This document shows positions 1 through 64,000 of a DNA stretch of 64,000 bases, piece after piece. The stretch's first letter is position 1. Every line of letters begins with the position of its first letter. Below the pieces are notes generated by a model, which saw only the letters and a list, made by a program, of their open reading frames with translations, made no database searches and was not told the DNA's origin. This stretch comes from Lachnospiraceae bacterium MC2017 (GTDB taxonomy: Bacteria; Bacillota; Clostridia; Lachnospirales; Lachnospiraceae), in assembly GCA_000701625.1 (NCBI GenBank), contig JNJK01000008.1:62001-126000 (forward strand). Reading direction: 5' to 3'. The position numbers and the translations under genes were made by a program.

Positions 1-221
1 ATTATCAGAAAAACCATATTAACCGGAGACTGTATCTTTATAAGCCCCGCAAGAGCAATTGGAAGTCCGGGAAAGATACTTATGACCACAAAAAGCGTAG
101 AAAGAAGTATCCAGAATGTTGTGTCATAAAGCTGGACTTGAGATTTACGAATCCTCCTTACAACAAAAACAAAGCTAAATAACGATGAAATAAACAGCAA
201 TAACCGTAAACTTATAGGCAT
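1..221 (-). CDS. DUF2304-like membrane protein, N-terminal part only
   Basis: This gene runs off the left edge, so only the first 73 or so residues are visible. The product starts MPISLRLLLF and is strongly hydrophobic, with one transmembrane segment at the start, a short basic stretch (RRIRKSQ) and a second hydrophobic segment. This pattern and its place directly after a GT2 glycosyltransferase fit the DUF2304 proteins that often accompany DPM1-like transferases. I chose the ATG at 221 because an AGAAAGGA ribosome site sits a proper distance upstream; the ATG at 230 is too close to it. The preceding gene ends 14 bases upstream, so the two are co-transcribed. Confidence 0.65.
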   Translation of the reverse strand, partial: MPISLRLLLFISSLFSFVFVVRRIRKSQVQLYDTTFWILLSTLFVVISIFPGLPIALAGLIKIQSPVNMVFLI

Positions 222-235
222 GTCTTTCATCCTTT

Positions 236-922
236 CTATTTTCTGATTTTCTGCAGCAAGAGAATTGAAGTGCACATCCTGAACATATAGCGTACAGATT
301 CGGTAATATCCAGATAACTCTTTCCTCCCATCCTCTCATTCATGATCACACCGACTTCGGAAACGGTAATCCCACGGCTTATAAGAAAAGAGAGCGTATC
401 GGGTTCCGGAGAGTAATGTGAAGAAGCTGTATATAGTTTCATAACTTTTTCATCATAGATTCTCATCCCGGAAGTTGGATCCTTTATCCTTCCTCCGCTT
501 ACTATACGTATACAAAGGGATATAACAGCTCCTCCCAGACCTCTTGCTGAAAACTCCCTCTTTCCATCAACATATCTGGAACCAATGACAATATCATAAC
601 TGCCGCCCACAGCCTTTTCATAAAGCCTGCATACCGCTTTGGCATCATGCTGCCCATCCGCGTCGAACTGCATGGCATATCCGTATCCATGCAAAAGCGC
701 ATACTTCATACCTGTCCTTATCGCTTCGGATAGTCCCAGGTTTACCTGATGTCTTACGACGGGTACCTTCATCTCACGGCAGATCATTCCTGTCCTGTCA
801 GCTGATCCATCATCCACAACGAGTATGGAAGCCCCTTCCGCAGATTCCCTTAAAGAGTGGATCACTTTTCCGATATTCTCTTCTTCATTATAAGCAGGTA
901 TGATTATCAGCAGATTGTCCAT
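236..922 (-). CDS. Family 2 glycosyltransferase, DPM1/polyprenyl-phosphate type
   Basis: A 228-residue GT-A fold glycosyltransferase. It opens with the typical IIIPAYNEEENIG strand-loop, has the nucleotide-sugar DDGS motif near residue 37 and the metal-binding DADGQHD motif near residue 87. No C-terminal membrane helices are present, so it is the short soluble form, likely recruited to the membrane by the DUF2304-like neighbour. The family transfers a sugar from a nucleotide donor to a polyprenyl phosphate or a related acceptor; the sugar cannot be read from the sequence. It starts 3 bases after the flippase gene ends, in one operon with the flippase and the GT4 enzyme, which points to surface polysaccharide or glycolipid assembly. 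Confidence 0.88.
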   Translation of the reverse strand: MDNLLIIIPAYNEEENIGKVIHSLRESAEGASILVVDDGSADRTGMICREMKVPVVRHQVNLGLSEAIRTGMKYALLHGYGYAMQFDADGQHDAKAVCRLYEKAVGGSYDIVIGSRYVDGKREFSARGLGGAVISLCIRIVSGGRIKDPTSGMRIYDEKVMKLYTASSHYSPEPDTLSFLISRGITVSEVGVIMNERMGGKSYLDITESVRYMFRMCTSILLLQKIRK

Positions 923-925
923 GGA

Positions 926-2155
926 TTACCTCAGACGCTTTTTTATCATCATGTCACAACGGAAATACCAGAAAGCATATACCAGAACACTGGCAACCGC
1001 TATGGGTTTCAGATCTTTCCATATGAGATATGCAGCAGTGTCCGACAGAACAGCCAGAATACAGGCGGACAGATTACATCTAAAATACTCTTTTTCCATA
1101 TCCAAAGCCTTCATAGTATTAGCACAAGCTAAACCCTGAAGGGTTCTGAAAAAAAGAGTTACCCACAATATCCCAAGAAAAGAAATACTTTCCATATATC
1201 CCGGCATAAAAATCTTTATCGCTACCGGGCATAGCATAAAAAATGCCGACATTATAGCAGACATGATAAGAGAAATACGTTTGAGACTTAAGTAACGCAT
1301 CTCCATGTCCTTTTCCTCCTGACGCTTCAGATAAGGAAATATCACGGCATTTGCAGCATTTATAACTGTAAATGCAGTAACAACGATATATACTGCAAAA
1401 GAATACTGGGAAAACTGTTTTGAATCAAAAAATGCACGGGCAAAAATACTGTCGGCTCCGAAGATAAGGAGAGAAAGCTGTTCTCCAAACAGCACAGGAC
1501 ACCCCCGGCGAATTATTTCAATGATATCTGCCTTTGCGATGTTCATTTTTTCTGCAGATCCAAAGACAATGGCAGAGTTAAAAACTATATAGGCTGTAAG
1601 CACCAATATATTCATCAGGGTAATGAACAAAAGGAATTCCAGCCATCCAACGCTGTTTCGAATGATCATCAGCGAAAATCCAATGATCAGTGCCACCCTA
1701 TAAATGATCTGCAATACCGAATCCAGCCGGAATCTTCCGGTAAATACGGTTATCGCCGCAAGATAACATCTAAGGTTTTCTATAAAAGCATTTACTATAA
1801 CGAAAAATAAAGGGGTGATACGGCCAGAGCACGCAGGTATACATATAAGGATCAGAACCGCAGTAAATAAAAGCTCCATAACGGCAAGAAACCTGAAATA
1901 TAACCTGAATCTCCCTGCCGGAAGCGCATTAAAGTCAAGCTCTCCGTATTTAAGCTGTATTCCCTGCACAAAGCCAATGTGCAGAAGCCCCGAAAATGCA
2001 ATGAAAAGTGTATACTCCCGATAGCCTGCGTAGGTTTCATATCCGGTAAATCTGGGCAATGCAATTCCTGTGATGACGGCTGCGATAAGCGCAACAAAAT
2101 TGGATGCCATAACCCAGGCCACGTCAGAGCTTTTTAAGAAACCATCCTCCCTCAT
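926..2155 (-). CDS. Polysaccharide flippase-like membrane protein (Wzx/MATE superfamily)
   Basis: A 409-residue polytopic membrane protein with about a dozen hydrophobic segments spread over its whole length and short charged loops between them. The N-terminal region (VMASNFVALIAAVITGIALP, then the aromatic-rich YETYAGYREY) resembles Wzx-type lipid-linked oligosaccharide flippases. Its start codon overlaps the stop of the upstream GT4 gene by one base, and the GT2 gene follows 3 bases after its end, so the three are translationally linked. The likely role is moving an undecaprenyl-linked glycan across the membrane. The family is inferred from topology and context rather than from catalytic residues, so another exporter of the same fold is possible. 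Confidence 0.7.
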   Translation of the reverse strand: MREDGFLKSSDVAWVMASNFVALIAAVITGIALPRFTGYETYAGYREYTLFIAFSGLLHIGFVQGIQLKYGELDFNALPAGRFRLYFRFLAVMELLFTAVLILICIPACSGRITPLFFVIVNAFIENLRCYLAAITVFTGRFRLDSVLQIIYRVALIIGFSLMIIRNSVGWLEFLLFITLMNILVLTAYIVFNSAIVFGSAEKMNIAKADIIEIIRRGCPVLFGEQLSLLIFGADSIFARAFFDSKQFSQYSFAVYIVVTAFTVINAANAVIFPYLKRQEEKDMEMRYLSLKRISLIMSAIMSAFFMLCPVAIKIFMPGYMESISFLGILWVTLFFRTLQGLACANTMKALDMEKEYFRCNLSACILAVLSDTAAYLIWKDLKPIAVASVLVYAFWYFRCDMMIKKRLR

Positions 2156-3294
2156 CAGCCACTCTCATTCCCTATAAGTTTTTCATACATTTTCATATAA
2201 TCCTCTATTATCCTGCCCTTATCGAAATGCTTTTCACTCAATCGTTCAAATGCATCTTCCCCATTTATCATAAAGGTGCGGATTTTATCAGAGAGATCCC
2301 GCTCATCACGGTTCCTAAAAAAGAGACAGCTTCCTCCTACCACTTCCTTTAAGGAACCGGCATCAGAGCTTATAACATTCCTCTTTAGGGCACAGGCCTC
2401 GGCTGCTGCATATCCAAATCCCTCCGTAATGGAAGGTATGACACAGCAGTCAGCACCTGACAACACTTTTAATAATTCCCCACGGGGAAGAGGAGGCTTT
2501 ACCGTAACATATTCCGATAATCTCGATTCCCGTATGAGCTTCATTGCGTCAGCGTATTCCTTGTCCGGATGGGGCGATAGAATGAAGCAGAACCTTACTC
2601 CCGCGTGTTCTGCTTCCTCCGGGGATATAAGCTCCATAGCTTTTAACAGCACAAATATACCCTTATTCTTTGCGGGTCTTCCGAAAAACAGAAATCCCCT
2701 TTCTCCTTCTTTTAGAGAAAAATACTGCCGGAAGGAAATATCCTCTTTTTCAATCTCTGTATACGGCGGAAGTTCAGGGAAATTATATATCTGAAAAAGC
2801 TTCCCTCTTCCTCCGTACGTCCTGTAGTCCGATGCAGTAGCCTTTGACACGGCATGTACCACAGGACTGCACATCATTATCAGTCTTTCATACATAAAAA
2901 ACGCGGTGGCCTTAAGAGGATTTTGTTCAAACCAGAACCACTTTTTTCCCATGACCTCATGAACAGTAGTTACGCAGCGCTTTCTTTTAAGGAATGCTGC
3001 CAGGTTTGATTTAACAGCAGTAGAATATATGGCAGTATGTACTATGTCACACCATTGTACATGAGGTAATATGTCTTTCATCCTGACCATCGGATGCCCA
3101 AAAACCAAAGGCCAGTCACAGTAATAAACATCCAGACCATCTACATTATGATGACCCCTTACACCACCTGAACTACTGGTTACCACCCTTATGTCGATTC
3201 CTTTTTCTTTAAGAAAAAGACATACATCCATGTATAATCTCTCCCCACCTCCAATGTGGGGAGGAAAATGCGGAACTATCCAGGTTATTTTCAT
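2155..3294 (-). CDS. Family 4 glycosyltransferase (GT-B fold)
   Basis: A 379-residue GT4 enzyme. The N-terminus MKITWIVPHFPPHIGGGERL is the acceptor-side Rossmann start with the glycine loop. The C-terminal donor-binding half has FFGRPAKNKG (residues about 200 to 210) and the retaining E-x7-E region in EGFGYAAAEACALKRNV, about residues 288 to 304. The length is normal for the family. It likely adds a hexose to a lipid-linked glycan in the cytoplasm. It is the first visible gene of the polysaccharide operon and overlaps the flippase start by one base. Sugar donor and acceptor cannot be assigned. Confidence 0.9.
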   Translation of the reverse strand: MKITWIVPHFPPHIGGGERLYMDVCLFLKEKGIDIRVVTSSSGGVRGHHNVDGLDVYYCDWPLVFGHPMVRMKDILPHVQWCDIVHTAIYSTAVKSNLAAFLKRKRCVTTVHEVMGKKWFWFEQNPLKATAFFMYERLIMMCSPVVHAVSKATASDYRTYGGRGKLFQIYNFPELPPYTEIEKEDISFRQYFSLKEGERGFLFFGRPAKNKGIFVLLKAMELISPEEAEHAGVRFCFILSPHPDKEYADAMKLIRESRLSEYVTVKPPLPRGELLKVLSGADCCVIPSITEGFGYAAAEACALKRNVISSDAGSLKEVVGGSCLFFRNRDERDLSDKIRTFMINGEDAFERLSEKHFDKGRIIEDYMKMYEKLIGNESG

Positions 3295-3328
3295 GATAAT
3301 CCCCTCTTTATCATGTTTTCACAAACAA

Positions 3329-3976
3329 TTAAAGGTACTTCTCCACCTCGTCCGGTGTCGTAACAATAGCATTTGGATGAAGTTCTTCAAGCTCTGCTCT
3401 GTCCCGGAATCCCCAAAGAACTCCGATAGTAAACATCCCCGCACCTATTCCGGTCTTCATGTCCGTATTTGTATCTCCGAGATATAAACACTCAGAAGGA
3501 TCAACCCCAAATTCTCTGGCAGCCATCAGTGCCATATCAGGTGCCGGCTTTTTGGGGATGCCTTCTTTCTGACCTATCACCATATCAAAAGTTCCTGCAG
3601 GATAAACCGCATCTGCAACCTTTACCGACTTTGCATGAGGTTTATTGGAACATACCGCGATCTTCATCCCTCTGGCTTTCATTTTTTCAATGAGCTCAGG
3701 TACTCCCTTGCATGGCGTCACATGATAAAGACACCCTTCCTCAAATTCCTCCAGATAGCGAGCGTATACCTTCTGTATGATATCCTCATCAGAAACACCC
3801 TGTATCTTCATCACACGACGTATCTGGGTTTCTGCACCATCACCAACTATAGTCTTAAATCTTTCGAGTTCTATTTCCGGATATCCAAACTCTTTTAGAA
3901 CCGTGTTTGTAGTATGTGCTATCGACTCCAAAGAGTCCGTAATGGTTCCATCCATGTCAAAGAGTGCTGCTTTCAT
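3329..3976 (-). CDS. HAD-superfamily phosphatase, phosphoglycolate/pyrophosphatase (Gph/PpaX) type
   Basis: A 215-residue HAD hydrolase. Motif I is FDMDGTITDS at residues 6 to 15 with the nucleophile and acid/base aspartates, motif II is VCSNKP near residue 110, and motif III/IV is YLGDTNTD near residue 165. The helical cap lies between motifs I and II, as in subfamily IA. I placed the start at 3976 because AGGAG is 7 bases upstream; the ATG at 3982 is too close to it. The start lies inside the end of ppk1, a 20-base overlap that suggests coupled translation. Beside ppk1 and ppx a PpaX-like pyrophosphatase role is attractive, but phosphoglycolate or another phosphoester is equally possible. 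Confidence 0.82.
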   Translation of the reverse strand: MKAALFDMDGTITDSLESIAHTTNTVLKEFGYPEIELERFKTIVGDGAETQIRRVMKIQGVSDEDIIQKVYARYLEEFEEGCLYHVTPCKGVPELIEKMKARGMKIAVCSNKPHAKSVKVADAVYPAGTFDMVIGQKEGIPKKPAPDMALMAAREFGVDPSECLYLGDTNTDMKTGIGAGMFTIGVLWGFRDRAELEELHPNAIVTTPDEVEKYL

Positions 3977-6224
3977 TATCATTCTCCTTTGGTGCTTTCT
4001 CCGGAATGAACACTCTTTCAGAGATCACATCTTTCCTTTTATTTGCATTATCCTTCGCTTCCCTGCAGAAGAATTTCTGAGAATTAAGCGGTTTCTTTCC
4101 CCGCTTATCTATCTTTATATAGTCCCCGTTCGGTTGGAGCATATGCGCCTTTGTATTATCATCAAGCTCTACCTGCAGGAAATGCCGAAGATCTTCTTTG
4201 AGTTCTTCCCGCTCCACCGGAAACATGATTTCTACACGCCGATCCAGATTACGCGGCATCCAGTCCGCTGAACCCATGTAAAATTCATCATTTCCTTCAT
4301 TGTAAAACCAGAATATGCGGCTGTGTTCAAGGAAAAATCCTACGATAGAACGTACTGTAATATTTTCGGAAACTCCCGGTATGCCGACCTTAAGGCAGCA
4401 TATACCGCGAACTATCAGGTCTATTTTTACCCCCGCTGCCGATGCCTTGTAAAGTGCCTCTATGATATCCGGATCACAGACCGAATTCATCTTTGCAACA
4501 ATGCGGGCTTCTCGACCGTGTCGGGCATTCTCTGCCTCACGACCGATAAGATATATAAATCTGTCCTTAAGCCATAATGGAGCAAGGGACAGCTTATTCC
4601 ATGTAACAGGTTCAGAATAACCGGACAGCATATTAAAGACAGCTGTAGCGTCCTCTCCTATCGGTTCAGAACATGTAAAAAGTCCCATATCAGTGTAGAA
4701 CTTTGCAGTCGTATCATTGTAGTTACCTGTTCCCAGATGGACATATCTGCGGATACCTTCCGCTTCACGGCGTACAACAAGGGCTATCTTTGAATGAGTC
4801 TTTAGCCCGACCAGACCGTAAATTACGTGACATCCGGCTTTTTCAAGGGTTTTTGCCCAGTTGATGTTATGCTCTTCATCGAAACGAGCCTTCAATTCTA
4901 CAAGTACAGAAACCTGCTTACCATTCTCCGCAGCATAGGCCAGCGCAGCGATGATCGGAGAATTACCACTCACTCTGTAGAGTGTCATTTTTATCGCAAG
5001 TACATCCTTATCTCTCGCTGCTGTACGGATAAAATTAACTACCGGTTCAAAAGACTCATAAGGATGCTGAAGAAGGATATCTCCATTCCTTATCTGCTCA
5101 AAGATATTCTCTTCAGGATTCATGTACTTAGGTGCCTGAGGAGTCCATCCCTTAATCTTCAGATTTTCAAATCCCGGAAGAGAGGCAACCTTTGACAAAA
5201 AAGTGAGATCAAGCGGTCCGTTAATATAATATGTTTCCGCATCATCAACCTGAAACTCATCCCGAAGCAACCTTAAAAGATTTCTATCCATACTCTCTTC
5301 TACATCGAGACGGATGACTTCACCCCACTGACGCCTCTTGAGCTGTCTCTCGATTTCTTTCAAGAGATCTTCTGCCTCATCTTCGTCAATTGTCAGATCC
5401 GCATTTCTCATGATGCGAAAAGGATGTGCACATACAATATTGTAATTTAAGAACAGGCGCTCAATATTTCTCTCGATCAGTTCTTCAAGAAGGATTACCG
5501 TATAGTTATCATCCGTAGCAGGGATCCGTATTATACGCGGCAAAACATCCGGAACCTGTACAAGCGCAAATTCCGGCTTATCACTGTCATTATTATTTTC
5601 TTTTTCTTCTTTTGCTTTTCCACCCGAACGGTTTCTCAAAGAATGTGCCGCATCCTTAGGATAAACAAGTGCTCCGATATTCAGAGATTTATTTCTGACA
5701 AGAGGAAAAGGTCTCGATGAATCCACTGCCATAGGAGTAAGAACAGGATAAACATGCTCTTCAAAATATCTGTCCACATATTCTGCCTGTTCCGGAACCA
5801 GATCCTCATGATGAGTCACTACAGTTATCCCATTCTGCTTAAGAAGCGGAAGTATCGAACGATTATATGTCGAATACTGAAGGTTTACAAAATCATGCGT
5901 CACACCATTAAGTTCAGCTAACTGCTGCGCCGCTGTCAGACCTGCAATGTCCTTCTTGGTATATTCCACATTTACCATGTCCTTAAGAGATGCAACACGT
6001 ACCATAAAGAATTCGTCGAGATTGGACGCAGTGATCCCCAGCATCTTTACTCTTTCGAAAAGGGGAAGAGTCTTGTCCCGTGCCTCTGAAAGCACTCTTT
6101 CATTAAATTTTATCCATGATAATTCTCTGTTTGTGTAGTACCTGGGAGAACGAAAATCTATCTTCTGCGGTTCTTTTTTTCCGCCTCTTTTATCTGTCTT
6201 ACGACCTGTTTTTGAATCTGTCAT
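3957..6224 (-). CDS. ppk1: Polyphosphate kinase 1
   Basis: A 755-residue PPK1, which reversibly transfers the ATP gamma phosphate to polyphosphate. The N-terminal domain begins at YTNRELSWIKFNERVL. The catalytic PLD-like core carries GLKTHSK (about residue 475), whose histidine is the expected phospho-acceptor, and a second histidine in FLEHSRIFWF (about residue 635). VHLGTGNYN and GSADWMPRNLDRR are further PPK1 signatures. The extra N-terminal charged stretch (KTGRKTDKRGGKKEPQK) and a Glu/Asn-rich linker near residue 205 vary in the family. ppx lies 19 bases upstream, so synthesis and breakdown of polyphosphate are encoded together. Confidence 0.96.
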   Translation of the reverse strand: MTDSKTGRKTDKRGGKKEPQKIDFRSPRYYTNRELSWIKFNERVLSEARDKTLPLFERVKMLGITASNLDEFFMVRVASLKDMVNVEYTKKDIAGLTAAQQLAELNGVTHDFVNLQYSTYNRSILPLLKQNGITVVTHHEDLVPEQAEYVDRYFEEHVYPVLTPMAVDSSRPFPLVRNKSLNIGALVYPKDAAHSLRNRSGGKAKEEKENNNDSDKPEFALVQVPDVLPRIIRIPATDDNYTVILLEELIERNIERLFLNYNIVCAHPFRIMRNADLTIDEDEAEDLLKEIERQLKRRQWGEVIRLDVEESMDRNLLRLLRDEFQVDDAETYYINGPLDLTFLSKVASLPGFENLKIKGWTPQAPKYMNPEENIFEQIRNGDILLQHPYESFEPVVNFIRTAARDKDVLAIKMTLYRVSGNSPIIAALAYAAENGKQVSVLVELKARFDEEHNINWAKTLEKAGCHVIYGLVGLKTHSKIALVVRREAEGIRRYVHLGTGNYNDTTAKFYTDMGLFTCSEPIGEDATAVFNMLSGYSEPVTWNKLSLAPLWLKDRFIYLIGREAENARHGREARIVAKMNSVCDPDIIEALYKASAAGVKIDLIVRGICCLKVGIPGVSENITVRSIVGFFLEHSRIFWFYNEGNDEFYMGSADWMPRNLDRRVEIMFPVEREELKEDLRHFLQVELDDNTKAHMLQPNGDYIKIDKRGKKPLNSQKFFCREAKDNANKRKDVISERVFIPEKAPKENDNESSTL

Positions 6225-6243
6225 TCGAATACCCCTCCATATT

Positions 6244-7788
6244 CTATAAAAAGGTTCCTTTTGTCCTCATGACCGGCCTGATTCCGAACACTTCCTCAAA
6301 CATAGGTATCTCTTCTTCAAATAGCCCCTTTTCAAGAGAAAGATCTTCTCTTGTGTCAATAGTAATGATCAAGGATTTGTCCTTAAGTGCCGCTTTTACT
6401 TCATTATATTTTTTCTTTGGTGAACGTGCCATTCCCACCGCTACACGGAGCATAGCCGTAAGCTTGGTCACCATGAGGAGACTCTTTTCATCAAAGTCAT
6501 TGTCTTCGAGAGCCTCATAATATATTTCCTTTGGATAAGAATTAAGAACAACCGTCGCCACTATTTCACGTTCAAGATGTGAAAGTCCGATGATCTCTGT
6601 CCCCATTATAATGCTGTAAGAGGCTTCCGCAGAATCCGACATCGAAACAAACCGCCCAACATCCCTGAGTCTTGCCGCAAGCTGGAGCAAAAGTCTTCCT
6701 CTTTTATCCATTCCATGAAGCTTTTTCATACTGTCAAAAATAGCCATGGAACAAAGCACCATCTGGTCTCCGAGGATCTGACTTCCCTGATATCGGAGAG
6801 ATATGTTTTCTGCACAGGAAATGATATCTTCCTCAAAATTGTGATCAGACTTAACAAACTTATTTTTTTCCGCATAGTCATAAGCTATACCGTCAGAAAG
6901 CGTAACACCGGGTATCCAGAGTCTCTCTGCTCCCGTTACACGGATCATATACTTAATGAGGGTCGCTGAAGGCATAAGAAGAGAAGCATTCTCTCTCGGT
7001 ATCCCGAGTTCTCTGGAAATCTGTGCAGGAGACATGGATCTCAGCACATCAACAAATTTCACGTACTGATCTCCTGTAACCTGATTTATAAGACCGTGTT
7101 CATTCCCAATCTTCTGAATGATATACGGCAGATAATCATCGATCACAACGATATTCTGGATGTCGATATTCTTTAGGTACAATTTCTTAAACGAGTGCAG
7201 CTCGTTTGCAATGAGTTCCGACAGCAATCTGTCATAATTCCCGGTAGTAGGTTCCAGTGAATTAAGAGTCGTACGAAGTCTTAAAATTCCAAGCCGCAGA
7301 TTTACTGTCGTGATCAGATGTGAATTGGAAAACAGCGAAACCTGCGTACTTCCCCCACCTATGTCTATAAATGCCGTTCCTCTGTCTATTATGTGATCAA
7401 ACTGTTCACTTTTAAGCGCTACGGATTTATAATCCAAAAATCTTTGCTCAGAATTACTGAGGGGAGATACATTTATCCCTGTACGAAGACGTATCTGATC
7501 CAAAATAACCGAAGTATTTTCCGTCTCTCTGATCGCAGAAGTGCCATAGGCTCTGTAAGAATCAACCTTGTAGGCATTCATTATCTCATGATATCCCTTA
7601 AGTATCTCACAGAGCTCATCCATTCTTTCGTAGCTGATCTTTCCCGTATTGTAGGTGTCCGTTCCGATCTCAACCCTGTGACGCACATAGTCGATCTCAC
7701 GAACACCTCTCTTTTGAGAAAGCTCAAATATCTTCATGCCTATTTCATATGAACCAACATCTATCGCCGCAAATAGTTTCATACACAA
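6244..7788 (-). CDS. ppx: Ppx/GppA family exopolyphosphatase
   Basis: A 514-residue protein of the actin-like ASKHA fold. The phosphate-1 loop is AAIDVGSYEIGMKIF at residues 7 to 21, and the second phosphate loop is FIDIGGGSTQVSLF near residue 139. The C-terminal half has an HD-like helical domain but the histidine-aspartate pair is not obvious; ILGDQMVLCSMAIF and LLLQLAARLRDVGRF mark its helices. The family removes terminal phosphates from polyphosphate or converts pppGpp to ppGpp. It is first in the ppx-ppk1-HAD operon. Exopolyphosphatase is the better guess given ppk1 next door, but guanosine pentaphosphatase activity cannot be excluded. Confidence 0.9.
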   Translation of the reverse strand: MCMKLFAAIDVGSYEIGMKIFELSQKRGVREIDYVRHRVEIGTDTYNTGKISYERMDELCEILKGYHEIMNAYKVDSYRAYGTSAIRETENTSVILDQIRLRTGINVSPLSNSEQRFLDYKSVALKSEQFDHIIDRGTAFIDIGGGSTQVSLFSNSHLITTVNLRLGILRLRTTLNSLEPTTGNYDRLLSELIANELHSFKKLYLKNIDIQNIVVIDDYLPYIIQKIGNEHGLINQVTGDQYVKFVDVLRSMSPAQISRELGIPRENASLLMPSATLIKYMIRVTGAERLWIPGVTLSDGIAYDYAEKNKFVKSDHNFEEDIISCAENISLRYQGSQILGDQMVLCSMAIFDSMKKLHGMDKRGRLLLQLAARLRDVGRFVSMSDSAEASYSIIMGTEIIGLSHLEREIVATVVLNSYPKEIYYEALEDNDFDEKSLLMVTKLTAMLRVAVGMARSPKKKYNEVKAALKDKSLIITIDTREDLSLEKGLFEEEIPMFEEVFGIRPVMRTKGTFL

Positions 7789-7835
7789 TCCCCTTTTATA
7801 TCTGTTTAGTACCCCTTTTACCTAAACCAATGTGC

Positions 7836-7852
7836 AGAACAAAGAATCCGAC
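7836..7852. repeat. 17-nt copy of a dispersed intergenic repeat
   Basis: AGAACAAAGAATCCGAC occurs here and again, base for base, at 20331-20347. On the minus strand both copies lie just upstream of a gene start (ppx here, peroxiredoxin there). Here only the left arm is present; at the other site it continues into a full hairpin. Confidence 0.6.
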
Positions 7853-7853
7853 G

Positions 7854-9134
7854 TCAATTTTTTGTACCTAGCAGATAATCAATAAACTGCTCGGCAGTTC
7901 TTCCGCTCATTCCGCCGTGCGAAAGCTCCCACTTATTTGCCTCAAGGAGAAGTTCTTTCTCAGGCATATTTATGCCGCGTCTCTCAGCTATAGTCTTTAC
8001 TATCGTTTCAAATTCCTTTTTCATAGGTCTGCCAAAATAAATGGTGACTCCAAATCGGGCAGAAAGAGAGAGTTTCTCCTGTACCGTATCACTTTCATGA
8101 ATATCATCATTATCCCTGCGGTCAAGTCTGTCTGAGAAACCTTCGTGAACCAGATGTCTCCTGTTTGATGTCGCATAGATAAGGATATTATCAGGTTTCT
8201 TTTCCAGTCCTCCCTCTATGACAGCCTTTAAGTATTTGTACTCTGTTTCCGTATCTTCAAATGACAGATCATCCATATAAAGGATAAATTTATAATTACG
8301 GCTCTTTACCTGTCGTATAACATCATTAAGATCCTGGAACTGATGCTTGTAAACCTCGATCACTCTGAGGCCATCATCAAAATATTGGTTAAGGATTCCC
8401 TTTATACACGAGGATTTTCCTGTTCCCGCATCGCCGAAAAGAAGGACATTATTTGCCGGACGGCCTGCAAGAAATGCCTCAGTGTTTTCAATAAGCTTCT
8501 GCTTCTGAGATTCCATTCCAACGATATCAGAAAGTTTTGCATGTTTAACTCTGGAGATGGGTTCTATTTCTACCCTGTCATCTGCCGTATGACGGATACG
8601 AAATGCCTTATGCATTCCAAAAGATCCGACACCAAAATCACGATAGAAATCTGTCATCCCCTTCAGGAATTCATTTTCGTCCTTAGCTTCTCCAAGTTTT
8701 TCCGAGAGTTCCACGATCCTGTCTCTGATACGGCGATTGAAAACTACTCCATCATCAAGGGCCGGCTCATATCCTTCCAGAAATGAAAAGCAGGCAGTTC
8801 CCATGATCTTTCCGAGCGGTCCGAACTTCCATCCAAACATCTCCCGAAAGATCTCTGCGTCATGCTTTGCCGCCTCGTACAGCGTCCCGCTTACCTCTCC
8901 TCTTTTCTCAGATGCCAGGGTAAAACTGTTTTCATGCTCAAGTATCAGGAGTGAAAGAAAGCATCTCCACAGATTTCCGGAAAAGCCATATTCCGCTGCC
9001 AGTTCCAGAATCCTGTTCACAACTGACGATGCCAGCGACAGATCCTTCTCCGCACCTTCATACAGGCGTGACATATCCCGAAGGATATCCATGTGCTTCA
9101 TGTTTCTATACAGTAACAATTCCTCGTATTTCAT
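7854..9134 (-). CDS. DUF815-family ATP-binding protein
   Basis: A 426-residue protein with an AAA-type ATPase in its second half. Walker A is GDAGTGKSS at about residue 240 and the Walker B-like acid pair is in LYMDDLSFED near residue 290. ATSNRRHLV is a sensor-1-like segment, and RLDRRDNDD resembles the arginine-rich region of the family. The first 200 residues are helical and not recognisable. This matches the DUF815 family common in Firmicutes, whose function is unknown. It sits between pheA and ppx with gaps of 42 and 65 bases, and no functional partner is suggested by context. Confidence 0.83.
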   Translation of the reverse strand: MKYEELLLYRNMKHMDILRDMSRLYEGAEKDLSLASSVVNRILELAAEYGFSGNLWRCFLSLLILEHENSFTLASEKRGEVSGTLYEAAKHDAEIFREMFGWKFGPLGKIMGTACFSFLEGYEPALDDGVVFNRRIRDRIVELSEKLGEAKDENEFLKGMTDFYRDFGVGSFGMHKAFRIRHTADDRVEIEPISRVKHAKLSDIVGMESQKQKLIENTEAFLAGRPANNVLLFGDAGTGKSSCIKGILNQYFDDGLRVIEVYKHQFQDLNDVIRQVKSRNYKFILYMDDLSFEDTETEYKYLKAVIEGGLEKKPDNILIYATSNRRHLVHEGFSDRLDRRDNDDIHESDTVQEKLSLSARFGVTIYFGRPMKKEFETIVKTIAERRGINMPEKELLLEANKWELSHGGMSGRTAEQFIDYLLGTKN

Positions 9135-9176
9135 GTTTTCCGTCCTTAATTAATGATGTTACTTATGACCCTGTCA

Positions 9177-10304
9177 TTAGTAATTTCCAAGTATCTTCAT
9201 GTTTCGGGTTTCTTCCCTTAATCCCCGAAGTGCGTTTTTCACGGAAGGATCCATGAGGTTGCCTTCGAAATCAAGGAAAAATCTGTATTCCCACGGGCGA
9301 TCCGGAATAGGACGGCTTTCTATTTTTGTCATATTAAGATCGTTATAGATGATATGAGACAAACATGAATATAAAGAACCGCTCATATGCGGAAGCTCAA
9401 AGCATACGCTTATCTTCTTTGCATCTTTCCTAAATATTTTCTGATTTTTTACAATAATAAATCTTGTGGAATTTCCATCACTGAAATTGATGTTTCTTGC
9501 GAGGATTTCAAGCCCGTAGACTTTTGCTGCACGCTCACCGGCTATCGCTGCCTGTCCGGGATCACCTTCGTCCCTGATCTTCTTTGCAGCCATAGCAGTA
9601 TTGTCATAGCTTAAAATTTTCCAGTCAGCATGATCTTCGAGGAATTTTGCTGACTGCATAAGTGCCATTGGATGTGAATAAACATATTTTATGCCTTCAA
9701 GAGTTGCTCCCGGGAGTCCCATGAGGCAGTTATCTATTTTTATCGTCTGCTCAGCAACGATATAATTCTCATACTCTGTAAGCAGGTCATAGTTTTCTGA
9801 TACGATACCTGCTGAACTATTTTCAATAGGAAGCACTGCATAATCCGCCGCTCCCTCTGCTATCGCACACATAGCTTCTCTAAAAGATTTAACCGAGTGC
9901 GCGTTTACGTCTTCTCCAAAATACTTCACCATGGCAGCCTCAGAATAGGCGCCGTTTACCCCCTGATATACAACTCTGACATTATCTGTATATAACTCAT
10001 CAACCGGAATAAAAGGAGTATTTCCATATATGCCGCGTTCCTGCATGAGTGCGTACTGCTTTTTTCGACTCATTGCCATTATCTGCTCAAAAAGCTCTGT
10101 TACGCCAAGTGCATTAAATTTGCTGTGTGTAAGACTTCTGATCTTTGACAGCTTTTGCTCTTCTCTTGCGCGGTCGAGAACGTTTTTTCCGTTGCGGATC
10201 TTGAAATCAGCCACTTTTTCACTAACTTCCATGCGTTCCTCATAAAGCTTTACGATCTCCGCATCGATCCGGTCTATTTCCTGCCTGTACTCATCTAATT
10301 CCAT
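9177..10304 (-). CDS. pheA: Bifunctional chorismate mutase / prephenate dehydratase (P-protein)
   Basis: A 375-residue enzyme converting chorismate to prephenate and then to phenylpyruvate in phenylalanine synthesis. Residues 1 to 90 are an AroQ-type mutase (IDRIDAEIVKLYEERMEVSE, then DRAREEQKL). Residues about 107 to 285 are the dehydratase with YQGVNGAYSEAA, ENSSAGIVSENYDLL and the NSTRF catalytic motif. The C-terminal ACT domain has the ESRP phenylalanine-binding motif, so feedback inhibition by phenylalanine is expected. GGAGGAACCGG precedes the ATG. No T-box or attenuator was found in the short leader, so control seems to be mainly allosteric. Confidence 0.96.
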   Translation of the reverse strand: MELDEYRQEIDRIDAEIVKLYEERMEVSEKVADFKIRNGKNVLDRAREEQKLSKIRSLTHSKFNALGVTELFEQIMAMSRKKQYALMQERGIYGNTPFIPVDELYTDNVRVVYQGVNGAYSEAAMVKYFGEDVNAHSVKSFREAMCAIAEGAADYAVLPIENSSAGIVSENYDLLTEYENYIVAEQTIKIDNCLMGLPGATLEGIKYVYSHPMALMQSAKFLEDHADWKILSYDNTAMAAKKIRDEGDPGQAAIAGERAAKVYGLEILARNINFSDGNSTRFIIVKNQKIFRKDAKKISVCFELPHMSGSLYSCLSHIIYNDLNMTKIESRPIPDRPWEYRFFLDFEGNLMDPSVKNALRGLREETRNMKILGNY

Positions 10305-10331
10305 TCCGGTTCCTCCAATTTTGTTTGTTTA

Positions 10332-10360
10332 ATAATACCGCTTAACAAGCCGGAGCACAA
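10332..10360 (-). promoter_or_regulatory. Sigma-A type promoter for pheA
   Basis: On the minus strand a TTGTGC -35 box and a TATTAT -10 box are separated by exactly 17 bases. The -10 box lies about 27 bases before the pheA start codon, leaving only a short leader. Confidence 0.6.
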
Positions 10361-10507
10361 CGTTTTGAAGTTATATTTGGCCTTAAACAGTAACCTTTAG
10401 TTTTTTTCTTTTTCTTCCGATAAAAAAACTGATAGGGGTTTATGTTTTTGCTGAGTAGTAACTGTTCTGGATACTTACGTTTTTTCTTACAGATATCGGG
10501 GGTCAGT

Positions 10508-11515
10508 ATGAAAAAGAGCAATATTCTGTTTTTGATCATTCTATCAGCTTTAATCATAGCACTCGGTGTTTTTCGCTTTATGAGCAATCATGTCGCGGAA
10601 AATCCGGTCGGAACTGTCGGGAATACTCCCGGAAATCTGTATAATAAGGGCATGGTATGCGAATATGATGGTTACGTCTATTTCCATAATTATACTGACC
10701 AGGGTACTCTCTACCGTATGAAACCTAACGAAACCGAACCCAAGCAGATCATCAAAGAGAGTGTTGCCTATATTAATGCTGCCGGAAAATATGTCTACTA
10801 TTATCAGAATCATGATAATAACTCCGGTGCCGACCTTGCATTCCTTAGCCGCAACCTTGGTATTTATCGTTCTACTCTTAAAGGAAAAAACACTATTTGC
10901 CTGCAGAAAGCCCCGGTTACTACCGTTGCTTTGATCAACAGCGACGTTTATTACCAGTACTTCGATGACACTTATGGTCTGAACCTTTATAAGAAACACA
11001 TCGACAACACCAAAGAAGAACAGATCACCGATGAACCTGTTCCGCCCCTCTGCCCAGTGAACAACGTGATCTACTATGCAAAGCAGGTCGGCGATCACAA
11101 TCTGTGCTCTCTTAATATCACTAATGGCTCTACAAGTACTGTTTTTAATGGAAATATCTGGAATCCGATCGTTACAGGCGGATATGTTTATTACATGAAT
11201 AATCTCGATGATTACGCCTTGTACCGCAGGAAACTCGGTGATGTGAATGAAGAAAAACTCACTGATGACAGGATCGACTGCTACAACGTTGTAAACAACA
11301 GCTGGATCTACTATCAGAGCAATTCTACTATCGATCCCGCGGTCAAGCGTATGCACGTCGATGGCAGCGAAAACGAAGTCGTTATGAGAGGTAACTATAC
11401 AGAAATAAATGCTTCATCAATGTACGTATATTTCCGCCCGTTTGATAATGAGACTATGGTATATCACCAGCTGATCAACGGACCGGTGAATCCGCAGACA
11501 TTTATTGTGAAGTGA
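10508..11515 (+). CDS. DUF5050-like exported or membrane-anchored beta-propeller protein
   Basis: A 335-residue protein starting MKKSNILFLIILSALIIALG, an N-terminal signal-anchor helix, followed by an extracellular domain. The domain has repeated units of the form G-x-VYYYxN-[ND]-x-x-x-[LY]YR, for example GYVYYMNNLDDYALYRRKLGD, spaced about 45 residues apart. This is typical of DUF5050 domains thought to form beta-propellers. I chose the ATG at 10508 because GGGGG sits 5 bases upstream and it begins the signal sequence; the upstream ATG at 10442 has no good ribosome site. It is one of the few plus-strand genes and converges on the restriction island. Its function is unknown. Confidence 0.75.
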   Translation: MKKSNILFLIILSALIIALGVFRFMSNHVAENPVGTVGNTPGNLYNKGMVCEYDGYVYFHNYTDQGTLYRMKPNETEPKQIIKESVAYINAAGKYVYYYQNHDNNSGADLAFLSRNLGIYRSTLKGKNTICLQKAPVTTVALINSDVYYQYFDDTYGLNLYKKHIDNTKEEQITDEPVPPLCPVNNVIYYAKQVGDHNLCSLNITNGSTSTVFNGNIWNPIVTGGYVYYMNNLDDYALYRRKLGDVNEEKLTDDRIDCYNVVNNSWIYYQSNSTIDPAVKRMHVDGSENEVVMRGNYTEINASSMYVYFRPFDNETMVYHQLINGPVNPQTFIVK

Positions 11516-11527
11516 TTCTTTGACATA

Positions 11528-11730
11528 GTGACGGAAGCGGAGAGCGTTGTTTCCAACGCATCCCGATGAACCGCATTACGGTGAGCTAACTGCTTACTGC
11601 GACTAAGCACGCAGGACATTCGCTTTCGGGATCGCTCTTGCCCTGCGTGCTAAGTCTCCGTATGCAGTGGATCTCACCTATGCGGTTCTTTGACGGGATG
11701 CTTGTGGAAATCAACGCTCTCCGCTTCCTG
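11528..11730. repeat. 203-nt palindromic element, copy 1 (left edge of island)
   Basis: Almost the whole element is an imperfect inverted repeat. The arm at 11533-11613 pairs with the arm at 11641-11728, leaving a loop of about 25 bases. It lies between the convergent DUF5050 and helicase genes. The reverse complement aligns along its full length with copy 2 at 17713-17916, with scattered substitutions only. The core GCGATCCCGAAAG and the ends (GGAAGCGG...GTGAC type) are shared. There is no ORF or U-run, so it is neither a gene nor an ordinary terminator. It may be a foldback MITE, an island boundary or a long structured RNA. Confidence 0.85.
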
Positions 11731-11788
11731 ATTTTTTGAAAAATATGTCCACCCTAACCTATTTGGTCATAAGACATCTCTTTATGTT

Positions 11789-14700
11789 CTATCCAAATAT
11801 TTCATCAAGCTTTTCTTGTAGCTTTCCTTCTTTTGCGTAAGGCAATGCGTCAACTTGCCTAAAATTATGATTTTTTATGCTTACATCCTCATCAAATCCT
11901 AGTATATAACTTGTTGCAATTTTATAAATTATTTCAGTCGGCGCCAGTCCATACACCTGCTTCTCAAAAATATGCTTTAGTCGCTTATTTTTATCAGGAA
12001 ATTGTCTCTTTATCTCCTCACTCCGATATAGTCTTTTTACTATTTCCGTTATATACAGACCTGACTTCATATACAGATCTATAAATGTCTTGTCCTTATC
12101 ATCAAAACATCCAGGATTTTCTTCTTCAAGCATATCTACCATACGCTTCACAACATCCTTAGGTGTAAATATCTGATTCGTTTTCTGTGGTGGGATATAA
12201 TCAAATATATCTTCTACGCTTTTCTCGTCAAAATAATCTGCCAGTCTACGTTTGAGAGTCAAGAATTCCTTCACGGAATCATCAAATACAACCGAATCAA
12301 AAAGTTGCCCCTTAAATTCCTTCTCCTCACCCGTCTCAGAATCGGTATACTTACCTCCATCCCTAAGAAACCTGAACTGTTCCAACGTTATGCTGGTTAC
12401 TTCAAGGAAAACTTTATCTGGTATAACATTGTCAAAAGTTGCCAACGTGACTGTGTCATCACCATACGCCATGAGGAATGACGGTATCGTACGTGAAAAT
12501 CCTCTTAAATGATCTCTGATACCATCTTCTATGGTGTCACGTTCCCGCTCTTTGATCTTTGTTTCAACAGTTTTTACCGTATCCTGCATAGATTTTTTTG
12601 TAAACTCATCCACTACAGCATTAAGATTTACCTTTAGATTATCGTCAGCATCTTTCTGCTTCTTATCAAACTCTGCTTCTATCTCTTCTGTAGTTTTACC
12701 AGTCTCATGCCGTTTCTGCAGTTCCAGAGACCGTTCCTGTTCAATGATACTTTTTTCTATGTTATATTCAGCTACCGTCCTGTCGACCATTCGATCTGCA
12801 TCGTTTTTTAACCGGCTTTCAATTTGCCTCTTATCTGAAGCTTTCATGTTGTCACCGTAGTTTTCCTTTGTCGCATCCACGATATCTTTTACAATGGTTC
12901 CACTCAGATATTCCTTAAGCCGTTTATTAAGTGAATCTGGTTTAGAATTCTCTTCATGACGAACTTCAAAAACGATATCCTTCAGCTGCTCTTTGGCATT
13001 ATCAAATATCTTCTCACCGAAAACATCTGTGGTCTTTCCGATAACATAGCTATCAGGTAAATCAATCTCTCCATCTTCATTAAGATGTAATTCTTCTTTT
13101 ACTTCTTCAGAAAAGTTAATCTTTGAGGTCGGTTCTTCGATAGCTTCGAACTGCTCTATGATATCTATTACCTCTTTCGGCGCCGAGAAAACATTATTGA
13201 TATTTTGAAACAAAAAATTACTCATAAACCCGCGGCGAACAACCTCAACAGATTTAATTTTTCGCGGAATTGTAAGCACTTTTTCTGCATCAAGTTCCAC
13301 CAATTCTCCATGTTCATCCTCTCCTATAACAGGAAAGAAATTGAGCAATTCTCTTATGTTATCCTTTCTGGTCTCAACATCACCTCTGCCCGATGCCGTA
13401 TCAGAATACAGATCATTTGCAAATTCCTCAAAAATTATTAGCGTCCTTGCCGGATCAAAATCGAAAACATATGCATTCTCTTTTCGTCTAAATTCACTTC
13501 CACACTTAAAAAGGCAAGGATTCTGAGACCTAAAAGCTGCCTGCATATAAAGTGATGGTGACTTTACATTAGAAAGCATCAGAACCGCAGACCACTCCGG
13601 AATAGTAATACCAGTTGTAAGCTGACCTACCGAAAGTGTAATCGTCTTATCGTTTTCCTTTATAGCTTTAACAACACGGTCAAAGGATTTCATATTTTCA
13701 TCATCATCATCAATTTTGCCATCACCTACAGCGAGAACTAATTCATAATCCTTGAATACCGGATGATCTTTCAGTTTTTTATATAAAGCCCTTGCACTCT
13801 CTACTCTGTCGAGCAGCCAGAAAGTATGCTTCAACTCATCTCTAAGTTCTTTTGTTGAAAACGGATATTTATTCTGAAGTGTTAATGCATCAAGAAACTT
13901 ATCAACGGAGCTATCATGAATAAACCTTCCATTATTCGTTGCAAAGAACTCATTTAAGTCAAACGCGTATTCCTCCGTCTCACCCTGTATCTCAATTCCC
14001 TGAGATAACTCATCCTTTATAATTTCCGACATCTGATATGTATACAGATTCAGCTTTGGCAGATTAGCATATGGATTTTCTATTTCAGAGAAGCAATCCC
14101 AGTCACGCTTGATCTTCTGTTCATCAGCATATGTATAGTTAAAAATTGCATTTCTATCGAACTTATTATTTGCCAAAGCCTTGAACGGAGTTCCAGAAAG
14201 ATGAAGTGTGAACTTGCGCTTAATTCGCTCAAATGCTACATCTGTCTTATAAGTATCAACGCCTTCATGTGCTTCATCAATAACAAGAAGATCCCAGTCA
14301 ATAGTACTTAGTTCATGAAGTTTATTGAAATTACCACCAAAATATACAGAACCCTTTATATCTTGAAGAGATGCAAAGTAAATAAGCCCCATTGACATAG
14401 CGTTCATTCCATCAGTTTCCCGCTTCTTTTTATCATTTTCATATGTATCATAGCTGATCACCAGCGGTCTGTCCTTTATCCCATCAACATTACTTACAAA
14501 GAAATAACCTGATTCTCTACCAATAAATTTCGCATAATCCGAGTACCAGCTATTTGCTATAGCCGGTCTGTTAGTAACGATCAGGATTTTTTGCGCCCCT
14601 ATCCGTTTACAGAAATCATACACAGATAGTGTCTTTCCAAATCTCGGTTTAGCATTCCACAAATACTCCCCACCTTCATGAGTCTGCCTGTAACCTATAG

Positions 14701-15148
14701 TATCTGATACAGCTTTTTGCTGTTCCTGACGAAGGGAATACGGAACAATTACTCTCTGCTTCTGAACATTCCCACGATTAGAGCGAAATTCATTGAACAT
14801 GTACCTAGAATCCTGTGGCGAAATGCAGAACCACTCGTTTTTATCTTCCTCATCAAAAAATTTGTTTCCCATATCCTGCGGTTGCTTAACATCATTCTTT
14901 CGCAAATAAGCATGAAAGTCGTGATCAGTAAAACGCTCACCGGATCCGTCATCGAAAATGGCATTTCCAACCCATTCTTTTTGAGGTTTGATTCCTGCTG
15001 TATGTGTCTGTTGATAAATGCGGGTATCAACGTCCTGTTCGGTATATCCTATCTTAATATAACCGTCATGATACGTAATTCCAGGTGTAGTATAAGCATA
15101 AATCATTGGAACAACCGGTTTTGTGGATTTTATGTTAGGTTTGTTCAT
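11789..15148 (-). CDS. GIY-YIG-like nuclease + SF2 helicase + N-terminal half of an N6-adenine methyltransferase (restriction subunit)
   Basis: A 1119-residue fusion. Residues about 14 to 105 look like a GIY-YIG/T5orf172 nuclease (IYAYTTP, GYIKIGYT, a glutamate in ERFTDHDF). Residues about 137 to 600 are an SF2 helicase with YSLRQEQQKAV, motif I AKPRFGKT (166-173), DEAH (291-294), SGTPF and a motif V-like LTTGITIPEW. A long charged helical region follows. Residues 990 to 1119 hold methyltransferase motif X (FTPKDVVKRM), a changed motif I (FIDLYMKSG), motif II (VYGLAPTEI) and motif III (NFRQVDALPYA), and then the protein ends just where motif IV would follow. That half is the gene immediately upstream. 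The architecture recalls Type ISP enzymes. Target and activity are unknown. Confidence 0.82.
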   Translation of the reverse strand: MNKPNIKSTKPVVPMIYAYTTPGITYHDGYIKIGYTEQDVDTRIYQQTHTAGIKPQKEWVGNAIFDDGSGERFTDHDFHAYLRKNDVKQPQDMGNKFFDEEDKNEWFCISPQDSRYMFNEFRSNRGNVQKQRVIVPYSLRQEQQKAVSDTIGYRQTHEGGEYLWNAKPRFGKTLSVYDFCKRIGAQKILIVTNRPAIANSWYSDYAKFIGRESGYFFVSNVDGIKDRPLVISYDTYENDKKKRETDGMNAMSMGLIYFASLQDIKGSVYFGGNFNKLHELSTIDWDLLVIDEAHEGVDTYKTDVAFERIKRKFTLHLSGTPFKALANNKFDRNAIFNYTYADEQKIKRDWDCFSEIENPYANLPKLNLYTYQMSEIIKDELSQGIEIQGETEEYAFDLNEFFATNNGRFIHDSSVDKFLDALTLQNKYPFSTKELRDELKHTFWLLDRVESARALYKKLKDHPVFKDYELVLAVGDGKIDDDDENMKSFDRVVKAIKENDKTITLSVGQLTTGITIPEWSAVLMLSNVKSPSLYMQAAFRSQNPCLFKCGSEFRRKENAYVFDFDPARTLIIFEEFANDLYSDTASGRGDVETRKDNIRELLNFFPVIGEDEHGELVELDAEKVLTIPRKIKSVEVVRRGFMSNFLFQNINNVFSAPKEVIDIIEQFEAIEEPTSKINFSEEVKEELHLNEDGEIDLPDSYVIGKTTDVFGEKIFDNAKEQLKDIVFEVRHEENSKPDSLNKRLKEYLSGTIVKDIVDATKENYGDNMKASDKRQIESRLKNDADRMVDRTVAEYNIEKSIIEQERSLELQKRHETGKTTEEIEAEFDKKQKDADDNLKVNLNAVVDEFTKKSMQDTVKTVETKIKERERDTIEDGIRDHLRGFSRTIPSFLMAYGDDTVTLATFDNVIPDKVFLEVTSITLEQFRFLRDGGKYTDSETGEEKEFKGQLFDSVVFDDSVKEFLTLKRRLADYFDEKSVEDIFDYIPPQKTNQIFTPKDVVKRMVDMLEEENPGCFDDKDKTFIDLYMKSGLYITEIVKRLYRSEEIKRQFPDKNKRLKHIFEKQVYGLAPTEIIYKIATSYILGFDEDVSIKNHNFRQVDALPYAKEGKLQEKLDEIFG

Positions 15149-15149
15149 C

Positions 15150-16223
15150 TTAATTCTTGCTCCCTCTTAAATTATCAATAACGCCTCTTATATAAGCAAT
15201 TTCTTCATCAGACAGATCTATCATAGCGAATAGTTGTTTATCTAAATCAATGTTGAAATCTATGATTCCATTATCTGATTTGTAATTCTTTATATCAGGT
15301 ACCATAAGACCAAGAGAAGTTAACGCCTCATCTGTCATCAAAAAAGCGTACCTAATCAAATAGGTTTTTGCATACTCATAGAAATTTTTTGCCTCTTCAT
15401 ACGTTTTGAATGACCTCAACGCGACCCTTGCCCGTCCATAAGCAGAATGATTATCTATGATTTCTATTTGGTTATCTCTTTTTTGTCCCCCTGCATTTGC
15501 GCTTGAAACAACTACTTGAAACTCATCGATATATTCAGCTTTATTCTTTATCACACTTCTATTTGCGATAAACCATTTTGCGCGTCCTGCTTTTCCTGCT
15601 TTGTCATTTGTAAGCAATTTTATTTCTTGATCGTAGTCAACTATTTCCGATTCATTATATTGTCTTACTAAATCCGGGTGTTTTTCAACAAAATCACTTT
15701 CTATTCCAAAAAGTGATCGAGGTAAAATTGCATCATGAAGAAACTCAATTTTATATTTACTTACAAATCTCTTTATCTTCTTTGTAATTGATACGTCATT
15801 CGGATTTAATGGAACTAAATCATCCCCGGGATTTTCCGTATATATTTGTTTTATATTGCCGTTATGGGCATATACATAATTGAAACCTTCTGTAGTTTTA
15901 TCCTGCCTTTTTGTAACGATAGTAATTCCATCCGCCAAATCTGCTGCTCTCCCAAACACTTCCTTCGCATCCGGAAAAAATTCAACCGTGGATAATCGAT
16001 GGTCATTTATTAACTCTTTTCCGAACTGCTTTAACCCTTTTCCCGACTGATGCATCCATCTTCCGCCTGGATAAATCATTACTGTACTTTCACGTGCTAT
16101 CTCATCAGCTTGTATTTGAAAGTAATGAAAAATATTTTTTCTTGGAGCCTGACCATTTTTAGATGATTTATTTTCAGACTCTTCCTGATAGGGCGGATTC
16201 CCAATCACATAATCAAACTTCAT
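15150..16223 (-). CDS. Eco57I-like methyltransferase half with motif IV (NPPY) and target-recognition region
   Basis: A 357-residue protein that begins directly with FDYVIGNPPYQ, so the catalytic NPPY motif is at residues 9 to 12. There is no room for motifs X and I before it. Later regions (TVMIYPGGRWM, ADLADGITIVTKR, then a 200-residue tail) fit the C-terminal half and target-recognition part of gamma-class N6-adenine methyltransferases. I chose the ATG at 16223 because AAGGAG lies 7 bases upstream; the longer frame to 16295 would run through an operator palindrome. It ends one base before the nuclease-helicase gene, whose C-terminus supplies the missing motifs. The two proteins probably form one active site. 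Confidence 0.82.
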   Translation of the reverse strand: MKFDYVIGNPPYQEESENKSSKNGQAPRKNIFHYFQIQADEIARESTVMIYPGGRWMHQSGKGLKQFGKELINDHRLSTVEFFPDAKEVFGRAADLADGITIVTKRQDKTTEGFNYVYAHNGNIKQIYTENPGDDLVPLNPNDVSITKKIKRFVSKYKIEFLHDAILPRSLFGIESDFVEKHPDLVRQYNESEIVDYDQEIKLLTNDKAGKAGRAKWFIANRSVIKNKAEYIDEFQVVVSSANAGGQKRDNQIEIIDNHSAYGRARVALRSFKTYEEAKNFYEYAKTYLIRYAFLMTDEALTSLGLMVPDIKNYKSDNGIIDFNIDLDKQLFAMIDLSDEEIAYIRGVIDNLRGSKN

Positions 16224-16236
16224 TTTCATGCTCCTT

Positions 16237-16255
16237 TGACATTCACCGAATGTCA
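16237..16255. promoter_or_regulatory. Operator palindrome 1 (methyltransferase 5' leader)
   Basis: TGACATTCACCGAATGTCA is a perfect inverted repeat of TGACATTC around a short centre. It sits directly against the ribosome site of the methyltransferase gene, so a bound regulator would block elongation or initiation. It is one of three near-identical sites. Confidence 0.72.
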
Positions 16256-16300
16256 TTTTTTTAAAAAAATATTCCCTGAGAAGGGAACAAACCATTATTT

Positions 16301-16319
16301 TGACATTCAGTGAATGTCA
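16301..16319. promoter_or_regulatory. Operator palindrome 2 (transcription start region)
   Basis: TGACATTCAGTGAATGTCA is a near-perfect palindrome. It covers the expected start point of the minus-strand methyltransferase promoter. A TTGACA hexamer at 16300-16305, overlapping the site, may serve as the -35 of the plus-strand regulator gene with a weak -10 (TATCCT) 18 bases on. Confidence 0.72.
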
Positions 16320-16330
16320 TATTTATCCTA

Positions 16331-16359
16331 AATATATAGCAAAATAAATCCCGTGACAA
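16331..16359 (-). promoter_or_regulatory. Sigma-A type promoter of the methyltransferase-helicase operon
   Basis: Reading the minus strand, TTGTCA (-35) and TATATT (-10) are 17 bases apart. The -35 box lies inside operator 3 and the start point falls in operator 2, so the operon should be under direct control of the neighbouring XRE protein. Confidence 0.55.
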
Positions 16360-16372
16360 TCAGTGAATGTCA
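16354..16372. promoter_or_regulatory. Operator palindrome 3 (upstream of the XRE gene)
   Basis: TGACAATCAGTGAATGTCA differs from operator 2 at a single base. It ends 13 bases before the regulator start codon and next to its GGGGTGA ribosome site, which suggests autoregulation as in controller proteins of restriction-modification systems. Confidence 0.72.
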
Positions 16373-16385
16373 CGGGGTGAATAAT

Positions 16386-16634
16386 ATGTTTATTAATAAA
16401 TCAAAATGTGGAAAAAATAATATCTGTGGAGATATGGTAAAAAGGTATCGGATAAATATGGATATTTCCCAAAGAGAACTTGCCGATATGCTTCAAGTCA
16501 CTGGACTTGATGTTGATAAAAATGCTATCCAACGGATCGAATGTGGAAAGCGGTTTGTCACTGATATAGAATTGAAAGCTCTTATAAAAGTTTTGAACTG
16601 TAATTATAACGATTTATTAAATAACGCTGATTAA
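16386..16634 (+). CDS. Small XRE-family regulator, controller (C) protein-like
   Basis: An 82-residue protein, nearly all of it one HTH_3 domain: VKRYRINMDISQRELADML (helices 1 and 2), the recognition helix around DKNAIQRIECGKRF, then ALIKVLNCNYNDLL. The size fits C proteins of restriction-modification operons. I chose the ATG at 16386, preceded by GGGGTGA; an upstream GTG would start inside an operator. It is divergent from the methyltransferase-helicase pair and convergent with the other methylase-like gene, from which it is separated by 7 bases. Three 19-bp palindromes surround its promoter region. It likely times methylation against restriction after entry into a new host. Confidence 0.8.
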   Translation: MFINKSKCGKNNICGDMVKRYRINMDISQRELADMLQVTGLDVDKNAIQRIECGKRFVTDIELKALIKVLNCNYNDLLNNAD

Positions 16635-16641
16635 AATCTTA

Positions 16642-17568
16642 TCATCCTTTCCTCAGACTGCTGTATGTTATAGATTCATTGCTTCTCCAGTCATATACTT
16701 TACAATTTAAAGACTCCGGTTCGGTATCATTAATTCCGACCGCAAAATCAAATAGACTCATTTGATGATACTCTTCCTGCGGCTTTCCGAAAGGAACTGT
16801 TCCGGTGATTCCATCCATTTGCCAAAAATTCCAAACAATAATATTAGTCACTTTTCTTAGTTCATCATCACTCGGATTCCTATTCCAACGATCATTCATA
16901 TACTCAACAAATGTTATAAGAAGATTAATACGGGCTATTAACAGGTTATCTCCTTGAAACTCGTATCCATAAACGCTTTGATAAGCCCGGATCGTCCATT
17001 TGATCCAATCTTTTTCGCTGTCAGTATTCTCATTAATAATACGCAGCTTACGGTCCAGAATGCCAATTCTCTGATTCACAGGAATTCTCTCTCCAGTTGC
17101 CGCATCATACCTCGATACAATATATGGTGCTTCACCACATGTTATTTCCAGACGTCTTGAATCTACATACTTTTTCCAATCCTCTTTTTTATTGAAAGAT
17201 ACCGGTTCCGTCGTTGTTTCCCAAGCATGCTCTTTCTCTATATTGAAAACATCTTCTCTTCCAAACCACTCTGCATCACAGTGGTTATTCATCTTATTAC
17301 AAATCCATGACGGAGTGAATACCTCAGCCTTTTTTCGAGTTCTTTCATTCTGTTCTTCCGCAGTTTTGCTAACCCTCGGCTGTATTTCGCACGAATCAAA
17401 ACCCTGAAGCAAATAAGGAGTGATCTGTGTCTTCGCAGTTATATTATGCTTTGATCCACTATATGCATCTGTTGCAAAAATAATATTGCATTTTGTTGTC
17501 TTGTCTTTAAGAAGCATCGGTAGCATATCTTTCACCGGATATTCATTAATATTAATCAGCTCTTGCAA
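16642..17568 (-). CDS. Methyltransferase-like subunit with motifs X and I only (restriction subunit M-like)
   Basis: A 308-residue protein. FTPSWICNKM at 84-93 resembles motif X, LEITCGEAPY at 140-149 a motif I SAM loop, GYEFQGDNLLIARINLL at 201-217 motif II, and NFWQMDG at 247-253 a motif III-like segment. No NPPY or DPPY catalytic motif is present, so alone it should not methylate. It may pair with the NPPY-bearing protein as an alternative SAM-binding half, or be a DNA-binding or regulatory subunit. The start is a TTG at 17568, 7 bases after AGGAG. It converges on the XRE gene and has its own upstream region next to palindromic copy 2. Confidence 0.68.
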   Translation of the reverse strand: MQELININEYPVKDMLPMLLKDKTTKCNIIFATDAYSGSKHNITAKTQITPYLLQGFDSCEIQPRVSKTAEEQNERTRKKAEVFTPSWICNKMNNHCDAEWFGREDVFNIEKEHAWETTTEPVSFNKKEDWKKYVDSRRLEITCGEAPYIVSRYDAATGERIPVNQRIGILDRKLRIINENTDSEKDWIKWTIRAYQSVYGYEFQGDNLLIARINLLITFVEYMNDRWNRNPSDDELRKVTNIIVWNFWQMDGITGTVPFGKPQEEYHQMSLFDFAVGINDTEPESLNCKVYDWRSNESITYSSLRKG

Positions 17569-17712
17569 TAGTCGTCTCCTTTTTATGATTTATATCAGTT
17601 ACTTCATAATAACCTCTTAGTGTTCTCAATTGTACAGCTTTAATAAACGGTTGTCATTCCAAGGATCATGTTTTTTATTAGTGCTTCACAATTAGCCAAC
17701 TTACAACGCAGT

Positions 17713-17916
17713 CAGGAAACGGCGAGCGCTGATTTCCATAAGTATCCCGTAGAAGAACCGTACAGGTGAGATAACTGCATACGAAGACTTAGCACGCAGG
17801 GCAAGAGCGATCCCGAAAGTGAATGCCCTGCCTGCTTATGTCGCAGTAAGCAGTTAGCTCACCGTCGTATCGGTCCATCGGGATGCGTTGGAAACAACGT
17901 TCGCCGTTTCCGTCAC
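17713..17916. repeat. 204-nt palindromic element, copy 2 (right edge of island)
   Basis: The inverse-oriented partner of the element at 11528-11730. The arms 17713-17801 and 17826-17916 pair over nearly their whole length around a loop holding AGCGATCCCGAAAG. Aligned with the reverse complement of copy 1 it shows mostly isolated substitutions, many of them placed in stems. It lies between pyrI and the methylase-like gene. The rest of the 566-base gap (17569-17712 and 17917-18060) shows no gene or clear signal apart from the terminator near 18061. Confidence 0.85.
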
Positions 17917-18060
17917 TTCTTCGAGCAAAATAGCACCGCCTCTCCACTATTATATATTTATACCTCAATTACAATGCTTGCTGCATTCTTTATTTGTTTG
18001 CTACAACACGCATTTCAAAGCAAATGCTATGAAAAAGAATTCCAAAAAAATTTTTCTACA

Positions 18061-18106
18061 AAAAAGTCGTCTATACCTAGAAAAAATAGGATACAGACGA
18101 CTTTTT
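18061..18106 (-). terminator. Rho-independent terminator of pyrBI
   Basis: AAAAGTCGTCT and AGACGACTTTT form a perfect 11-base stem around an A-rich loop that contains a further CCTA/TAGG pairing. A T-run follows on either strand. It lies 30 bases past the pyrI stop. Confidence 0.85.
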
Positions 18107-18135
18107 CAGCCTTATAGTTAATTCAGTTTAAATTC

Positions 18136-18606
18136 TTATTTTCTCGTATTCTGATTTACCCATTCTGTTTCGCAGTATTTGCATCTATATGTACCACGTT
18201 CCGGATCAGTGAGATAAAATACGTGATCAAGTTCCTGCTCGATCGATGTGATACATCTGGGGTTATGACACTTTATGACATTTGTGATAGTCTTTGGCAG
18301 CTCCAGACGAGGACGCTCGATTATCTCACCATCCTTGATGATGTCAACTGTCGCTCTGTGATCAAGGAATGCGATGGTATCGAGATCGTACTCACGAAGA
18401 GGCATCTCGACTTTAATCATATCCTTCTTTCCCATCTTCATACTGAAAGCATTTGTAATGATAGCAACACTGCACTCCAGTTTATCAAGTCCCAGATCAT
18501 TATAGATCTTCATGGCGCGACCGGGATGAATATGATCGATAACGAAACCTTCTTCGATCTTTCCGACGTTTAGTTTATATTGCTTACGCTTTTCTGTTTC
18601 TGACAT
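18136..18606 (-). CDS. pyrI: Aspartate carbamoyltransferase regulatory chain
   Basis: A 156-residue PyrI. The nucleotide-binding domain has VGKIEEGFVIDHIHPGRA at the front, and the C-terminal zinc domain shows the four cysteines as CHNPRC and CKYC about 30 residues apart. It binds CTP/ATP and converts the PyrB trimer into an allosteric holoenzyme. I set the start at 18606, 5 bases after GGAGG; an in-frame TTG 12 bases upstream overlaps that site. It lies 24 bases after pyrB in a two-gene operon. The stand-alone pyrBI pair away from the other pyr genes is common in Clostridia. Confidence 0.95.
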   Translation of the reverse strand: MSETEKRKQYKLNVGKIEEGFVIDHIHPGRAMKIYNDLGLDKLECSVAIITNAFSMKMGKKDMIKVEMPLREYDLDTIAFLDHRATVDIIKDGEIIERPRLELPKTITNVIKCHNPRCITSIEQELDHVFYLTDPERGTYRCKYCETEWVNQNTRK

Positions 18607-18630
18607 GTCGTCCTCCAATCATATGATAAA

Positions 18631-19554
18631 TCATTCCGGCTTGATATTCAGCAGTGTCAGGATCAGTGCCATACGGACATACATACCGTACTTAACCTGC
18701 TTGAAGTAAACAGCTCTCGGATCATCATCTATTTCTGTCGAGATCTCGTTTACACGCGGCAGAGGATGAAGAACCAGCATATCAGGACTTGCCATGCTCA
18801 TCTTCTTTTTATCCAGGATATAGAAATCCTTCAATCTTACATAATCCTCTTCATTGAAGAAACGCTCTTTCTGTACACGTGTCATGTAGAGAATGTCCAG
18901 AGACGGCAGTACGTCTTCCAGCTTTGTTACTTCACGGAAAGCGATATTATTCTGGATCAGAAGATCATCACGTATATAACTTGGAAGCTTGAGCTCCTTT
19001 GGAGAAATAAAAACGAATTTAACATTGGCATAACGAACCAATGCTCGGATCAATGAATGAACGGTACGTCCGAATTTAAGATCGCCGCACATACCAATAG
19101 TAAGATTATCAAGATGTCCTTTTAAAGAACGGATAGTAAGTAGATCAGTAAAAGTCTGTGTAGGATGCTGATGACCGCCGTCACCTGCATTAATAACGGG
19201 AATAGTAGATTTGGAGGCTGCTACCAGAGGAGCACCTTCCTTTGGATGACGCATTGCTGCGATATCAGCAAAACAAGAAGCAACGCGAATAGTATCGGCA
19301 ACAGTTTCGCCTTTAGTAGCCGATGAGGAATCAGCGGAATGAAAACCGAGGCATTTGCCGCCAAGTCTGAGCATTGCAGCTTCAAATGAAAGTCGTGTTC
19401 GCGTGCTCGGTTCATAAAACAGTGTCGCCAGGATTCTTCCGTCACAGGTGTGAGCGTATTTTGCCGGATCCCGGATAATGTCATCTGCTAGGTCCATAAG
19501 CTGGTCTAACTCTTCTACAGAGAAGTCCAGAGGACTCAGGATACTTCTGACCAT
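18631..19554 (-). CDS. pyrB: Aspartate carbamoyltransferase catalytic chain
   Basis: A 307-residue PyrB, which condenses carbamoyl phosphate with aspartate in pyrimidine synthesis. The carbamoyl-phosphate loop is [13 protein letters not shown] near residue 48 and HPTQTFTDL lies near residue 130; TRVQKERF and HPLPRVNEI are further active-site loops. I placed the start at the ATG 19554, 4 bases after AGGAGG; upstream in-frame codons would extend into the promoter. The leader is only about 36 bases, and no PyrR-type antiterminator hairpin was seen. Confidence 0.96.
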
Positions 19555-19597
19555 GTTTCCTCCTATATGTGAAAAAAGGTTTTTATTGCCGCCGATT

Positions 19598-19626
19598 ATT
19601 ATAGTGCCACCGCTAACAAAAAACAA
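19598..19626 (-). promoter_or_regulatory. Sigma-A promoter of pyrBI
   Basis: TTGTTT and a perfect TATAAT are separated by 17 bases on the minus strand, about 44 bases before the pyrB start codon. Confidence 0.75.
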
Positions 19627-19642
19627 GCTAATAATAAAAGGG

Positions 19643-20314
19643 TCACTTTTCTTTTTTTGCGGTGAGATACCATTCGTATGAAATAATATCTTCTCCTGCT
19701 CCGTTTACTCTTTTTTCTGCTTCTTCGAGAGTTAACGGCGAGCCCATTACGACATCATCTCCCGGATTCCAATCAGCAGGTGTGGATATATTTTCCTCGT
19801 CATGTTTTTGCAGAGACAGTACGACACGTTTTAATTCATCGATATTTCTGCCTGTAGACATAGGGTAATAAAGTATCGCTCTTACCACAGATTCAGGATC
19901 TATTATGAATACCGCTCTCACAGTCTGTGTCCTTGCAACTGTCTGAAGCATACCGTACATATTTGCAACTTCCATGCTTATGTCAGCTACGATCGGGAAT
20001 GATATAACTACTTTCCCTTCACCCTTCCAGTCTATTCCCTCGATGTTTTTCACCCACGCAAGATGTGAATGCAGTGAATCGATAGAAAGACCCAAAAGTT
20101 CTGTATTGATCGACTTAAATTCTTCATATCGTTTCGCCAGAGCGATAAACTCCGTAGTACATACCGGTGTAAAGTCGGCCGGATGCGAGAAAAAGATCAC
20201 CCACTTTCCCTTATAATCCTCAGGGAAGTTGATCTTCCCCTTTGTTGTGATACTTCTAAACGCCGGTGCTTTGTCACCGATCATAGGCATACGTTTTACT
20301 TCTTTCTCCTCCAT
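19643..20314 (-). CDS. 1-Cys (Prx6-type) peroxiredoxin
   Basis: A 223-residue AhpC/TSA protein that reduces peroxides through one peroxidatic cysteine. [13 protein letters not shown] near residues 43 to 55 holds the active site, and the length with a C-terminal extension ([13 protein letters not shown]) fits the Prx6 subfamily. No resolving cysteine was seen, so it probably needs an outside thiol. I chose the ATG at 20314, which has GGGGG 6 bases upstream. The gene is monocistronic: pyrB has its own promoter downstream and a cluster of hairpins lies upstream. Confidence 0.92.
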
Positions 20315-20330
20315 GAATATCCCCCTTTCT

Positions 20331-20428
20331 AGAACAAAGAATCCGACTTTGTCGGATTCTCCGCGCACGCGCGGGAGCCGTAGGCTCTTCCTATCCGCGC
20401 GCGTCGCATCTTATGCACGTAGTGCATT
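20331..20428. repeat. Cluster of small palindromes upstream of the peroxiredoxin gene
   Basis: Three hairpins follow one another. AGAATCCGAC/GTCGGATTCT is at 20338-20360 and belongs to the repeat also found at 7836. A GC-rich arm pair with a nested GAGCC/GGCTC hairpin (20375-20387) spans about 20361-20408. ATGCACGTAGTGCAT is at 20414-20428. This looks like a REP-like compound repeat, possibly transcribed as the peroxiredoxin leader. Confidence 0.6.
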
Positions 20429-20472
20429 TTTTAACTTATAGGAATTCCAACGGAATTTCCTATAAGTTAAAA
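20427..20472. terminator. Bidirectional Rho-independent terminator
   Basis: TTAACTTATAGGAATTCC at 20431-20448 pairs with 20452-20470, with T-runs on one side and A-runs on the other. It can end transcription in both directions and isolates the peroxiredoxin gene from ilvE. Confidence 0.75.
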
Positions 20473-20521
20473 AACACAGGAAGCCTTTCTGCCATATATG
20501 TCGGCAGAATTGCTCCCTGTA
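20473..20521 (-). terminator. Extended hairpin terminator after ilvE
   Basis: Read on the minus strand, ACAGGGAGC and TTCTGCC pair with GGCAGAA and GCTTCCTGT, followed by GTTTTTTAA. It lies about 110 bases after the ilvE stop. The interval between them shows no other gene or signal. Confidence 0.7.
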
Positions 20522-20630
20522 TTGAATACATATGGTATACGAAAAAATTTTATGTATGTGATTTTTCTTTCGTCTATACCTGCATATTAAGTCAAGAATT
20601 AATGTCGTAAGCAGTCATAGTGCACTCAGC

Positions 20631-21662
20631 TCATTCAATAACATGAACCCATCCTTCAGGACCTTCGATACGTCCCATCTGGATACCTGTAAGTGTGTCA
20701 TAGAGCTTCTTGGTTACAGGTCCCATCTCTTCCATACCGCTTTCGAAGCAGATTTCCTTGCCGTGGTCATTGATCTTTCCAACAGGGCTTATAACCGCTG
20801 CCGTACCGCAGAGACCACACTCAACGAACGCGCCAGCCTCTACTTCAGAGAGAAGTACTTCTCTCTCTGTAACCTTTGCTCCGAGATACTTTTCTGCTAC
20901 TACGTGCAGACTTCTTCTTGTGATCGACGGAAGGATAGAATCGGACTTCGGGATAGTCAGGTTTCCTTCGCGGTCAACGAAAATAAGATTTGCTCCGCCT
21001 GTCTCCTCGATTTTTGTGCGTGTTGCAGGATCAAGATAGATATTCTCAGCAAAGCCTTCCTCATGAGCAGTTACGATAGCGTGAAGACTCATTGCATAGT
21101 TAAGTCCGGCTTTTACATGACCTGTTCCATGCGGTGCTGCACGGTCAAAATCAGATACCTTGATAACGATAGGCTTTGCGCCGCCCTTGAAGTAAGGTCC
21201 AACCGGAGTAACAAAGATACGGAACTGATACTCGTCAGCAGGCTTTACACCGATAACAGGATTTGATCCAAACATGTACGGACGGATGTAAAGTGTTGCA
21301 CCTGTGCCGTAAGGCGGTACCCAGTCGATATTTGCCTTTACAACTTCCTCAACGGCCTTTACGAAGCGATCCTCAGGGAATACAGGCATCTCAAGTCTCT
21401 CTGCAGAAGTAACCATACGCTCTGCATTCAGGTCAGGACGGAAACAAACAACCTTGCCATCCTCTGTTCTATAAGCCTTCAGACCCTCAAAACAGGTCTG
21501 CGCGTACTGAAGTACACCGGCACACTCACTAAGGACGACCTTGTCGTCAGCGGTAATGACACCGTCATCCCACTTTCCGTCTTTATAATTAGAGACATAA
21601 CGATAATCGGTTTTCATGTAACCGAAGCCTATGTTCGCCCAATCGATATTCTTAGTTGCCAT
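20631..21662 (-). CDS. ilvE: Branched-chain amino acid aminotransferase
   Basis: A 343-residue class IV PLP aminotransferase, which interconverts leucine, isoleucine and valine with their keto acids. The lysine-containing segment GTGHVKAGLNYAMSL is the PLP site, and ETGGANLIFV and ECGLCGTAAVISPV are further family signatures. The length fits the clostridial long IlvE type. It stands alone between terminators. The 400 bases upstream (to 22065) show no T-box or leucine leader peptide that I can recognise, but hold a promoter for the divergent small gene. Confidence 0.95.
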   Translation of the reverse strand: MATKNIDWANIGFGYMKTDYRYVSNYKDGKWDDGVITADDKVVLSECAGVLQYAQTCFEGLKAYRTEDGKVVCFRPDLNAERMVTSAERLEMPVFPEDRFVKAVEEVVKANIDWVPPYGTGATLYIRPYMFGSNPVIGVKPADEYQFRIFVTPVGPYFKGGAKPIVIKVSDFDRAAPHGTGHVKAGLNYAMSLHAIVTAHEEGFAENIYLDPATRTKIEETGGANLIFVDREGNLTIPKSDSILPSITRRSLHVVAEKYLGAKVTEREVLLSEVEAGAFVECGLCGTAAVISPVGKINDHGKEICFESGMEEMGPVTKKLYDTLTGIQMGRIEGPEGWVHVIE

Positions 21663-21883
21663 AGTGAATACTTCCTTTCATTCTTTTTTGTGTGCTTTCA
21701 CACTTATTGCATACAGGTATTCTGTTTGTGTGATTCTTTACTATTTTAATGCGTTAAATTTTAAAAAACAAGACAGATGCTTAACATATTTCAAACTTTC
21801 TGCTCTTTTTTAACCAAATCACATGATTAAAATAGATCAATTTTAAACACCCTTCTTTTCAGTATTTTAACCTCTTTCACACT

Positions 21884-21912
21884 TTGACAGTCTCCTTAAA
21901 AAATTGTAAAAT
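21884..21912 (+). promoter_or_regulatory. Near-consensus sigma-A promoter for the 102-residue protein gene
   Basis: TTGACA and TAAAAT are exactly 17 bases apart. The leader of about 145 bases that follows includes a stem GTTTCCGTG/CGCGGAAAC near 22013-22039 before the start codon at 22066. Confidence 0.75.
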
Positions 21913-22065
21913 TAACAAGTTTTTTGCGGCTGAAAAGATATACCGTTTTAATGATCAGACCGCATCTTTGGAGTATGGAATCAACAAACAAGGGGTCCTT
22001 TATACTAAAAAGTGTTTCCGTGGTAAGGGACGCGGAAACGTCGGCATTCCGACAGAAAGGACAAC

Positions 22066-22374
22066 ATGAGCATCACAGAAATCGCACAGGACAGAAAGAA
22101 CAGATTCACACAGAGCCTTACTGAGAAGTATAACTTCCGCGAGGTCGAGGAAATGTTTATCGCACTTGCAGAGACTAATATGTTCTTTCAGGAATCAAAG
22201 ATCCTTTCCGGTGAGATCTACACTGTAGACGATCCGCGCACGATCGTGCAGCTGCTCCGTGAGCTGAAGACCAACCGTGAATTTAAGGCTTCTCACAAAA
22301 AGCAGATGGCTACCATCGAGCGCACCATCAAAGAGTACGCACTCTACCTCCGTGACGAACCGGAAATCGCATAA
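22066..22374 (+). CDS. Small hypothetical protein, helical, 102 residues
   Basis: Not recognised. The product is charged and predicted to be mostly helical, with RTIVQLLRELKTNREFKASHK and a C-terminal ERTIKEYALYLRDE. It has no signal peptide, cysteine or membrane helix. AGAAAGGA precedes the ATG by 4 bases, the upstream promoter is strong and a terminator follows at once, so it is a well-expressed single-gene unit. Codons look like those of neighbouring genes (many GAG, CGC and CTC), which suggests high expression rather than transfer. A regulatory or ribosome-associated role is possible but unproven. Confidence 0.72.
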   Translation: MSITEIAQDRKNRFTQSLTEKYNFREVEEMFIALAETNMFFQESKILSGEIYTVDDPRTIVQLLRELKTNREFKASHKKQMATIERTIKEYALYLRDEPEIA

Positions 22375-22390
22375 ATACCTCACTACACAG

Positions 22391-22432
22391 AACCAGCCAC
22401 ACCGGAATTTACTCCGGGGTGGCTGGTTTTAT
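22391..22432. terminator. Strong hairpin terminator between convergent genes
   Basis: AACCAGCCACACCGGA pairs with TCCGGGGTGGCTGGTT, followed by T-rich sequence on the plus strand. It serves the small gene at 22066 and probably also the AraC gene from the other side. Confidence 0.87.
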
Positions 22433-22446
22433 TATATCTTATGAAA

Positions 22447-23331
22447 TTACGCACTGTAGAGCGCGGTTTCTTCCTGAATCTTCCAGTCTGTACCTGTACC
22501 GTACTTCTTTCGGTACTGATTTGGTGTCATTCCATTTACCGCCTTAAATACTCTGCTGAAATGACTCTGTGAACAGAATCCGAGATACAACGAAATTTCG
22601 CATATCTTATAATCTGAATATCGAAGAAGGTTTTCTCCTCTCCGTACTTTTTCCTTACGAATGTAGTCTGTAATAGTTAACTTTTCCTGAATACTAAACA
22701 GGTGTGACAGATAATCGGGATTTAGATCAAGTGCTGCTGCTATTTCTGAAACTTCTATAGGTGAATTTAAGTGGGAATAAATATAATTCTTTACTCGACG
22801 TATTACAGGATTTTCAGTACGTGCTTTATCTGCGCCTGTCTTATTTTCCTGCTCAAGTTCTTTCCTGTCATTTCGGACAGCCGAAAAATACTTCTGATTA
22901 TTTTCCCAAAATTGCTCCTTTGTTACCTGCTCTCCGTTCAAAAGATAGTGAAGCATGATGAGCCCCGTTGCCATCTCATCCATCTTTAGCCTCACCATTT
23001 CAAAATACTTCATATGAAAACGGCGTTCAAACACCGGATAATCACTCTGGTCTAATCCACCTGTGGCAACCGGACCTACAACCACGAAATCTCCTGCCCC
23101 GCCTATCGCTGAGACTGATGCAAGAACTATTGCCCTGTCACCGACGATAAAAGGAGATTCATCTTTCGACTTAGTGTTTAAGATACGGACAATCATTTTA
23201 TTTTTTTCAAAGAACTGTATTTCTTCCGGTCTTGCTCCATATGTTGTCCGTAGTTTCTCATTCTTATCAAATACAAATATCGGAGCGTGGATAAGCCCAA
23301 CCATCTGGGATAAAACAAAAGAAGATATCAT
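22447..23331 (-). CDS. AraC-family transcriptional regulator
   Basis: A 294-residue regulator. The C-terminal 100 residues hold the two helix-turn-helix units (SEIAAALDLNPDYLSHLF, and ICEISLYLGFCSQSHFSRVF ending in the GMTPNQYRK signature). The N-terminal 180 residues form a ligand-sensing domain with a FDKNEKLRTTYGARP segment that I cannot assign. The ATG at 23331 overlaps the stop of the upstream small gene as TAATG, so translation is coupled. The target genes and ligand are unknown. Confidence 0.87.
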   Translation of the reverse strand: MISSFVLSQMVGLIHAPIFVFDKNEKLRTTYGARPEEIQFFEKNKMIVRILNTKSKDESPFIVGDRAIVLASVSAIGGAGDFVVVGPVATGGLDQSDYPVFERRFHMKYFEMVRLKMDEMATGLIMLHYLLNGEQVTKEQFWENNQKYFSAVRNDRKELEQENKTGADKARTENPVIRRVKNYIYSHLNSPIEVSEIAAALDLNPDYLSHLFSIQEKLTITDYIRKEKVRRGENLLRYSDYKICEISLYLGFCSQSHFSRVFKAVNGMTPNQYRKKYGTGTDWKIQEETALYSA

Positions 23332-23579
23332 TAGTACATTCCCATTCCGCATCCGCCTCTTTCCGGACGTGCAGAATCATCTCCCATAACATATTCTGTG
23401 CGGAAAGAAGCGTTAATTTCGGAAAGTTCCTTCTTTCCATTTATATAATCATCATACATATCGATCATACTCTGAGGTACGGACTCGCATTCGGAGTCTC
23501 CAAGTCCGAGTGCATCATTTACGATCTTCTGTCTTTGTTCTCTTGTCGTATTACAAATTAGAAGTTCTTCTTTGCTCAT
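23331..23579 (-). CDS. Small protein with a Gly/Cys/Met tail, coupled to the AraC regulator
   Basis: An 82-residue protein starting MSKEELLICNTTREQRQKIV. It has a helical body and the segment MIDMYDDYINGKKELSEI, which faintly recalls VbhA-type antitoxin helices, and ends in GGCGMGMY. AAGGA precedes the ATG. Its stop codon overlaps the start of the AraC gene. It may be a co-regulator, an antitoxin-like adaptor or a peptide signal source; none of these is shown by the sequence. Similar small proteins probably occur in other Lachnospiraceae. Confidence 0.65.
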   Translation of the reverse strand: MSKEELLICNTTREQRQKIVNDALGLGDSECESVPQSMIDMYDDYINGKKELSEINASFRTEYVMGDDSARPERGGCGMGMY

Positions 23580-23716
23580 ACTATTCCTTTCACCTTGCGT
23601 TATTTTCAATACAAATCTGCCAAAAATCGCAGTTATTAAAAAAATATTTGTATTTCGTTCACAATTCGTTTGTAATTTAAACTAAATTCGGACACGATAA
23701 TTTGGTACTATTTACC

Positions 23717-23741
23717 TGTCGAAAGAAATAATATTTCGACA
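23717..23741. promoter_or_regulatory. Inverted repeat, possible operator
   Basis: TGTCGAAA and TTTCGACA flank a nine-base AT spacer, about 140 bases upstream of the small-protein gene and after the DUF5688-like gene. It could be a regulator site or a weak hairpin. The rest of 23580-23825 holds only AT-rich sequence and a GC hairpin at 23769-23797. Confidence 0.35.
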
Positions 23742-23768
23742 CTCCCTTACAAAGAATTTCTTTTTCAT

Positions 23769-23797
23769 ATTATACGCCGTCTCCTGATGCTGCAGGA
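23769..23797 (-). terminator. Possible terminator of the DUF5688-like gene
   Basis: GCCGTCTCC and GGAGGCGGC form a stem about 30 bases past the gene's stop. The following sequence is AT-rich but has no clean T-run, so the call is weak. Confidence 0.45.
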
Positions 23798-23825
23798 GGC
23801 GGCTTCCTCCCTTTTAAAGGGATTT

Positions 23826-24713
23826 TTATTCGGCCTTCTTTATTCCCTTACCATCAAAGAGAAGTACTTCATCAGATAATACACTGTAAGGTTCTTTTTT
23901 ATTAAGTATCTGAAGCAGCTCTCTGCACTGTTCTGCCGTAACAGTTCCATCATTGTCGATAAGGAGCGGTGACAGATTGATAAGTCCTGTAGGAAGTACG
24001 AAATATCCCTTTGACTCTGTCTTTTGAGCCAGTGCCGGCAGGAATCCCGGATGTACTATAGACATTATTCCTGACGGGAGTCCCTTTATCGCAGGTACAT
24101 ATACTTTTGCCTTGATCTCAGGTATCTCAACATCCTCTTTGAAATAAGCCTTGAGCGCAGCCGGAAGATCTGAAATGATCGCTGAACCGATCTGCATAGG
24201 TCTGAAGAACTTTCCTCCAACTACTCTCATCAGTTCCTCACGGTTCACTTTCCAGCCTTCCATGATCTCATCTGTTACATTGAAGCCTATCATTTCCTTG
24301 ACGCCCTCATACTTTATCTGTGCTGTGAAAATAATGCACATATCAGCGATCCTGTAGAATGGACGTCCCTTGAGCAGTTCCTCTACTCCTTCATTGCGGA
24401 TGAGGGCACACATGGGAGTTACCTCATCCCGGTTCTCCATCGCATACTTCTTTACTTCCTCAGCCTTGGGCATGGCTGCGAACTTTGCTGAGATCTGCTT
24501 ATATGCCTGAGAAACTGCATCGTCCGGCTCTACGTCTCTCTTATGCTGCTCTGCACAAAACCCCTCTGCAAAAAACTGCAGTCTGTAAAACCTTTCTGCG
24601 CTATCTGTTACTTCAGATATAGGACCTGCATTTAAGAGCAAGAGATTCTCCGGAACCATTTCCTTTAATCTCTCAAAAAAAATCTGTCGATAAACTTCAT
24701 AATGTAATTTCAT
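23826..24713 (-). CDS. DUF5688-like protein of unknown function
   Basis: A 295-residue soluble protein starting MKLHYEVYRQIFFERLKEMV. It resembles the DUF5688 proteins common in Lachnospiraceae, which share an N-terminal helical part and a globular region with internal strands (GYFVLPTGLINLSPLLI). There are no cysteine clusters, nucleotide loops or membrane segments. It is a single gene with a possible terminator downstream. Its role is unknown, and the family name is given from memory of the pattern. Confidence 0.6.
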   Translation of the reverse strand: MKLHYEVYRQIFFERLKEMVPENLLLLNAGPISEVTDSAERFYRLQFFAEGFCAEQHKRDVEPDDAVSQAYKQISAKFAAMPKAEEVKKYAMENRDEVTPMCALIRNEGVEELLKGRPFYRIADMCIIFTAQIKYEGVKEMIGFNVTDEIMEGWKVNREELMRVVGGKFFRPMQIGSAIISDLPAALKAYFKEDVEIPEIKAKVYVPAIKGLPSGIMSIVHPGFLPALAQKTESKGYFVLPTGLINLSPLLIDNDGTVTAEQCRELLQILNKKEPYSVLSDEVLLFDGKGIKKAE

Positions 24714-24785
24714 TTCTGTGTATCCCCTTTAGAAAACTTGCACCAGAACACTTTGATAACTGTTATTAATAACAAATCGCATCAA

Positions 24786-24837
24786 AAAAGAAGCCCTGGT
24801 TTTGTACACATTATTATACATTATCCAAGGCTTCTTT
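24786..24837 (-). terminator. Terminator after proA
   Basis: AAGAAGCC and GGCTTCTT form the outer stem, extended by TGG/CCA, and a T-run (TTTTTT on the minus strand) follows. It begins 11 bases past the proA stop. Confidence 0.85.
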
Positions 24838-24847
24838 ACAATCTATC

Positions 24848-26101
24848 TTACGCTCTGACCTGTCCGGTGCCGCGTATCTCAAATTTATATGAAGTCAATG
24901 CTTCGAGTCCCATAGGTCCTCTTGCGTGAAATTTCTGGGTACTGATACCTATTTCCGCGCCAAATCCAAATTCAAATCCATCTGTGAATCTGGTAGAGGC
25001 ATTTACGTATACACATGCCGCATCTATCTCTCTTAAAAATCGTTCCGCATTTTCTTCATCTCTTGTGACGATTGCTTCTGAGTGATGTGTCGTGTAGCGG
25101 TTTACATGAGCGATAGCATCATCCAAAGTATCAACGATCTTTACGGATATTTCCGGACCAAGATATTCTCTTCCGTAATCTTCTTCTGATGCAGGAACCA
25201 CGTTACCTGCCTTAAGGATATCCATACATTCGGGATCGCCGTGAAGTGTGATACCTTTTTCAGAAAGCGCTTTATTTATCTCAGGCAATGCTTTTTCCGC
25301 AGCATCCTTATGTATTACGAGGGACTCTGCGGCATTGCAGACACCCATTCTCTGAGTCTTTGCATTTACGATGATTTCTACTGCCATCTTTATATCAGCA
25401 GATGCATCAACAAAAATATGACAATTCCCAACACCGGTCTCTATAACGGGTACCTTGCTGTTTTCAACAACGTTTCGTATGAGCCCTGCGCCACCACGTG
25501 GGATCAGGAGATCCACATATTCACGCATACGCATCAGCTCATTCACAGATTCATGTGATGTATCTTCTATGAGCTGAATCGCATCCTCAGGAAGTCCTTC
25601 TTTTTTCAAGGCTTCACGAAGCACATTTGTAATAGCCTTATTTGAGTCAATAGCATCAGATCCACCTCGAAGGATGCAGGCATTTCCCGATTTAAAGCAG
25701 AGTGCTGCCGCATCTGCTGTGACATTTGGTCTGGACTCATAGATAATTCCGATAACACCAAAGGGTACTTTTCTTTTTTCGATCTTTAATCCGTTTGGTC
25801 TTTCAATAGTCTCGATAAGAGCGCCGATAGGGTCAGGGAGATCAGCCACCTGATAGAGTCCCTCTGCCATTCCCACTATCTTTTTCTCTGTAAGTACCAG
25901 ACGGTCAAGCATGGCACTGCTGGTCCCCTTCTCCTCAGCTCTCTTCATATCCAGAGCATTTGCAGCTATGATTTCTGCTGATTTTTCCGTCAGAGCCGCA
26001 GCCGCAGCCCGGAGTCCCCGATTTTTTTCTTCCGTACTGAGCACCGTCATCTTAACAGCTGCCGCTTTTGCCCTTTTCCCAAGTTCTGTCAGTCCTGTCA
26101 T
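24848..26101 (-). CDS. proA: Gamma-glutamyl phosphate reductase
   Basis: A 417-residue aldehyde-dehydrogenase-fold enzyme that reduces glutamyl-5-phosphate to the semialdehyde in proline synthesis. FGVIGIIYESRPNVTADAA, the nicotinamide-side LIPRGGAGLIRNV, and the catalytic cysteine in AKTQRMGVCNAAESL are all present. The length is typical. proB is not adjacent, so the kinase is encoded elsewhere. The promoter lies about 50 bases upstream and no proline-specific leader was seen. Confidence 0.96.
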   Translation of the reverse strand: MTGLTELGKRAKAAAVKMTVLSTEEKNRGLRAAAAALTEKSAEIIAANALDMKRAEEKGTSSAMLDRLVLTEKKIVGMAEGLYQVADLPDPIGALIETIERPNGLKIEKRKVPFGVIGIIYESRPNVTADAAALCFKSGNACILRGGSDAIDSNKAITNVLREALKKEGLPEDAIQLIEDTSHESVNELMRMREYVDLLIPRGGAGLIRNVVENSKVPVIETGVGNCHIFVDASADIKMAVEIIVNAKTQRMGVCNAAESLVIHKDAAEKALPEINKALSEKGITLHGDPECMDILKAGNVVPASEEDYGREYLGPEISVKIVDTLDDAIAHVNRYTTHHSEAIVTRDEENAERFLREIDAACVYVNASTRFTDGFEFGFGAEIGISTQKFHARGPMGLEALTSYKFEIRGTGQVRA

Positions 26102-26146
26102 ATCTCTCTCCCAGCATAAAGTAAGATTTTTTGCTTCCTAGCGTCC

Positions 26147-26175
26147 ATTATACAGGTTTGATCAGGATTTGACAT
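26147..26175 (-). promoter_or_regulatory. Likely proA promoter
   Basis: A perfect TATAAT is found 46 bases before the proA start codon, with a poor -35 (ATGTCA) 17 bases further upstream. Confidence 0.5.
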
Positions 26176-26229
26176 TGATGTTATTCACTTCATTTAAACA
26201 TTCTCTAATTAACTTATTGTAATTCCAAA

Positions 26230-26261
26230 CAAAAAAACGCATGCGTTAATATCGCATGCGC
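26230..26261 (-). terminator. Terminator of rnpB
   Basis: GCGCATGCGATATTAACGCATGCG folds to a GCATGCG stem and is followed by TTTTTTT on the minus strand. Confidence 0.85.
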
Positions 26262-26271
26262 CTAAGTAATC

Positions 26272-26628
26272 TTCTTTTCAGGCAGACCTGTAAGCCGGGT
26301 TCTGTATTAGATGATCATCTTTCTAGGACGTATGTTGCCATACGCCTCAAGCAACCTACCTGAAAGCAGATCGGGCAAATCTATTGCTTTCTGTTTGGTC
26401 TTGCTTCGGATAGGGCTTGCAATGCGCCCCCTGTTACCAGTTGACCGGTGGTCTCTTACACCACCATTTCGCTATGACCTGTGACGGCAAGCCGTCCATC
26501 GGCTACATATTTTCTGTTGCGCTATCCCGTGGGTTACCCCAGCCGGCCGTTAGCCGGTATCCTGCCCTGCGAAGCCCGGACTTTCCTCCCGCGGATAAAT
26601 CCACCGGCGATCATCTGGCCTGCCTGAA
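26272..26628 (-). ncRNA. rnpB: RNase P RNA, bacterial class A
   Basis: The catalytic RNA of RNase P, which trims tRNA 5' ends. The universal 5' core GAGGAAAGTCCGGGC is at about 26574-26588 and the 3' core ACAGAACCCGGCTTACAGG at about 26287-26305. TTCAGGCAG at the 5' end pairs with CTGCCTGAA at the 3' end to form P1. GATAGCGCAACAGAAA and GGTGGTGTAAGAGACCACC are further conserved parts. Ends are set from P1 and from the promoter, so they may be off by a few bases. Open frames inside this interval are not genes. Confidence 0.96.
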
Positions 26629-26633
26629 CTTTG

Positions 26634-26663
26634 ATTTTACAACTATTAGCTGATCAATGTCAA
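26634..26663 (-). promoter_or_regulatory. Promoter of rnpB
   Basis: TTGACA and TAAAAT, separated by 18 bases, lie just before the first base of RNase P RNA. The promoter starts 14 bases past the uridine kinase stop. Confidence 0.75.
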
Positions 26664-26676
26664 CCTTATTATTCCC

Positions 26677-28341
26677 TTATCCTACCTCAAAACAACTTCC
26701 GCCTACAAATTCTCTGACAAGAGAATTCTTTGGTAATCCTTCTGTACTGATTCCAAGGAAATACTGAAGGAATTTTAAGAGGCGCAATGCTTCGTGATAT
26801 CCAGGATCATCTGGTGTGATACTGAAAAGTAATGGTTCCGCAAACTGCTTTAATACAGACAGTTCATATATCAGCGCTGAGTTAAACATCGCGTCTGCCC
26901 CTTCCTGAAACGGGAAGATATTTTTTTCTTCACCACGTCTTACACTGGACCACATACCGAGTGTTTTAGAAGCAGACGCACCACGCGTCCTGTAATCACG
27001 AACCAGTCTTCGTATCAGTCTTCCGTCTGTAGTCGGGATACGATTATGCTCATCGATATTTAACGTAGTGAGGGCAGATATATAAATCTTATACTTGCTC
27101 TCTCTCGGAAGAGAATACGAAAGCTTGTCATTAAGTCCATGGATTCCCTCTATGACCAAAACATCTTCTTTTCCCATTTCGAGAAAATCGCCCTTGTACT
27201 CACGCTCACCTGTGATGAAATTGTACTTCGGAAGTTCTACCCGATTTCCATTCATAAGCTCATTCATATGCTTATTAAAGATCTCGATATCCAAAGCCTC
27301 CAGACATTCGTAATCTTTTTTCCCGTCTGCATCAAGCGGAGTATTATCTCTGTTTACGAAATAGTCATCCAGTCCAATGGTGTGCGGCTTCATACCGTGA
27401 GCCGCCAGCTGTATCGCGAGACGATGAGAAAACGTAGTCTTTCCGGATGAAGAAGGACCCGCTATCATAACAAACTTTTTCTTGTTTTTTATAATGTCTT
27501 CCGCGATCAATACGATCTTGCTCTCCATCAAAGCTTCCTGAACAAGGATAAGCTGATTCATCCGGCCTGCGCTTATCATGTCATTCAGATCTCCGACCGT
27601 CTCCACTCCCATGACTTCATTCCATCTGGTAGCTTCCATCATCGTATTAAAGAGACGAGGCATTTCTTTTATCGGCGGAACCTTGAGCGGTGTAAGTCTC
27701 TCCGGCATCTGAATGATAAGCCCATCTTTGTAATGAACCAGATCAAAATACTTTAAGTATCCTGTGGACGGAACCATGAATCCATAGTAATAATCCTTGA
27801 AATCATTTATGGAATACATGTTTACGGTAGAGCTCATACGGTAGTGGAAAAGTCTGCTCTTATCCAGCATCTTTGAATCAATACAGAACTTTCTTATTTC
27901 TTCCATCGGATATGTCTTTTTATTTATTGGCATATCTTTATCGATGAGTTCCTGCATCCGGTTCTTTACCTTCTCTGTGAGTTCATCTGTCAGGTCAAAA
28001 TCTCCCTTTACAGAACAGTAATATCCTGCTCCAATGCTGAATTCTACCTTAAAGCGCTCCATCCGGTCTCCACCGACCACATCATAAAATGACTTTATAA
28101 GGAGCAGACACATACTTCGCTTATATGCCTTATGTCCCGATGGATCAGACAAAGTCCTGAATTCCAGCACCGATCCGTCTTCCACCGTATGGAACAACTC
28201 ACGAAGCTTATTATTTTCCATCGCAAGTACTATCGGATAATCATAGTTTTTCTGAAAATCCTCAGCGACTTTCATAAGCGTTGTTCCATTAGGATACGAG
28301 TACTTCTCTCCACGATATGTTACAGTTACTTTATTATCCAT
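26677..28341 (-). CDS. TGS-domain nucleoside (uridine) kinase
   Basis: A 554-residue fusion. Residues 1 to 60 are a TGS domain (VTVTYRGEKYSYPNGTTLMKVA). Residues about 60 to 260 resemble the additional domain of threonyl-tRNA synthetase. The rest is a P-loop uridine kinase/phosphoribulokinase fold with GPSSSGKTTFSHRL at about 290 and the acidic GLDDYFVNRD. The family phosphorylates a nucleoside, with uridine or cytidine likely. The ATG at 28341 follows AAGGAGGAG by a proper distance. It follows nif3 in the rpoD operon region. Confidence 0.9.
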   Translation of the reverse strand: MDNKVTVTYRGEKYSYPNGTTLMKVAEDFQKNYDYPIVLAMENNKLRELFHTVEDGSVLEFRTLSDPSGHKAYKRSMCLLLIKSFYDVVGGDRMERFKVEFSIGAGYYCSVKGDFDLTDELTEKVKNRMQELIDKDMPINKKTYPMEEIRKFCIDSKMLDKSRLFHYRMSSTVNMYSINDFKDYYYGFMVPSTGYLKYFDLVHYKDGLIIQMPERLTPLKVPPIKEMPRLFNTMMEATRWNEVMGVETVGDLNDMISAGRMNQLILVQEALMESKIVLIAEDIIKNKKKFVMIAGPSSSGKTTFSHRLAIQLAAHGMKPHTIGLDDYFVNRDNTPLDADGKKDYECLEALDIEIFNKHMNELMNGNRVELPKYNFITGEREYKGDFLEMGKEDVLVIEGIHGLNDKLSYSLPRESKYKIYISALTTLNIDEHNRIPTTDGRLIRRLVRDYRTRGASASKTLGMWSSVRRGEEKNIFPFQEGADAMFNSALIYELSVLKQFAEPLLFSITPDDPGYHEALRLLKFLQYFLGISTEGLPKNSLVREFVGGSCFEVG

Positions 28342-28387
28342 ACCGCTCCTCCTTATAAACAAAGATCATTGTTATCGGATGTCAGCT

Positions 28388-29170
28388 TTACACGATTCTG
28401 AAGGGCACTTCTGCCGATTCCATACGTACAGTCATTTCAGGCATGTTTTTTGACAAAAATCTCTGCATATACTCTATAAATATCTTCTCTATCCCATAAT
28501 GTCCGGCATCTATGACCGAAAGTCCCTGCATATTTGCGTCCAAACCCTCATGATGGCTTATGTCTCCTGTGATAAAAACATCGGCATCATGTGCAAGTGC
28601 ACTTGGTATCTCCGAACCACCGGAACCAGGAAGGATAGCTACTGTTTCAACTTCATCATCAGGATTTCCAAAAATCTTCACATGCTGCAGTTCAAATCTC
28701 TTTTTTACCAGTTCCGCACACTCGGAAAGAGACATTACACGCGGAAGAGATCCGACCTTTCCGAGTCCCTCTCTGACAAGTTCTGTTTCGTGAGTAACTT
28801 CCAGAACTTCGCAATCTGTGAGTCCAAGGCGTTCTGCTGCAGCATCTGCCATACATGCGATATCAAAATTGGTATGCAGTGCTATATAGGAAATATCATT
28901 GCGGATGAGCTCAAGTACACGTCGACCTATGAAATCGTCTCCCGTGATCTTTTTCATGGGCTTAAAGATCATTGGATGATGAGTCAAGAGTAAATCTGCG
29001 CCAAATGCTTCTGCATGCTCTATGACATCATCTGTTGCATCTACGGCTATATAGATGCGTCTGATCTCTTTTTCAGGCCGTCCAACAAGCAGACCAACAT
29101 TATCCCAGCTTTCTGCCAGAGATGCCGGTGCCAGTTCGTAAAGCTGTTTCAGAACATCACTGCATTTCAT
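28388..29170 (-). CDS. Nif3-like dinuclear metal-centre protein
   Basis: A 260-residue NIF3/YqfO family protein that binds two metal ions in a hexameric ring. LLTHHPMIFKP near residues 62 to 72 and HTNFDIA near residue 93 hold the metal histidines; GHYGIEKIF near the C-terminus carries another histidine and glutamate. This is the short form without the YqfO insert domain. Its start overlaps the end of trmK by 14 bases. Its partnership with trmK and rpoD is common in Firmicutes. The biochemical role is unsettled. Confidence 0.9.
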   Translation of the reverse strand: MKCSDVLKQLYELAPASLAESWDNVGLLVGRPEKEIRRIYIAVDATDDVIEHAEAFGADLLLTHHPMIFKPMKKITGDDFIGRRVLELIRNDISYIALHTNFDIACMADAAAERLGLTDCEVLEVTHETELVREGLGKVGSLPRVMSLSECAELVKKRFELQHVKIFGNPDDEVETVAILPGSGGSEIPSALAHDADVFITGDISHHEGLDANMQGLSVIDAGHYGIEKIFIEYMQRFLSKNMPEMTVRMESAEVPFRIV

Positions 29171-29864
29171 AATAATGCAACGCTCCTTCCGCAATGGATT
29201 TTCTATATTCTATTTCCCGTCTTCGCTTATCCGGAAGAGAATCCGACTTAAGTATTCCGTCCGCAAGTTTCAACTCTCGGATAAGAAGTTCCTTTAATAC
29301 AGGATCATTCCTTTTTAATAGATCCATGCCATAAGAATCCGCTATGTCCTGATCAAGTTCATTTCTGAAAGATGTCTCTTGCACACCCGGAACCACTCTT
29401 ATCACAAAGTAAAATTTACCCTCTTCCAGAACTATTCTTTCTTCCTCTATTTTATACCCGTTTTCCCTAAGTTTCTTTCTGAATTCAGGGATTTCCGACT
29501 GAGGTGAAAGTATCCAGTTTTTTATTTCTCCTTTTACAGCAGGAGGGCACTGCTCCATGATCCTGGTTACAAGTGCCCCTCCCATTCCCGCTATCACAAC
29601 AGTATCCACATTGCCGGAAGGCATTTTTATGAGTCCGTCGGATTTCAGGAAATATATATTTTCATGTAAGTTTTCTGCATCAGCGTGATCTCTTGCGCGA
29701 TCAAGCGGTCCGTCATTTATATCAAGGCACCACGAGGATGCGATTCTTTTCTCCTGTAAAAGAGAAATGGACAGATATCCATGATCGCATCCTACATCAG
29801 CAAGCCTCGCTCCCGCCGGAACCATATCCGCTATGCACGAAAGTCTTCTTGAAAGTTTTATCAT
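29157..29864 (-). CDS. trmK: tRNA (adenine22-N1)-methyltransferase
   Basis: A 235-residue class I SAM enzyme that methylates adenine 22 of bacterial tRNAs. Motif I is LADVGCDHGYLSISL near residues 21 to 35, DIND is the ribose-binding acid, and VVIAGMGGALVTRIM is the family signature after it. ILSPQSEIPEFRKKL follows as in TrmK. It is one base after the end of rpoD and overlaps nif3. Confidence 0.93.
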   Translation of the reverse strand: MIKLSRRLSCIADMVPAGARLADVGCDHGYLSISLLQEKRIASSWCLDINDGPLDRARDHADAENLHENIYFLKSDGLIKMPSGNVDTVVIAGMGGALVTRIMEQCPPAVKGEIKNWILSPQSEIPEFRKKLRENGYKIEEERIVLEEGKFYFVIRVVPGVQETSFRNELDQDIADSYGMDLLKRNDPVLKELLIRELKLADGILKSDSLPDKRRREIEYRKSIAEGALHYYEMQ

Positions 29865-29865
29865 A

Positions 29866-30990
29866 TTAATCGAGATAATCCTTAAGCTTTCTGCTGCGAC
29901 TCGGGTGTCTGAGTTTTCTCAGAGCCTTTGCCTCAATCTGACGTATACGCTCACGTGTTACGTTGAACTCACGTCCAACTTCTTCCAAAGTACGTGCACG
30001 TCCGTCATCAAGACCGAAACGAAGGCGAAGCACCTTCTGCTCACGATCTGTAAGAGTTGCAAGCACTTCCTGCAGCTGCTCTTTAAGAAGAGTAAATGCA
30101 GCAGCGTCTGCAGGTACAGGAACCTGATCGTCCTGAATGAAATCACCAAGATGGCTATCTTCCTCTTCACCGATAGGTGTCTCGAGAGATACCGGTTCCT
30201 GAGAGATCTTGAGGATCTCACGTACACGGTCTACAGGCATATTCATCTCTTTTGCGATTTCATCCGGGGTTGGTTCACGTCCAAGCTCCTGAAGTAACTG
30301 TCTGGAAACACGGATCAGTTTGTTTATAGTCTCAACCATATGCACCGGGATACGGATTGTACGTGCCTGGTCAGCAATAGCTCTGGTTATAGCCTGACGG
30401 ATCCACCATGTCGCATATGTAGAGAACTTATATCCCTTAGTATAGTCAAACTTCTCAACAGCCTTGATAAGACCGAGATTTCCTTCCTGTATGAGATCAA
30501 GGAAAAGCATACCGCGTCCAACATATCTCTTTGCGATACTTACAACGAGTCGGAGATTTGCCTCAGCAAGTTTTTTCTTTGCTTCTTCCTTTGTCTCCTC
30601 ATCGCCGTTTTCCATCTGCTGGGCGAGCTCAACTTCTTCCTCTGCTGAAAGGAGCGGTACCTTACCTATCTCTTTCAGATACATACGTACAGGGTCTTCT
30701 ATAGATACGCTGTCAGGAACAGAGAGGTCGAGGTTCTCCATATCTGTATCGTCATCAGGATTATCCTCTTCTGCGTCTTCTTCCTCATCCTCTGTCTCAT
30801 CGATCTTCAGGATATCTATGTTATTCTGTTCAAGAGCCTCCAGTATCTTGTCATACTGCTCTTCACCGACTTCCATGTTTCCGAAAAAATCGGTAATTTC
30901 ATGATCCTCCAGAACACCACGTTTTTTCTTTCCGAGATCAACCAATTCCTTAAGTCTTGCTTCAAATTTCTCTAACGCTTTTTCGTCCAT
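29866..30990 (-). CDS. rpoD: RNA polymerase primary sigma factor (sigma A)
   Basis: A 374-residue housekeeping sigma. Region 1.1 is acidic, with a run of Asp/Glu near residue 70. Region 1.2 is [15 protein letters not shown]. Region 2 contains RNLGL-type core binding ([19 protein letters not shown]) and the -10 recognition stretch [17 protein letters not shown]. Region 4.2 is [20 protein letters not shown]. It follows dnaG in the classical macromolecular synthesis operon order dgt-dnaG-rpoD. Confidence 0.97.
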
Positions 30991-31038
30991 CTTGTACTCT
31001 GTTCTCCATTCTGAACTTGTAAATACAGTTACATCGGA

Positions 31039-32823
31039 TTATAAGGAAATCCTGATCGTCTGCAGCTTTTCCATTATCTTTTTTTCCTGAACCGTGCGTT
31101 CTATGAGATCCGCACCACTGTTCATCCTGCTGAGACTTGTTCGCTTGATCCGGATAACGAGATCGGTCAGAGCCTTCTCTCTTTCAGAGACATTCAGTCC
31201 CTCATCAAGCTTAGTGTTGAATATTTCCGCTATTGCTTTCTGCTGCTCAGGATCATCAAATATACTGATGATCGCAGCAGGTCTGAAATCATTATTTTCC
31301 AACTGCTGAAAAAGATTTTCCGCAGCAGTTCTGCTAAGTCCTTCTGAAAAATCCTCCGCAGATATATATGGCTTAACTGCGGTATAAACCGACGGATCAT
31401 CCGTAATATACGTCAAAAGAAGTTTTTCTGCCTTTGTAAGTCCGTCTTCCGGCTTTTTGTCTTTACGGGCTTTGTCTTTTACAACCGGCATCCTGTCATT
31501 CATTCCGCCATTTACAGAATATCCGTCTGCCGAAACACTCATGACTCTGGCCTGCTCAACTGCCCTCTTAAGGACATCTGAGGGAATCGCATACTCTGAT
31601 GCAACCGCCTCTGTGTAATTTGAACGTTCCAGTTCATCATCGATAAGTGCCAGTCTTTTAGACATTGCCTGCTCAAATTTCGTCCGTCCATCCGGTTTTC
31701 CTATGTCATAATTTCTGCGCATCACATGCAGTTCAAAGAGCAAGCTGTCCTCTGCATTATCAATACGCTTCTGAAATTCTTCCGCACCGAGATTTTTTAT
31801 AAATTCATCCGGATCTTTATATGGTTCCAGATGAATGATACTCGTCGTGATCCCGACTTTTTTCAAAATCGGTATCGCTCTCATTGCAGCTTTTACTCCG
31901 GCATTATCGGAATCATAGGTCAGACGCACGTCATCTGTGTATTTCTTAAGTATCCTCGCATGATTTTCTGTAAAGGCTGTTCCGAGTGATGCAACCGCTT
32001 CCGTGAATCCTGCCTGGTGCATGGAAATAACATCCATATATCCTTCACATGCGATCATGTATCCTTTTCTGGCCTTTTTTGCAACGTTAAGACCGTACAG
32101 ATTTCTGCCTTTATCGAAAATGGGAGTTTCAGGAGAGTTTAGATATTTCGGCTCACCATCTCCCATTACACGACCACCAAAACCTATTACACGATTATTT
32201 ACATCCATGATGGGAAACATGACTCTGTTCCAGAAACGATCTCTCATCCCACGCTTTTCATCGATATGAACGAGTCCCGCTTTATTGATCTCTGTTTCTG
32301 TATAGCCCTTTTCCTTGAGATACCTGCATACTGCACTACTCTTGCCTGCAAAGCCCAGTCCAAAGGAATGCAGAGTTTCTTTCGTAAGGCGGCGCTTACG
32401 AAAATATTCCATTCCGATCTGTCCTTCAGGACTCCTGAGCATCTTGTAGTAAAACGCAGCCGCATCTTTTGTAAGTGCCAATAATCTTTCTCTTTCCCCG
32501 GCTCTTTTTCGGGCTTCTTCGCTCATAGACTCTTCGGGGAGCTGTACTCCTGCCCTGTCTGCCAATGCCCTTAATGCTTCCTGAAAAGACATATTTTCAT
32601 AATTCATGAGGAAGCTTATTACGTTTCCACCGGCTCCGCATCCAAAGCAATAATATATCTGTTTACTTGCCGATACCGAAAAGGAAGGCGATTTTTCATT
32701 ATGAAAAGGACATAACCCAAAATAGTTTGCCCCTTTTTTTGTCAGATGCACATATTGTCCAATGACATCAACGATGTCATTCCGGGATCGCACCTCTTCA
32801 ACAACTTCCTCCGGATAATACAT
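31039..32823 (-). CDS. dnaG: DNA primase
   Basis: A 594-residue primase that makes RNA primers at the replication fork. The zinc finger is CPFHNEKSPSF...YYCFGCGAGG at about residues 38 to 66. The TOPRIM catalytic core has EGYMDVIS and the DSDNAG acidic pair. The C-terminal helicase-binding domain is divergent. GGATAATACATG region starts cleanly at 32823, 3 bases after dgt. Confidence 0.96.
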   Translation of the reverse strand: MYYPEEVVEEVRSRNDIVDVIGQYVHLTKKGANYFGLCPFHNEKSPSFSVSASKQIYYCFGCGAGGNVISFLMNYENMSFQEALRALADRAGVQLPEESMSEEARKRAGERERLLALTKDAAAFYYKMLRSPEGQIGMEYFRKRRLTKETLHSFGLGFAGKSSAVCRYLKEKGYTETEINKAGLVHIDEKRGMRDRFWNRVMFPIMDVNNRVIGFGGRVMGDGEPKYLNSPETPIFDKGRNLYGLNVAKKARKGYMIACEGYMDVISMHQAGFTEAVASLGTAFTENHARILKKYTDDVRLTYDSDNAGVKAAMRAIPILKKVGITTSIIHLEPYKDPDEFIKNLGAEEFQKRIDNAEDSLLFELHVMRRNYDIGKPDGRTKFEQAMSKRLALIDDELERSNYTEAVASEYAIPSDVLKRAVEQARVMSVSADGYSVNGGMNDRMPVVKDKARKDKKPEDGLTKAEKLLLTYITDDPSVYTAVKPYISAEDFSEGLSRTAAENLFQQLENNDFRPAAIISIFDDPEQQKAIAEIFNTKLDEGLNVSEREKALTDLVIRIKRTSLSRMNSGADLIERTVQEKKIMEKLQTIRISL

Positions 32824-32826
32824 CGT

Positions 32827-33837
32827 TTACTTCTCTTTCCACGGATTAGGTATAAACAATTCCTCATACAGATTGATCGCATATCGGTCAGTCATGGAAG
32901 AAATATAATCAGCCGTAACACGTTCTGCCTTTTCACCTTCTTTAGCCATAATGTTCCGATATTCTTCCGGAAGCTTGTCCGGTCTGTTCAAATAGTATAA
33001 ATACAGTGTTTCTACCAGATTTTCCGCTTTTCCTTCCTGGCTTTTTGCTGTTTTATTTGTATAAACTTCATGGAACATCCATTTTCGCAAGGAAACCATT
33101 GCTTCATATACAGGATCGCTCATCCAGATTTTTTCCTTATCTTTGCTGTTCTCGATGATGTCACAAATAAACCTGTTTAATCTTTCTCCCGTTGTCTCAC
33201 CGATCACATCTGCGATCGATGACGGAACATGGTCATTTTTCAGAATACCTGCTCTTACAGCGTCATCCATATCATGATGGATATACGCAATCTTATCTGA
33301 AAGACGCACAACCTGCCCCTCTAAAGTTGCCGGTCTGCATTCCATGCCATGATTTCTGATGCCATCACGGACTTCCCAAGTCAGATTTAACCCTTTTCCG
33401 TTTTTTGCAAGAAGATCTACGACACGCACCGACTGCTCAGCATGTACGAACCCATATGGGCAGACACGATTTAACGCACGCTCTCCGGCATGTCCGAAGG
33501 GCGTGTGACCCAAGTCGTGACCTAACGCTATTGCCTCGGTCAGATCTTCATTTAGTCTGAGCGAACGGGAAATAGTGCGCGCGATCTGCGCAACTTCCAG
33601 AGTATGGGTCAATCGCGTCCTGTAATGATCGCCTTCCGGCGTGAGAAAGACCTGAGTCTTATCCTTTAATCGTCGAAATGCCTTACAATGAATAATTCTG
33701 TCTCGATCTCTTTGATACACAGGGCGCAGATCATCCTGCTCTTCAGGGCGAATACGCCCCTTTGAATTCATGGATAATTGTGCTGCCGGACATAATAATT
33801 GTTTTTCCCGGCTTTCAATTTCTTCTCTGATGGTCAT
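32827..33837 (-). CDS. dGTPase-like HD-domain triphosphohydrolase
   Basis: A 336-residue HD hydrolase of the deoxyguanosinetriphosphate triphosphohydrolase-like type (family of YpgQ/Dgt). The HD motif is ALGHDLGHTPFGHAGE near residue 110, with histidine pair HTLEVAQIARTI before it and a late DKIAYIHHDMDDA. It should hydrolyse dNTPs to deoxynucleosides and triphosphate, affecting replication fidelity. It heads the dgt-dnaG-rpoD group. The ATG at 33837 is used rather than the GTG directly before it; no strong ribosome site is seen for either. Confidence 0.9.
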   Translation of the reverse strand: MTIREEIESREKQLLCPAAQLSMNSKGRIRPEEQDDLRPVYQRDRDRIIHCKAFRRLKDKTQVFLTPEGDHYRTRLTHTLEVAQIARTISRSLRLNEDLTEAIALGHDLGHTPFGHAGERALNRVCPYGFVHAEQSVRVVDLLAKNGKGLNLTWEVRDGIRNHGMECRPATLEGQVVRLSDKIAYIHHDMDDAVRAGILKNDHVPSSIADVIGETTGERLNRFICDIIENSKDKEKIWMSDPVYEAMVSLRKWMFHEVYTNKTAKSQEGKAENLVETLYLYYLNRPDKLPEEYRNIMAKEGEKAERVTADYISSMTDRYAINLYEELFIPNPWKEK

Positions 33838-33912
33838 CACATTTATATTATTCGCTGTTGCTGCTTAAAATCCTTTTTAATTTTTTAAAAAGTTAAATTT
33901 ATGATGAAAGGG

Positions 33913-34278
33913 TTAAAAAATATACCTGCCGTACAGTTTTATGAGCCAGCCCACGGTTAATACCAATGCCGCCAATATCGGTATCACCGCAAACGGCCAT
34001 AGAACGACTTTCTCAAATGCTATTACTTTTGCATCGCCACAGCCCCTTCTATAGGTAGCGAAGTCAGCTATATTAGATATCAGCAACGCTATGTACGGAT
34101 GCCAAAAAAAGAACGACGAGTTTTCCTGACCGCTGTATCTAATCACTACTATTGCTATCTCTGCCAGCACAAATATCACGTAGTATATTGTTCTATATTC
34201 CGGTCTTTTTTTTGATACGAGTCCCAGAAACAGCGATGCCATTATTCCCTCGCCGAACGCAGCGCCCCAGTCAAACAA
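33913..34278 (-). CDS. Small membrane protein, unknown
   Basis: A 121-residue protein with about four hydrophobic segments (GIMASLFLGLV, TIYYVIFVLAEIAIVVI, PYIALLISNIADF and PFAVIPILAALVLTVGWLI) and a basic loop YRRGCGDAK. I do not recognise the family. The start is a TTG 8 bases after AGGAGG. It stands between the tsf terminator and dgt. A transport or sensing role cannot be assigned. Confidence 0.6.
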   Translation of the reverse strand: MFDWGAAFGEGIMASLFLGLVSKKRPEYRTIYYVIFVLAEIAIVVIRYSGQENSSFFFWHPYIALLISNIADFATYRRGCGDAKVIAFEKVVLWPFAVIPILAALVLTVGWLIKLYGRYIF

Positions 34279-34328
34279 CGCTTCGTCCTCCTCTCTTCCT
34301 GTTATTTAGTAACAGCTATACCAGGTTC

Positions 34329-34364
34329 AAAAACAGGGTCCGCCGCTTTCGTGACGAACCCTGT
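34329..34364 (-). terminator. Terminator of rpsB-tsf
   Basis: ACAGGGTTCG and CGGACCCTGT form the stem, with TTTTTG following on the minus strand. It begins 34 bases after tsf. Confidence 0.85.
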
Positions 34365-34397
34365 AAAAACCGATCAATCAATGATCTGATTATGGAA

Positions 34398-35525
34398 TTA
34401 CTTTCCCTGTGCTGCTGCAGCTGCCTTAGCAACCTCTGCTGCGTAGTCCTCTTCTTCCTTTTCCATACCTTCACCGGTCTCGAAACGAACTACGTTCTTG
34501 ATAGCAACCTTTGCGCCGTTTGCCTTAGCAACTTCGTCGATGTACTTCTGTACAGACTGCTTTCCGTCCTCAGCCTTAACATATGCCTGATCTGTAAGGC
34601 AGATTTCCTTGTACTGCTTGGAAACACGACCCTGAACAAGTCCTGAGAAGATCTTGTTTTCCATGATAGCAGCCTTGTCTGCAATAGCAAGCTCAGCAAG
34701 CTTTGCAGCTGCTTCCTTTGAAAGGAAGTTGAAGAGGTAGTTCATGTTGCTCTTCTTCTCTTCGTAGATAGCGATATCCTCGTCACTCCAGAGCTTCTCG
34801 CTTACAGCCTTGTCGATAAGGCTGTTAAGGATCGGCTTCGGAAGGGAAGCAGGATCATTAAGAGCACTGTCAACTGTAAGAGACTTAAGGTGAGCCTTCT
34901 CCTCATCAGAGATATCGCTCTCGCTGATGTACTGAGGATTCATAGCTGCTACCTGCATAGCAACGTTCTTACCCATCTCCTTGATAGCATCGTTAACAAC
35001 ATCTGTCTCAACATCAACGATAACGCCGATCTTTCCTCCTGCATGTACGTATGCAGCAACGAAACCATTCTGCTCCTCAAGCTGAGCGAAACGGCGGATC
35101 TTGATGTTCTCTCTGATCTTCTGACCAACCTGAATAGCAACCTCATCAGCTACTGTCTCAGAAGGATCCTTGATCCACTTCTCAGCAAGAAGTCCATCAA
35201 CATCTGCAGCATCAGAAGCAAGAGCCTGAGCTGCTACGTTGCCTACGAACTCCTTAAATGCATCAGAACCAGCTGCGAAGTCTGTCTCACAGTTAACTTC
35301 TACAACTGCTGCCTTCTTTCCATCCTCAGATACAGCTGTGATAGAAAGACCCTCTACTGCTGTACGTCCAGCCTTCTTCTGAGCGCCTGCAAGACCCTTT
35401 TCACGAAGGAGCTCAACTGCCTTGTCCATATCGCCGTCTGTCTCGTTAAGAGCCTTCTTGCAGTCCATCATTCCTGCGCCAGTCATTTCTCTAAGCTCTT
35501 TTACCTGCTTTGCTGTGATAGCCAT
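34398..35525 (-). CDS. tsf: Translation elongation factor Ts
   Basis: A 375-residue EF-Ts, the nucleotide-exchange factor for EF-Tu. The N-terminal UBA-like domain has VKELREMTGAGMMDCKKAL, and the core motif is VEVNCETDFAA near residue 77. The protein is about 70 to 90 residues longer than common EF-Ts. The extra part lies roughly at residues 220 to 290 (from SLPKPILNSL to ADKAAIMENK), before the conserved GRVSKQYKEICLTDQ. The tail is rich in Ala, Glu and Lys. The start ATG at 35525 has AAGGAG upstream. It is 93 bases after rpsB. Confidence 0.95.
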   Translation of the reverse strand: MAITAKQVKELREMTGAGMMDCKKALNETDGDMDKAVELLREKGLAGAQKKAGRTAVEGLSITAVSEDGKKAAVVEVNCETDFAAGSDAFKEFVGNVAAQALASDAADVDGLLAEKWIKDPSETVADEVAIQVGQKIRENIKIRRFAQLEEQNGFVAAYVHAGGKIGVIVDVETDVVNDAIKEMGKNVAMQVAAMNPQYISESDISDEEKAHLKSLTVDSALNDPASLPKPILNSLIDKAVSEKLWSDEDIAIYEEKKSNMNYLFNFLSKEAAAKLAELAIADKAAIMENKIFSGLVQGRVSKQYKEICLTDQAYVKAEDGKQSVQKYIDEVAKANGAKVAIKNVVRFETGEGMEKEEEDYAAEVAKAAAAAQGK

Positions 35526-35618
35526 TTTCAACGTCTCCTTATGATTGAAATTAAAAAATGGAGGACAGGGTCTTCGCAACGCCCGTCCCCCTGTTATTTC
35601 ACTGATTAAATAATAGGA

Positions 35619-36353
35619 TTACTCTGCATCAGCTGCAGCAGACTCAGCCTCTTCAGGAGTAGCTGCTGTCTGACCCTGGTTAGCCTCGATAACTGCATCA
35701 GCCATCTTGGAAACGATAAGCTTTACAGCTCTGATAGCATCATCGTTACCAGGAATTACATAATCAAGCTCTTCAGGATCGCAGTTTGTATCAGCGATAC
35801 CGATAAGAGTGATTCCAAGTGCATGTGCCTCCTGAACGCAAATGTGCTCCTTCTTAGGGTCTACAACAAAGATTGCATCCGGGATCTTCTTCATGTTCTT
35901 GATACCGCCAAGGTTCTTCTCAAGCTTGTCCCACTCCTTCTGAAGAAGTGCAACTTCCTTCTTAGGAAGAACATCGAATGTTCCGTCCTGAGACATAGCC
36001 TCAATTTCCTTGAGCTTCTTGATTCTGGACTGGATGGTCTTGAAGTTTGTAAGCATACCGCCAAGCCATCTCTCATTTACATAGTACATTCCGCAACGCT
36101 CAGCCTCAGACTTGATAGCATCCTGTGCCTGCTTCTTTGTACCAACGAAAAGAATTGTGCCGCCGTCAGCAACGATATCGCCTACTGCATTGTAAGCCTC
36201 ATCAACCTTACCTACAGACTTCTGCAGATCGATGATGTAGATACCGTTTCTCTCTGTGTAGATGTACGGAGCCATCTTAGGGTTCCATCTTCTTGTCTGG
36301 TGTCCGAAATGTACACCTGCCTCAAGCAGCTGCTTCATAGAAATTACGCTCAT
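35619..36353 (-). CDS. rpsB: 30S ribosomal protein S2
   Basis: A 244-residue S2. [22 protein letters not shown] is its N-terminal signature, with the segment [17 protein letters not shown] and the later [21 protein letters not shown]-terminal tail of Ala and Glu is added. GGAGGTAATTAA precedes the ATG. It is expressed with tsf from a promoter at 36483-36511, with a folded leader in between. Confidence 0.97.
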
Positions 36354-36380
36354 TTAATTACCTCCTACGGTTTAAGCGTT

Positions 36381-36480
36381 GATATCCTTCGTTTCCACGG
36401 TTTCTCGCTGTAGCGTCACCGTCCGTGGACCCGGATATCTGTTTATTTGTTCTGACCGTGTGTCCTTCACACAGACCAAA
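36381..36480 (-). promoter_or_regulatory. Structured rpsB leader, possible S2 autoregulation site
   Basis: GATATCC (36381-36387) pairs with GGATATC (36433-36439), enclosing CCACGG/CCGTGG and an inner CGCT/AGCG hairpin. A second hairpin, TCTGTGTGAAGGACACACGG, lies near the transcript start. There is no U-run, so translation control or mRNA stability is more likely than attenuation. Confidence 0.5.
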
Positions 36481-36482
36481 AC

Positions 36483-36511
36483 AGTTTATCATATATACTT
36501 TTTATAAGCAA
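36483..36511 (-). promoter_or_regulatory. Promoter of rpsB-tsf
   Basis: TTGCTT and TAAACT are 17 bases apart, with TGA directly before the -10 giving an extended -10 form. It begins only 9 bases past the stop of the last flagellar-operon gene. No terminator lies between, so flagellar transcripts may read into rpsB. Confidence 0.6.
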
Positions 36512-36519
36512 GATAATAT

Positions 36520-37149
36520 TTATTCTGTTGCCGAAGTTATTATCTTTGCTATTTCTTCCGGAGATGCTCCTGTCGGAATACGATGTTCGCCAACAACCAG
36601 TTTTCTATCATATCCGTTTGCACATAAAAATTTATCATAAGAATCTGCATCCGTGATAAGACCGGAAGAAGCAAGTGCTTTTGCAACTGCTGTCGAACTT
36701 GAACCGTTCGCTATCGTTATAGTTGTAAAAGATCCCGTCGACTTGACATTTTCAGTCCCATCCGCTGCCGCTTCTTCTGCCGCATCGGATAAAAGTTCGG
36801 ATTTTGTCTTACCCAGATCTTTTCTGGAGCTGTCCTTATTCTCAGACAGCGCCTTCAAGGCCTCCGGATCTTTATCTTCTCCGTCGTCTTTCTGACCATC
36901 TGTATCCGAAGCATCTTCCTCAGTGATCTCATTCTGCGACGCCTTTGAGTTTTCAGCTCCGTGCATGGCAAGATTTTTTGCATCCGTAAGAAGAAGGTCG
37001 TCTTCTCTCACCATTCCAAGCTGTTCCGCGCGCTTCATGACCTCCGCATCAGACATCTTCGTTTTTTGTGATCCGGCAGTAACGGAGAGAATTATCGCCG
37101 TGACCAGCATGCCTATGCCGATTCCTCTCATATAATATCTAAGCTTCAT
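36520..37149 (-). CDS. Small membrane-anchored protein with MltG/YceG-like C-terminal domain
   Basis: A 209-residue protein. An N-terminal helix (GIGIGMLVTAIILSVTAG) anchors it, an acidic linker of about 80 residues follows, and the last 65 residues (FTTITIANGSSSTAVAKALASSGLI...GEHRIPTGASPEEIAKII) match the LysM-like N-terminal domain of endolytic transglycosylase MltG. The catalytic YceG domain is absent. The start overlaps the previous gene's stop. It closes the flagellar operon, so it may bind peptidoglycan near the flagellar base. Confidence 0.68.
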   Translation of the reverse strand: MKLRYYMRGIGIGMLVTAIILSVTAGSQKTKMSDAEVMKRAEQLGMVREDDLLLTDAKNLAMHGAENSKASQNEITEEDASDTDGQKDDGEDKDPEALKALSENKDSSRKDLGKTKSELLSDAAEEAAADGTENVKSTGSFTTITIANGSSSTAVAKALASSGLITDADSYDKFLCANGYDRKLVVGEHRIPTGASPEEIAKIITSATE

Positions 37150-38063
37150 GCCAGATCCTCCTGATCAGATTCATAGAGGTCAATTATCAGATTGACTTCT
37201 CCAACACCCATTCCAAGACTCTTGGCAATCTCAACATTAGTTATTCCGTCTCTGTGCATGGCACGGACTTTTTCATTGCGGTTTACAAGCGGAGATCCTT
37301 CCCTTTCCTCTGATGCTCTTTCCGCTGCATTCTCGATCTGTACTGTCTCTGCAGGTGCTGACATCACTTCCTGTTCTTTTGAAGCATCCGGCTTTTCATC
37401 GACGTCAACTGCACTCTCTGTAACACCTATGATCTTTTCTCCCAGATCTTCCGGGATTTCTGATTCCGGATTTTTCTGCACCGGTGTTGATACCGGTTTT
37501 GCAGTTTTACGCAACGCTTCTGCCTGCATCTCAGTTTTTACAGGAGCAGCCTGTACCGGCGACGCTGCAGTTGATGCAGCTCTTCCACGAAGACGATCCA
37601 TTCCGGAAACTCTTGCGAGGTTTGCCTGCTGCCCCTGCGGAAGGGCATTACTTTGAGGCGCAGAGCTTTTCTGCACCCGACTCACACTGTCTGCCTTACG
37701 GATTGTGTTTTTCAGATCTGCCGACTTGTGATCCAGCATATCATAAAGGAACATGACTTCCTTATGATTTTTCTCAATGTCATCCATGACTACCTTTGAA
37801 TAGTCATTTACTGCCATTATCTTCTCATTGGAAATACGTTCCAGTTCACGCTTCGTTTCTTCCTCAGCCTGTTCTCTGGTCTCGTCTACGATCTCACGGA
37901 TCCTGTTTCTTATCTCATCTTCTCTGTCTCTGATTATCCGGTCTACCTTTTCCTCGGCTTTCCTGCTGTCTTCACCCTTCCCGGCAACAGATTCCGGAAT
38001 AACAAAACTCAATGCAAAAATCAGTGCTCCCCCAAGGAGGAGCACAATCCCTATCGTTGTCAT
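37146..38063 (-). CDS. DUF6115-like protein in the swrB position
   Basis: A 305-residue protein. An N-terminal transmembrane helix (IGIVLLLGGALIFALSFVI) is followed by a long charged coiled coil (residues about 30 to 110), a Pro/Ala-rich linker, and a C-terminal helix-turn-helix-like segment (KVRAMHRDGITNVEIAKSLGMGVGEVNLIIDLYE). This layout and its position between fliA and rpsB match SwrB of Bacillus subtilis, an activator of flagellar export, although the protein is much longer. It overlaps its neighbours by 4 bases on each side. Confidence 0.7.
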   Translation of the reverse strand: MTTIGIVLLLGGALIFALSFVIPESVAGKGEDSRKAEEKVDRIIRDREDEIRNRIREIVDETREQAEEETKRELERISNEKIMAVNDYSKVVMDDIEKNHKEVMFLYDMLDHKSADLKNTIRKADSVSRVQKSSAPQSNALPQGQQANLARVSGMDRLRGRAASTAASPVQAAPVKTEMQAEALRKTAKPVSTPVQKNPESEIPEDLGEKIIGVTESAVDVDEKPDASKEQEVMSAPAETVQIENAAERASEEREGSPLVNRNEKVRAMHRDGITNVEIAKSLGMGVGEVNLIIDLYESDQEDLA

Positions 38064-38374
38064 ATTTGAATGTCAAACCCACCTTCTCTGCTTTTTTTGA
38101 TGACTCTTCCGTCCTGAGACTTTTTCTTCCTGTTTTTGCCGCCGTCACCGGTATATTCATTGTCGCCTTTTTCAGACGCATCGAATTTACGCTGCTCATT
38201 ATTGACATCATCACCTTTTCGGACGCGTTCCAGGTTTTCTTCAGCTTTCTGCTCTACTTCCTTAAACGCATTTCCCTGCATGATGTTGCCCTTATTGTCA
38301 TCGTGGGCTTTTATTGCAGAAATATCCTGCGATGCACTGATAGTTCCGTTAAGAAAGACTGGATTGATCGACAT
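38060..38374 (-). CDS. Small hydrophilic flagellar-operon protein
   Basis: A 104-residue protein starting MSINPVFLNGTISASQDISA. It is highly charged, with Lys/Asp/Gly-rich sequence to the end and no cysteine or hydrophobic helix, so it is likely disordered. The N-terminal pattern resembles small proteins seen after fapA in other clostridial flagellar operons. It lies 17 bases after fapA and overlaps the DUF6115-like gene. It could be a chaperone-like or export-related factor. Confidence 0.62.
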   Translation of the reverse strand: MSINPVFLNGTISASQDISAIKAHDDNKGNIMQGNAFKEVEQKAEENLERVRKGDDVNNEQRKFDASEKGDNEYTGDGGKNRKKKSQDGRVIKKSREGGFDIQI

Positions 38375-38391
38375 AACAACATCCCTTTCCC

Positions 38392-39987
38392 CTACTTCGG
38401 AGCCATGCTTACATCGGCGCCCTGCTTTACAAATCTGCAGTGCTGGTACGGTGTTTTAAGTATCAGCGGTGAATCCGCTATTACCAGTTTGGTTCCTGCA
38501 TAGGCACGATCCGATACTTCTATGACCGCATCTGTTGCTTCTTTCATAGCTTCCTTAAGCGCCGTAATCTCGGTATTATTTTCACCGAGCTGTTTCTGCG
38601 CTGTAACAAAATTACCTGAAAGAGCTTTTGCCTGCTCCACTTTTTCAGGGCTGAATTTCTCTCCGCTTGCAAGCTTTTGCTTAAATGCAGTGAGAACCGG
38701 CATTATCCTCTTGATAGTCTGATTAAGCTCCTCATTTTGCTTCATAAGAGCCACGAGTCTTGCCTTTTTGGTAGGATCCGTTCCGACTTCAAGTACCGTA
38801 TCGCTTCCCATATCAGATCCAATAACCTTTGCAGTAATCTTTTTGCCGGCTCTGACATGGCTTCCGGATATCAGTCCCTTCTTGCCTTCTACCGTGACGG
38901 TCGTCTTCGCGGTAACATCACTGTTCAGTATGATTTCTGCCTGAACATAATTACCGGCTTCTACATGAGCATTTTCAACGTATTTTGCAATAACATTGGA
39001 CCCTGCCTTTACCAGGCCACGTCCCATACCGTTAATACCCTTTGCTACAGTGATCTGTCCATCTGCTGTAACAGTAGCTCCCTCTACTACACCGCGAACC
39101 TCGATGTCTCCGCTGGCGTGTACCGAGAAACCGGAAGTAACATTTCCCTTGATCAGAAGATTCCCTTCATAATTATCAATGTTTCCGGTAGATGTGTCAA
39201 TATTTTCCAGTTCCAAAACACCCGATACGAATACAGTTTCTTCTGTAAGATTAACGTGTCCGTCAATATCGCATATAAGTGTTAGTCCATCCTCAGATAC
39301 GTGCATATTTTTGCCGTATTTAAACTGAACCTTTTTAACTTCTCTGGGTTGCAGCGCTTCACCCAGCACATTTTTACCGGGCTTACCAAGGATTTCTTTT
39401 TTAAGCTTTGCAAGTTCCTGCCCCTTTGTACAGGCGCAGATCGTGTTCAGATGATAAAAATCTACCGTTCCATCTTCTTTTAGAGTGGGCTTTGTGGAAA
39501 GATCTGTATTAAACAGATACGTGATCTCACCGTCCACGCCTTCTATCGGCGGTTCTCCCTTTGCAAGTACATAATCTTTGCAATAGTCACGATCCGATGC
39601 AAATTTATCAAATGCTCCCGGTATTATTTCCGAACGGATCCCGAGTGCCTTCATGTCTCCGATCACTTCTTTTTCATCTACCAGAGATCCGCCCTCACTC
39701 GGTGCATAAAAACGGCACAATACAGTCATCTTGTCTTCACTCAGACGCACTGCCGTTTCCTCATTCACACGGAAATAAGCCTTCTGGTTCAGTTCAATTT
39801 TCTTGTGTTGTTTAGAATCAACTGCACTACGAAGGCTCACCAGATTATATTCAATTTTTTTATTATCCAGATAGGACTGTACCTCCTTGAAGTTAAGGGC
39901 TTCTCCCTCTCCTTCAGGAGGAAACAGTTCCAGTCCGGTGCTGTTATCTCCGATAACCAATCGAAAATAACCATTTTTGTCCCCCAT
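38392..39987 (-). CDS. FapA family polymerisation-like protein (DUF342)
   Basis: A 531-residue protein of the DUF342/FapA family found in flagellar operons. The central half is a right-handed beta-helix-like region with repeated short strands: NIDNYEGNLLIKGNVTSGF, VHASGDIEVRGVVEGATVTA, VIAKYVENAHVEAGNYVQA. The C-terminal coiled coil (ARLVALMKQNEELNQTIK) follows. The N-terminal 170 residues are the DUF342 front domain. It comes after fliA. Its function is not defined, though flagellar or cell-envelope assembly is likely. Confidence 0.85.
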   Translation of the reverse strand: MGDKNGYFRLVIGDNSTGLELFPPEGEGEALNFKEVQSYLDNKKIEYNLVSLRSAVDSKQHKKIELNQKAYFRVNEETAVRLSEDKMTVLCRFYAPSEGGSLVDEKEVIGDMKALGIRSEIIPGAFDKFASDRDYCKDYVLAKGEPPIEGVDGEITYLFNTDLSTKPTLKEDGTVDFYHLNTICACTKGQELAKLKKEILGKPGKNVLGEALQPREVKKVQFKYGKNMHVSEDGLTLICDIDGHVNLTEETVFVSGVLELENIDTSTGNIDNYEGNLLIKGNVTSGFSVHASGDIEVRGVVEGATVTADGQITVAKGINGMGRGLVKAGSNVIAKYVENAHVEAGNYVQAEIILNSDVTAKTTVTVEGKKGLISGSHVRAGKKITAKVIGSDMGSDTVLEVGTDPTKKARLVALMKQNEELNQTIKRIMPVLTAFKQKLASGEKFSPEKVEQAKALSGNFVTAQKQLGENNTEITALKEAMKEATDAVIEVSDRAYAGTKLVIADSPLILKTPYQHCRFVKQGADVSMAPK

Positions 39988-40008
39988 GATATTCCCCTCT
40001 CCGGTTCT

Positions 40009-40779
40009 TTAAACCTGATCCGTGAGCAGTCCGAGGTATTTACCAAGTTTCTGCTTCATCTTCTGAAGGGCTCTGACATGAAGCTGGGAAACACGTGATT
40101 CTGACACTTCAAGGACATTGCTTATCTCTTTCAGAGTTAGTTCTTCATAATAGTAAAGTAAGATTACTTTTCTTTCCTTCTCTGTCAGAAGTTCAAGTGA
40201 ATCAGCCAGAGTCTTCTTCAATTCGTCTTTTTCTACCGAATCTTCGGGGCCAAGTACCTTTACCTGAGATACTTCTTTTACAGGCGCCTCTGTTCCCTGC
40301 TCGATAAACTCATTCAAGGATACCACATTGGTCACTGCCATCTGCGCCTGCCAGTCAGCATACTCATTTTCTGAAATACCGAGGTGTCCGGCGATCTGAG
40401 CACTGGAAGCACTTTTTCCGGATTTTGCCTCCACTTCCTTGATCGCGAGATCGATCTTCTTCTGTCTCTGTCGTATCGTCCTCGGTATCCAATCCATCTT
40501 TCGTATCTGATCCAGTATTGCCCCTCGGATCCTTAGGGATGCATAAGTCTCAAACTTTACATCCTTTGAAATATCAAATTTGTCTATGGCATCGATAAGA
40601 CCGAATACCCCATACCCTACGAGGTCGTCATACTCTACATTGTATCCAAGATACATGCTGAGCCGGCCTGCCACAACCTTTACGAGCGGTGCATACTCCA
40701 CGATGATCTTTTCTCTAGAATCCGGCGAACCGGTTTTGGAGTACTCATCCCAGAGCTTCTTTCTTGCCTCTTCATCCAT
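40009..40779 (-). CDS. fliA: Flagellar sigma factor sigma-28 (FliA/SigD)
   Basis: A 256-residue sigma factor. Region 2 has VEYDDLVGYGVFGLIDAIDKFD and FETYASLRIRGAILDQIRKMDW; region 4 ends in LTLKEISNVLEVSESRVSQLH. Both match the FliA/WhiG subfamily, which transcribes late flagellar and motility genes. It sits downstream of cheD and the small membrane gene as in Bacillus. Its promoter targets were not visible in this window. Confidence 0.95.
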   Translation of the reverse strand: MDEEARKKLWDEYSKTGSPDSREKIIVEYAPLVKVVAGRLSMYLGYNVEYDDLVGYGVFGLIDAIDKFDISKDVKFETYASLRIRGAILDQIRKMDWIPRTIRQRQKKIDLAIKEVEAKSGKSASSAQIAGHLGISENEYADWQAQMAVTNVVSLNEFIEQGTEAPVKEVSQVKVLGPEDSVEKDELKKTLADSLELLTEKERKVILLYYYEELTLKEISNVLEVSESRVSQLHVRALQKMKQKLGKYLGLLTDQV

Positions 40780-40850
40780 ATCTGATACTTTCCCTCACGT
40801 TTTCAGATTTGGCTCTGTCCCCCACGGCTTACACCGTCAAAGCCAAACGT

Positions 40851-41246
40851 TTACCCTTTATCAGCTTGTTTCTCCTGTTCGGTCTCCATTCTGTCCTGTT
40901 CCTGAACACTCTCAAGCACTTCCTGCGAGATTTCTTTGATGACTATCTTGTCCAGGATCATCTTTGCTATACCTCCGATGATCCAGCAGACAAACAGTGC
41001 GATCAACACCCTGCTTAAGAATGTGATAGGATCCATGTGACCGATAAAACCAATGATTGCAGTCGCAAGCCCTCCGATCAGCATGACGATTGCCGGTATC
41101 GTCTTTGTTTTCAGATGCTTTTCTTCTGGGGCAATCGGGATAGCGTCATCCTCCAGCGGCGCACCGGAGATCTCCCCCATCCCTTCAGGAGCATACCCTG
41201 CTCCGTCCTGCAAAGGCTCCGTCCTGTTATCATCCTGATTACTCAT
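40851..41246 (-). CDS. Small membrane protein between cheD and fliA
   Basis: A 131-residue protein with an acidic N-terminal tail, two hydrophobic segments (AIVMLIGGLATAIIGFI and FLSRVLIALFVCWIIGGIA) and a charged C-terminal tail ending EQEKQADKG. I do not recognise the family. It overlaps the cheD stop by 4 bases and is therefore co-translated with it. It may have a motility-related role, as only motility genes surround it. Confidence 0.65.
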   Translation of the reverse strand: MSNQDDNRTEPLQDGAGYAPEGMGEISGAPLEDDAIPIAPEEKHLKTKTIPAIVMLIGGLATAIIGFIGHMDPITFLSRVLIALFVCWIIGGIAKMILDKIVIKEISQEVLESVQEQDRMETEQEKQADKG

Positions 41247-41728
41247 ATAGTTTTCACCGGTTTTCCGACCGCCTTGATGACAAAATCTCCGCTTTCAGGG
41301 AAAAATTCAACCGTTCGTCCGAAATTCAATCCGGTATCCTGTGCAAGTATCGGTATCCTAAGTTCAGCAAGCACCTTCTTTACAGCCTCAACATTTCTGT
41401 CACCGACATTTACCAGAGATGAATTATTCTGAAACGAGAACATCTTAGCGCCACCAGCGATCTTTGCTGTCATGCGGCTTCTTTTTGCTCCCTTTGCCTC
41501 CATTTGCCTCACCAGCTCTTTCACACCAGTGTCCGCAAATTTGGCAATATTAGAATTATTACGGATGGCAGTACTGTCAGGAAGCATAACATGAGCCAGT
41601 CCCCCGTCCTTTGTAGCTGTATCTCTTATCGCAACACCTACACAGGATCCAAGTCCCAGTGTCGTTATACCCTGTCCTTTGGGACACAGCTTAAGGTCTG
41701 CCATTCCTACTTTGATCAACATACCCAT
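41243..41728 (-). CDS. cheD: Chemoreceptor glutamine deamidase CheD
   Basis: A 161-residue CheD, which deamidates receptor glutamines and partners CheC. GLGSCVGVAIRD holds the catalytic cysteine and AHVMLPDS the catalytic histidine. Length and order (cheC-cheD) fit Bacillus-type adaptation systems. Confidence 0.95.
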   Translation of the reverse strand: MGMLIKVGMADLKLCPKGQGITTLGLGSCVGVAIRDTATKDGGLAHVMLPDSTAIRNNSNIAKFADTGVKELVRQMEAKGAKRSRMTAKIAGGAKMFSFQNNSSLVNVGDRNVEAVKKVLAELRIPILAQDTGLNFGRTVEFFPESGDFVIKAVGKPVKTI

Positions 41729-41754
41729 AGCCTTCCCCTTTCAATCCATAGTAT

Positions 41755-42375
41755 TCACTGCATAACACCAAGAGCCTTAAGCAACGTACTATAAGAAGGA
41801 AGGTCCGGAACAAGAAGGAAATATCCGTTTATTTCCTCATCATCTGTGAAATTTGTCTGTATCATCAGCATCTTATCTCCGACCATACCAAACTCTATCG
41901 CAGGTACACTGAGTATCGCTCCTGCCATATCTATGGTCAGATCCGGGACAGATTCCGTGATAGTCATATTTGTCAGTGCTGAAAGAGAGTTAAGATATGC
42001 TCCTGTAATGATATTTCCGATTTCCTTCAGAGCAGACTGCTCCATTTCGTTCATATCATCACCTTCTGTTGCCATCCCCATCATCAATTTCCGCACCAGA
42101 GATTTTGCAGAATGCTGCTCAAGAAGAAACATGATACTTCCGGTAATATCTCCCTGAACCAGAACATAAATACCTGCCATGATCTGTTCTTCACCGCCGA
42201 TAGCATCGCCTATCTGGTCAAAGTCGAGGAGTTCGACCCTGGGCACTTTCATATCGACTTTTGTCTGAAGTATCTGAGCCAGACTGCTGGCAGCATTTCC
42301 TGCTCCGATGTTTCCGATTTCTTTTAGGACATCGAAGTACATATTATCGACATTCTCAAGATTAAAATCTGCCAT
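41755..42375 (-). CDS. cheC: CheY-P phosphatase CheC
   Basis: A 206-residue CheC with two copies of the phosphatase motif: EIGNIGAGNAASSLAQIL near residue 17 and EIGNIITGAYLNSLS near residue 115. Both contain the acidic-Asn pairs used to dephosphorylate CheY-P. The ATG at 42375 gives an MADFNLEN start with AGGGG upstream; the longer frame adds ten unneeded residues. It works with CheD next door. Confidence 0.95.
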   Translation of the reverse strand: MADFNLENVDNMYFDVLKEIGNIGAGNAASSLAQILQTKVDMKVPRVELLDFDQIGDAIGGEEQIMAGIYVLVQGDITGSIMFLLEQHSAKSLVRKLMMGMATEGDDMNEMEQSALKEIGNIITGAYLNSLSALTNMTITESVPDLTIDMAGAILSVPAIEFGMVGDKMLMIQTNFTDDEEINGYFLLVPDLPSYSTLLKALGVMQ

Positions 42376-42428
42376 TAAAAACCCCTTTTTAGCCAGAGCC
42401 GCCAAAACGGCTCCGGCATATTATTTAC

Positions 42429-42908
42429 TTACTGAGTCGGTTCATCAATGATAGTAGACAGATCCAATAAGGATATCAGACCTCCCTCAACTTTACCGAC
42501 ACCATTTATATAGGTCGGTGTGCCGCTTTTTGAATCACGAGCCTTATGCTCGATCTGGCTGTCACTTATCGTAACTACCTTTTTAACTTCATCCACAAGA
42601 ACACCTATGCTTCCACTTGCATCGAGTTTCAAGATGATGATACGGCTCTTTCCTGTGATCTCGTCCGAGTCAAGCCCCATCTTAACCCTAAGGCTCATAA
42701 CCGGTACTACCTCACCACGGAGATTAATAACTCCACGGAAATACTCCGCACTCTTCGGCACTCTTGTGATGCTCTGCATCCTTACGATGTTGTCGATGTA
42801 CTTTATATCTATTCCATACTGTTCATTTCCAAGACTTACGACAATGTACTGAATGGAATTTTCGGTTGATAGTTCTTCTTTTCCTAATACCTGTAAATCA
42901 TTAGCCAT
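42429..42908 (-). CDS. cheW: Chemotaxis coupling protein CheW
   Basis: A 159-residue CheW linking receptors to CheA. QYIVVSLGNEQYGIDI, ITRVPKSAEYFRGVINLRGEVVPVM and the later DSKSGTPTYINGVGKVEGG give the SH3-like domain pairs. It is 18 bases downstream of cheA. Confidence 0.95.
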   Translation of the reverse strand: MANDLQVLGKEELSTENSIQYIVVSLGNEQYGIDIKYIDNIVRMQSITRVPKSAEYFRGVINLRGEVVPVMSLRVKMGLDSDEITGKSRIIILKLDASGSIGVLVDEVKKVVTISDSQIEHKARDSKSGTPTYINGVGKVEGGLISLLDLSTIIDEPTQ

Positions 42909-42926
42909 TTCCCAAGTCCCCCCTTA

Positions 42927-45116
42927 TCAGAATAATGCGTTAGAATCAAGGATCAGAGCAACTTCACCATTACCGAGGATAGTTGCACCGCTGATGATCC
43001 TGCTCGTCTTTATATATCCACCAAGGGACTTGATAACTACTTCCTGCTGACCATCGAGTTCATCTACTACGATACCGGCCAGACTGTCTCCCTTCTTTAC
43101 AATAACGATGATAAGGTTATCATCCGGATTCTTTATCGTCTGTGCATCAAGAACCTCAGACAGTCTGATGATCGGGATAACAGATCCACGAAGCTGGATA
43201 ACCTCTTTATTTTCAACCAGACGAACATCCGTTACCGGAATATCCTCTATAGTCTGGATATTTCCAAGAGCGATCGCATATTTCTCGCCGCCAACCATAA
43301 CCATGAGAGCCTGAATAATAGCAAGTGTAAGAGGCAGACGGATAACAAAGGTCGATCCTTCGTGAAGCTTTGTCTTAACTTCTACATCACCACCGAGCTG
43401 CTCAATGTTTGACTTAACAACATCAAGACCAACGCCTCGACCAGAAATATCAGTAACCTTCTTTGCCATGGAGAAACCGGGATCAAAGAGTGCATCGATA
43501 ACTTCCTTCTCTGTCATCTGTAATGCCTGCTCTTCAGGAGCATAGCCTCTCTCTATGATCTTTGACCGAACTGCTTCTACATCGACACCGTTACCATCAT
43601 CTCCAACTTCGATGACAACGTTATTACCTTCCTGATATGCATTAAGGAAGATCGTACCTGTCTCTGGCTTACCTCTCTCAGCTCTGACATCCGGTGTTTC
43701 AAGACCATGGTCAGCACTATTTCTTAACAGATGCATCAGCGGATCACCGATCTGGTCAACAACAGTACGATCCATTTCTGTTTCTTCACCGGTGATGGTC
43801 AGATTCATCTTCTTACCGAGCTTCTTTTCAAGATCACGGATCATTCTCGGGAACTTCTGGAGAGCTGATTCAATAGGAACCATTCGAACCTTCATGACTG
43901 ATTCATGAAGATTTGTAGTTACGCTCTCAAGATATTCTACCTGTTCAGAGATTGCCTGATCTCTCGCGCTGTCTCCTCCTGAGCTCTGTGAAGCCGCAGA
44001 TACGAGAGAGTTCTTTGCAATGATAAGCTCGGATACCAGATTCATGAGTACATCCAGTTTTTCGATGTCTACACGAACCGTTCTGCTTGCTACCGGTTTC
44101 TTTGGCGCAGGTTTCTTTGCCGCTGCCTTCTTTTCCTCAGCTGCAGGTGCCGGTGCTGCAGGTGCTGCTTCCGGTGCAGGCGCTGCCGCAGGTGCCGGTG
44201 CTGCTTCCGGCGCAGGTGCTGCCTCCGGTGCAGGTTCAGGTTCTGCAGGTGCCTTTCCGTTGTTCTCGATCGTCTGCTCGTTATAGAGTTCTCCGACAAC
44301 CTCTGAAATCTCGGAAACACTCTTAATAGCTGTCACAACCGGATCCATTTCTTCATCAGTAATTACAAAAATGCTGAAATCATTTTCAAATTTCTCATCT
44401 TCGATATCCTGTGATGAAGGACTTGAAACAACTATTTCACCAATTTCTTCGATAGCCTTAAATACAAGAAATGCACGTGCTGCCTTAAGCATGCAGCCTT
44501 CCTCGATAAATACAGTAAATCCGAATACATGCTTTCCTGCAACTACCGCATCTTTCAATACGTCTGACTGGGCATCATCAAAAACGATAGTCTTATATAC
44601 TGCTTTTTCATCGACTTTTGCTTCCGCTGCCGGTGCCGCTGCCGCAGGTGCTGCCGCCGCAGGTGCCGGTGCTGCTGCCGCCGGTGCTGCTGCCGCCGGT
44701 GCCGGTGCTGCTCCGCCGCCACCCTTTCCTGTTGCTTCCGAAAGGATCTTATTTAATTCCGTGATAATAGCTTCATTGTCATCATCACCTTCGTCTGATG
44801 TATCACGGATAGTATCAACATATCCCTGTATAGCATCTAATGCCTGGAACAGAATATCTATAAGATTTGAAGAAACCTTCATCTGTCCGCCGCGGATTGC
44901 CGAAAATACATCTTCTGTGTCATGCGTCAGGTGCTGAAGACGCTTATAGCCCATTGTTCCTGCCATACCCTTTAAGGAATGGGCTGCACGGAATATCTCA
45001 TTAATAGAATCTTCATTCTCCGGATCCTGCTCCAAAGTAAGAAGGTTGTCATTAAGCGCCTGAATGTGTTCCTGAGATTCGTCGAGGAAAATACCTAAAT
45101 ACTGACCTACATCCAT
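42927..45116 (-). CDS. cheA: Chemotaxis histidine kinase CheA
   Basis: A 729-residue CheA. The phospho-accepting histidine is His46 in AAHSLKGMAGTMGY (P1). P2, the CheY-docking part, is about residues 165 to 280, bracketed by two Ala/Pro low-complexity linkers. P3 dimerisation starts with TVRVDIEKLDVLMNL. P4 has the N box HLLRNSADHGLE and the G boxes DDGNGVD and SGRGVGLDVV. P5 is CheW-like at the end. The kinase phosphorylates CheY and CheB. Confidence 0.97.
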   Translation of the reverse strand: MDVGQYLGIFLDESQEHIQALNDNLLTLEQDPENEDSINEIFRAAHSLKGMAGTMGYKRLQHLTHDTEDVFSAIRGGQMKVSSNLIDILFQALDAIQGYVDTIRDTSDEGDDDNEAIITELNKILSEATGKGGGGAAPAPAAAAPAAAAPAPAAAAPAAAAPAAEAKVDEKAVYKTIVFDDAQSDVLKDAVVAGKHVFGFTVFIEEGCMLKAARAFLVFKAIEEIGEIVVSSPSSQDIEDEKFENDFSIFVITDEEMDPVVTAIKSVSEISEVVGELYNEQTIENNGKAPAEPEPAPEAAPAPEAAPAPAAAPAPEAAPAAPAPAAEEKKAAAKKPAPKKPVASRTVRVDIEKLDVLMNLVSELIIAKNSLVSAASQSSGGDSARDQAISEQVEYLESVTTNLHESVMKVRMVPIESALQKFPRMIRDLEKKLGKKMNLTITGEETEMDRTVVDQIGDPLMHLLRNSADHGLETPDVRAERGKPETGTIFLNAYQEGNNVVIEVGDDGNGVDVEAVRSKIIERGYAPEEQALQMTEKEVIDALFDPGFSMAKKVTDISGRGVGLDVVKSNIEQLGGDVEVKTKLHEGSTFVIRLPLTLAIIQALMVMVGGEKYAIALGNIQTIEDIPVTDVRLVENKEVIQLRGSVIPIIRLSEVLDAQTIKNPDDNLIIVIVKKGDSLAGIVVDELDGQQEVVIKSLGGYIKTSRIISGATILGNGEVALILDSNALF

Positions 45117-45117
45117 T

Positions 45118-46236
45118 TCATTTTACCCCCACATTTTTCTCGATCGCCCCCGCCACCTTTTCCAGCGGTACGATTTCATTTACGAGACCTGTAAGTGCGA
45201 TTGCTTTAGGCATACCGTACACTGCACTTGTCGCTTCATCCTGCGCTATTACATAGGTTTTCTTTTGTTGATCCAGATTCTTTATCCCGGCAGTGCCATC
45301 TGCACCCATGCCGGTAAGAACTGCGCAGCAAATTTCCGAATACGGACAATCGATGAGTGATTCGTACATGTAGTTAGCCGCAGGCTTGACTCCTTCGCGC
45401 GCGGGCTCATCCGTGTAATAGATCTTTATCCCGCCGCCGCTCCGGCCTACTTTCATGTGTTTACCACCTGCCGCAATATAAACGGTGCCCTTCTGTACGA
45501 GTTCCCCATCCTCTGCTTCCTTGACATGGATCTTACTTAATGAATCCAGTCTTTCCGCAAGAGAACGTGTAAATCCTGCAGGCATATGCTGAACAAGCAG
45601 CACAGGCGCATTAAGATTTGCAGGAAGCATTGGTATTACCTTTTGAAGAGCTTTAGGCCCACCCGTGGAACATGCGATGGCAACGACCTTGTCTCCGCCT
45701 GTTCCGCCTACACTCTTTCTAAGTGTCATATTCTGTGTTCCGCCGGTCATCCTTGTGAATGAAACGGCTGTCCTGGGAGTCGTCCTTCCCTCAGAAGTTC
45801 TGGCTGAAAATGTACCTACACCGCTCACAAGACTTGCCTTTGCGATCGTAGCCAGAAGATCAAGAAACTTTTGCTTAAATTTGTCTTCTTTGATCTCAGA
45901 AAGGTTTTCCGGTTTCTGAACAAAATCAATAGCTCCGAGTTCGAGCGCCTCAATGGTCTCCTTTGTACCTTCTCCGGTCGTTGAGGAAAACATCATGACT
46001 CTGACATTAATTTTTTCCTTTTGGAGTTCACGCAGGAGATCCAGACCTCCCATTCTCGGCATATTGACATCCAGAACAACAGCGTCGTATTTCTTTTTCA
46101 TCAACAGATCCAATGCTTCACGCCCATCACGCGCAGTATCTTCAACATGATACCTGCTGTCACTGTTGATTATATCACTCGCAACCCTTCTCATGAGTGC
46201 AGAGTCATCCACGACTAGTATTTTTTTCTGTACCAT
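45118..46236 (-). CDS. cheB: Chemotaxis methylesterase CheB
   Basis: A 372-residue CheB. The receiver domain begins KKILVVDDSALMRRVA with phospho-Asp at about residue 57 (VVLDVNMPRMGG). The esterase domain has the catalytic serine in ACSTGGPKALQ, the histidine in VQHMPAGFTRSLAERL and the aspartate in LTGMGADGTAG. It removes methyl groups from receptors. No cheR gene is in this window. Confidence 0.96.
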   Translation of the reverse strand: MVQKKILVVDDSALMRRVASDIINSDSRYHVEDTARDGREALDLLMKKKYDAVVLDVNMPRMGGLDLLRELQKEKINVRVMMFSSTTGEGTKETIEALELGAIDFVQKPENLSEIKEDKFKQKFLDLLATIAKASLVSGVGTFSARTSEGRTTPRTAVSFTRMTGGTQNMTLRKSVGGTGGDKVVAIACSTGGPKALQKVIPMLPANLNAPVLLVQHMPAGFTRSLAERLDSLSKIHVKEAEDGELVQKGTVYIAAGGKHMKVGRSGGGIKIYYTDEPAREGVKPAANYMYESLIDCPYSEICCAVLTGMGADGTAGIKNLDQQKKTYVIAQDEATSAVYGMPKAIALTGLVNEIVPLEKVAGAIEKNVGVK

Positions 46237-46280
46237 ATATATTTTTCCTCATTTCTGAGGGCATTACAGAGGTTTTAACA

Positions 46281-47036
46281 TCATTCATCTTTTCTGCCCT
46301 GAGATCTTTTACGGATTTTTCGCTGTTCCTCAAAAATATATCGGATAATACTTTCTCTATCCTTACCGTTTATATGAACAAACTGGACACGAATCTCATA
46401 TCCGGTCTGATCCTCTCCCTCTAAAAGATCCGATTTTATTACTTTTCCGATCAACGAATACTCTCTCGGACGCTTATCTATATCAAGAGTGAATCTGAAT
46501 AATATCTGATCATGCTTTTCATATGGTATATCTGACAGAAATCTGGCTCCGCCTCCGCTGATATCTACTATGAGACCGTCTTCCAAAGTAAAGTCCGTAT
46601 TAAGAAATTCCACCGGTCTGTCTTCCAGGGTCTTTTCTTCCTCGGTGCTGAGTTTCCTGCATTTCATGTTCAGGACACAGTTCAAACGATAGTATTCTCT
46701 CCTCTGGAATTTCCGCAAATTAGTAGTCAGATTCATTACCAGAATGAAGAAATTATTAGATTTATATCGGTCTATTACCGTTGCATAACACTGATACAGA
46801 CCTTTACGGGTATAAAAACAAAGGTCATATTCTCCCCCGACCGGAAGCATCTGAAGTGTATTGTGTTCCATCGGCATCTCTATCTCGATCTCATCTTCCG
46901 TTCGGATATCGTGTATTCTTGTCCGAAAGACCTTTCTTTCCGGACCCTGCATCTTTTCCGCAATATTCATCCCCATATCATCATGAACTGCGGTGAGTTC
47001 CAGTCGGTCACCCGGAACAATATAATCATTCAACAT
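46281..47036 (-). CDS. PilZ-domain flagellar brake (YcgR/DgrA-like)
   Basis: A 251-residue protein with an N-terminal YcgR-like domain and a C-terminal PilZ domain. The c-di-GMP binding elements are KFQRREYYRLN near residue 115 and VDISGGGARF near residue 163. It likely slows or redirects the motor or export when c-di-GMP is high. Its start is 3 bases after flhG. It lies inside the fla/che operon, tying c-di-GMP control to flagellar output. Confidence 0.88.
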   Translation of the reverse strand: MLNDYIVPGDRLELTAVHDDMGMNIAEKMQGPERKVFRTRIHDIRTEDEIEIEMPMEHNTLQMLPVGGEYDLCFYTRKGLYQCYATVIDRYKSNNFFILVMNLTTNLRKFQRREYYRLNCVLNMKCRKLSTEEEKTLEDRPVEFLNTDFTLEDGLIVDISGGGARFLSDIPYEKHDQILFRFTLDIDKRPREYSLIGKVIKSDLLEGEDQTGYEIRVQFVHINGKDRESIIRYIFEEQRKIRKRSQGRKDE

Positions 47037-47038
47037 GC

Positions 47039-47923
47039 TTAAACACGCTTCCTTCCTGTTATGAAACTAGAGAAGAAACCACTCATACCTCTCCTGCCAA
47101 AACGCTCCGTATGCGGGATATCCATAAGAGTATCCGCAACATCTTCAAAAGCTCCTGCTACCCGTGACTGTGGTGCCGACAGCGACACCGGACTCTGCTG
47201 CATTACTGCTTTTAACAATGCATTGTCATAAGGTACAGGTCCCAAATATTCCATATTAAGCTTCAAATATCTCTGTACAACGATCCGCAGCTTGTTATAC
47301 AGCTGCAATCCTTCTTCCCTACTCTCAACCTTATTTGCGATAACTTTTATGATCGCTTCATCTTTCCTGAATGCCGGATTACTATTAAGCGCCTTTAACA
47401 ACGAATATGAATCCGTGATAGATGTAGGCTCCGGTGTTGTGACAAGCAGTATCTCGTTACTTGCGACCAGAAATTCAAGCACAGCATCAGAAATCCCCGC
47501 AGCCGTATCTATTATGATCACGTCTGCAAGAGTATCCAACTGCGATATATTCCACACCAGATAATCCAGATTATCTTTTCCGAGATTATTCATCCCGGCT
47601 ATGCCTGAACCACCTGATATAAATCCGATCCCCATAGGTCCCCAGGTAATGACCTCATGTATCTCCATGCCCTGATAGATGAGGTCTGCAAGTGAATGCT
47701 TCGGAACAGCTCCAAACATAACTTCAATGTTAGCCAGACCAAAATCTGCATCAAAGATGATAACTCTCTTGCCTTTATTCCGAAACTGACAGGCAAGATT
47801 GATCGCAACATTGGATTTTCCGACGCCGCCTTTTCCACTGGTAACCGTAATGACCCTAGCAGTAGTCTTGGGGACGACCTGGTTTTTCTTTATGATATTT
47901 CTTAATTTTTCTGCCTGATCCAC
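47039..47923 (-). CDS. flhG: Flagellar number regulator FlhG (MinD-like ATPase)
   Basis: A 294-residue MinD/ParA ATPase. The deviant Walker A is VTSGKGGVGKSNVAINLA near residue 28, the second motif is DADFGLANIE, and TPEPTSITDSYSLLKAL follows. It lies 43 bases after flhF, its GTPase partner, and controls flagellar number and placement. The membrane-targeting helix at the C-terminus (SGFFSSFITGRKRV) is visible. Confidence 0.93.
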   Translation of the reverse strand: MDQAEKLRNIIKKNQVVPKTTARVITVTSGKGGVGKSNVAINLACQFRNKGKRVIIFDADFGLANIEVMFGAVPKHSLADLIYQGMEIHEVITWGPMGIGFISGGSGIAGMNNLGKDNLDYLVWNISQLDTLADVIIIDTAAGISDAVLEFLVASNEILLVTTPEPTSITDSYSLLKALNSNPAFRKDEAIIKVIANKVESREEGLQLYNKLRIVVQRYLKLNMEYLGPVPYDNALLKAVMQQSPVSLSAPQSRVAGAFEDVADTLMDIPHTERFGRRGMSGFFSSFITGRKRV

Positions 47924-47965
47924 TATTTGTAACCCCTCATTTGTCTGTTATAGGTAGCATTACTT

Positions 47966-49204
47966 TCAAATTTCTTCTTTACCCCCAAGAAGAATCCTGA
48001 CTATACTCTGTGGATTAAAGACGTCTATGTCGTCCGGAACATCCTGCCCATTAGTTATATAAGAAATCGCCGAACCCGTCTTCAGTTTCAGGTTAAGCAT
48101 ATTTCCAAGGGATGTTGTTTCATCGAGTTTCGTAAATATAAGCTGATACCTTACTATCCGTGAATAGTTTTCAGCTATATTTAAAAGATCCTTATACTTT
48201 GTAGTTGCAGAAAGCACTAAATATACCTTTATCTTCAGTACTTCCTTTGCCACGTCTATAAACTGCCTCTGAGCTTCTATCTGGTCATCATTTTTGGGTG
48301 AATGACCTGCCGTATCAACAAGGATGAAATCAAAGTTTTTCAATTCTTCAAGCGCAGCTCTCATATCATCAAGCACATACACTATTTTGAACGGCACATT
48401 AAGAATATCCGCATATGTACGAAGCTGCTCAGCAGCCTTTACTCTGTAAGTATCCGTAGTGATAAGTGCTACGCGCTTTTTCTGCTGAACACTGAGTCTC
48501 GATGCCAGCTTTGCAATGGTCGTGGTTTTTCCGACACCTGTAGGTCCCAGAAAAAACACTATTTCGGCTGTATCACTTTCTTTCTCTATCCTGTCGGTCT
48601 GACCAAATTTAAGTATCAGTTTCTGATAAATACTTGAAAGCATGTAATCGATGGAGATACCGGGTTTCTTAAGTTTCCTTGCTTCCTCCATGACTTCCTC
48701 CACATATTGAGGCTCTACGTCATTATCAAGGAGTGTTTTTTCTATAAGCCTAAGGAACTTTGTAACCTCATCATCTTCCTCCGGTTTCTCTTCTTCCTGT
48801 ACCTCCTGCGCTTCCAGCTTCTGTTTTTCTTCTACAACCTTCGTTTCACGCTTCATCTGCTGCTCGATCATCGTATGGATACTGTCGAGCTTTTCTTCGA
48901 TTGCCTTTTCATCTCTCGACTTTCCGGCACTCACATTCGATCTGTCATCAGAAATAACATCAGACGCAGTGACTTTCTTTGGAAGATGCTGTGGGTACGT
49001 GACCGGCTTGCTGTTTGATACTGTCGTATCATTTACTTCTTCCACTGCTGCTGTGACTTCTACCTGGGGCGCCTTGAAAAATCCGAATATCCCGCCTTTT
49101 TTCAGACTCTTGACATTCATGATCACAACACCGCTTCCGAGTTCCTTCCTCGCAAGCGCTGTTGCCTCTTCCTCATTTTTCCCCGTAAATTTCTTGATGA
49201 TCAT
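47966..49204 (-). CDS. flhF: Flagellar SRP-like GTPase FlhF
   Basis: A 412-residue FlhF. The B domain (residues 1 to 125) begins MIIKKFTGKNEEEATALARK. The NG domain has GPTGVGKTTTIAKLASRL (G1) near residue 225, DTYRVKAAEQLRTY (G2), DTAGHSPKND (G3) and TKLDETTSLGNML (G4). It marks where new flagella assemble. Confidence 0.95.
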   Translation of the reverse strand: MIIKKFTGKNEEEATALARKELGSGVVIMNVKSLKKGGIFGFFKAPQVEVTAAVEEVNDTTVSNSKPVTYPQHLPKKVTASDVISDDRSNVSAGKSRDEKAIEEKLDSIHTMIEQQMKRETKVVEEKQKLEAQEVQEEEKPEEDDEVTKFLRLIEKTLLDNDVEPQYVEEVMEEARKLKKPGISIDYMLSSIYQKLILKFGQTDRIEKESDTAEIVFFLGPTGVGKTTTIAKLASRLSVQQKKRVALITTDTYRVKAAEQLRTYADILNVPFKIVYVLDDMRAALEELKNFDFILVDTAGHSPKNDDQIEAQRQFIDVAKEVLKIKVYLVLSATTKYKDLLNIAENYSRIVRYQLIFTKLDETTSLGNMLNLKLKTGSAISYITNGQDVPDDIDVFNPQSIVRILLGGKEEI

Positions 49205-49223
49205 ACCGTGTCTCTCCCGTTCG

Positions 49224-51290
49224 TCATGCTGTGATCATTCCAACTGACTGCAGTTCTACCGTGCTCTCGATCTCGTTATAGGAAATAACTATTAATTCTT
49301 TGAAATAATCCTCCGTCAATTTTTTGAAATATATCCGGACAATCGGTGATGTAATGACGATAGGATTCTTTCCGACATCCTCCAGTTTTTTTATCTCTTT
49401 CTCAGTCGACTGTATGATCGCCTTTGTCCGGTCAGGCGACAGCGTGAGATATGCTCCCTGTTCCGTCTGTTTTACGGAACCCATTATCTCCTGCTCGATC
49501 TTCGGATCCAGCGTCACGACGTTTGCGGCTTCTCCACCCGGAAAATACTTTGCACTTATGGCTCGTTTCAGAGCCTGCCTCGAGTATTCTGTGAGGATAT
49601 CCGTATCCCTCGTTGACGGAGCATAATCCGCCAGTGTCTCGAATATGGTTAACAGATCTCTTATACTGATCTCTTCTCTTAAGAGATTCTGCAATACCTT
49701 CTGGATCTCGCCGATACCAAGGAGCTTTGGTGTAAGCTCGTCCACAACCTGCGGATTGGATTCTTTCAGGTTGTTTATGAGGTTCTGCGTATCTTGTCTT
49801 GTAAGGAGCTCGCTTATGTGGTTCCTTATCACTTCCGTAAGATGTGTCGCGATGATAGACGGCGGATCTACTACCGTATATCCAAGCGACTCCGCTCTTT
49901 CTCTCTGCCCCTCAGTGATCCAGATAGCCGGCAGATGGAATGACGGTTCAAACGTCGGGATACCGGTGATCTCTTCCTCTACATATCCCGGATTCATCGC
50001 CATATAGTGGTCAAAGAGGATCTCTCCCTCAGCGACCTGTATTCCCTTGATCTTTATAATGTACTGGTTAGGATTTAGCTGGATATTGTCCCTGAGTCTG
50101 ATGATAGGAACGATAGTACCGAGTTCCAGTGCCACCTGACGCCTTATCATTACTACACGATCGAGAAGGTCTCCGCCCTGATTTACGTCAGCAAGAGGGA
50201 TTATTCCATAACCAAATTCCAGCTCGATCGGGTCTACATTTAAAAGCGATACTACGTTTTCAGGTTTGCGTATTTCTTCTGCTCCGGCACTTTCTTCCTC
50301 TGCCTGTGTCTGCACTTCCACGCTCTTTATCTCAAGCTGATTCTGCATGACACGTCCGCCAACTATGAAGATCGCACCCATTGTCACGAATATAATCGGA
50401 TTTAACGGTGTCACTATACCAAGAAATGCAATGACTGCTCCCGATAAATACATAACCTTCGGTGTGCTTAGAACCTGACCTACAAGAGTCGGACCAAAAT
50501 CCGCTTCTTTTGCACCCTTTGTTACCAGGATACCTGTTGAAAGAGCTATCAGCAGTGACGGGATCTCTCCAACAAGTCCGTCACCGATAGTAAGGACTGT
50601 TATAGTCTGGAGCGCATCCGGGAATGTCATTCCGCGGCGCAGCATTCCCATTGCGATACCGCCGATTACATTTACACCGGTTATCAGAAGTCCCGCCGTG
50701 GTATCTCCCTTTACATACTTGGTAGCACCATCCATGGCACCAAAGAACGTTGCCTCGTTCTGTATCTTCTCTCGTCTGATCTTTGCTTCTTTATCATCAA
50801 TGGCTCCGGTATTAAGGTCAGCATCGATAGCCATCTGTTTACCGGGCATTGCATCCAGTGTAAATCTTGCCGTTACTTCCGATACACGCTCGGAACCTTT
50901 ATTAATTACAATAAACTGTACTATAAGGAGAATGATAAATACGATCGTACCGACGATAAGATCGTTTCCACCAACGAACTGTCCAAAAGTCCTGACAACA
51001 TTTCCCGGATCACCGGTAGTGAGGATCAGCTTTGTAGATGATACGTTTAGTGAAATACGAAAAACTGTCGTGAAAAGGAGGATCGTCGGATAGTAGGACA
51101 TATCCAGAACTTCTTTTACGAACAGCGTATTGAAAAGAACGGCAAATGCTATCGCCATATTAAAACAAAGACATATATCCAGTAAAAACGCCGGAAGCGT
51201 TATTATCATGAAAACAAAAGCCGACAACAAATACAGTGCGACTCCGATATCAAATATATTAAAAACTTTTGACTTCGTTTTAACAGGCAT
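49224..51290 (-). CDS. flhA: Flagellar export gate protein FlhA
   Basis: A 688-residue FlhA. Seven or so N-terminal helices (residues 15 to 320) include the FHIPEP region as RFTLDAMPGKQMAIDADLN, and the cytosolic half has the nonameric ring region. GYTVVDPPSIIATHLTEVI is the chaperone-docking segment. It is the largest subunit of the type III export gate. Confidence 0.97.
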   Translation of the reverse strand: MPVKTKSKVFNIFDIGVALYLLSAFVFMIITLPAFLLDICLCFNMAIAFAVLFNTLFVKEVLDMSYYPTILLFTTVFRISLNVSSTKLILTTGDPGNVVRTFGQFVGGNDLIVGTIVFIILLIVQFIVINKGSERVSEVTARFTLDAMPGKQMAIDADLNTGAIDDKEAKIRREKIQNEATFFGAMDGATKYVKGDTTAGLLITGVNVIGGIAMGMLRRGMTFPDALQTITVLTIGDGLVGEIPSLLIALSTGILVTKGAKEADFGPTLVGQVLSTPKVMYLSGAVIAFLGIVTPLNPIIFVTMGAIFIVGGRVMQNQLEIKSVEVQTQAEEESAGAEEIRKPENVVSLLNVDPIELEFGYGIIPLADVNQGGDLLDRVVMIRRQVALELGTIVPIIRLRDNIQLNPNQYIIKIKGIQVAEGEILFDHYMAMNPGYVEEEITGIPTFEPSFHLPAIWITEGQRERAESLGYTVVDPPSIIATHLTEVIRNHISELLTRQDTQNLINNLKESNPQVVDELTPKLLGIGEIQKVLQNLLREEISIRDLLTIFETLADYAPSTRDTDILTEYSRQALKRAISAKYFPGGEAANVVTLDPKIEQEIMGSVKQTEQGAYLTLSPDRTKAIIQSTEKEIKKLEDVGKNPIVITSPIVRIYFKKLTEDYFKELIVISYNEIESTVELQSVGMITA

Positions 51291-51311
51291 ACGCTATCCC
51301 CTTCTAAAATC

Positions 51312-52466
51312 CTATGAAACCTGTATAGTCTGCCGCACCCCGGCCGGTGTCCCCGCTTTATTTTTCTCTTCTCTGAGGTTATAGACAAATGCAATGACTT
51401 CGGCAACAGCCTGATAAAGTTCCGGCGGAATAAGTTCTCCGATCTCAACATTGTGGTAAAGCATACGTGCAAGAGGTTTATTTTCAACTATCTCCACATC
51501 ATTTTCTCTGGCAACTTCCTTTATCTTCTGTGCCATAAAATCTGCACCCTTTGCCGTGACTATCGGTGCTGCTGCGATATCCTGATCATATTTAAGTGCT
51601 ACCGCATAGTGGGTAGGATTTGTGATAACCACATCCGCCTTTGGGACTGCATCCATCATCCTTCGACGGCTGGCTTCTTGCATCTTTTGCCGGATCTTAC
51701 CCTTGATCTGCGGATCACCTTCACTATTCTTCCATTCATCTTTTACTTCCTGTTTGGTCATCTTCATATCTTCATGGAATTTCCATTTTTGATACATATA
51801 ATCCACTGAACCAAACACAAAGTAAAGAATGCTTATCCTGAATCCTACATCCAGGATCGTCTCAAGTATGAGCCCTACACCGCCCATAAGTGACATATCC
51901 CGGAGAAGTAATATCATTCCAAATCTGTCTTTTAACGACGTATACGCGATCCCGACTATTATCGCGATCTTAACTACCGATCTTAAAAGCTCTATAAGCT
52001 TCTCAACTGAAAAAAGTCTTTTAATTCCGCTTATAGGACTTAATTTATTAAATTTAGGCCGTAACGGTTTCGTAGTCGGTTTCCACTTAACCTGGAGAAC
52101 ATTAACTATAAACAGCATCATTACTGACACAAGCATGACCGGAAGCATGATAAGCAGCATTTTTATAATGACTGTATTCAAGATCATGCAAAGAATATGG
52201 ATAGTAAAATTCCCATCCTCATTCGTGCAGTATTCCGGTATCTCGTTATAGATCCAGCGAAAGATATCCATGAAATTCTGCGCGATGTATGTTCCCGCAA
52301 ATCGGAGAACCAGAAATAACGTCATCAATGCAACAGCATTGTTCATTTCCTGACTCTTAGCAACTTTGCCTTCTTTACGGGAATCCTCGAGCTTTTTTGA
52401 TGTCGGTTCCTCAGTCTTTTCACCGCCGGGTCCTTCTTTTGCAAAATACTGCAGATCAAGACGCAT
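51312..52466 (-). CDS. flhB: Flagellar export substrate-switch protein FlhB
   Basis: A 384-residue FlhB. GEKTEEPTSKKLEDSRKEGK is its N-terminal hallmark; four membrane helices follow and the autocleavage NPTH motif sits in VVITNPTHYAVALKY. I prefer the ATG at 52466 (MRLDLQYFAKEG), which matches the usual start. A TTG at 52532 overlapping the fliR stop would add 22 unusual residues, but translational coupling makes it possible. Confidence 0.94.
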   Translation of the reverse strand: MRLDLQYFAKEGPGGEKTEEPTSKKLEDSRKEGKVAKSQEMNNAVALMTLFLVLRFAGTYIAQNFMDIFRWIYNEIPEYCTNEDGNFTIHILCMILNTVIIKMLLIMLPVMLVSVMMLFIVNVLQVKWKPTTKPLRPKFNKLSPISGIKRLFSVEKLIELLRSVVKIAIIVGIAYTSLKDRFGMILLLRDMSLMGGVGLILETILDVGFRISILYFVFGSVDYMYQKWKFHEDMKMTKQEVKDEWKNSEGDPQIKGKIRQKMQEASRRRMMDAVPKADVVITNPTHYAVALKYDQDIAAAPIVTAKGADFMAQKIKEVARENDVEIVENKPLARMLYHNVEIGELIPPELYQAVAEVIAFVYNLREEKNKAGTPAGVRQTIQVS

Positions 52467-52528
52467 GAGGCATTCTTCCCAATTTCTGTTTTTTTCAGTC
52501 CTTATGCCATCTTTAATAATGCAATATA

Positions 52529-53311
52529 TCAATGCATGACCTCCACTACGGATCTGACCATATTTTTCATCTGCGAAAAGATAAAATCCGACATCTGCGG
52601 CAGGAGACCAGCTGTAAGTATCAGTGCGCTGAATCCCACCAGTATCTTTAACTGCATACCAACTGCAAACATATTTAACTGCGGCGCAACTTTTGCCAGG
52701 ATACCGAGTATAGAATTAAGCAGCATCATTACCGCAAAGATCGGAAGATATATCCTGAATGCAATGATAAAAGCATCTGTCATAAATCCGACTATCACAG
52801 CTACCATGCTTTCCATCCGAACATTTATATGCCCTATCGGGATAAGCGAAAATGCGTCAACAAATGCACGAAGGAGCCAGTAATGCATATTTGTTCCTAT
52901 CAGAAGCAAGAGTATCGCATACCTGTACAATGTACCCGAAAAGCCTATCTGCTGCCTTGACGTCGGATCAAACATCTGAACCATAGAAAGACCGATATCC
53001 ATATCTATTCTGGAACCTGCAAGGCTTAAAACTGAAATACATATCTCAGCCACAAACCCTATAGCCAGACCACAGGCTGCTTCCGATATCACAAGTGCCG
53101 CATATCCCATTACCGTCGTATAGTTAAGCGTACTGTGCGGGATAACGAACCGGTACAAGACCATCGCTACAAAAAACGAAAAACCGATCTTTACACGTTT
53201 CGGTACATTTGCCGTACTGAAAAACGGTGCTGTATAAACAAAACACGATATCCTTGTAAGTATCAGCAAAAAATACTCAAGATCACGAACGGAAAAGTTG
53301 TAGGTAAACAA
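52529..53311 (-). CDS. fliR: Flagellar export gate protein FliR
   Basis: A 260-residue FliR with six hydrophobic segments. YFLLILTRISCFVYTAPFF is the N-terminal signature and AVGMQLKILVGFSALILTAGLLP the C-terminal one. It overlaps the frame leading into flhB and is part of the P-Q-R gate. Confidence 0.95.
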   Translation of the reverse strand: MFTYNFSVRDLEYFLLILTRISCFVYTAPFFSTANVPKRVKIGFSFFVAMVLYRFVIPHSTLNYTTVMGYAALVISEAACGLAIGFVAEICISVLSLAGSRIDMDIGLSMVQMFDPTSRQQIGFSGTLYRYAILLLLIGTNMHYWLLRAFVDAFSLIPIGHINVRMESMVAVIVGFMTDAFIIAFRIYLPIFAVMMLLNSILGILAKVAPQLNMFAVGMQLKILVGFSALILTAGLLPQMSDFIFSQMKNMVRSVVEVMH

Positions 53312-53339
53312 AAACGTACCACCTCAGCTTTCCTGTGAA

Positions 53340-53609
53340 CTAACGGATATACACAGAAAAATCCGACCATAACTTGATCATAAAACCTACCATATTCTCA
53401 AGCATCCAGTGACCAAGAAGCATGATGCCGATAAAAATACTGATGACCTTAGGAACAAATGTAAGAGTCTGTTCCTGAATAGATGTAACCGTCTGAAAAA
53501 CAGAGATGGTCAGACCGACCGTAAGAGAAATCAGAAGAAGAGGAGCTGCCGTTGTCAAAATGACATACAGCGTTTCCTGTGTAAGATCTGTAACTGCCCC
53601 TATATCCAT
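53340..53609 (-). CDS. fliQ: Flagellar export gate protein FliQ
   Basis: An 89-residue FliQ with two membrane helices. LTVGLTISVFQTVTSIQEQT and LTFVPKVISIFIGIMLLGHW are the family signatures. The ATG at 53609 follows AAGGAG. It is 28 bases before fliR. Confidence 0.96.
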   Translation of the reverse strand: MDIGAVTDLTQETLYVILTTAAPLLLISLTVGLTISVFQTVTSIQEQTLTFVPKVISIFIGIMLLGHWMLENMVGFMIKLWSDFSVYIR

Positions 53610-53663
53610 ACTCTCCGCTCCTTTCAGATCCCCGCGGGTTCCCCCTCCCATCGGAAATCAGTA

Positions 53664-54659
53664 TTAATAAAACGTCCTGACAAGCGATCCTATTACAAGA
53701 TTCCATCCATCCGCAAGCACGAATAGCAATATCTTGAAAGGCATCGAGATCGTTGTAGGAGGTAGCATCATCATACCCATACTCATAAGGGTGGATGCCA
53801 CTACCATGTCGATTACGATAAACGGTATATAGATCAAAAAACCTATAATAAATGCTGTTCTGAGTTCTGATATTACAAAAGATGGGATAAGAACATAGCT
53901 CGGTATATCCTCAAGTTCATTCACTTCTATATCATCAAGATCTGCAATATCCAAAAACAGCTGAACATCTTTTATCTGTGTCTGCCCGTACATAAAAGTT
54001 CTTATGGGCTTCATCGCAGTATCGATAAATTCTGTCTGGGTGAGGCGTCCAGCCTCAAAAGGCTTCACCGCTTCTGCATTTATCTGCTTTATCGTAGGCT
54101 GCATGATAAAAAATGTTAAAAATAAAGTTAACCCCACAAGTACCTGGTTTGGCGGTGCGGTCTGCGTTCCGAGCGCAGCTCTGGTAAAGTGCAATACTAC
54201 CATTATTCGGGTAAAAGAGGTTAACATGATGATCAGCGTAGGTCCAAGGGCAATAAGCGTAAGCGTTATAAGGATCCTTAGTGATCCCGAAAGATTGCCC
54301 CTTCCATCGCTATATGTGATATTCAGATTATTTCCCACATTAAGAGATGCAAGTTGATCTTCATCCTCAATCGTTCCGGGCTCTCGGATAACCGTGCCGG
54401 AATTATAGCCATTCTCCTGAAGGCCAAGCTGATTGTAATTTGCTGACCGCTTGCCCTCTACCGGTGAAGTCCGGCTCTCATATGAAGAATCAGATGTGTT
54501 GGTTCCAGTAAAACCGGCCTTAGAACTGGTTGTACCTGCCGCGGAATATTCCTCAGCATAGACCGGCCAAGAAAAAAAGATCAGGATAAAGGCCATTAAA
54601 ATAAGTGCTGCAATAGGCACGACCTTTCTCCCAGAACAGAATATACTCTTTCCCCTCAT
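53664..54659 (-). CDS. fliP: Flagellar export gate protein FliP, with long N-terminal extension
   Basis: A 331-residue FliP. An N-terminal signal-like helix (VVPIAALILMAFILIFFSWPVYA) is followed by a polar stretch to about residue 110, then the core starts at LRILITLTLIALGPTLIIML. RTAFIIGFLIYIPFIVIDM and the MMLPPTTISMPFKILLFV region are typical. Usual FliP is about 220 to 260 residues, so the extension of about 90 polar residues is odd. It overlaps the fliO stop by 4 bases. Confidence 0.96.
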   Translation of the reverse strand: MRGKSIFCSGRKVVPIAALILMAFILIFFSWPVYAEEYSAAGTTSSKAGFTGTNTSDSSYESRTSPVEGKRSANYNQLGLQENGYNSGTVIREPGTIEDEDQLASLNVGNNLNITYSDGRGNLSGSLRILITLTLIALGPTLIIMLTSFTRIMVVLHFTRAALGTQTAPPNQVLVGLTLFLTFFIMQPTIKQINAEAVKPFEAGRLTQTEFIDTAMKPIRTFMYGQTQIKDVQLFLDIADLDDIEVNELEDIPSYVLIPSFVISELRTAFIIGFLIYIPFIVIDMVVASTLMSMGMMMLPPTTISMPFKILLFVLADGWNLVIGSLVRTFY

Positions 54660-55030
54660 TTTTTGCTGCCGCCCCTGCTCAATATTGATCTAGCCTGTTT
54701 TAGAAAAGCCTGAAACTCTTCCGGCTCACGATTCCCCTCAGTCGCAAGCGTAAGGCTTTCCGGATCCAGCTCCGTAAGACACGTGATCTGATCCCGGGTA
54801 ACTCCGATCGCAATATATTTTTCCCCGATTTTTACGACCTGAATGTACTTGGATGGACTGATCCTGCATGTATCGATAACTTCAATATTTCGTCCACGCA
54901 GTTTCTGCTTTTCATACGACCCGACAAATCGGGTCGTGAAATACGTTATGAAAAGCACAAATAGAAAAATAGCTATCACTGTGAGCAGCTGGGAGATATC
55001 CTCCCAGCCGGCCAACATGCAGTCAGCCAT
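54656..55030 (-). CDS. fliO: Flagellar biosynthesis protein FliO
   Basis: A 124-residue FliO/FliZ-type protein with one N-terminal helix (LLTVIAIFLFVLFITYFTTRFV) and a basic cytosolic part with RGRNIEVIDTCRISPSKYIQVVKIG. This matches the FliO pattern and its place between cheY and fliP. It is a small accessory of the P-Q-R gate. Confidence 0.88.
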   Translation of the reverse strand: MADCMLAGWEDISQLLTVIAIFLFVLFITYFTTRFVGSYEKQKLRGRNIEVIDTCRISPSKYIQVVKIGEKYIAIGVTRDQITCLTELDPESLTLATEGNREPEEFQAFLKQARSILSRGGSKK

Positions 55031-55393
55031 TTATCCCACAACTTTCTTAACCGCTTCCAGAACACGTTCCGCCTGGAACGGCTTAACGATAAAGTCCTTT
55101 GCTCCTGCCTGAATAGCCTCGATAACCATTGCCTGCTGTCCCATTGCAGAGCACATGATAATCATAGCGGAAGGATCTGTTGACTTGATCTTTTTAAGAG
55201 CCTGGATTCCATCCATCTCAGGCATTGTGATATCCATAAGTACAAGATCCGGCTTAAGCTCATTATATTTCTCAACAGCCTTTGCACCATTCTCTGCTTC
55301 ACCGGCAACATTATATCCATTCTTTGTCAGGATATCCTTGATCATCATCCGCATGAAAGCTGCATCATCACAAATTAAAATATTCTTTGCCAT
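55031..55393 (-). CDS. cheY: Chemotaxis response regulator CheY
   Basis: A 120-residue stand-alone receiver. ILICDDAAFMRMMIKDIL gives the acidic pair, Asp54 in LVLMDITMPEMDG is the phosphosite, and KPFQ near residue 104 holds the conserved lysine. It binds the switch proteins FliM and FliY. Its place directly after fliY is usual for Clostridia. Confidence 0.95.
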   Translation of the reverse strand: MAKNILICDDAAFMRMMIKDILTKNGYNVAGEAENGAKAVEKYNELKPDLVLMDITMPEMDGIQALKKIKSTDPSAMIIMCSAMGQQAMVIEAIQAGAKDFIVKPFQAERVLEAVKKVVG

Positions 55394-55410
55394 AATAATC
55401 TCCTATAATA

Positions 55411-56616
55411 TTATTTTATGATTTCAGTAACTCTGACGCCGAAACTTTCTTCAATGACAACTACTTCGCCCTTGGCAACATATTTTCCGTTTACCAGAAC
55501 GTCTATAGGTTCTCCGGCGATCTTATCCAACTCAATGATAGTACCTGGTGCAAAGTCCAGAATCTCATTAATGGATTTATGTGTCCTTCCCAGTTCGACG
55601 GTTACTTCCAGCGGAACATCCTTGATAAGTTCGATGTTCTCCTGACTCTGCATGGGATTAATATCCCCTGCGAAATTCTGGAATGTAGCAGGCTGTACAT
55701 TAACAGGCGGCATACCCATTCCCATCATCTGAGGTGCATAACCCATTGGCATTCCCATTTGTGGCTGCATCATAGGCATTCCCATCTGTGGCATTCCCAT
55801 CTGTGGCTGCATCGACGGATCCATTCCCATCTGAGGCTGCATCTGCGGCGGAGGTGCTGCCGCCTGTGGTGCCGGTTCAGGCGCTGCGCTTTCTTCTGGC
55901 GGAGCCTCCGATGTAGTGCCGGTCTCCTTAAAGTGATTGTAAAGATCCTTAGCAAAATCGATAGGATACAACTGCATGATCGTACTATCGACCAAGCCTT
56001 CTCCTATCTGCATGCTGAATGAGATCTTACAAAACTGACCGCCAAGAAATTCCGCTATATCTTCCGGTCTGCCAAATTCATCCAGATCAACAAGCGATGC
56101 TTCCGGAGGACTGATATCTATCATCTTTCCAAGCATTGAGGAAAGAGATGTCGCCGCGGAACCCATCATCTGGTTCATCGCTTCGGAGATCGCCGAGAGA
56201 TGAAGTTCTCCCAGTTCTCCATCTGTATTGCTTCCGTCGCCACCCATCATAAGATCGGTGATGACCTTAACATCATGTTCTTTCAGTACCAGGATATTTG
56301 TACCGTCCAGTCCAACCTTGTAATGGATCTGAACAAATACGCAAGGACGTTCATAATCCTTGATAAGTGTATCCCAGGTAACTACATCAACAACAGGTGT
56401 CGTGATGTTTACCTTATTATTGACCAGAGAATACAACGTTGTGGCCGAGGATCCCATGCTTATATTGGCTACCTCACCAACCGCATCCTTTTCCTCACTG
56501 GTCAATATCTCTTCTCCTGCTGATCCGTCCCCTTCGGACGCAGGAGAGGCATCCCCATCCGGTGCGCTTCCGCTCAGGAGTGAATTAATCTCATCCTGAG
56601 ATAACATTCCATCCAT
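55411..56616 (-). CDS. fliY: Flagellar switch and CheY-P phosphatase FliY
   Basis: A 401-residue FliY. It starts MDGMLSQDEINSLLSG (a CheY-binding motif shared with FliM). A CheC-like domain follows with EVANISMGSSATTLYSL and AISEAMNQMMGSAATSL, then a Pro/Gln/Met-rich linker near residues 240 to 310. The C-terminal FliN (SpoA) domain has VPLEVTVELGRTHKSINEIL. The ATG at 56616 is 4 bases after the fliM stop. Confidence 0.95.
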   Translation of the reverse strand: MDGMLSQDEINSLLSGSAPDGDASPASEGDGSAGEEILTSEEKDAVGEVANISMGSSATTLYSLVNNKVNITTPVVDVVTWDTLIKDYERPCVFVQIHYKVGLDGTNILVLKEHDVKVITDLMMGGDGSNTDGELGELHLSAISEAMNQMMGSAATSLSSMLGKMIDISPPEASLVDLDEFGRPEDIAEFLGGQFCKISFSMQIGEGLVDSTIMQLYPIDFAKDLYNHFKETGTTSEAPPEESAAPEPAPQAAAPPPQMQPQMGMDPSMQPQMGMPQMGMPMMQPQMGMPMGYAPQMMGMGMPPVNVQPATFQNFAGDINPMQSQENIELIKDVPLEVTVELGRTHKSINEILDFAPGTIIELDKIAGEPIDVLVNGKYVAKGEVVVIEESFGVRVTEIIK

Positions 56617-56620
56617 TAGC

Positions 56621-57601
56621 TTACTCCCCCTCTCTGACAACCGACGTTATACGGACAGCATATTTCTTTTTGACTGCCCCCGGCAAAGCGGTAAATTTTC
56701 GGATATTCCCCACATAAATATTTAGCTCCTCTGCCACTCTCGTATCCAGCCGGATAATGTCTCCGATCTGCAGATTTACGAAATCCGAAACGGATATAAC
56801 GCTGTTTCCGAGTACCGCCTTTACCGGCATCGGAACATGGTTGATCATATCCTCAATATGCTCATGATAATCTTCATCATTTCCGTTCTGCATTGTGGAG
56901 AACCAGAACTTGGTGTTCAGTTTGTCCATAATGCTTTCCATTGTAAAGAACGGAAGGCAGACATTCATGAGACCCTCAACGTCACCAACTTTCATATTAA
57001 GTGTGACGATCGAGATCATTTCAGTCGGTGCGATGATCATTGCATACTGTGGATTTGTTTCTATCCTCTCAAGTACCGGCGAGAGATCCACAACATTTTT
57101 CCACGGTTCACGCAACAGTCTCACGCATATGACCATGATCTTTTCCAGGATAGAGAGCTCTATCTCAGAGAATTCCCTTATCTTCTCTAATGGATCTCCC
57201 TGTCCTCCGAGCATGCGGTCTATGATCGCAAAGCCAAGGTTAGACGCAAGCTCGATCATTATATCGCCATTCAGTGGAAGGAAATTAACGATTCCCAGAA
57301 TGACCGGGTTTGGCAGCGAGTTCGTAAACTCTGAAAATGTCAAAGCCTCTGAGTTTACTACCGACACCTGTACACTCTTCCGTAAATAAACAGGAAGATT
57401 TGTTGAAAGAAGACGTCCAAAATGCTCGAAAATGATCTCGAGTGTTCTTAAATGTTCCTTAGAGAACTTCGCGGGACGTTTGAAGTCATAGTCCTTCACA
57501 GGCCTGTCGTCTGCATCCTTCATATCATCCGCATCAATTTCTCCGGAACTTAGACCCGCCAGCAGGGCGTCTATTTCGTCTTGCGAGAGTACATCTGCCA
57601 T
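56621..57601 (-). CDS. fliM: Flagellar switch protein FliM
   Basis: A 326-residue FliM. LSQDEIDALLAGLSSGEI is the CheY-binding N-terminus. The middle CheC-like domain has FGRLLSTNLPVYLRKSVQV and a later MEIL-type switch region; the C-terminal SpoA domain ends with DFVNLQIGDIIRLDTRVAEEL. It lies 90 bases after fliL. Confidence 0.96.
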   Translation of the reverse strand: MADVLSQDEIDALLAGLSSGEIDADDMKDADDRPVKDYDFKRPAKFSKEHLRTLEIIFEHFGRLLSTNLPVYLRKSVQVSVVNSEALTFSEFTNSLPNPVILGIVNFLPLNGDIMIELASNLGFAIIDRMLGGQGDPLEKIREFSEIELSILEKIMVICVRLLREPWKNVVDLSPVLERIETNPQYAMIIAPTEMISIVTLNMKVGDVEGLMNVCLPFFTMESIMDKLNTKFWFSTMQNGNDEDYHEHIEDMINHVPMPVKAVLGNSVISVSDFVNLQIGDIIRLDTRVAEELNIYVGNIRKFTALPGAVKKKYAVRITSVVREGE

Positions 57602-57690
57602 ACGGTTCTTCCTCCTTTCCTCCGGTTTCGATGCCTGAAATCAGGATCAGTAAAAGGCCCCCGTATAAGCCATTTTTGCATTTGACCGCC

Positions 57691-58230
57691 TTACTGCAGC
57701 AGCCAGCTGCTAAATGAAACTCCACAAATAAACTTAGAGTTGTACATTGTCTGAAGTTCCTCAAGGATCTTTGCCTGGATATCGGATGCATTTGCCGAAT
57801 TAGCCTCTGCATAAGTGTAGGAACCGATCACACTGTTGATTTTATCTTTAATAAGACCTTCCTGTGTTGCAAGATTTGCACTATATGCGGCATAATCATC
57901 ATCCTTTGTATTAAGAGAAAGCGTTACTCCCACTACTGCATAGTGATCTTTTGCTCCGCCCTCTTCGTCCGGATCGATCTTAAGTTTAATAGTCAACTGA
58001 TCTGCGATATCATAAGGAGCGATATCTGCGATCGCTACATTATTTGTTGCAGACTGAACATTTCCGCTGCCCGCGATACCGAGATCCAGCTGGATCGCAC
58101 TTGCGATGTCCCCAACCAGCGTCATGGTCTTCTGATTAGCCGGAATGACCGTAAACATCATCACACCAGTCATGACCGTATTAACCACCAGTAACGCGAG
58201 GATAATTACAGCTATCAGATTTTTCTTCAT
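57691..58230 (-). CDS. fliL: Flagellar basal body protein FliL
   Basis: A 179-residue FliL-type protein. A single N-terminal helix (NLIAVIILALLVVNTVMTGV) is followed by a domain beginning with a low-complexity Gly/Asn stretch and LTIKLKIDPDEEGGAKDHY. The C-terminal helix KILEELQTMYNSKF fits stator-associated FliL proteins. It lies between motB and fliM as expected. Confidence 0.85.
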   Translation of the reverse strand: MKKNLIAVIILALLVVNTVMTGVMMFTVIPANQKTMTLVGDIASAIQLDLGIAGSGNVQSATNNVAIADIAPYDIADQLTIKLKIDPDEEGGAKDHYAVVGVTLSLNTKDDDYAAYSANLATQEGLIKDKINSVIGSYTYAEANSANASDIQAKILEELQTMYNSKFICGVSFSSWLLQ

Positions 58231-58284
58231 TGGTCCCCCTCACTAAATATAACCCCTTCAAGCTATCTATGCTTATGATGCCTC

Positions 58285-59175
58285 CTATCTGACATCCGTA
58301 AGCCCGTTATAGATCTTGATCTCTACACGCCGGTTTTTTGCCCGTCCTTCCGGTGTAGAATTATCCGCTACAGGTATATATTCTCCTCTGCCGGAATGTT
58401 TTATAACGGCAGGATCGAGATTCGTATTTTTCACAAGATAATCAAATACGCTAAGTGCACGCGCACCGGAAAGTTCATCATTACTCTTAAATTCCGATCT
58501 GGCACTTGTAGGCACGTTATCCGTATGACCCTCGATCTCAATGACGCTTTCCGCATATCTTTCCAGAATCTTGCCCACCTTATCAACAAACGGAACGGAT
58601 TCCTCCTTTATATATGCACGACCGGAATCAAAAAGTAGAGCTCCATTCATCGTAAGAAGCACATACTGACTGTTGTAATCAACGTCAACATTTGCCGCTA
58701 TCCGTGAATCCTCAAGTGCCTCTTCGATCTTTTCAGCAAGTTCCTCGCTCGCCTTCAACTGAGCTTCTTCCAAAGTCTCCTGCGCACTTTTAATAGCTGC
58801 ATTTTCGGATGTAGTTTCGTCCCCCTTACCTCCGCTCGCCTTGGAATCACTGGCATTATCGGAATTATCTTCTATTTCGTTATCAGTTTTACCTGTAGTC
58901 TGCTTACCCATGGAACTAAAGTAAACGCTGAGTTCTGATAACTGTGATACTCCGTTGCTGACCATTACACCATCACCAACGGAAGATCCTCCGCCTGTAA
59001 ATACACTAAATGTACTTGCAAAGGAATTTGCCACTTCTTCAAATTTTGCTGCATCTGTGCTGGACATGGAGAACAGCAAAACGAAGAAACATAAAAGCAG
59101 GTTCATTAGGTCGGAGAAAGTCGCCATCCACGCGGGCGAACCAGGCGGCGGGGCGTCCTCTTTTTTCTTCCCCAT
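58285..59175 (-). CDS. motB: Flagellar stator protein MotB
   Basis: A 296-residue MotB. The N-terminal helix WMATFSDLMNLLLCFFVLLF contains the proton-binding aspartate. A linker with Asp/Ser and a long coiled coil precedes the OmpA-like peptidoglycan domain: EIEGHTDNVPTSARSEFKSN and SGRGEYIPVADNSTPEGRAKN. Overlaps motA by one base. Confidence 0.96.
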   Translation of the reverse strand: MGKKKEDAPPPGSPAWMATFSDLMNLLLCFFVLLFSMSSTDAAKFEEVANSFASTFSVFTGGGSSVGDGVMVSNGVSQLSELSVYFSSMGKQTTGKTDNEIEDNSDNASDSKASGGKGDETTSENAAIKSAQETLEEAQLKASEELAEKIEEALEDSRIAANVDVDYNSQYVLLTMNGALLFDSGRAYIKEESVPFVDKVGKILERYAESVIEIEGHTDNVPTSARSEFKSNDELSGARALSVFDYLVKNTNLDPAVIKHSGRGEYIPVADNSTPEGRAKNRRVEIKIYNGLTDVR

Positions 59176-59963
59176 CAGCCGCCACCTCCTTCATCTCCGC
59201 CTTCGGATGAAACACCTGCCGCATCCTTAGGTGACAGATAGGATTTCAGCTTTTCTTCTATAACACGCGGGTTTTCTCCCGCCTGAATGGAAAGCAGGCC
59301 TTCTACCTGAATTCCCTTGATCGCCATTTCATCGCCATTCTTGGACTGCAGCTTCTTTGATACAGGAGTACAGATCCAGTTTGAAAGAACCGAGCCATAG
59401 AATGTCGTAAGGAGCGCTACCGCCATAGCAGGTCCGATCGCTGCTGAGTCGGAAAGGTTCTTCAGCATGTTTACGAGTCCGATCAGCGTACCGATCATTC
59501 CCCATGCAGGACCCATGGCTCCGAGATCTTCCCAAAAACCCGAATTTGACTTATGTCTTCCTTCGATGGCATCCATTTCTGTTTCCATGATCGCACGTAC
59601 AAGTTCAGGATCCGTACCATCGACTACAAGCATGATGCCTTTTTTAAGAAATGCATCATCGATGTTGCCCGCTGCTTCTTCGAGAGAAAGAAGGCCTTCT
59701 TTTCTGGCAACATTTGAAAGATCAATGATCTGCTTTATAACATCAGCAGCCTTGACCGAGCTCGTCTTAAAAATTACACTAAAGGATTTTAAGCCAGCGA
59801 CATACTGGTCCATTGATTTACTGGCTAAGGTCGCCATAAAAGCGCCACCAAACGTGATAATAACAGAAGCCACGTCAATGAAAGATCCAAGGGATCCAAA
59901 ACCGATACCGAAAACCATCAGTCCGACGCAAACTACAAGACCAACAATGGAAGCTATGTCCAT
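59175..59963 (-). CDS. motA: Flagellar stator protein MotA
   Basis: A 262-residue MotA. Four membrane helices include MDIASIVGLVVCVGLMVFGI and PAWGMIGTLIGLVNMLKNL. The long cytosolic loop has the rotor-contacting glutamates in LVRAIMETEMDAIEGRHK. The C-terminal tail ends in Gly and Asp. Confidence 0.96.
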   Translation of the reverse strand: MDIASIVGLVVCVGLMVFGIGFGSLGSFIDVASVIITFGGAFMATLASKSMDQYVAGLKSFSVIFKTSSVKAADVIKQIIDLSNVARKEGLLSLEEAAGNIDDAFLKKGIMLVVDGTDPELVRAIMETEMDAIEGRHKSNSGFWEDLGAMGPAWGMIGTLIGLVNMLKNLSDSAAIGPAMAVALLTTFYGSVLSNWICTPVSKKLQSKNGDEMAIKGIQVEGLLSIQAGENPRVIEEKLKSYLSPKDAAGVSSEGGDEGGGG

Positions 59964-59984
59964 ACCCTTTTCCCCTCTCCTCAG

Positions 59985-60200
59985 TTACCCTTGCCGTATC
60001 TGTCCGTTATCCTCTTCCTGAGCCGAACAGTTTTTTTTGAACAATCTAACGAGATCAAGAATTTCCATGCGTCCCTCTCGCACCAGAATTTTTTGACCAT
60101 TATAAAAAGTGATCACCGTATCCGGTGTTTCTTCTACAGTCAAAATATAGTCTTCATTAACTAAAATCCTTGTCTCATCAAATTTCGTAAGTTCGATCAT
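59985..60200 (-). CDS. flbD: FlbD-family flagellar protein
   Basis: A 71-residue FlbD-type protein with the family core MIELTKFDETRILVNEDYIL and VEETPDTVITFYNGQKILVR. Start set at 60200 to match that family start. Its role in Gram-positive bacteria is poorly known. It is the first gene after the promoter at 60255 and leads into motA. Confidence 0.85.
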   Translation of the reverse strand: MIELTKFDETRILVNEDYILTVEETPDTVITFYNGQKILVREGRMEILDLVRLFKKNCSAQEEDNGQIRQG

Positions 60201-60254
60201 TAATTTGTCGTTCCCTTCGACAACTCTTAACAAAACCGATTGAAAATCACGATT

Positions 60255-60263
60255 ATTATACCA
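60255..60263 (-). promoter_or_regulatory. Extended -10 promoter upstream of flbD
   Basis: TGGTATAAT fits the extended -10 form (TGnTATAAT), about 54 bases before the flbD start. No good -35 is seen. It would let flbD-motAB onward be expressed separately from the hook genes. Confidence 0.5.
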
Positions 60264-60406
60264 TACAAAAAAATCCTGACGACGATTTTGCCTCTAAAAA
60301 AAGCCGATGTTTGATATTTTGTACAGTTAAACGTATAAATACACGTACATTTTTATGCAACTGTCCGAACCTTCTAGGTTCTGAATTGTTCCTTCTCTTT
60401 TAGTTC

Positions 60407-60451
60407 CTGATAGCGAGGCAGAGACCTGTGTAGTTCTCTGCCTCTTATCAG
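60407..60451. other. Strong hairpin after flgE without a U-run
   Basis: CTGATAGCGAGGCAGAGA and TCTCTGCCTCTTATCAG pair around an 11-base loop, 22 bases past the flgE stop. On the minus strand the next bases are GAACTAAAAG, so this is not a standard Rho-independent terminator. It may protect the flgE message or pause polymerase. The remaining 60264-60406 holds a small GAACCTAGAAGGTTC hairpin and AT-rich sequence but no gene. Confidence 0.7.
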
Positions 60452-60472
60452 CAATCATTTACATCATGCTCA

Positions 60473-62014
60473 TTATCTCTTCAGGTTGATCAGTTCCTCG
60501 AGAAGTGTATCAGAAACTGTGATGATACGGCTGTTTGCCTGGAAACCTCTCTGTGTAGTGATCATGGATGTGAACTCACTGGAAAGATCTACATTACTCA
60601 TTTCCAGAGCACCCGGTGTGAAGGAACCGCCGTTTGAATCAACTGTATTTACTTTAGCGTCGCCCGAGTTCTGTGTTGCAGAGTAAAGGTTGTCGCCCTC
60701 TTTCTGCAGACCGGAAGCATTTGAGAAGGTTGCTGTAGCGATCTGTCCTAAAAGAGCGGTCTGACCATTTGTATAAGTTCCTGTGATCTTTCCGTCAACA
60801 CCGATACTGATAGCACTAAGAGTACCTACTCTCCATCCGGAACCTGTTGTCGAACTCACACCACCATTACCTCCGTTGATGGTAGATGTTCCCTTGTTAT
60901 CTACATTCTGAATAGTAGAAATATCTGTTTCGATCTCTTTTGTGAAAGCCTCGATGCCTGCACCGTTCTTTAACTTTGTAACATCTATATTTGTGTTATT
61001 AGGGCCTGTTCCATTTGCCAGAGCATTTATATTAAGTGTAAATCCTGCTCCCTTTGTAGCATCTGTAGCATCAGTACTTCCTGAAATATAAGGTCCGCTT
61101 ACAGTGCCGTGCGCATTCTCAAATGTAATTACTAACGGGTTTGCTGCTGTTGCGTTTGTAATCGTAGTACCTGCAGAATCCGTACTAGAAAGAAGCGGTG
61201 TAAAATATTCTTCCTTTGCAGCTGCATACGCAGCAGCTGTCTCATTATTTGCTGTATCCTGATCACGGAAAATAGTACTTCCCGTTGAATCAAGGATATC
61301 GGAAATAGTCAGATTAAACTTTCCCTGAACTGTATTTCCGTTTGTATCCTTCACCGGAAGAACTTTGTACTGCACAGTATAGGAATAACCTTCATTATCA
61401 AAAATCTGTACATTTATAGACTGACCATTATCCGTTGACAGTGCATCTGAATTAGAATCAAGGATTCCCGTGAAATATGCCTTACTTGTTGCATCCGCAG
61501 GGGATGTCTGATTTTGAGAACTATTGATCGGAAGTGTGGAAAGCTTACTGGTGTCGATTACCACATCTCCATCTGTATTTGTAGTAGTTCCGTAACCCAT
61601 TACCGGATAACCGTTAGCAGTCATTGCAAGTGTTCCCTTTGCATCAACTGTAAAAGCACCCGCTCTCGTATAGAACTGATTGTTTCCGTCTGTCACGATA
61701 AAGAAAGAGTCTCCGTTTATCATGATATCAAAGGGATTTCCTGTGGTTTCTGTAGAACCGCCTGCTGTGATATTAGAGTAGATCGTTCCGTTCGTAACAC
61801 CGAGACCTATCTGCTTCGGGTTGATACCGGCACGTCCTGTTGCATCATTTGCACCTGTTGCACTCTGGGTTGTCTGATAAAGAAGATCCTTAAATGTAAC
61901 CTGTGCTGTCTTATAACCAACTGTATTTACATTAGCAATATTGTTACCAATGACATCCATTTTTGTCTGGTGTGTCTTCAGGCCCGCAACGCCTGAGAAG
62001 AGAGATCTCATCAT
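60473..62014 (-). CDS. flgE: Flagellar hook protein FlgE
   Basis: A 513-residue hook subunit. The N-terminus SLFSGVAGLKTHQTKMDVIGNNIANVNTVGYK and the C-terminus NVDLSSEFTSMITTQRGFQANSRIITVSD form the conserved rod-type coiled coils. The middle 350 residues are Ser/Thr/Asn-rich D1 and D2 domains. GGAGGATTTGC precedes the ATG. It is larger than the typical 400-residue hook protein, with extra material in the middle. Confidence 0.95.
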   Translation of the reverse strand: MMRSLFSGVAGLKTHQTKMDVIGNNIANVNTVGYKTAQVTFKDLLYQTTQSATGANDATGRAGINPKQIGLGVTNGTIYSNITAGGSTETTGNPFDIMINGDSFFIVTDGNNQFYTRAGAFTVDAKGTLAMTANGYPVMGYGTTTNTDGDVVIDTSKLSTLPINSSQNQTSPADATSKAYFTGILDSNSDALSTDNGQSINVQIFDNEGYSYTVQYKVLPVKDTNGNTVQGKFNLTISDILDSTGSTIFRDQDTANNETAAAYAAAKEEYFTPLLSSTDSAGTTITNATAANPLVITFENAHGTVSGPYISGSTDATDATKGAGFTLNINALANGTGPNNTNIDVTKLKNGAGIEAFTKEIETDISTIQNVDNKGTSTINGGNGGVSSTTGSGWRVGTLSAISIGVDGKITGTYTNGQTALLGQIATATFSNASGLQKEGDNLYSATQNSGDAKVNTVDSNGGSFTPGALEMSNVDLSSEFTSMITTQRGFQANSRIITVSDTLLEELINLKR

Positions 62015-62039
62015 AAAGCAAATCCTCCTAAAGAGACTG

Positions 62040-62435
62040 TCATGCTATAACAGCCCCATCAATATTTGAAAAGACCTGAGTCTTTGTATCGTTAGCATCC
62101 ATGGCTGTTACAACCTTTTTACTTCCTGTATTTACGATAAACGCCAGGTTATCAACCATGACAAGCGAATCATTTATACCCTTCTCATTGGCTCTTTTGA
62201 CTCCGTCATTAAGCCTCTCAAGCTGTCTCTCATCGAGAACTATATTCCGGTCCGACAGACGTTCAGCAGCGTGCTTTGTGAAAGTAACTCCCTGCTGCTT
62301 TTCCGTAAGGATATCAGCAAAAGATCTGCTCTCCGTCGCCTTATTTTCATTCGCTCTGCCTGCTCCGGGACTACCGTTCAGATATCTTTGAGTTAACTCC
62401 TCTATGGAAGGATACGTTCCGTTATTTATCTTCAT
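62040..62435 (-). CDS. Flagellar operon protein of the TIGR02530 type
   Basis: A 131-residue protein. The middle (FTKHAAERLSDRNIVLDERQLERLNDGV) and the end (VMVDNLAFIVNTGSKKVVTAMD) match the conserved hypothetical family placed between flgD and flgE in Firmicutes. The function is unknown. It is 26 bases upstream of flgE. Confidence 0.85.
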   Translation of the reverse strand: MKINNGTYPSIEELTQRYLNGSPGAGRANENKATESRSFADILTEKQQGVTFTKHAAERLSDRNIVLDERQLERLNDGVKRANEKGINDSLVMVDNLAFIVNTGSKKVVTAMDANDTKTQVFSNIDGAVIA

Positions 62436-62471
62436 CTCGGTTCAGCTCCTTCTTCCCCGTGCCAGTTATGG

Positions 62472-63125
62472 TCAGCTGTCAAAAGAATATCCGTAGTTCT
62501 TCATAACCTCAACATACTTGGCAACACCATTCTGGATATCAGCAGTAAGGAAAGACTTCTGATAATCACTCATAGCATTGTAGATCTTACTCATACTCTT
62601 GATCTGCTCATAGTAGTCAGCTGCATTATCAGCATTTATAGCATTGACATTCGGAAGTTTTTCATATGCTGCCTTAAATTCACTTGCCAATGCAACAGCA
62701 TCTGCATAGCTTGCATCCCATACCTTAGACACGGAATCAAGATCATAAAGATTATCATTAACGGATACCTTAACCTTTGATCCTGACATTGTTACAAAAT
62801 CAACCTTTCCGGTTATCTGGGTAGTTACACCCGTTGCCGAATTTGTAGCATCAATAGTAACAAGATTTCCTACCATCGAGGTTGCTCTCTGCATCTCTGT
62901 GGTCAGGCTTATATTCTGCATCTGCTCAAGCTGTGAAAATGTTGCGAGCTGTGAAACATACTCGGTATTATCCATCGGCTCCAGCGGATCCTGATACTTC
63001 ATCTGTGCAACAAGGAGCTGGAGAAACTGCTCCTTTTCAACCATCGAATTGCTCTTTTTTGAGCTTTCGGTTTCTGTCCCGGAATTTATTATCTGTCCGT
63101 CTTTAACTATTGCACTTGTAGCCAT
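62472..63125 (-). CDS. flgD: Flagellar hook cap protein FlgD
   Basis: A 217-residue FlgD. VEKEQFLQLLVAQMKYQDPLEPMDNTEY is the family N-terminal region, and FSQLEQMQNIS follows. The region ITGKVDFVTMSGSKVKVSV is a short tudor-like part. The last 80 residues (from about SVSKVWDASY) are helical and unlike the usual C-terminal FlgD domains. It caps the growing hook. Confidence 0.92.
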   Translation of the reverse strand: MATSAIVKDGQIINSGTETESSKKSNSMVEKEQFLQLLVAQMKYQDPLEPMDNTEYVSQLATFSQLEQMQNISLTTEMQRATSMVGNLVTIDATNSATGVTTQITGKVDFVTMSGSKVKVSVNDNLYDLDSVSKVWDASYADAVALASEFKAAYEKLPNVNAINADNAADYYEQIKSMSKIYNAMSDYQKSFLTADIQNGVAKYVEVMKNYGYSFDS

Positions 63126-63153
63126 ATATTTTTCCTTTCACGAATAATTCTTA

Positions 63154-64000
63154 CTAAGCCGTGAAGTCAATTCTGTTTCCATTCTGTCTCATGATCCTGC
63201 GGGCAAGAGCTTCGCTCTCATTTTCTTCACCGGTAACAAGGTCATCGGCTTCTTCTCCGCCATTATTGAGATTTATCCTTCTAAGTCTGGCACTTCTCTG
63301 TGCGTCATCAGTACTTTCAGAATTTTGACCCGGATGCTGGTCTCCCATGAGATTTCGTTCAAATTCATGGCTTGCCAGCGTGACTTCCACATGCTCTACC
63401 TTTATTCCCTGAGACTGAAGTGTTTCTCTCAGTTCTGCGACCTGTGCTTCAAGCGCTGTCTTTACGGCTGCGTTTTGAGCCATAAACTGTGCTGTTATAA
63501 CACCTGCCTTTGATTCGATATGAAGTGCCAGTTTTCCGAGTGATGCGGGATTGAGCTGCATCTCCATAGATGTTGATTCTGCATTGAGCGAGATCTTCAC
63601 CTGGCTCTCGATCTGGTTCATGATATCTCGAATCTGTTCATAGGTATCAGCATAAGATATTGTGGTTTCAGAAGCAGTTTCATTTACTGCGCTGTTAAGA
63701 TTCTGTTCGAAAAGATTTGAAGTACCCTGTGAAGTGCTCTGTTGGAATCCGTTCTCCAAGAATCCTTTGTTATCTGAACGATTTCCTGTTTTCGTTTCTT
63801 CAGGTACTGCAAAGCGGTTTTCCGTTACAGTTTTATCCTCTTCTTCTCTCTCAATGATCCTCTCCGGCTGACTGTCCGGTCTGACGATCTCCGAGGAAGT
63901 TTTTACGGTTTCCGCTGGGGTCCCTGCCGTATCATTATCCTCTTTAGAGAGTATCGGATTTTCTTTAATGTCCCTTTCAACTGCTTTTTTTGTGTCATCC
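63154..64000 (-). CDS. fliK: Flagellar hook-length control protein FliK, C-terminal part
   Basis: The open frame runs to the right edge with no start found, so at least 281 residues are present and the 5' end is missing. The C-terminal core (EMQLNPASLGKLALHIESKAG and VEVTLASHEFERNL) is the Flg_hook/FliK domain that contacts FlhB. The visible N-terminal part is Glu/Asp/Lys/Thr-rich and disordered, as is usual. The short internal TTG start at 63759 is not the true start. Confidence 0.9.
   Translation of the reverse strand, partial: DDTKKAVERDIKENPILSKEDNDTAGTPAETVKTSSEIVRPDSQPERIIEREEEDKTVTENRFAVPEETKTGNRSDNKGFLENGFQQSTSQGTSNLFEQNLNSAVNETASETTISYADTYEQIRDIMNQIESQVKISLNAESTSMEMQLNPASLGKLALHIESKAGVITAQFMAQNAAVKTALEAQVAELRETLQSQGIKVEHVEVTLASHEFERNLMGDQHPGQNSESTDDAQRSARLRRINLNNGGEEADDLVTGEENESEALARRIMRQNGNRIDFTA

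Follow-up and report, generated by a model that had tools for sequence, protein, structure and literature searches.

In integrons, cargo is bounded by structured palindromic attC sites with conserved imperfections, and the enterobacterial palindromes ERIC and YPAL are equated with RU-1 (127 bp) and RU-2 (168 bp). The ERIC/YPAL-type palindromes are described as long intergenic mobile repeats and are called MITE-like (PMC2759123, PMC3733652). The REP/BIME repeats, which occur with RAYT proteins, combine a short end tag with a hairpin, lie in intergenic sites, often form inverted pairs and are presumed to be non-autonomous mobile elements, as outlined in PMC3733652 and PMC2817692. REPs are 20–40 bp with a GTAG tag. 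PMC3733652 also treats CGTC-tagged REPs, with stems of 8–9 bp, loops of 4–5 nt and mostly CCA tails, as another class of tag for which no dedicated transposase is known; neither "clostridi" nor "lachno" appears in its main text.

We analysed a 64,000-nt stretch of contig JNJK01000008.1 from Lachnospiraceae bacterium MC2017, hereafter the window, in which two long hairpins of a family that we call P1 enclose a restriction-modification island (Table 1). The preliminary description of this DNA had reported a pair of near-identical palindromes in inverted orientation, and the pair was confirmed by three kinds of observation. When the sequence was read directly, copy 2 had the layout of the reverse complement of copy 1. 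In a repeat search, most of both copies was covered by three segments in inverted orientation (65, 61 and 47 nt), with 94, 85 and 91% complementarity. Furthermore, the folding energy was −120.8 kcal/mol for copy 1 against −64.35 kcal/mol for shuffled sequences (z −11.3) and −105 against −64.83 kcal/mol for copy 2 (z −9.8); none of 200 shuffles equalled the value in either case.

Table 1 Features of the hairpin-bounded island and its neighbours (positions in the window).
Feature	Position	Strand	Details
DUF5050 protein gene	10442..11515	+	left neighbour, convergent with pyrI
P1 hairpin copy 1	11528..11731	+	GTGAC tag 11528-11532, hairpin 11533-11728, TGA tail 11729-11731
Restriction-modification island	11732..17711	.	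about 6.0 kb, between the hairpins
Restriction protein	11789..15148	-	1119 aa; GIY-YIG T5orf172 domain and ResIII helicase/translocase
Eco57I-type N6 methylase	15150..16295	-	
Three GACATTC-NNN-GAATGTC dyads	16238..16371	.	
Small HTH_3 protein	16353..16634	+	
Type II methyltransferase	16642..17568	-	PADLOC MTase_II, E 4e-108
P1 hairpin copy 2	17712..17916	-	inverted; TCA 17712-17714, hairpin 17715-17911, GTCAC 17912-17916
pyrI	18136..18618	-	right neighbour

The two copies differ in 25 of 198 alignment columns. Among the 62 consensus pairs, 53 are unchanged and four are changed on both sides and remain paired in both copies; of the one-sided changes, two are paired in both copies and three are not. 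The suggestion that the differences are in part stem-preserving holds. Searched with a covariance model built on the core of the family, the window gave copy 1 with an E value of 1e-31 and copy 2 with one of 3e-28, each also weakly on the opposite strand, and no further match up to an E value of 1.

The arrangement of a restriction cassette inside the hairpins and ordinary genes outside was also borne out, with ResIII plus GIY-YIG, Eco57I-type, HTH and MTase_II proteins within, DUF5050 beyond one hairpin and PyrI/PyrB beyond the other. The Eco57I-type methylase probably has its true start further downstream than the first ATG in the frame. The three dyads, against 0.36 expected and with one of 100 shuffles containing as many, are likely to be operators of the HTH_3 protein, itself the probable controller of the island. 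The MTase of the island was found in two of 48 genomes of the genus, with no match at E 1e-20 in the other 46, and relatives of it were found at 61 GTDB loci. The restriction system was probably imported.

P1 is a dispersed hairpin repeat occupying eight distinct places in its own genome. Elsewhere, five copies were found in G014 and at least 17 in G066; the core model matched in 19 of the 48 genus genomes, the own genome included, and presence or absence differs between related species. The earlier idea of a mobile hairpin is supported by these eight dispersed copies and by their differences between sister species. TGAC and CTG ends were each present in 20 of 20 copies, a set obtained by taking the 25 of 34 loci that passed an end pattern, which itself demands a TGAC/CTG end within one mismatch, and removing five orthologues. 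Outside the P1-bearing clade, this end rule is followed by a minority of copies only. Over 25 boundary choices, the flanks of the 20 copies showed no excess of repeats of 2–9 nt compared with shuffled flanks, in a test blind to repeats retained in just one or two copies. Many copies directly follow a reading-frame end.

When compared with the systems described above, P1 resembles the GTAG-REP/RAYT repeats in its end tag, hairpin, intergenic sites and dispersed copies, but it is approximately 203 nt long (hairpin approximately 196 nt) and carries TGAC, which places it outside the GTAG and 20–40 bp definition. On the opposite strand, the P1 end reads CCGTCA, recalling the CGTC-tagged REPs; however, P1 is several times longer, has a TGA tail and lacks the stem, loop and CCA features of that class. 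The likeness to ERIC/YPAL is one of description and concerns another host group. P1 also agrees with MITEs in being dispersed, non-coding and present or absent between relatives, but it keeps an inner core while its outer stems vary, whereas MITE terminal repeats are constant. It further differs from MITEs, as derivatives of TIR transposons, in that no target-site duplication was detected.

Pairing in P1 covaries across the family copies. The family fold contains 62 pairs, 38 of them with changes on both sides, and 125 double-changed cells were counted against 23.2 in shuffled data (0 of 500 shuffles reached the observed number) and 16–25 when slid. The inner core is conserved and polarised; the outer stems differ between species yet stay complementary. 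P1 is a dispersed, non-coding element with sharp ends, the pairing of which is maintained by paired changes across copies. Such strong compensatory change and the polarised core, together with the position of copies behind frame ends, fit a functional RNA or transcription barrier, in which the hairpins would be retained by RNA-level selection as terminators, mRNA-stabilising ends or island insulators. However, arm-to-arm templated correction within a palindrome could maintain pairing without selection, and some copies have shrunk to remnants in a relative in which the flanking genes are intact. The hairpin is not tied to fixed genes either, so that it is not a constant part of one gene's 3′ end, a case that the preliminary description had considered. 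In Rfam, P1 of the window had no match at the gathering threshold, and six loci gave just two matches up to an E value of 5, both at the level of chance. We regard the RNA explanation as very unlikely.

Judged from the genome sequences compared, the hairpins and the island as a whole were inserted as a block between pyrI and the gene for the DUF5050 protein. In two outgroups, G032 and G064, the stop codon of pyrI abuts that of the DUF5050 gene without the block, an arrangement seen in two of the 11 relatives having a pyrI match. At the present locus, the proposed island boundary is accordingly supported. G014, a sister species, has neither the island nor copy 2 and retains copy 1 at 99%. A scar of approximately 140 nt of the island remains at the copy-1 end, including the last 75–85 nt of the restriction gene. 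In our reading of the alignment, the island would have been lost there through AAATT microhomology and not through the hairpins. In a second sister species, G009, the island is also absent, and a 32-nt remnant joined at GTTTCC corresponds to exactly the two outer ends of the block. Neither of these two relatives, then, is a strain that lacks the cassette and still holds both copies; one has a single copy and the other a remnant.

The scar in G014 also bears on the earlier suggestion of an inversion switch, in which the island would be flipped when one inverted copy recombines with the other. The copies are indeed inverted and have long identical stretches in common. However, no recombinase was recognised among the four island genes, and in G014, where alone among the relatives part of the island remains, the restriction-gene tail is oriented as in the own genome. 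An inverted cassette was seen in no relative; the switch gains no support, and we consider it exceedingly improbable.

Subsequently, the kinship of the bracketing copies was considered. In the tree, copies 1 and 2 and the orthologue of copy 1 in G014 fall into one clade, to which no other copy belongs (UFBoot 96). By plain identity, several other copies are nearer to copy 1 (up to 92.8%) than copy 2 is (88.7%), and the grouping hence rests on the tree. It suggests that the two are probably not unrelated insertions; gene conversion or plain local duplication could alternatively have produced it. A second family, P2, has two inverted pairs around accessory genes, and each pair is grouped in the tree, with a support of 96 for the C16 pair and 97 for the C1:140k pair together with a single copy in G009. 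At C1:140k, G009 has one P2 and the cargo is absent. Similarly, where the own genome has a P1, 870 bp and a P1 remnant, G014 has a single P1 without the cargo. The neighbouring pair C1:118k/124k, around genes common to G009, and the G066 pair L092/L093, 11 kb apart, are not grouped in the tree, and neighbouring pairs in the same orientation are also present. In several places, P1/P2-type repeats mark spots of accessory-gene difference between related species, as seen at hairpin loci each compared against one or two relatives.

These data were weighed against the explanation that two ordinary, independent P1 copies happen to flank the island, as REP/MITE-type repeats gather in variable intergenic space. 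It accords with the mostly intergenic location of P1, since 17 of 25 copies overlap no frame of at least 120 codons; by a crude frame-based count, copies are rare between divergent genes (two of 24 classified). Stable solo copies are also common, and several P1 and P2 copies are stable orthologues with cargo unchanged between relatives. The exclusive grouping of copies 1 and 2, and likewise of other cargo-bracketing pairs, would nevertheless be unexpected for unrelated insertions, and we consider this explanation unlikely.

No clean empty site at base resolution was found among the insertions compared. The clearest P2 gain, at G014 C3, has approximately 18 extra unexplained bases. When the joined flanks of six G066 sites were searched, one, a composite of P2 and P1 next to a tRNA, matched across the join in G000, G014 and G009; a further two had a one-sided match and three had none. 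At C6:31852, the relatives have instead a gene pair that is nucleotidyltransferase/HEPN-like as named from sequence, and because the comparison is not clean, it only hints that TGAC may derive from the target.

The preliminary description had also raised a foldback mobile element carrying cargo. In such a composite transposon, the two hairpins and the cargo would move as a unit bounded by GTGAC...GTCAC, with the enzyme supplied in trans. The related inverted repeats with these outer ends on both sides, their grouping in the tree, the empty site in the two outgroups and the G009 remnant, composed of precisely these two ends, agree with it. However, no second P1-cassette-P1 unit was seen among the 48 genus genomes and the 61 GTDB loci. 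The P1 core model matched neither at L333, the other genus copy of the restriction system, nor at any of the 61 loci, and BLAST with P1 and P2 likewise gave 0 of 61, many of these loci ending at contig ends and several being just 3–8 kb long. A palindrome of at least 100 nt was found at two of the 61 by a scan that missed copy 2 of the window, and this result is therefore weak. The restriction system was rejected as the bearer of the hairpin on the basis of the 0 of 61 loci. Same-orientation neighbours and the absence of a detected target duplication also speak against the composite transposon. The inverted related ends and the empty site agree with the foldback proposal; neither a second unit nor a linked Y1-type transposase was found, and we consider it rather unlikely.

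The search for a mobilising enzyme covered one type, the Y1-type transposases (PF01797), and none was linked to P1. PF01797 matches occur in 24 of the 48 genus genomes. A long, low-scoring match (about 40–59 bits), termed RAYT-like from its PF01797 score and length, is absent from the P1-bearing G000, G066, G030 and G012. Unlike the GTAG-REPs with their RAYTs, P1 and P2 did not flank any of 10 RAYT-like loci of the genus in a BLAST search, which returned one 19-nt chance match; the hairpins beside four of these loci are of a different GGGGACGG type. RAYT was accordingly rejected as the mobiliser of P1. The only insertion sequence found linked to the hairpin was ISLre2 in G032, where six near-identical copies of 2366 bp carry a P1-type hairpin internally. 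Its ends differ from those of P1, and we read 9-bp target duplications around it. ISLre2 was thus rejected as the parent element, and the hairpin looks like a passenger. No P1 or P2 match was obtained in phages and plasmids (distant BLAST) or in viral contigs (exact patterns), and no paper on the P1 family was present among the matches listed from open-licence literature.

Taken together, we favour, with moderate confidence, the explanation that the paired palindromes are a REP/MITE-like non-autonomous mobile hairpin, P1, duplicated locally where cargo docks. The hairpin would be spread in trans by some enzyme acting on the single-stranded hairpin next to TGAC. A resident hairpin may then be a spot where accessory DNA joins by repair or recombination, and joining would duplicate the hairpin, so that the cargo ends up bracketed; it could later be lost through short repeats. 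The palindromic nature of the repeat would let the second copy lie in either orientation, and the inverted arrangement would need no special switch. A bolder and quite doubtful form of this is orientation-blind docking, in which giant hairpins across the genus serve as the single-stranded DNA substrate of an enzyme, accessory genes are captured beside a resident hairpin and a duplicate of the hairpin is left beyond them in either orientation. Their inner core would be fixed and the outer stems free but complementary, and at least some of the family would bear the TGAC tag. In effect this would be integron-like, with 200-nt hairpins as the sites. By analogy with integron cassettes, cargo lies between hairpins and a cargo-less relative retains one site; P1 copies differ in that they may be inverted, and no attC core motif was recognised at the P1 ends.

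In bacteria, large palindromes are as a rule unstable. This genus nonetheless keeps and spreads 200-nt hairpins, with the pairing preserved as the outer sequence shifts from species to species. Sharp ends, a fixed core and a missing enzyme make for a defined search target. If the pattern of local duplication holds in more strains, it would explain in concrete terms how genomes gain and lose defence islands and surface genes at non-coding repeats.

The window corresponds to positions 62001-126000 of contig 7 in G000, the organism's own genome of 4.26 Mb. The preliminary description had reported two inverted palindromes around a restriction island, and this arrangement was confirmed: folding energies lay 11.3 SD (copy 1) and 9.8 SD (copy 2) below those of shuffled sequences. 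Both are copies of a dispersed hairpin repeat, P1. Within the island, three GACATTC-NNN-GAATGTC dyads lie between the methylase and HTH genes, about where the HTH frame begins, and resemble operators for a controller protein of this restriction system.

Features of the hairpin-bounded locus and of its surroundings in the window
Feature	Position	Orientation	Remark
P1 copy 1	11528-11731	inverted relative to copy 2	hairpin nearly end to end
P1 copy 2	17712-17916	inverted relative to copy 1	hairpin nearly end to end
1119-aa GIY-YIG/ResIII protein			inside island, between copies 1 and 2
Eco57I-type methylase			inside island, between copies 1 and 2
Small HTH protein			inside island, between copies 1 and 2
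Type II methyltransferase			inside island, between copies 1 and 2
Three dyads	16238-16371		
DUF5050 gene			left neighbour of the block
pyrI and pyrB			right neighbours of the block
RNase P class A RNA gene (bacterial)	26275-26626	minus strand	

Pairing was analyzed in 27 full-length P1 copies. Across 62 pairs, 96.2% of the cells paired, and both sides had changed at least once in 38 pairs. Double-changed cells numbered 125, against 23.2 in shuffles (none of 500 as high) and 16-25 with slid partners, which shows that the P1 hairpin is maintained. The maintained pairing is compatible with RNA, single-stranded DNA or arm-to-arm correction as its cause.

P1 was found by BLAST in 7 of 61 genomes (G000 counted), all within the genus, and in none of the 24 genomes from other families. 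G000 has 8 such places, G014 (a sister species) 5 and the relative G066 at least 17. With a covariance model built on the core of 28 copies, 19 of 48 genus genomes gave a match; in the other species examined, the inner core was retained and the outer stems differed in sequence yet still paired. For the ends, 25 of 34 loci passed a pattern (at most one mismatch); L099 and L103-L110, which are incomplete or rearranged or lack a distinct end, were left out, and removal of five orthologues gave 20 copies. Read as copy 1, all 20 began with TGAC and ended with CTG, a count partly built in because the pattern itself demands such an end; G preceded TGAC in 14 and A followed CTG in 16. Among 19 copies beyond P1 proper, whose ends were called automatically (five more loci were too short), TGAC...TGA was a minority form, seen in G062 (L299), G006 (L313) and, as the near-match TGG, in G032 (L301), and absent from the other 16. 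By eye, TGAC...TGA was also seen in another G062 copy (L331, first hit). Direct repeats of 2-9 nt flanking the 20 P1 copies were not in excess over shuffled flanks, a comparison that a repeat kept in one or two copies would escape.

Of 25 P1 copies, 11 had a second palindrome, P2, whole or in part, on their upstream side. P2 matched 17 times in G000, 14 in G014, 4 in the sister species G009 and 14 in G066, with no match in six further genus genomes. By eye, 13 of the 23 aligned P2 sequences listed started with (G/T)TGACG, the rest being truncated or altered there, and most ended in CTG, as P1 does. P2 followed by inverted P1 forms a composite with TGAC-like ends facing outward.

These hairpins occupy syntenic sites in one species that are empty in another: a composite is present in G066 and absent from G000, G014 and G009, and a P2 is present in G014 and absent from G000. 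That P1 is a mobile hairpin repeat is therefore well supported and very probable, which bears out the mobile part of the foldback element proposed earlier. REPs with RAYT and IS200/IS605 are elements handled as single-stranded hairpins; P1 resembles them in that one end bears a tag, target duplications were not detected and it is the fold, not the outer sequence, that is conserved. A search covering the transposase profile PF01797 alone found no mobilising enzyme. RAYT-like transposase genes at L278, L279, L281 and L283 adjoin GGGGACGG-type hairpins of their own and form a separate REPtron-like system; they were rejected as the P1 mobiliser since these hairpins are of another type. An ISLre2-family IS of G032 (2366 bp; six near-identical copies at six places on contig 1, L317-L322, with 9-bp target duplications) holds a P1-type hairpin within its 3' non-coding stretch, as a hitch-hiker on a recently active IS. 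This IS was rejected as the source because it carries the hairpin internally.

At L013 ~7853-8062, where G014 and G009 (L185/L186) have a nucleotidyltransferase/HEPN-like gene pair, named from sequence, G000 shows a P1 hairpin, and of the pair's sequence just the end is present. At L034 2470-2702 (G014 contig 2), a P1 copy occupies the place at which G000 has the end and terminator of a beta-glucosidase-like gene (likewise named), so that in G014 the reading frame seems to continue into the hairpin. A third palindromic repeat of ~146 bp (L013 7592-7737, G000 contig 6) occurs in G000 and G009, not in G014, with several matches in G032; its empty site points to duplication of a TA target.

We also compared the island locus in 12 relatives; pyrI matched in 11, and DUF5050 lay within the pyrI-bearing stretch in 5 of those. 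In the two outgroups, G032 and G064, the stop codons of DUF5050 and pyrI adjoin with no DNA between; a different gene intervenes in G067, and the gene order differs in G062 and G065. G066 has no DUF5050 gene in its pyrI stretch and, among the covariance-model matches listed, no P1 beside pyrI. In G014, copy 1 (99%) persists; after it come the spacer and the restriction gene's final 75-85 nt, which run directly into the pyrI end, with AAATT shared at the join by eye. Since copy 1 and this tail remain, the island was once present in G014 and has been deleted, along with copy 2 if already there. In G009, whose assembly is 75% complete, GTTTCC marks the junction between the outer 27 nt of copy 1 and the outer end of copy 2; the remaining 32 nt are compatible with a past island or none. 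A remnant of similar shape lies on G000 C3, and another internal P1 deletion, at a TTTCC repeat, on G009 C100. Unstable palindromes yield deletions of this kind between short repeats. With DUF5050 and pyrI adjoining in the outgroups, the hairpins do mark an island boundary at this locus, as had been suggested. An inversion switch between the inverted copies, also suggested, is highly improbable.

The Type II methyltransferase gene occurs in 2 of 48 genus genomes and its relatives, at 61 loci, in bacteria from several phyla and in one archaeon; the island was thus probably imported from outside. Within the DNA covered, the P1 core was absent from these 61 loci, many cut by contig ends, and from the second genus copy. 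The main rival reading, a hairpin-cargo-hairpin transposon moving the cassette as a unit, which is the cargo part of the foldback proposal, is unlikely.

Copies 1 and 2 and the G014 orthologue of copy 1 formed one clade (support 96). Copy 2 is nearest to copy 1 (88.7% identity); copy 1 is nearer by plain identity to other copies, among them a G014 copy (92.8%) and C1:124k (91.2%), so copy 2 has evolved faster and the grouping depends on the tree. Two inverted P2 pairs around accessory genes behaved similarly; these and the pairs below are a small, uncontrolled set of cases met while inspecting the repeats. The C16 pair were sisters (support 96; 96.9% identical over shared columns; left copy truncated), with a left flank common to G014 and different DNA past P2. 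The C1:140k pair grouped with the single G009 copy (support 97), to which the left copy is closest; G009 there has one P2, without the surface-protein-like gene and second P2. At C3, 870 bp of cargo lie between P1 and a P1 remnant in G000, and G014 has one P1 without cargo. The direct C39 P2 pair grouped with one G014 copy (support 96) in a segmentally repeated region whose right flank is not comparable, and each copy of the direct C2:153k P2 pair had the other as its closest match by identity (98.3%), with no support for a clade of just these two. In contrast, no grouping was found for P1 at C1:118k and C1:124k, similarly spaced around genes common to G009, or for inverted G066 P1 copies 11 kb apart (L092/L093). 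Gene conversion between flanking copies is a possible cause of such grouping. The bracketing of cargo would be accounted for best if accessory DNA joined at a resident hairpin, which was duplicated locally; we consider cargo docking by such duplication plausible and give it an even chance.
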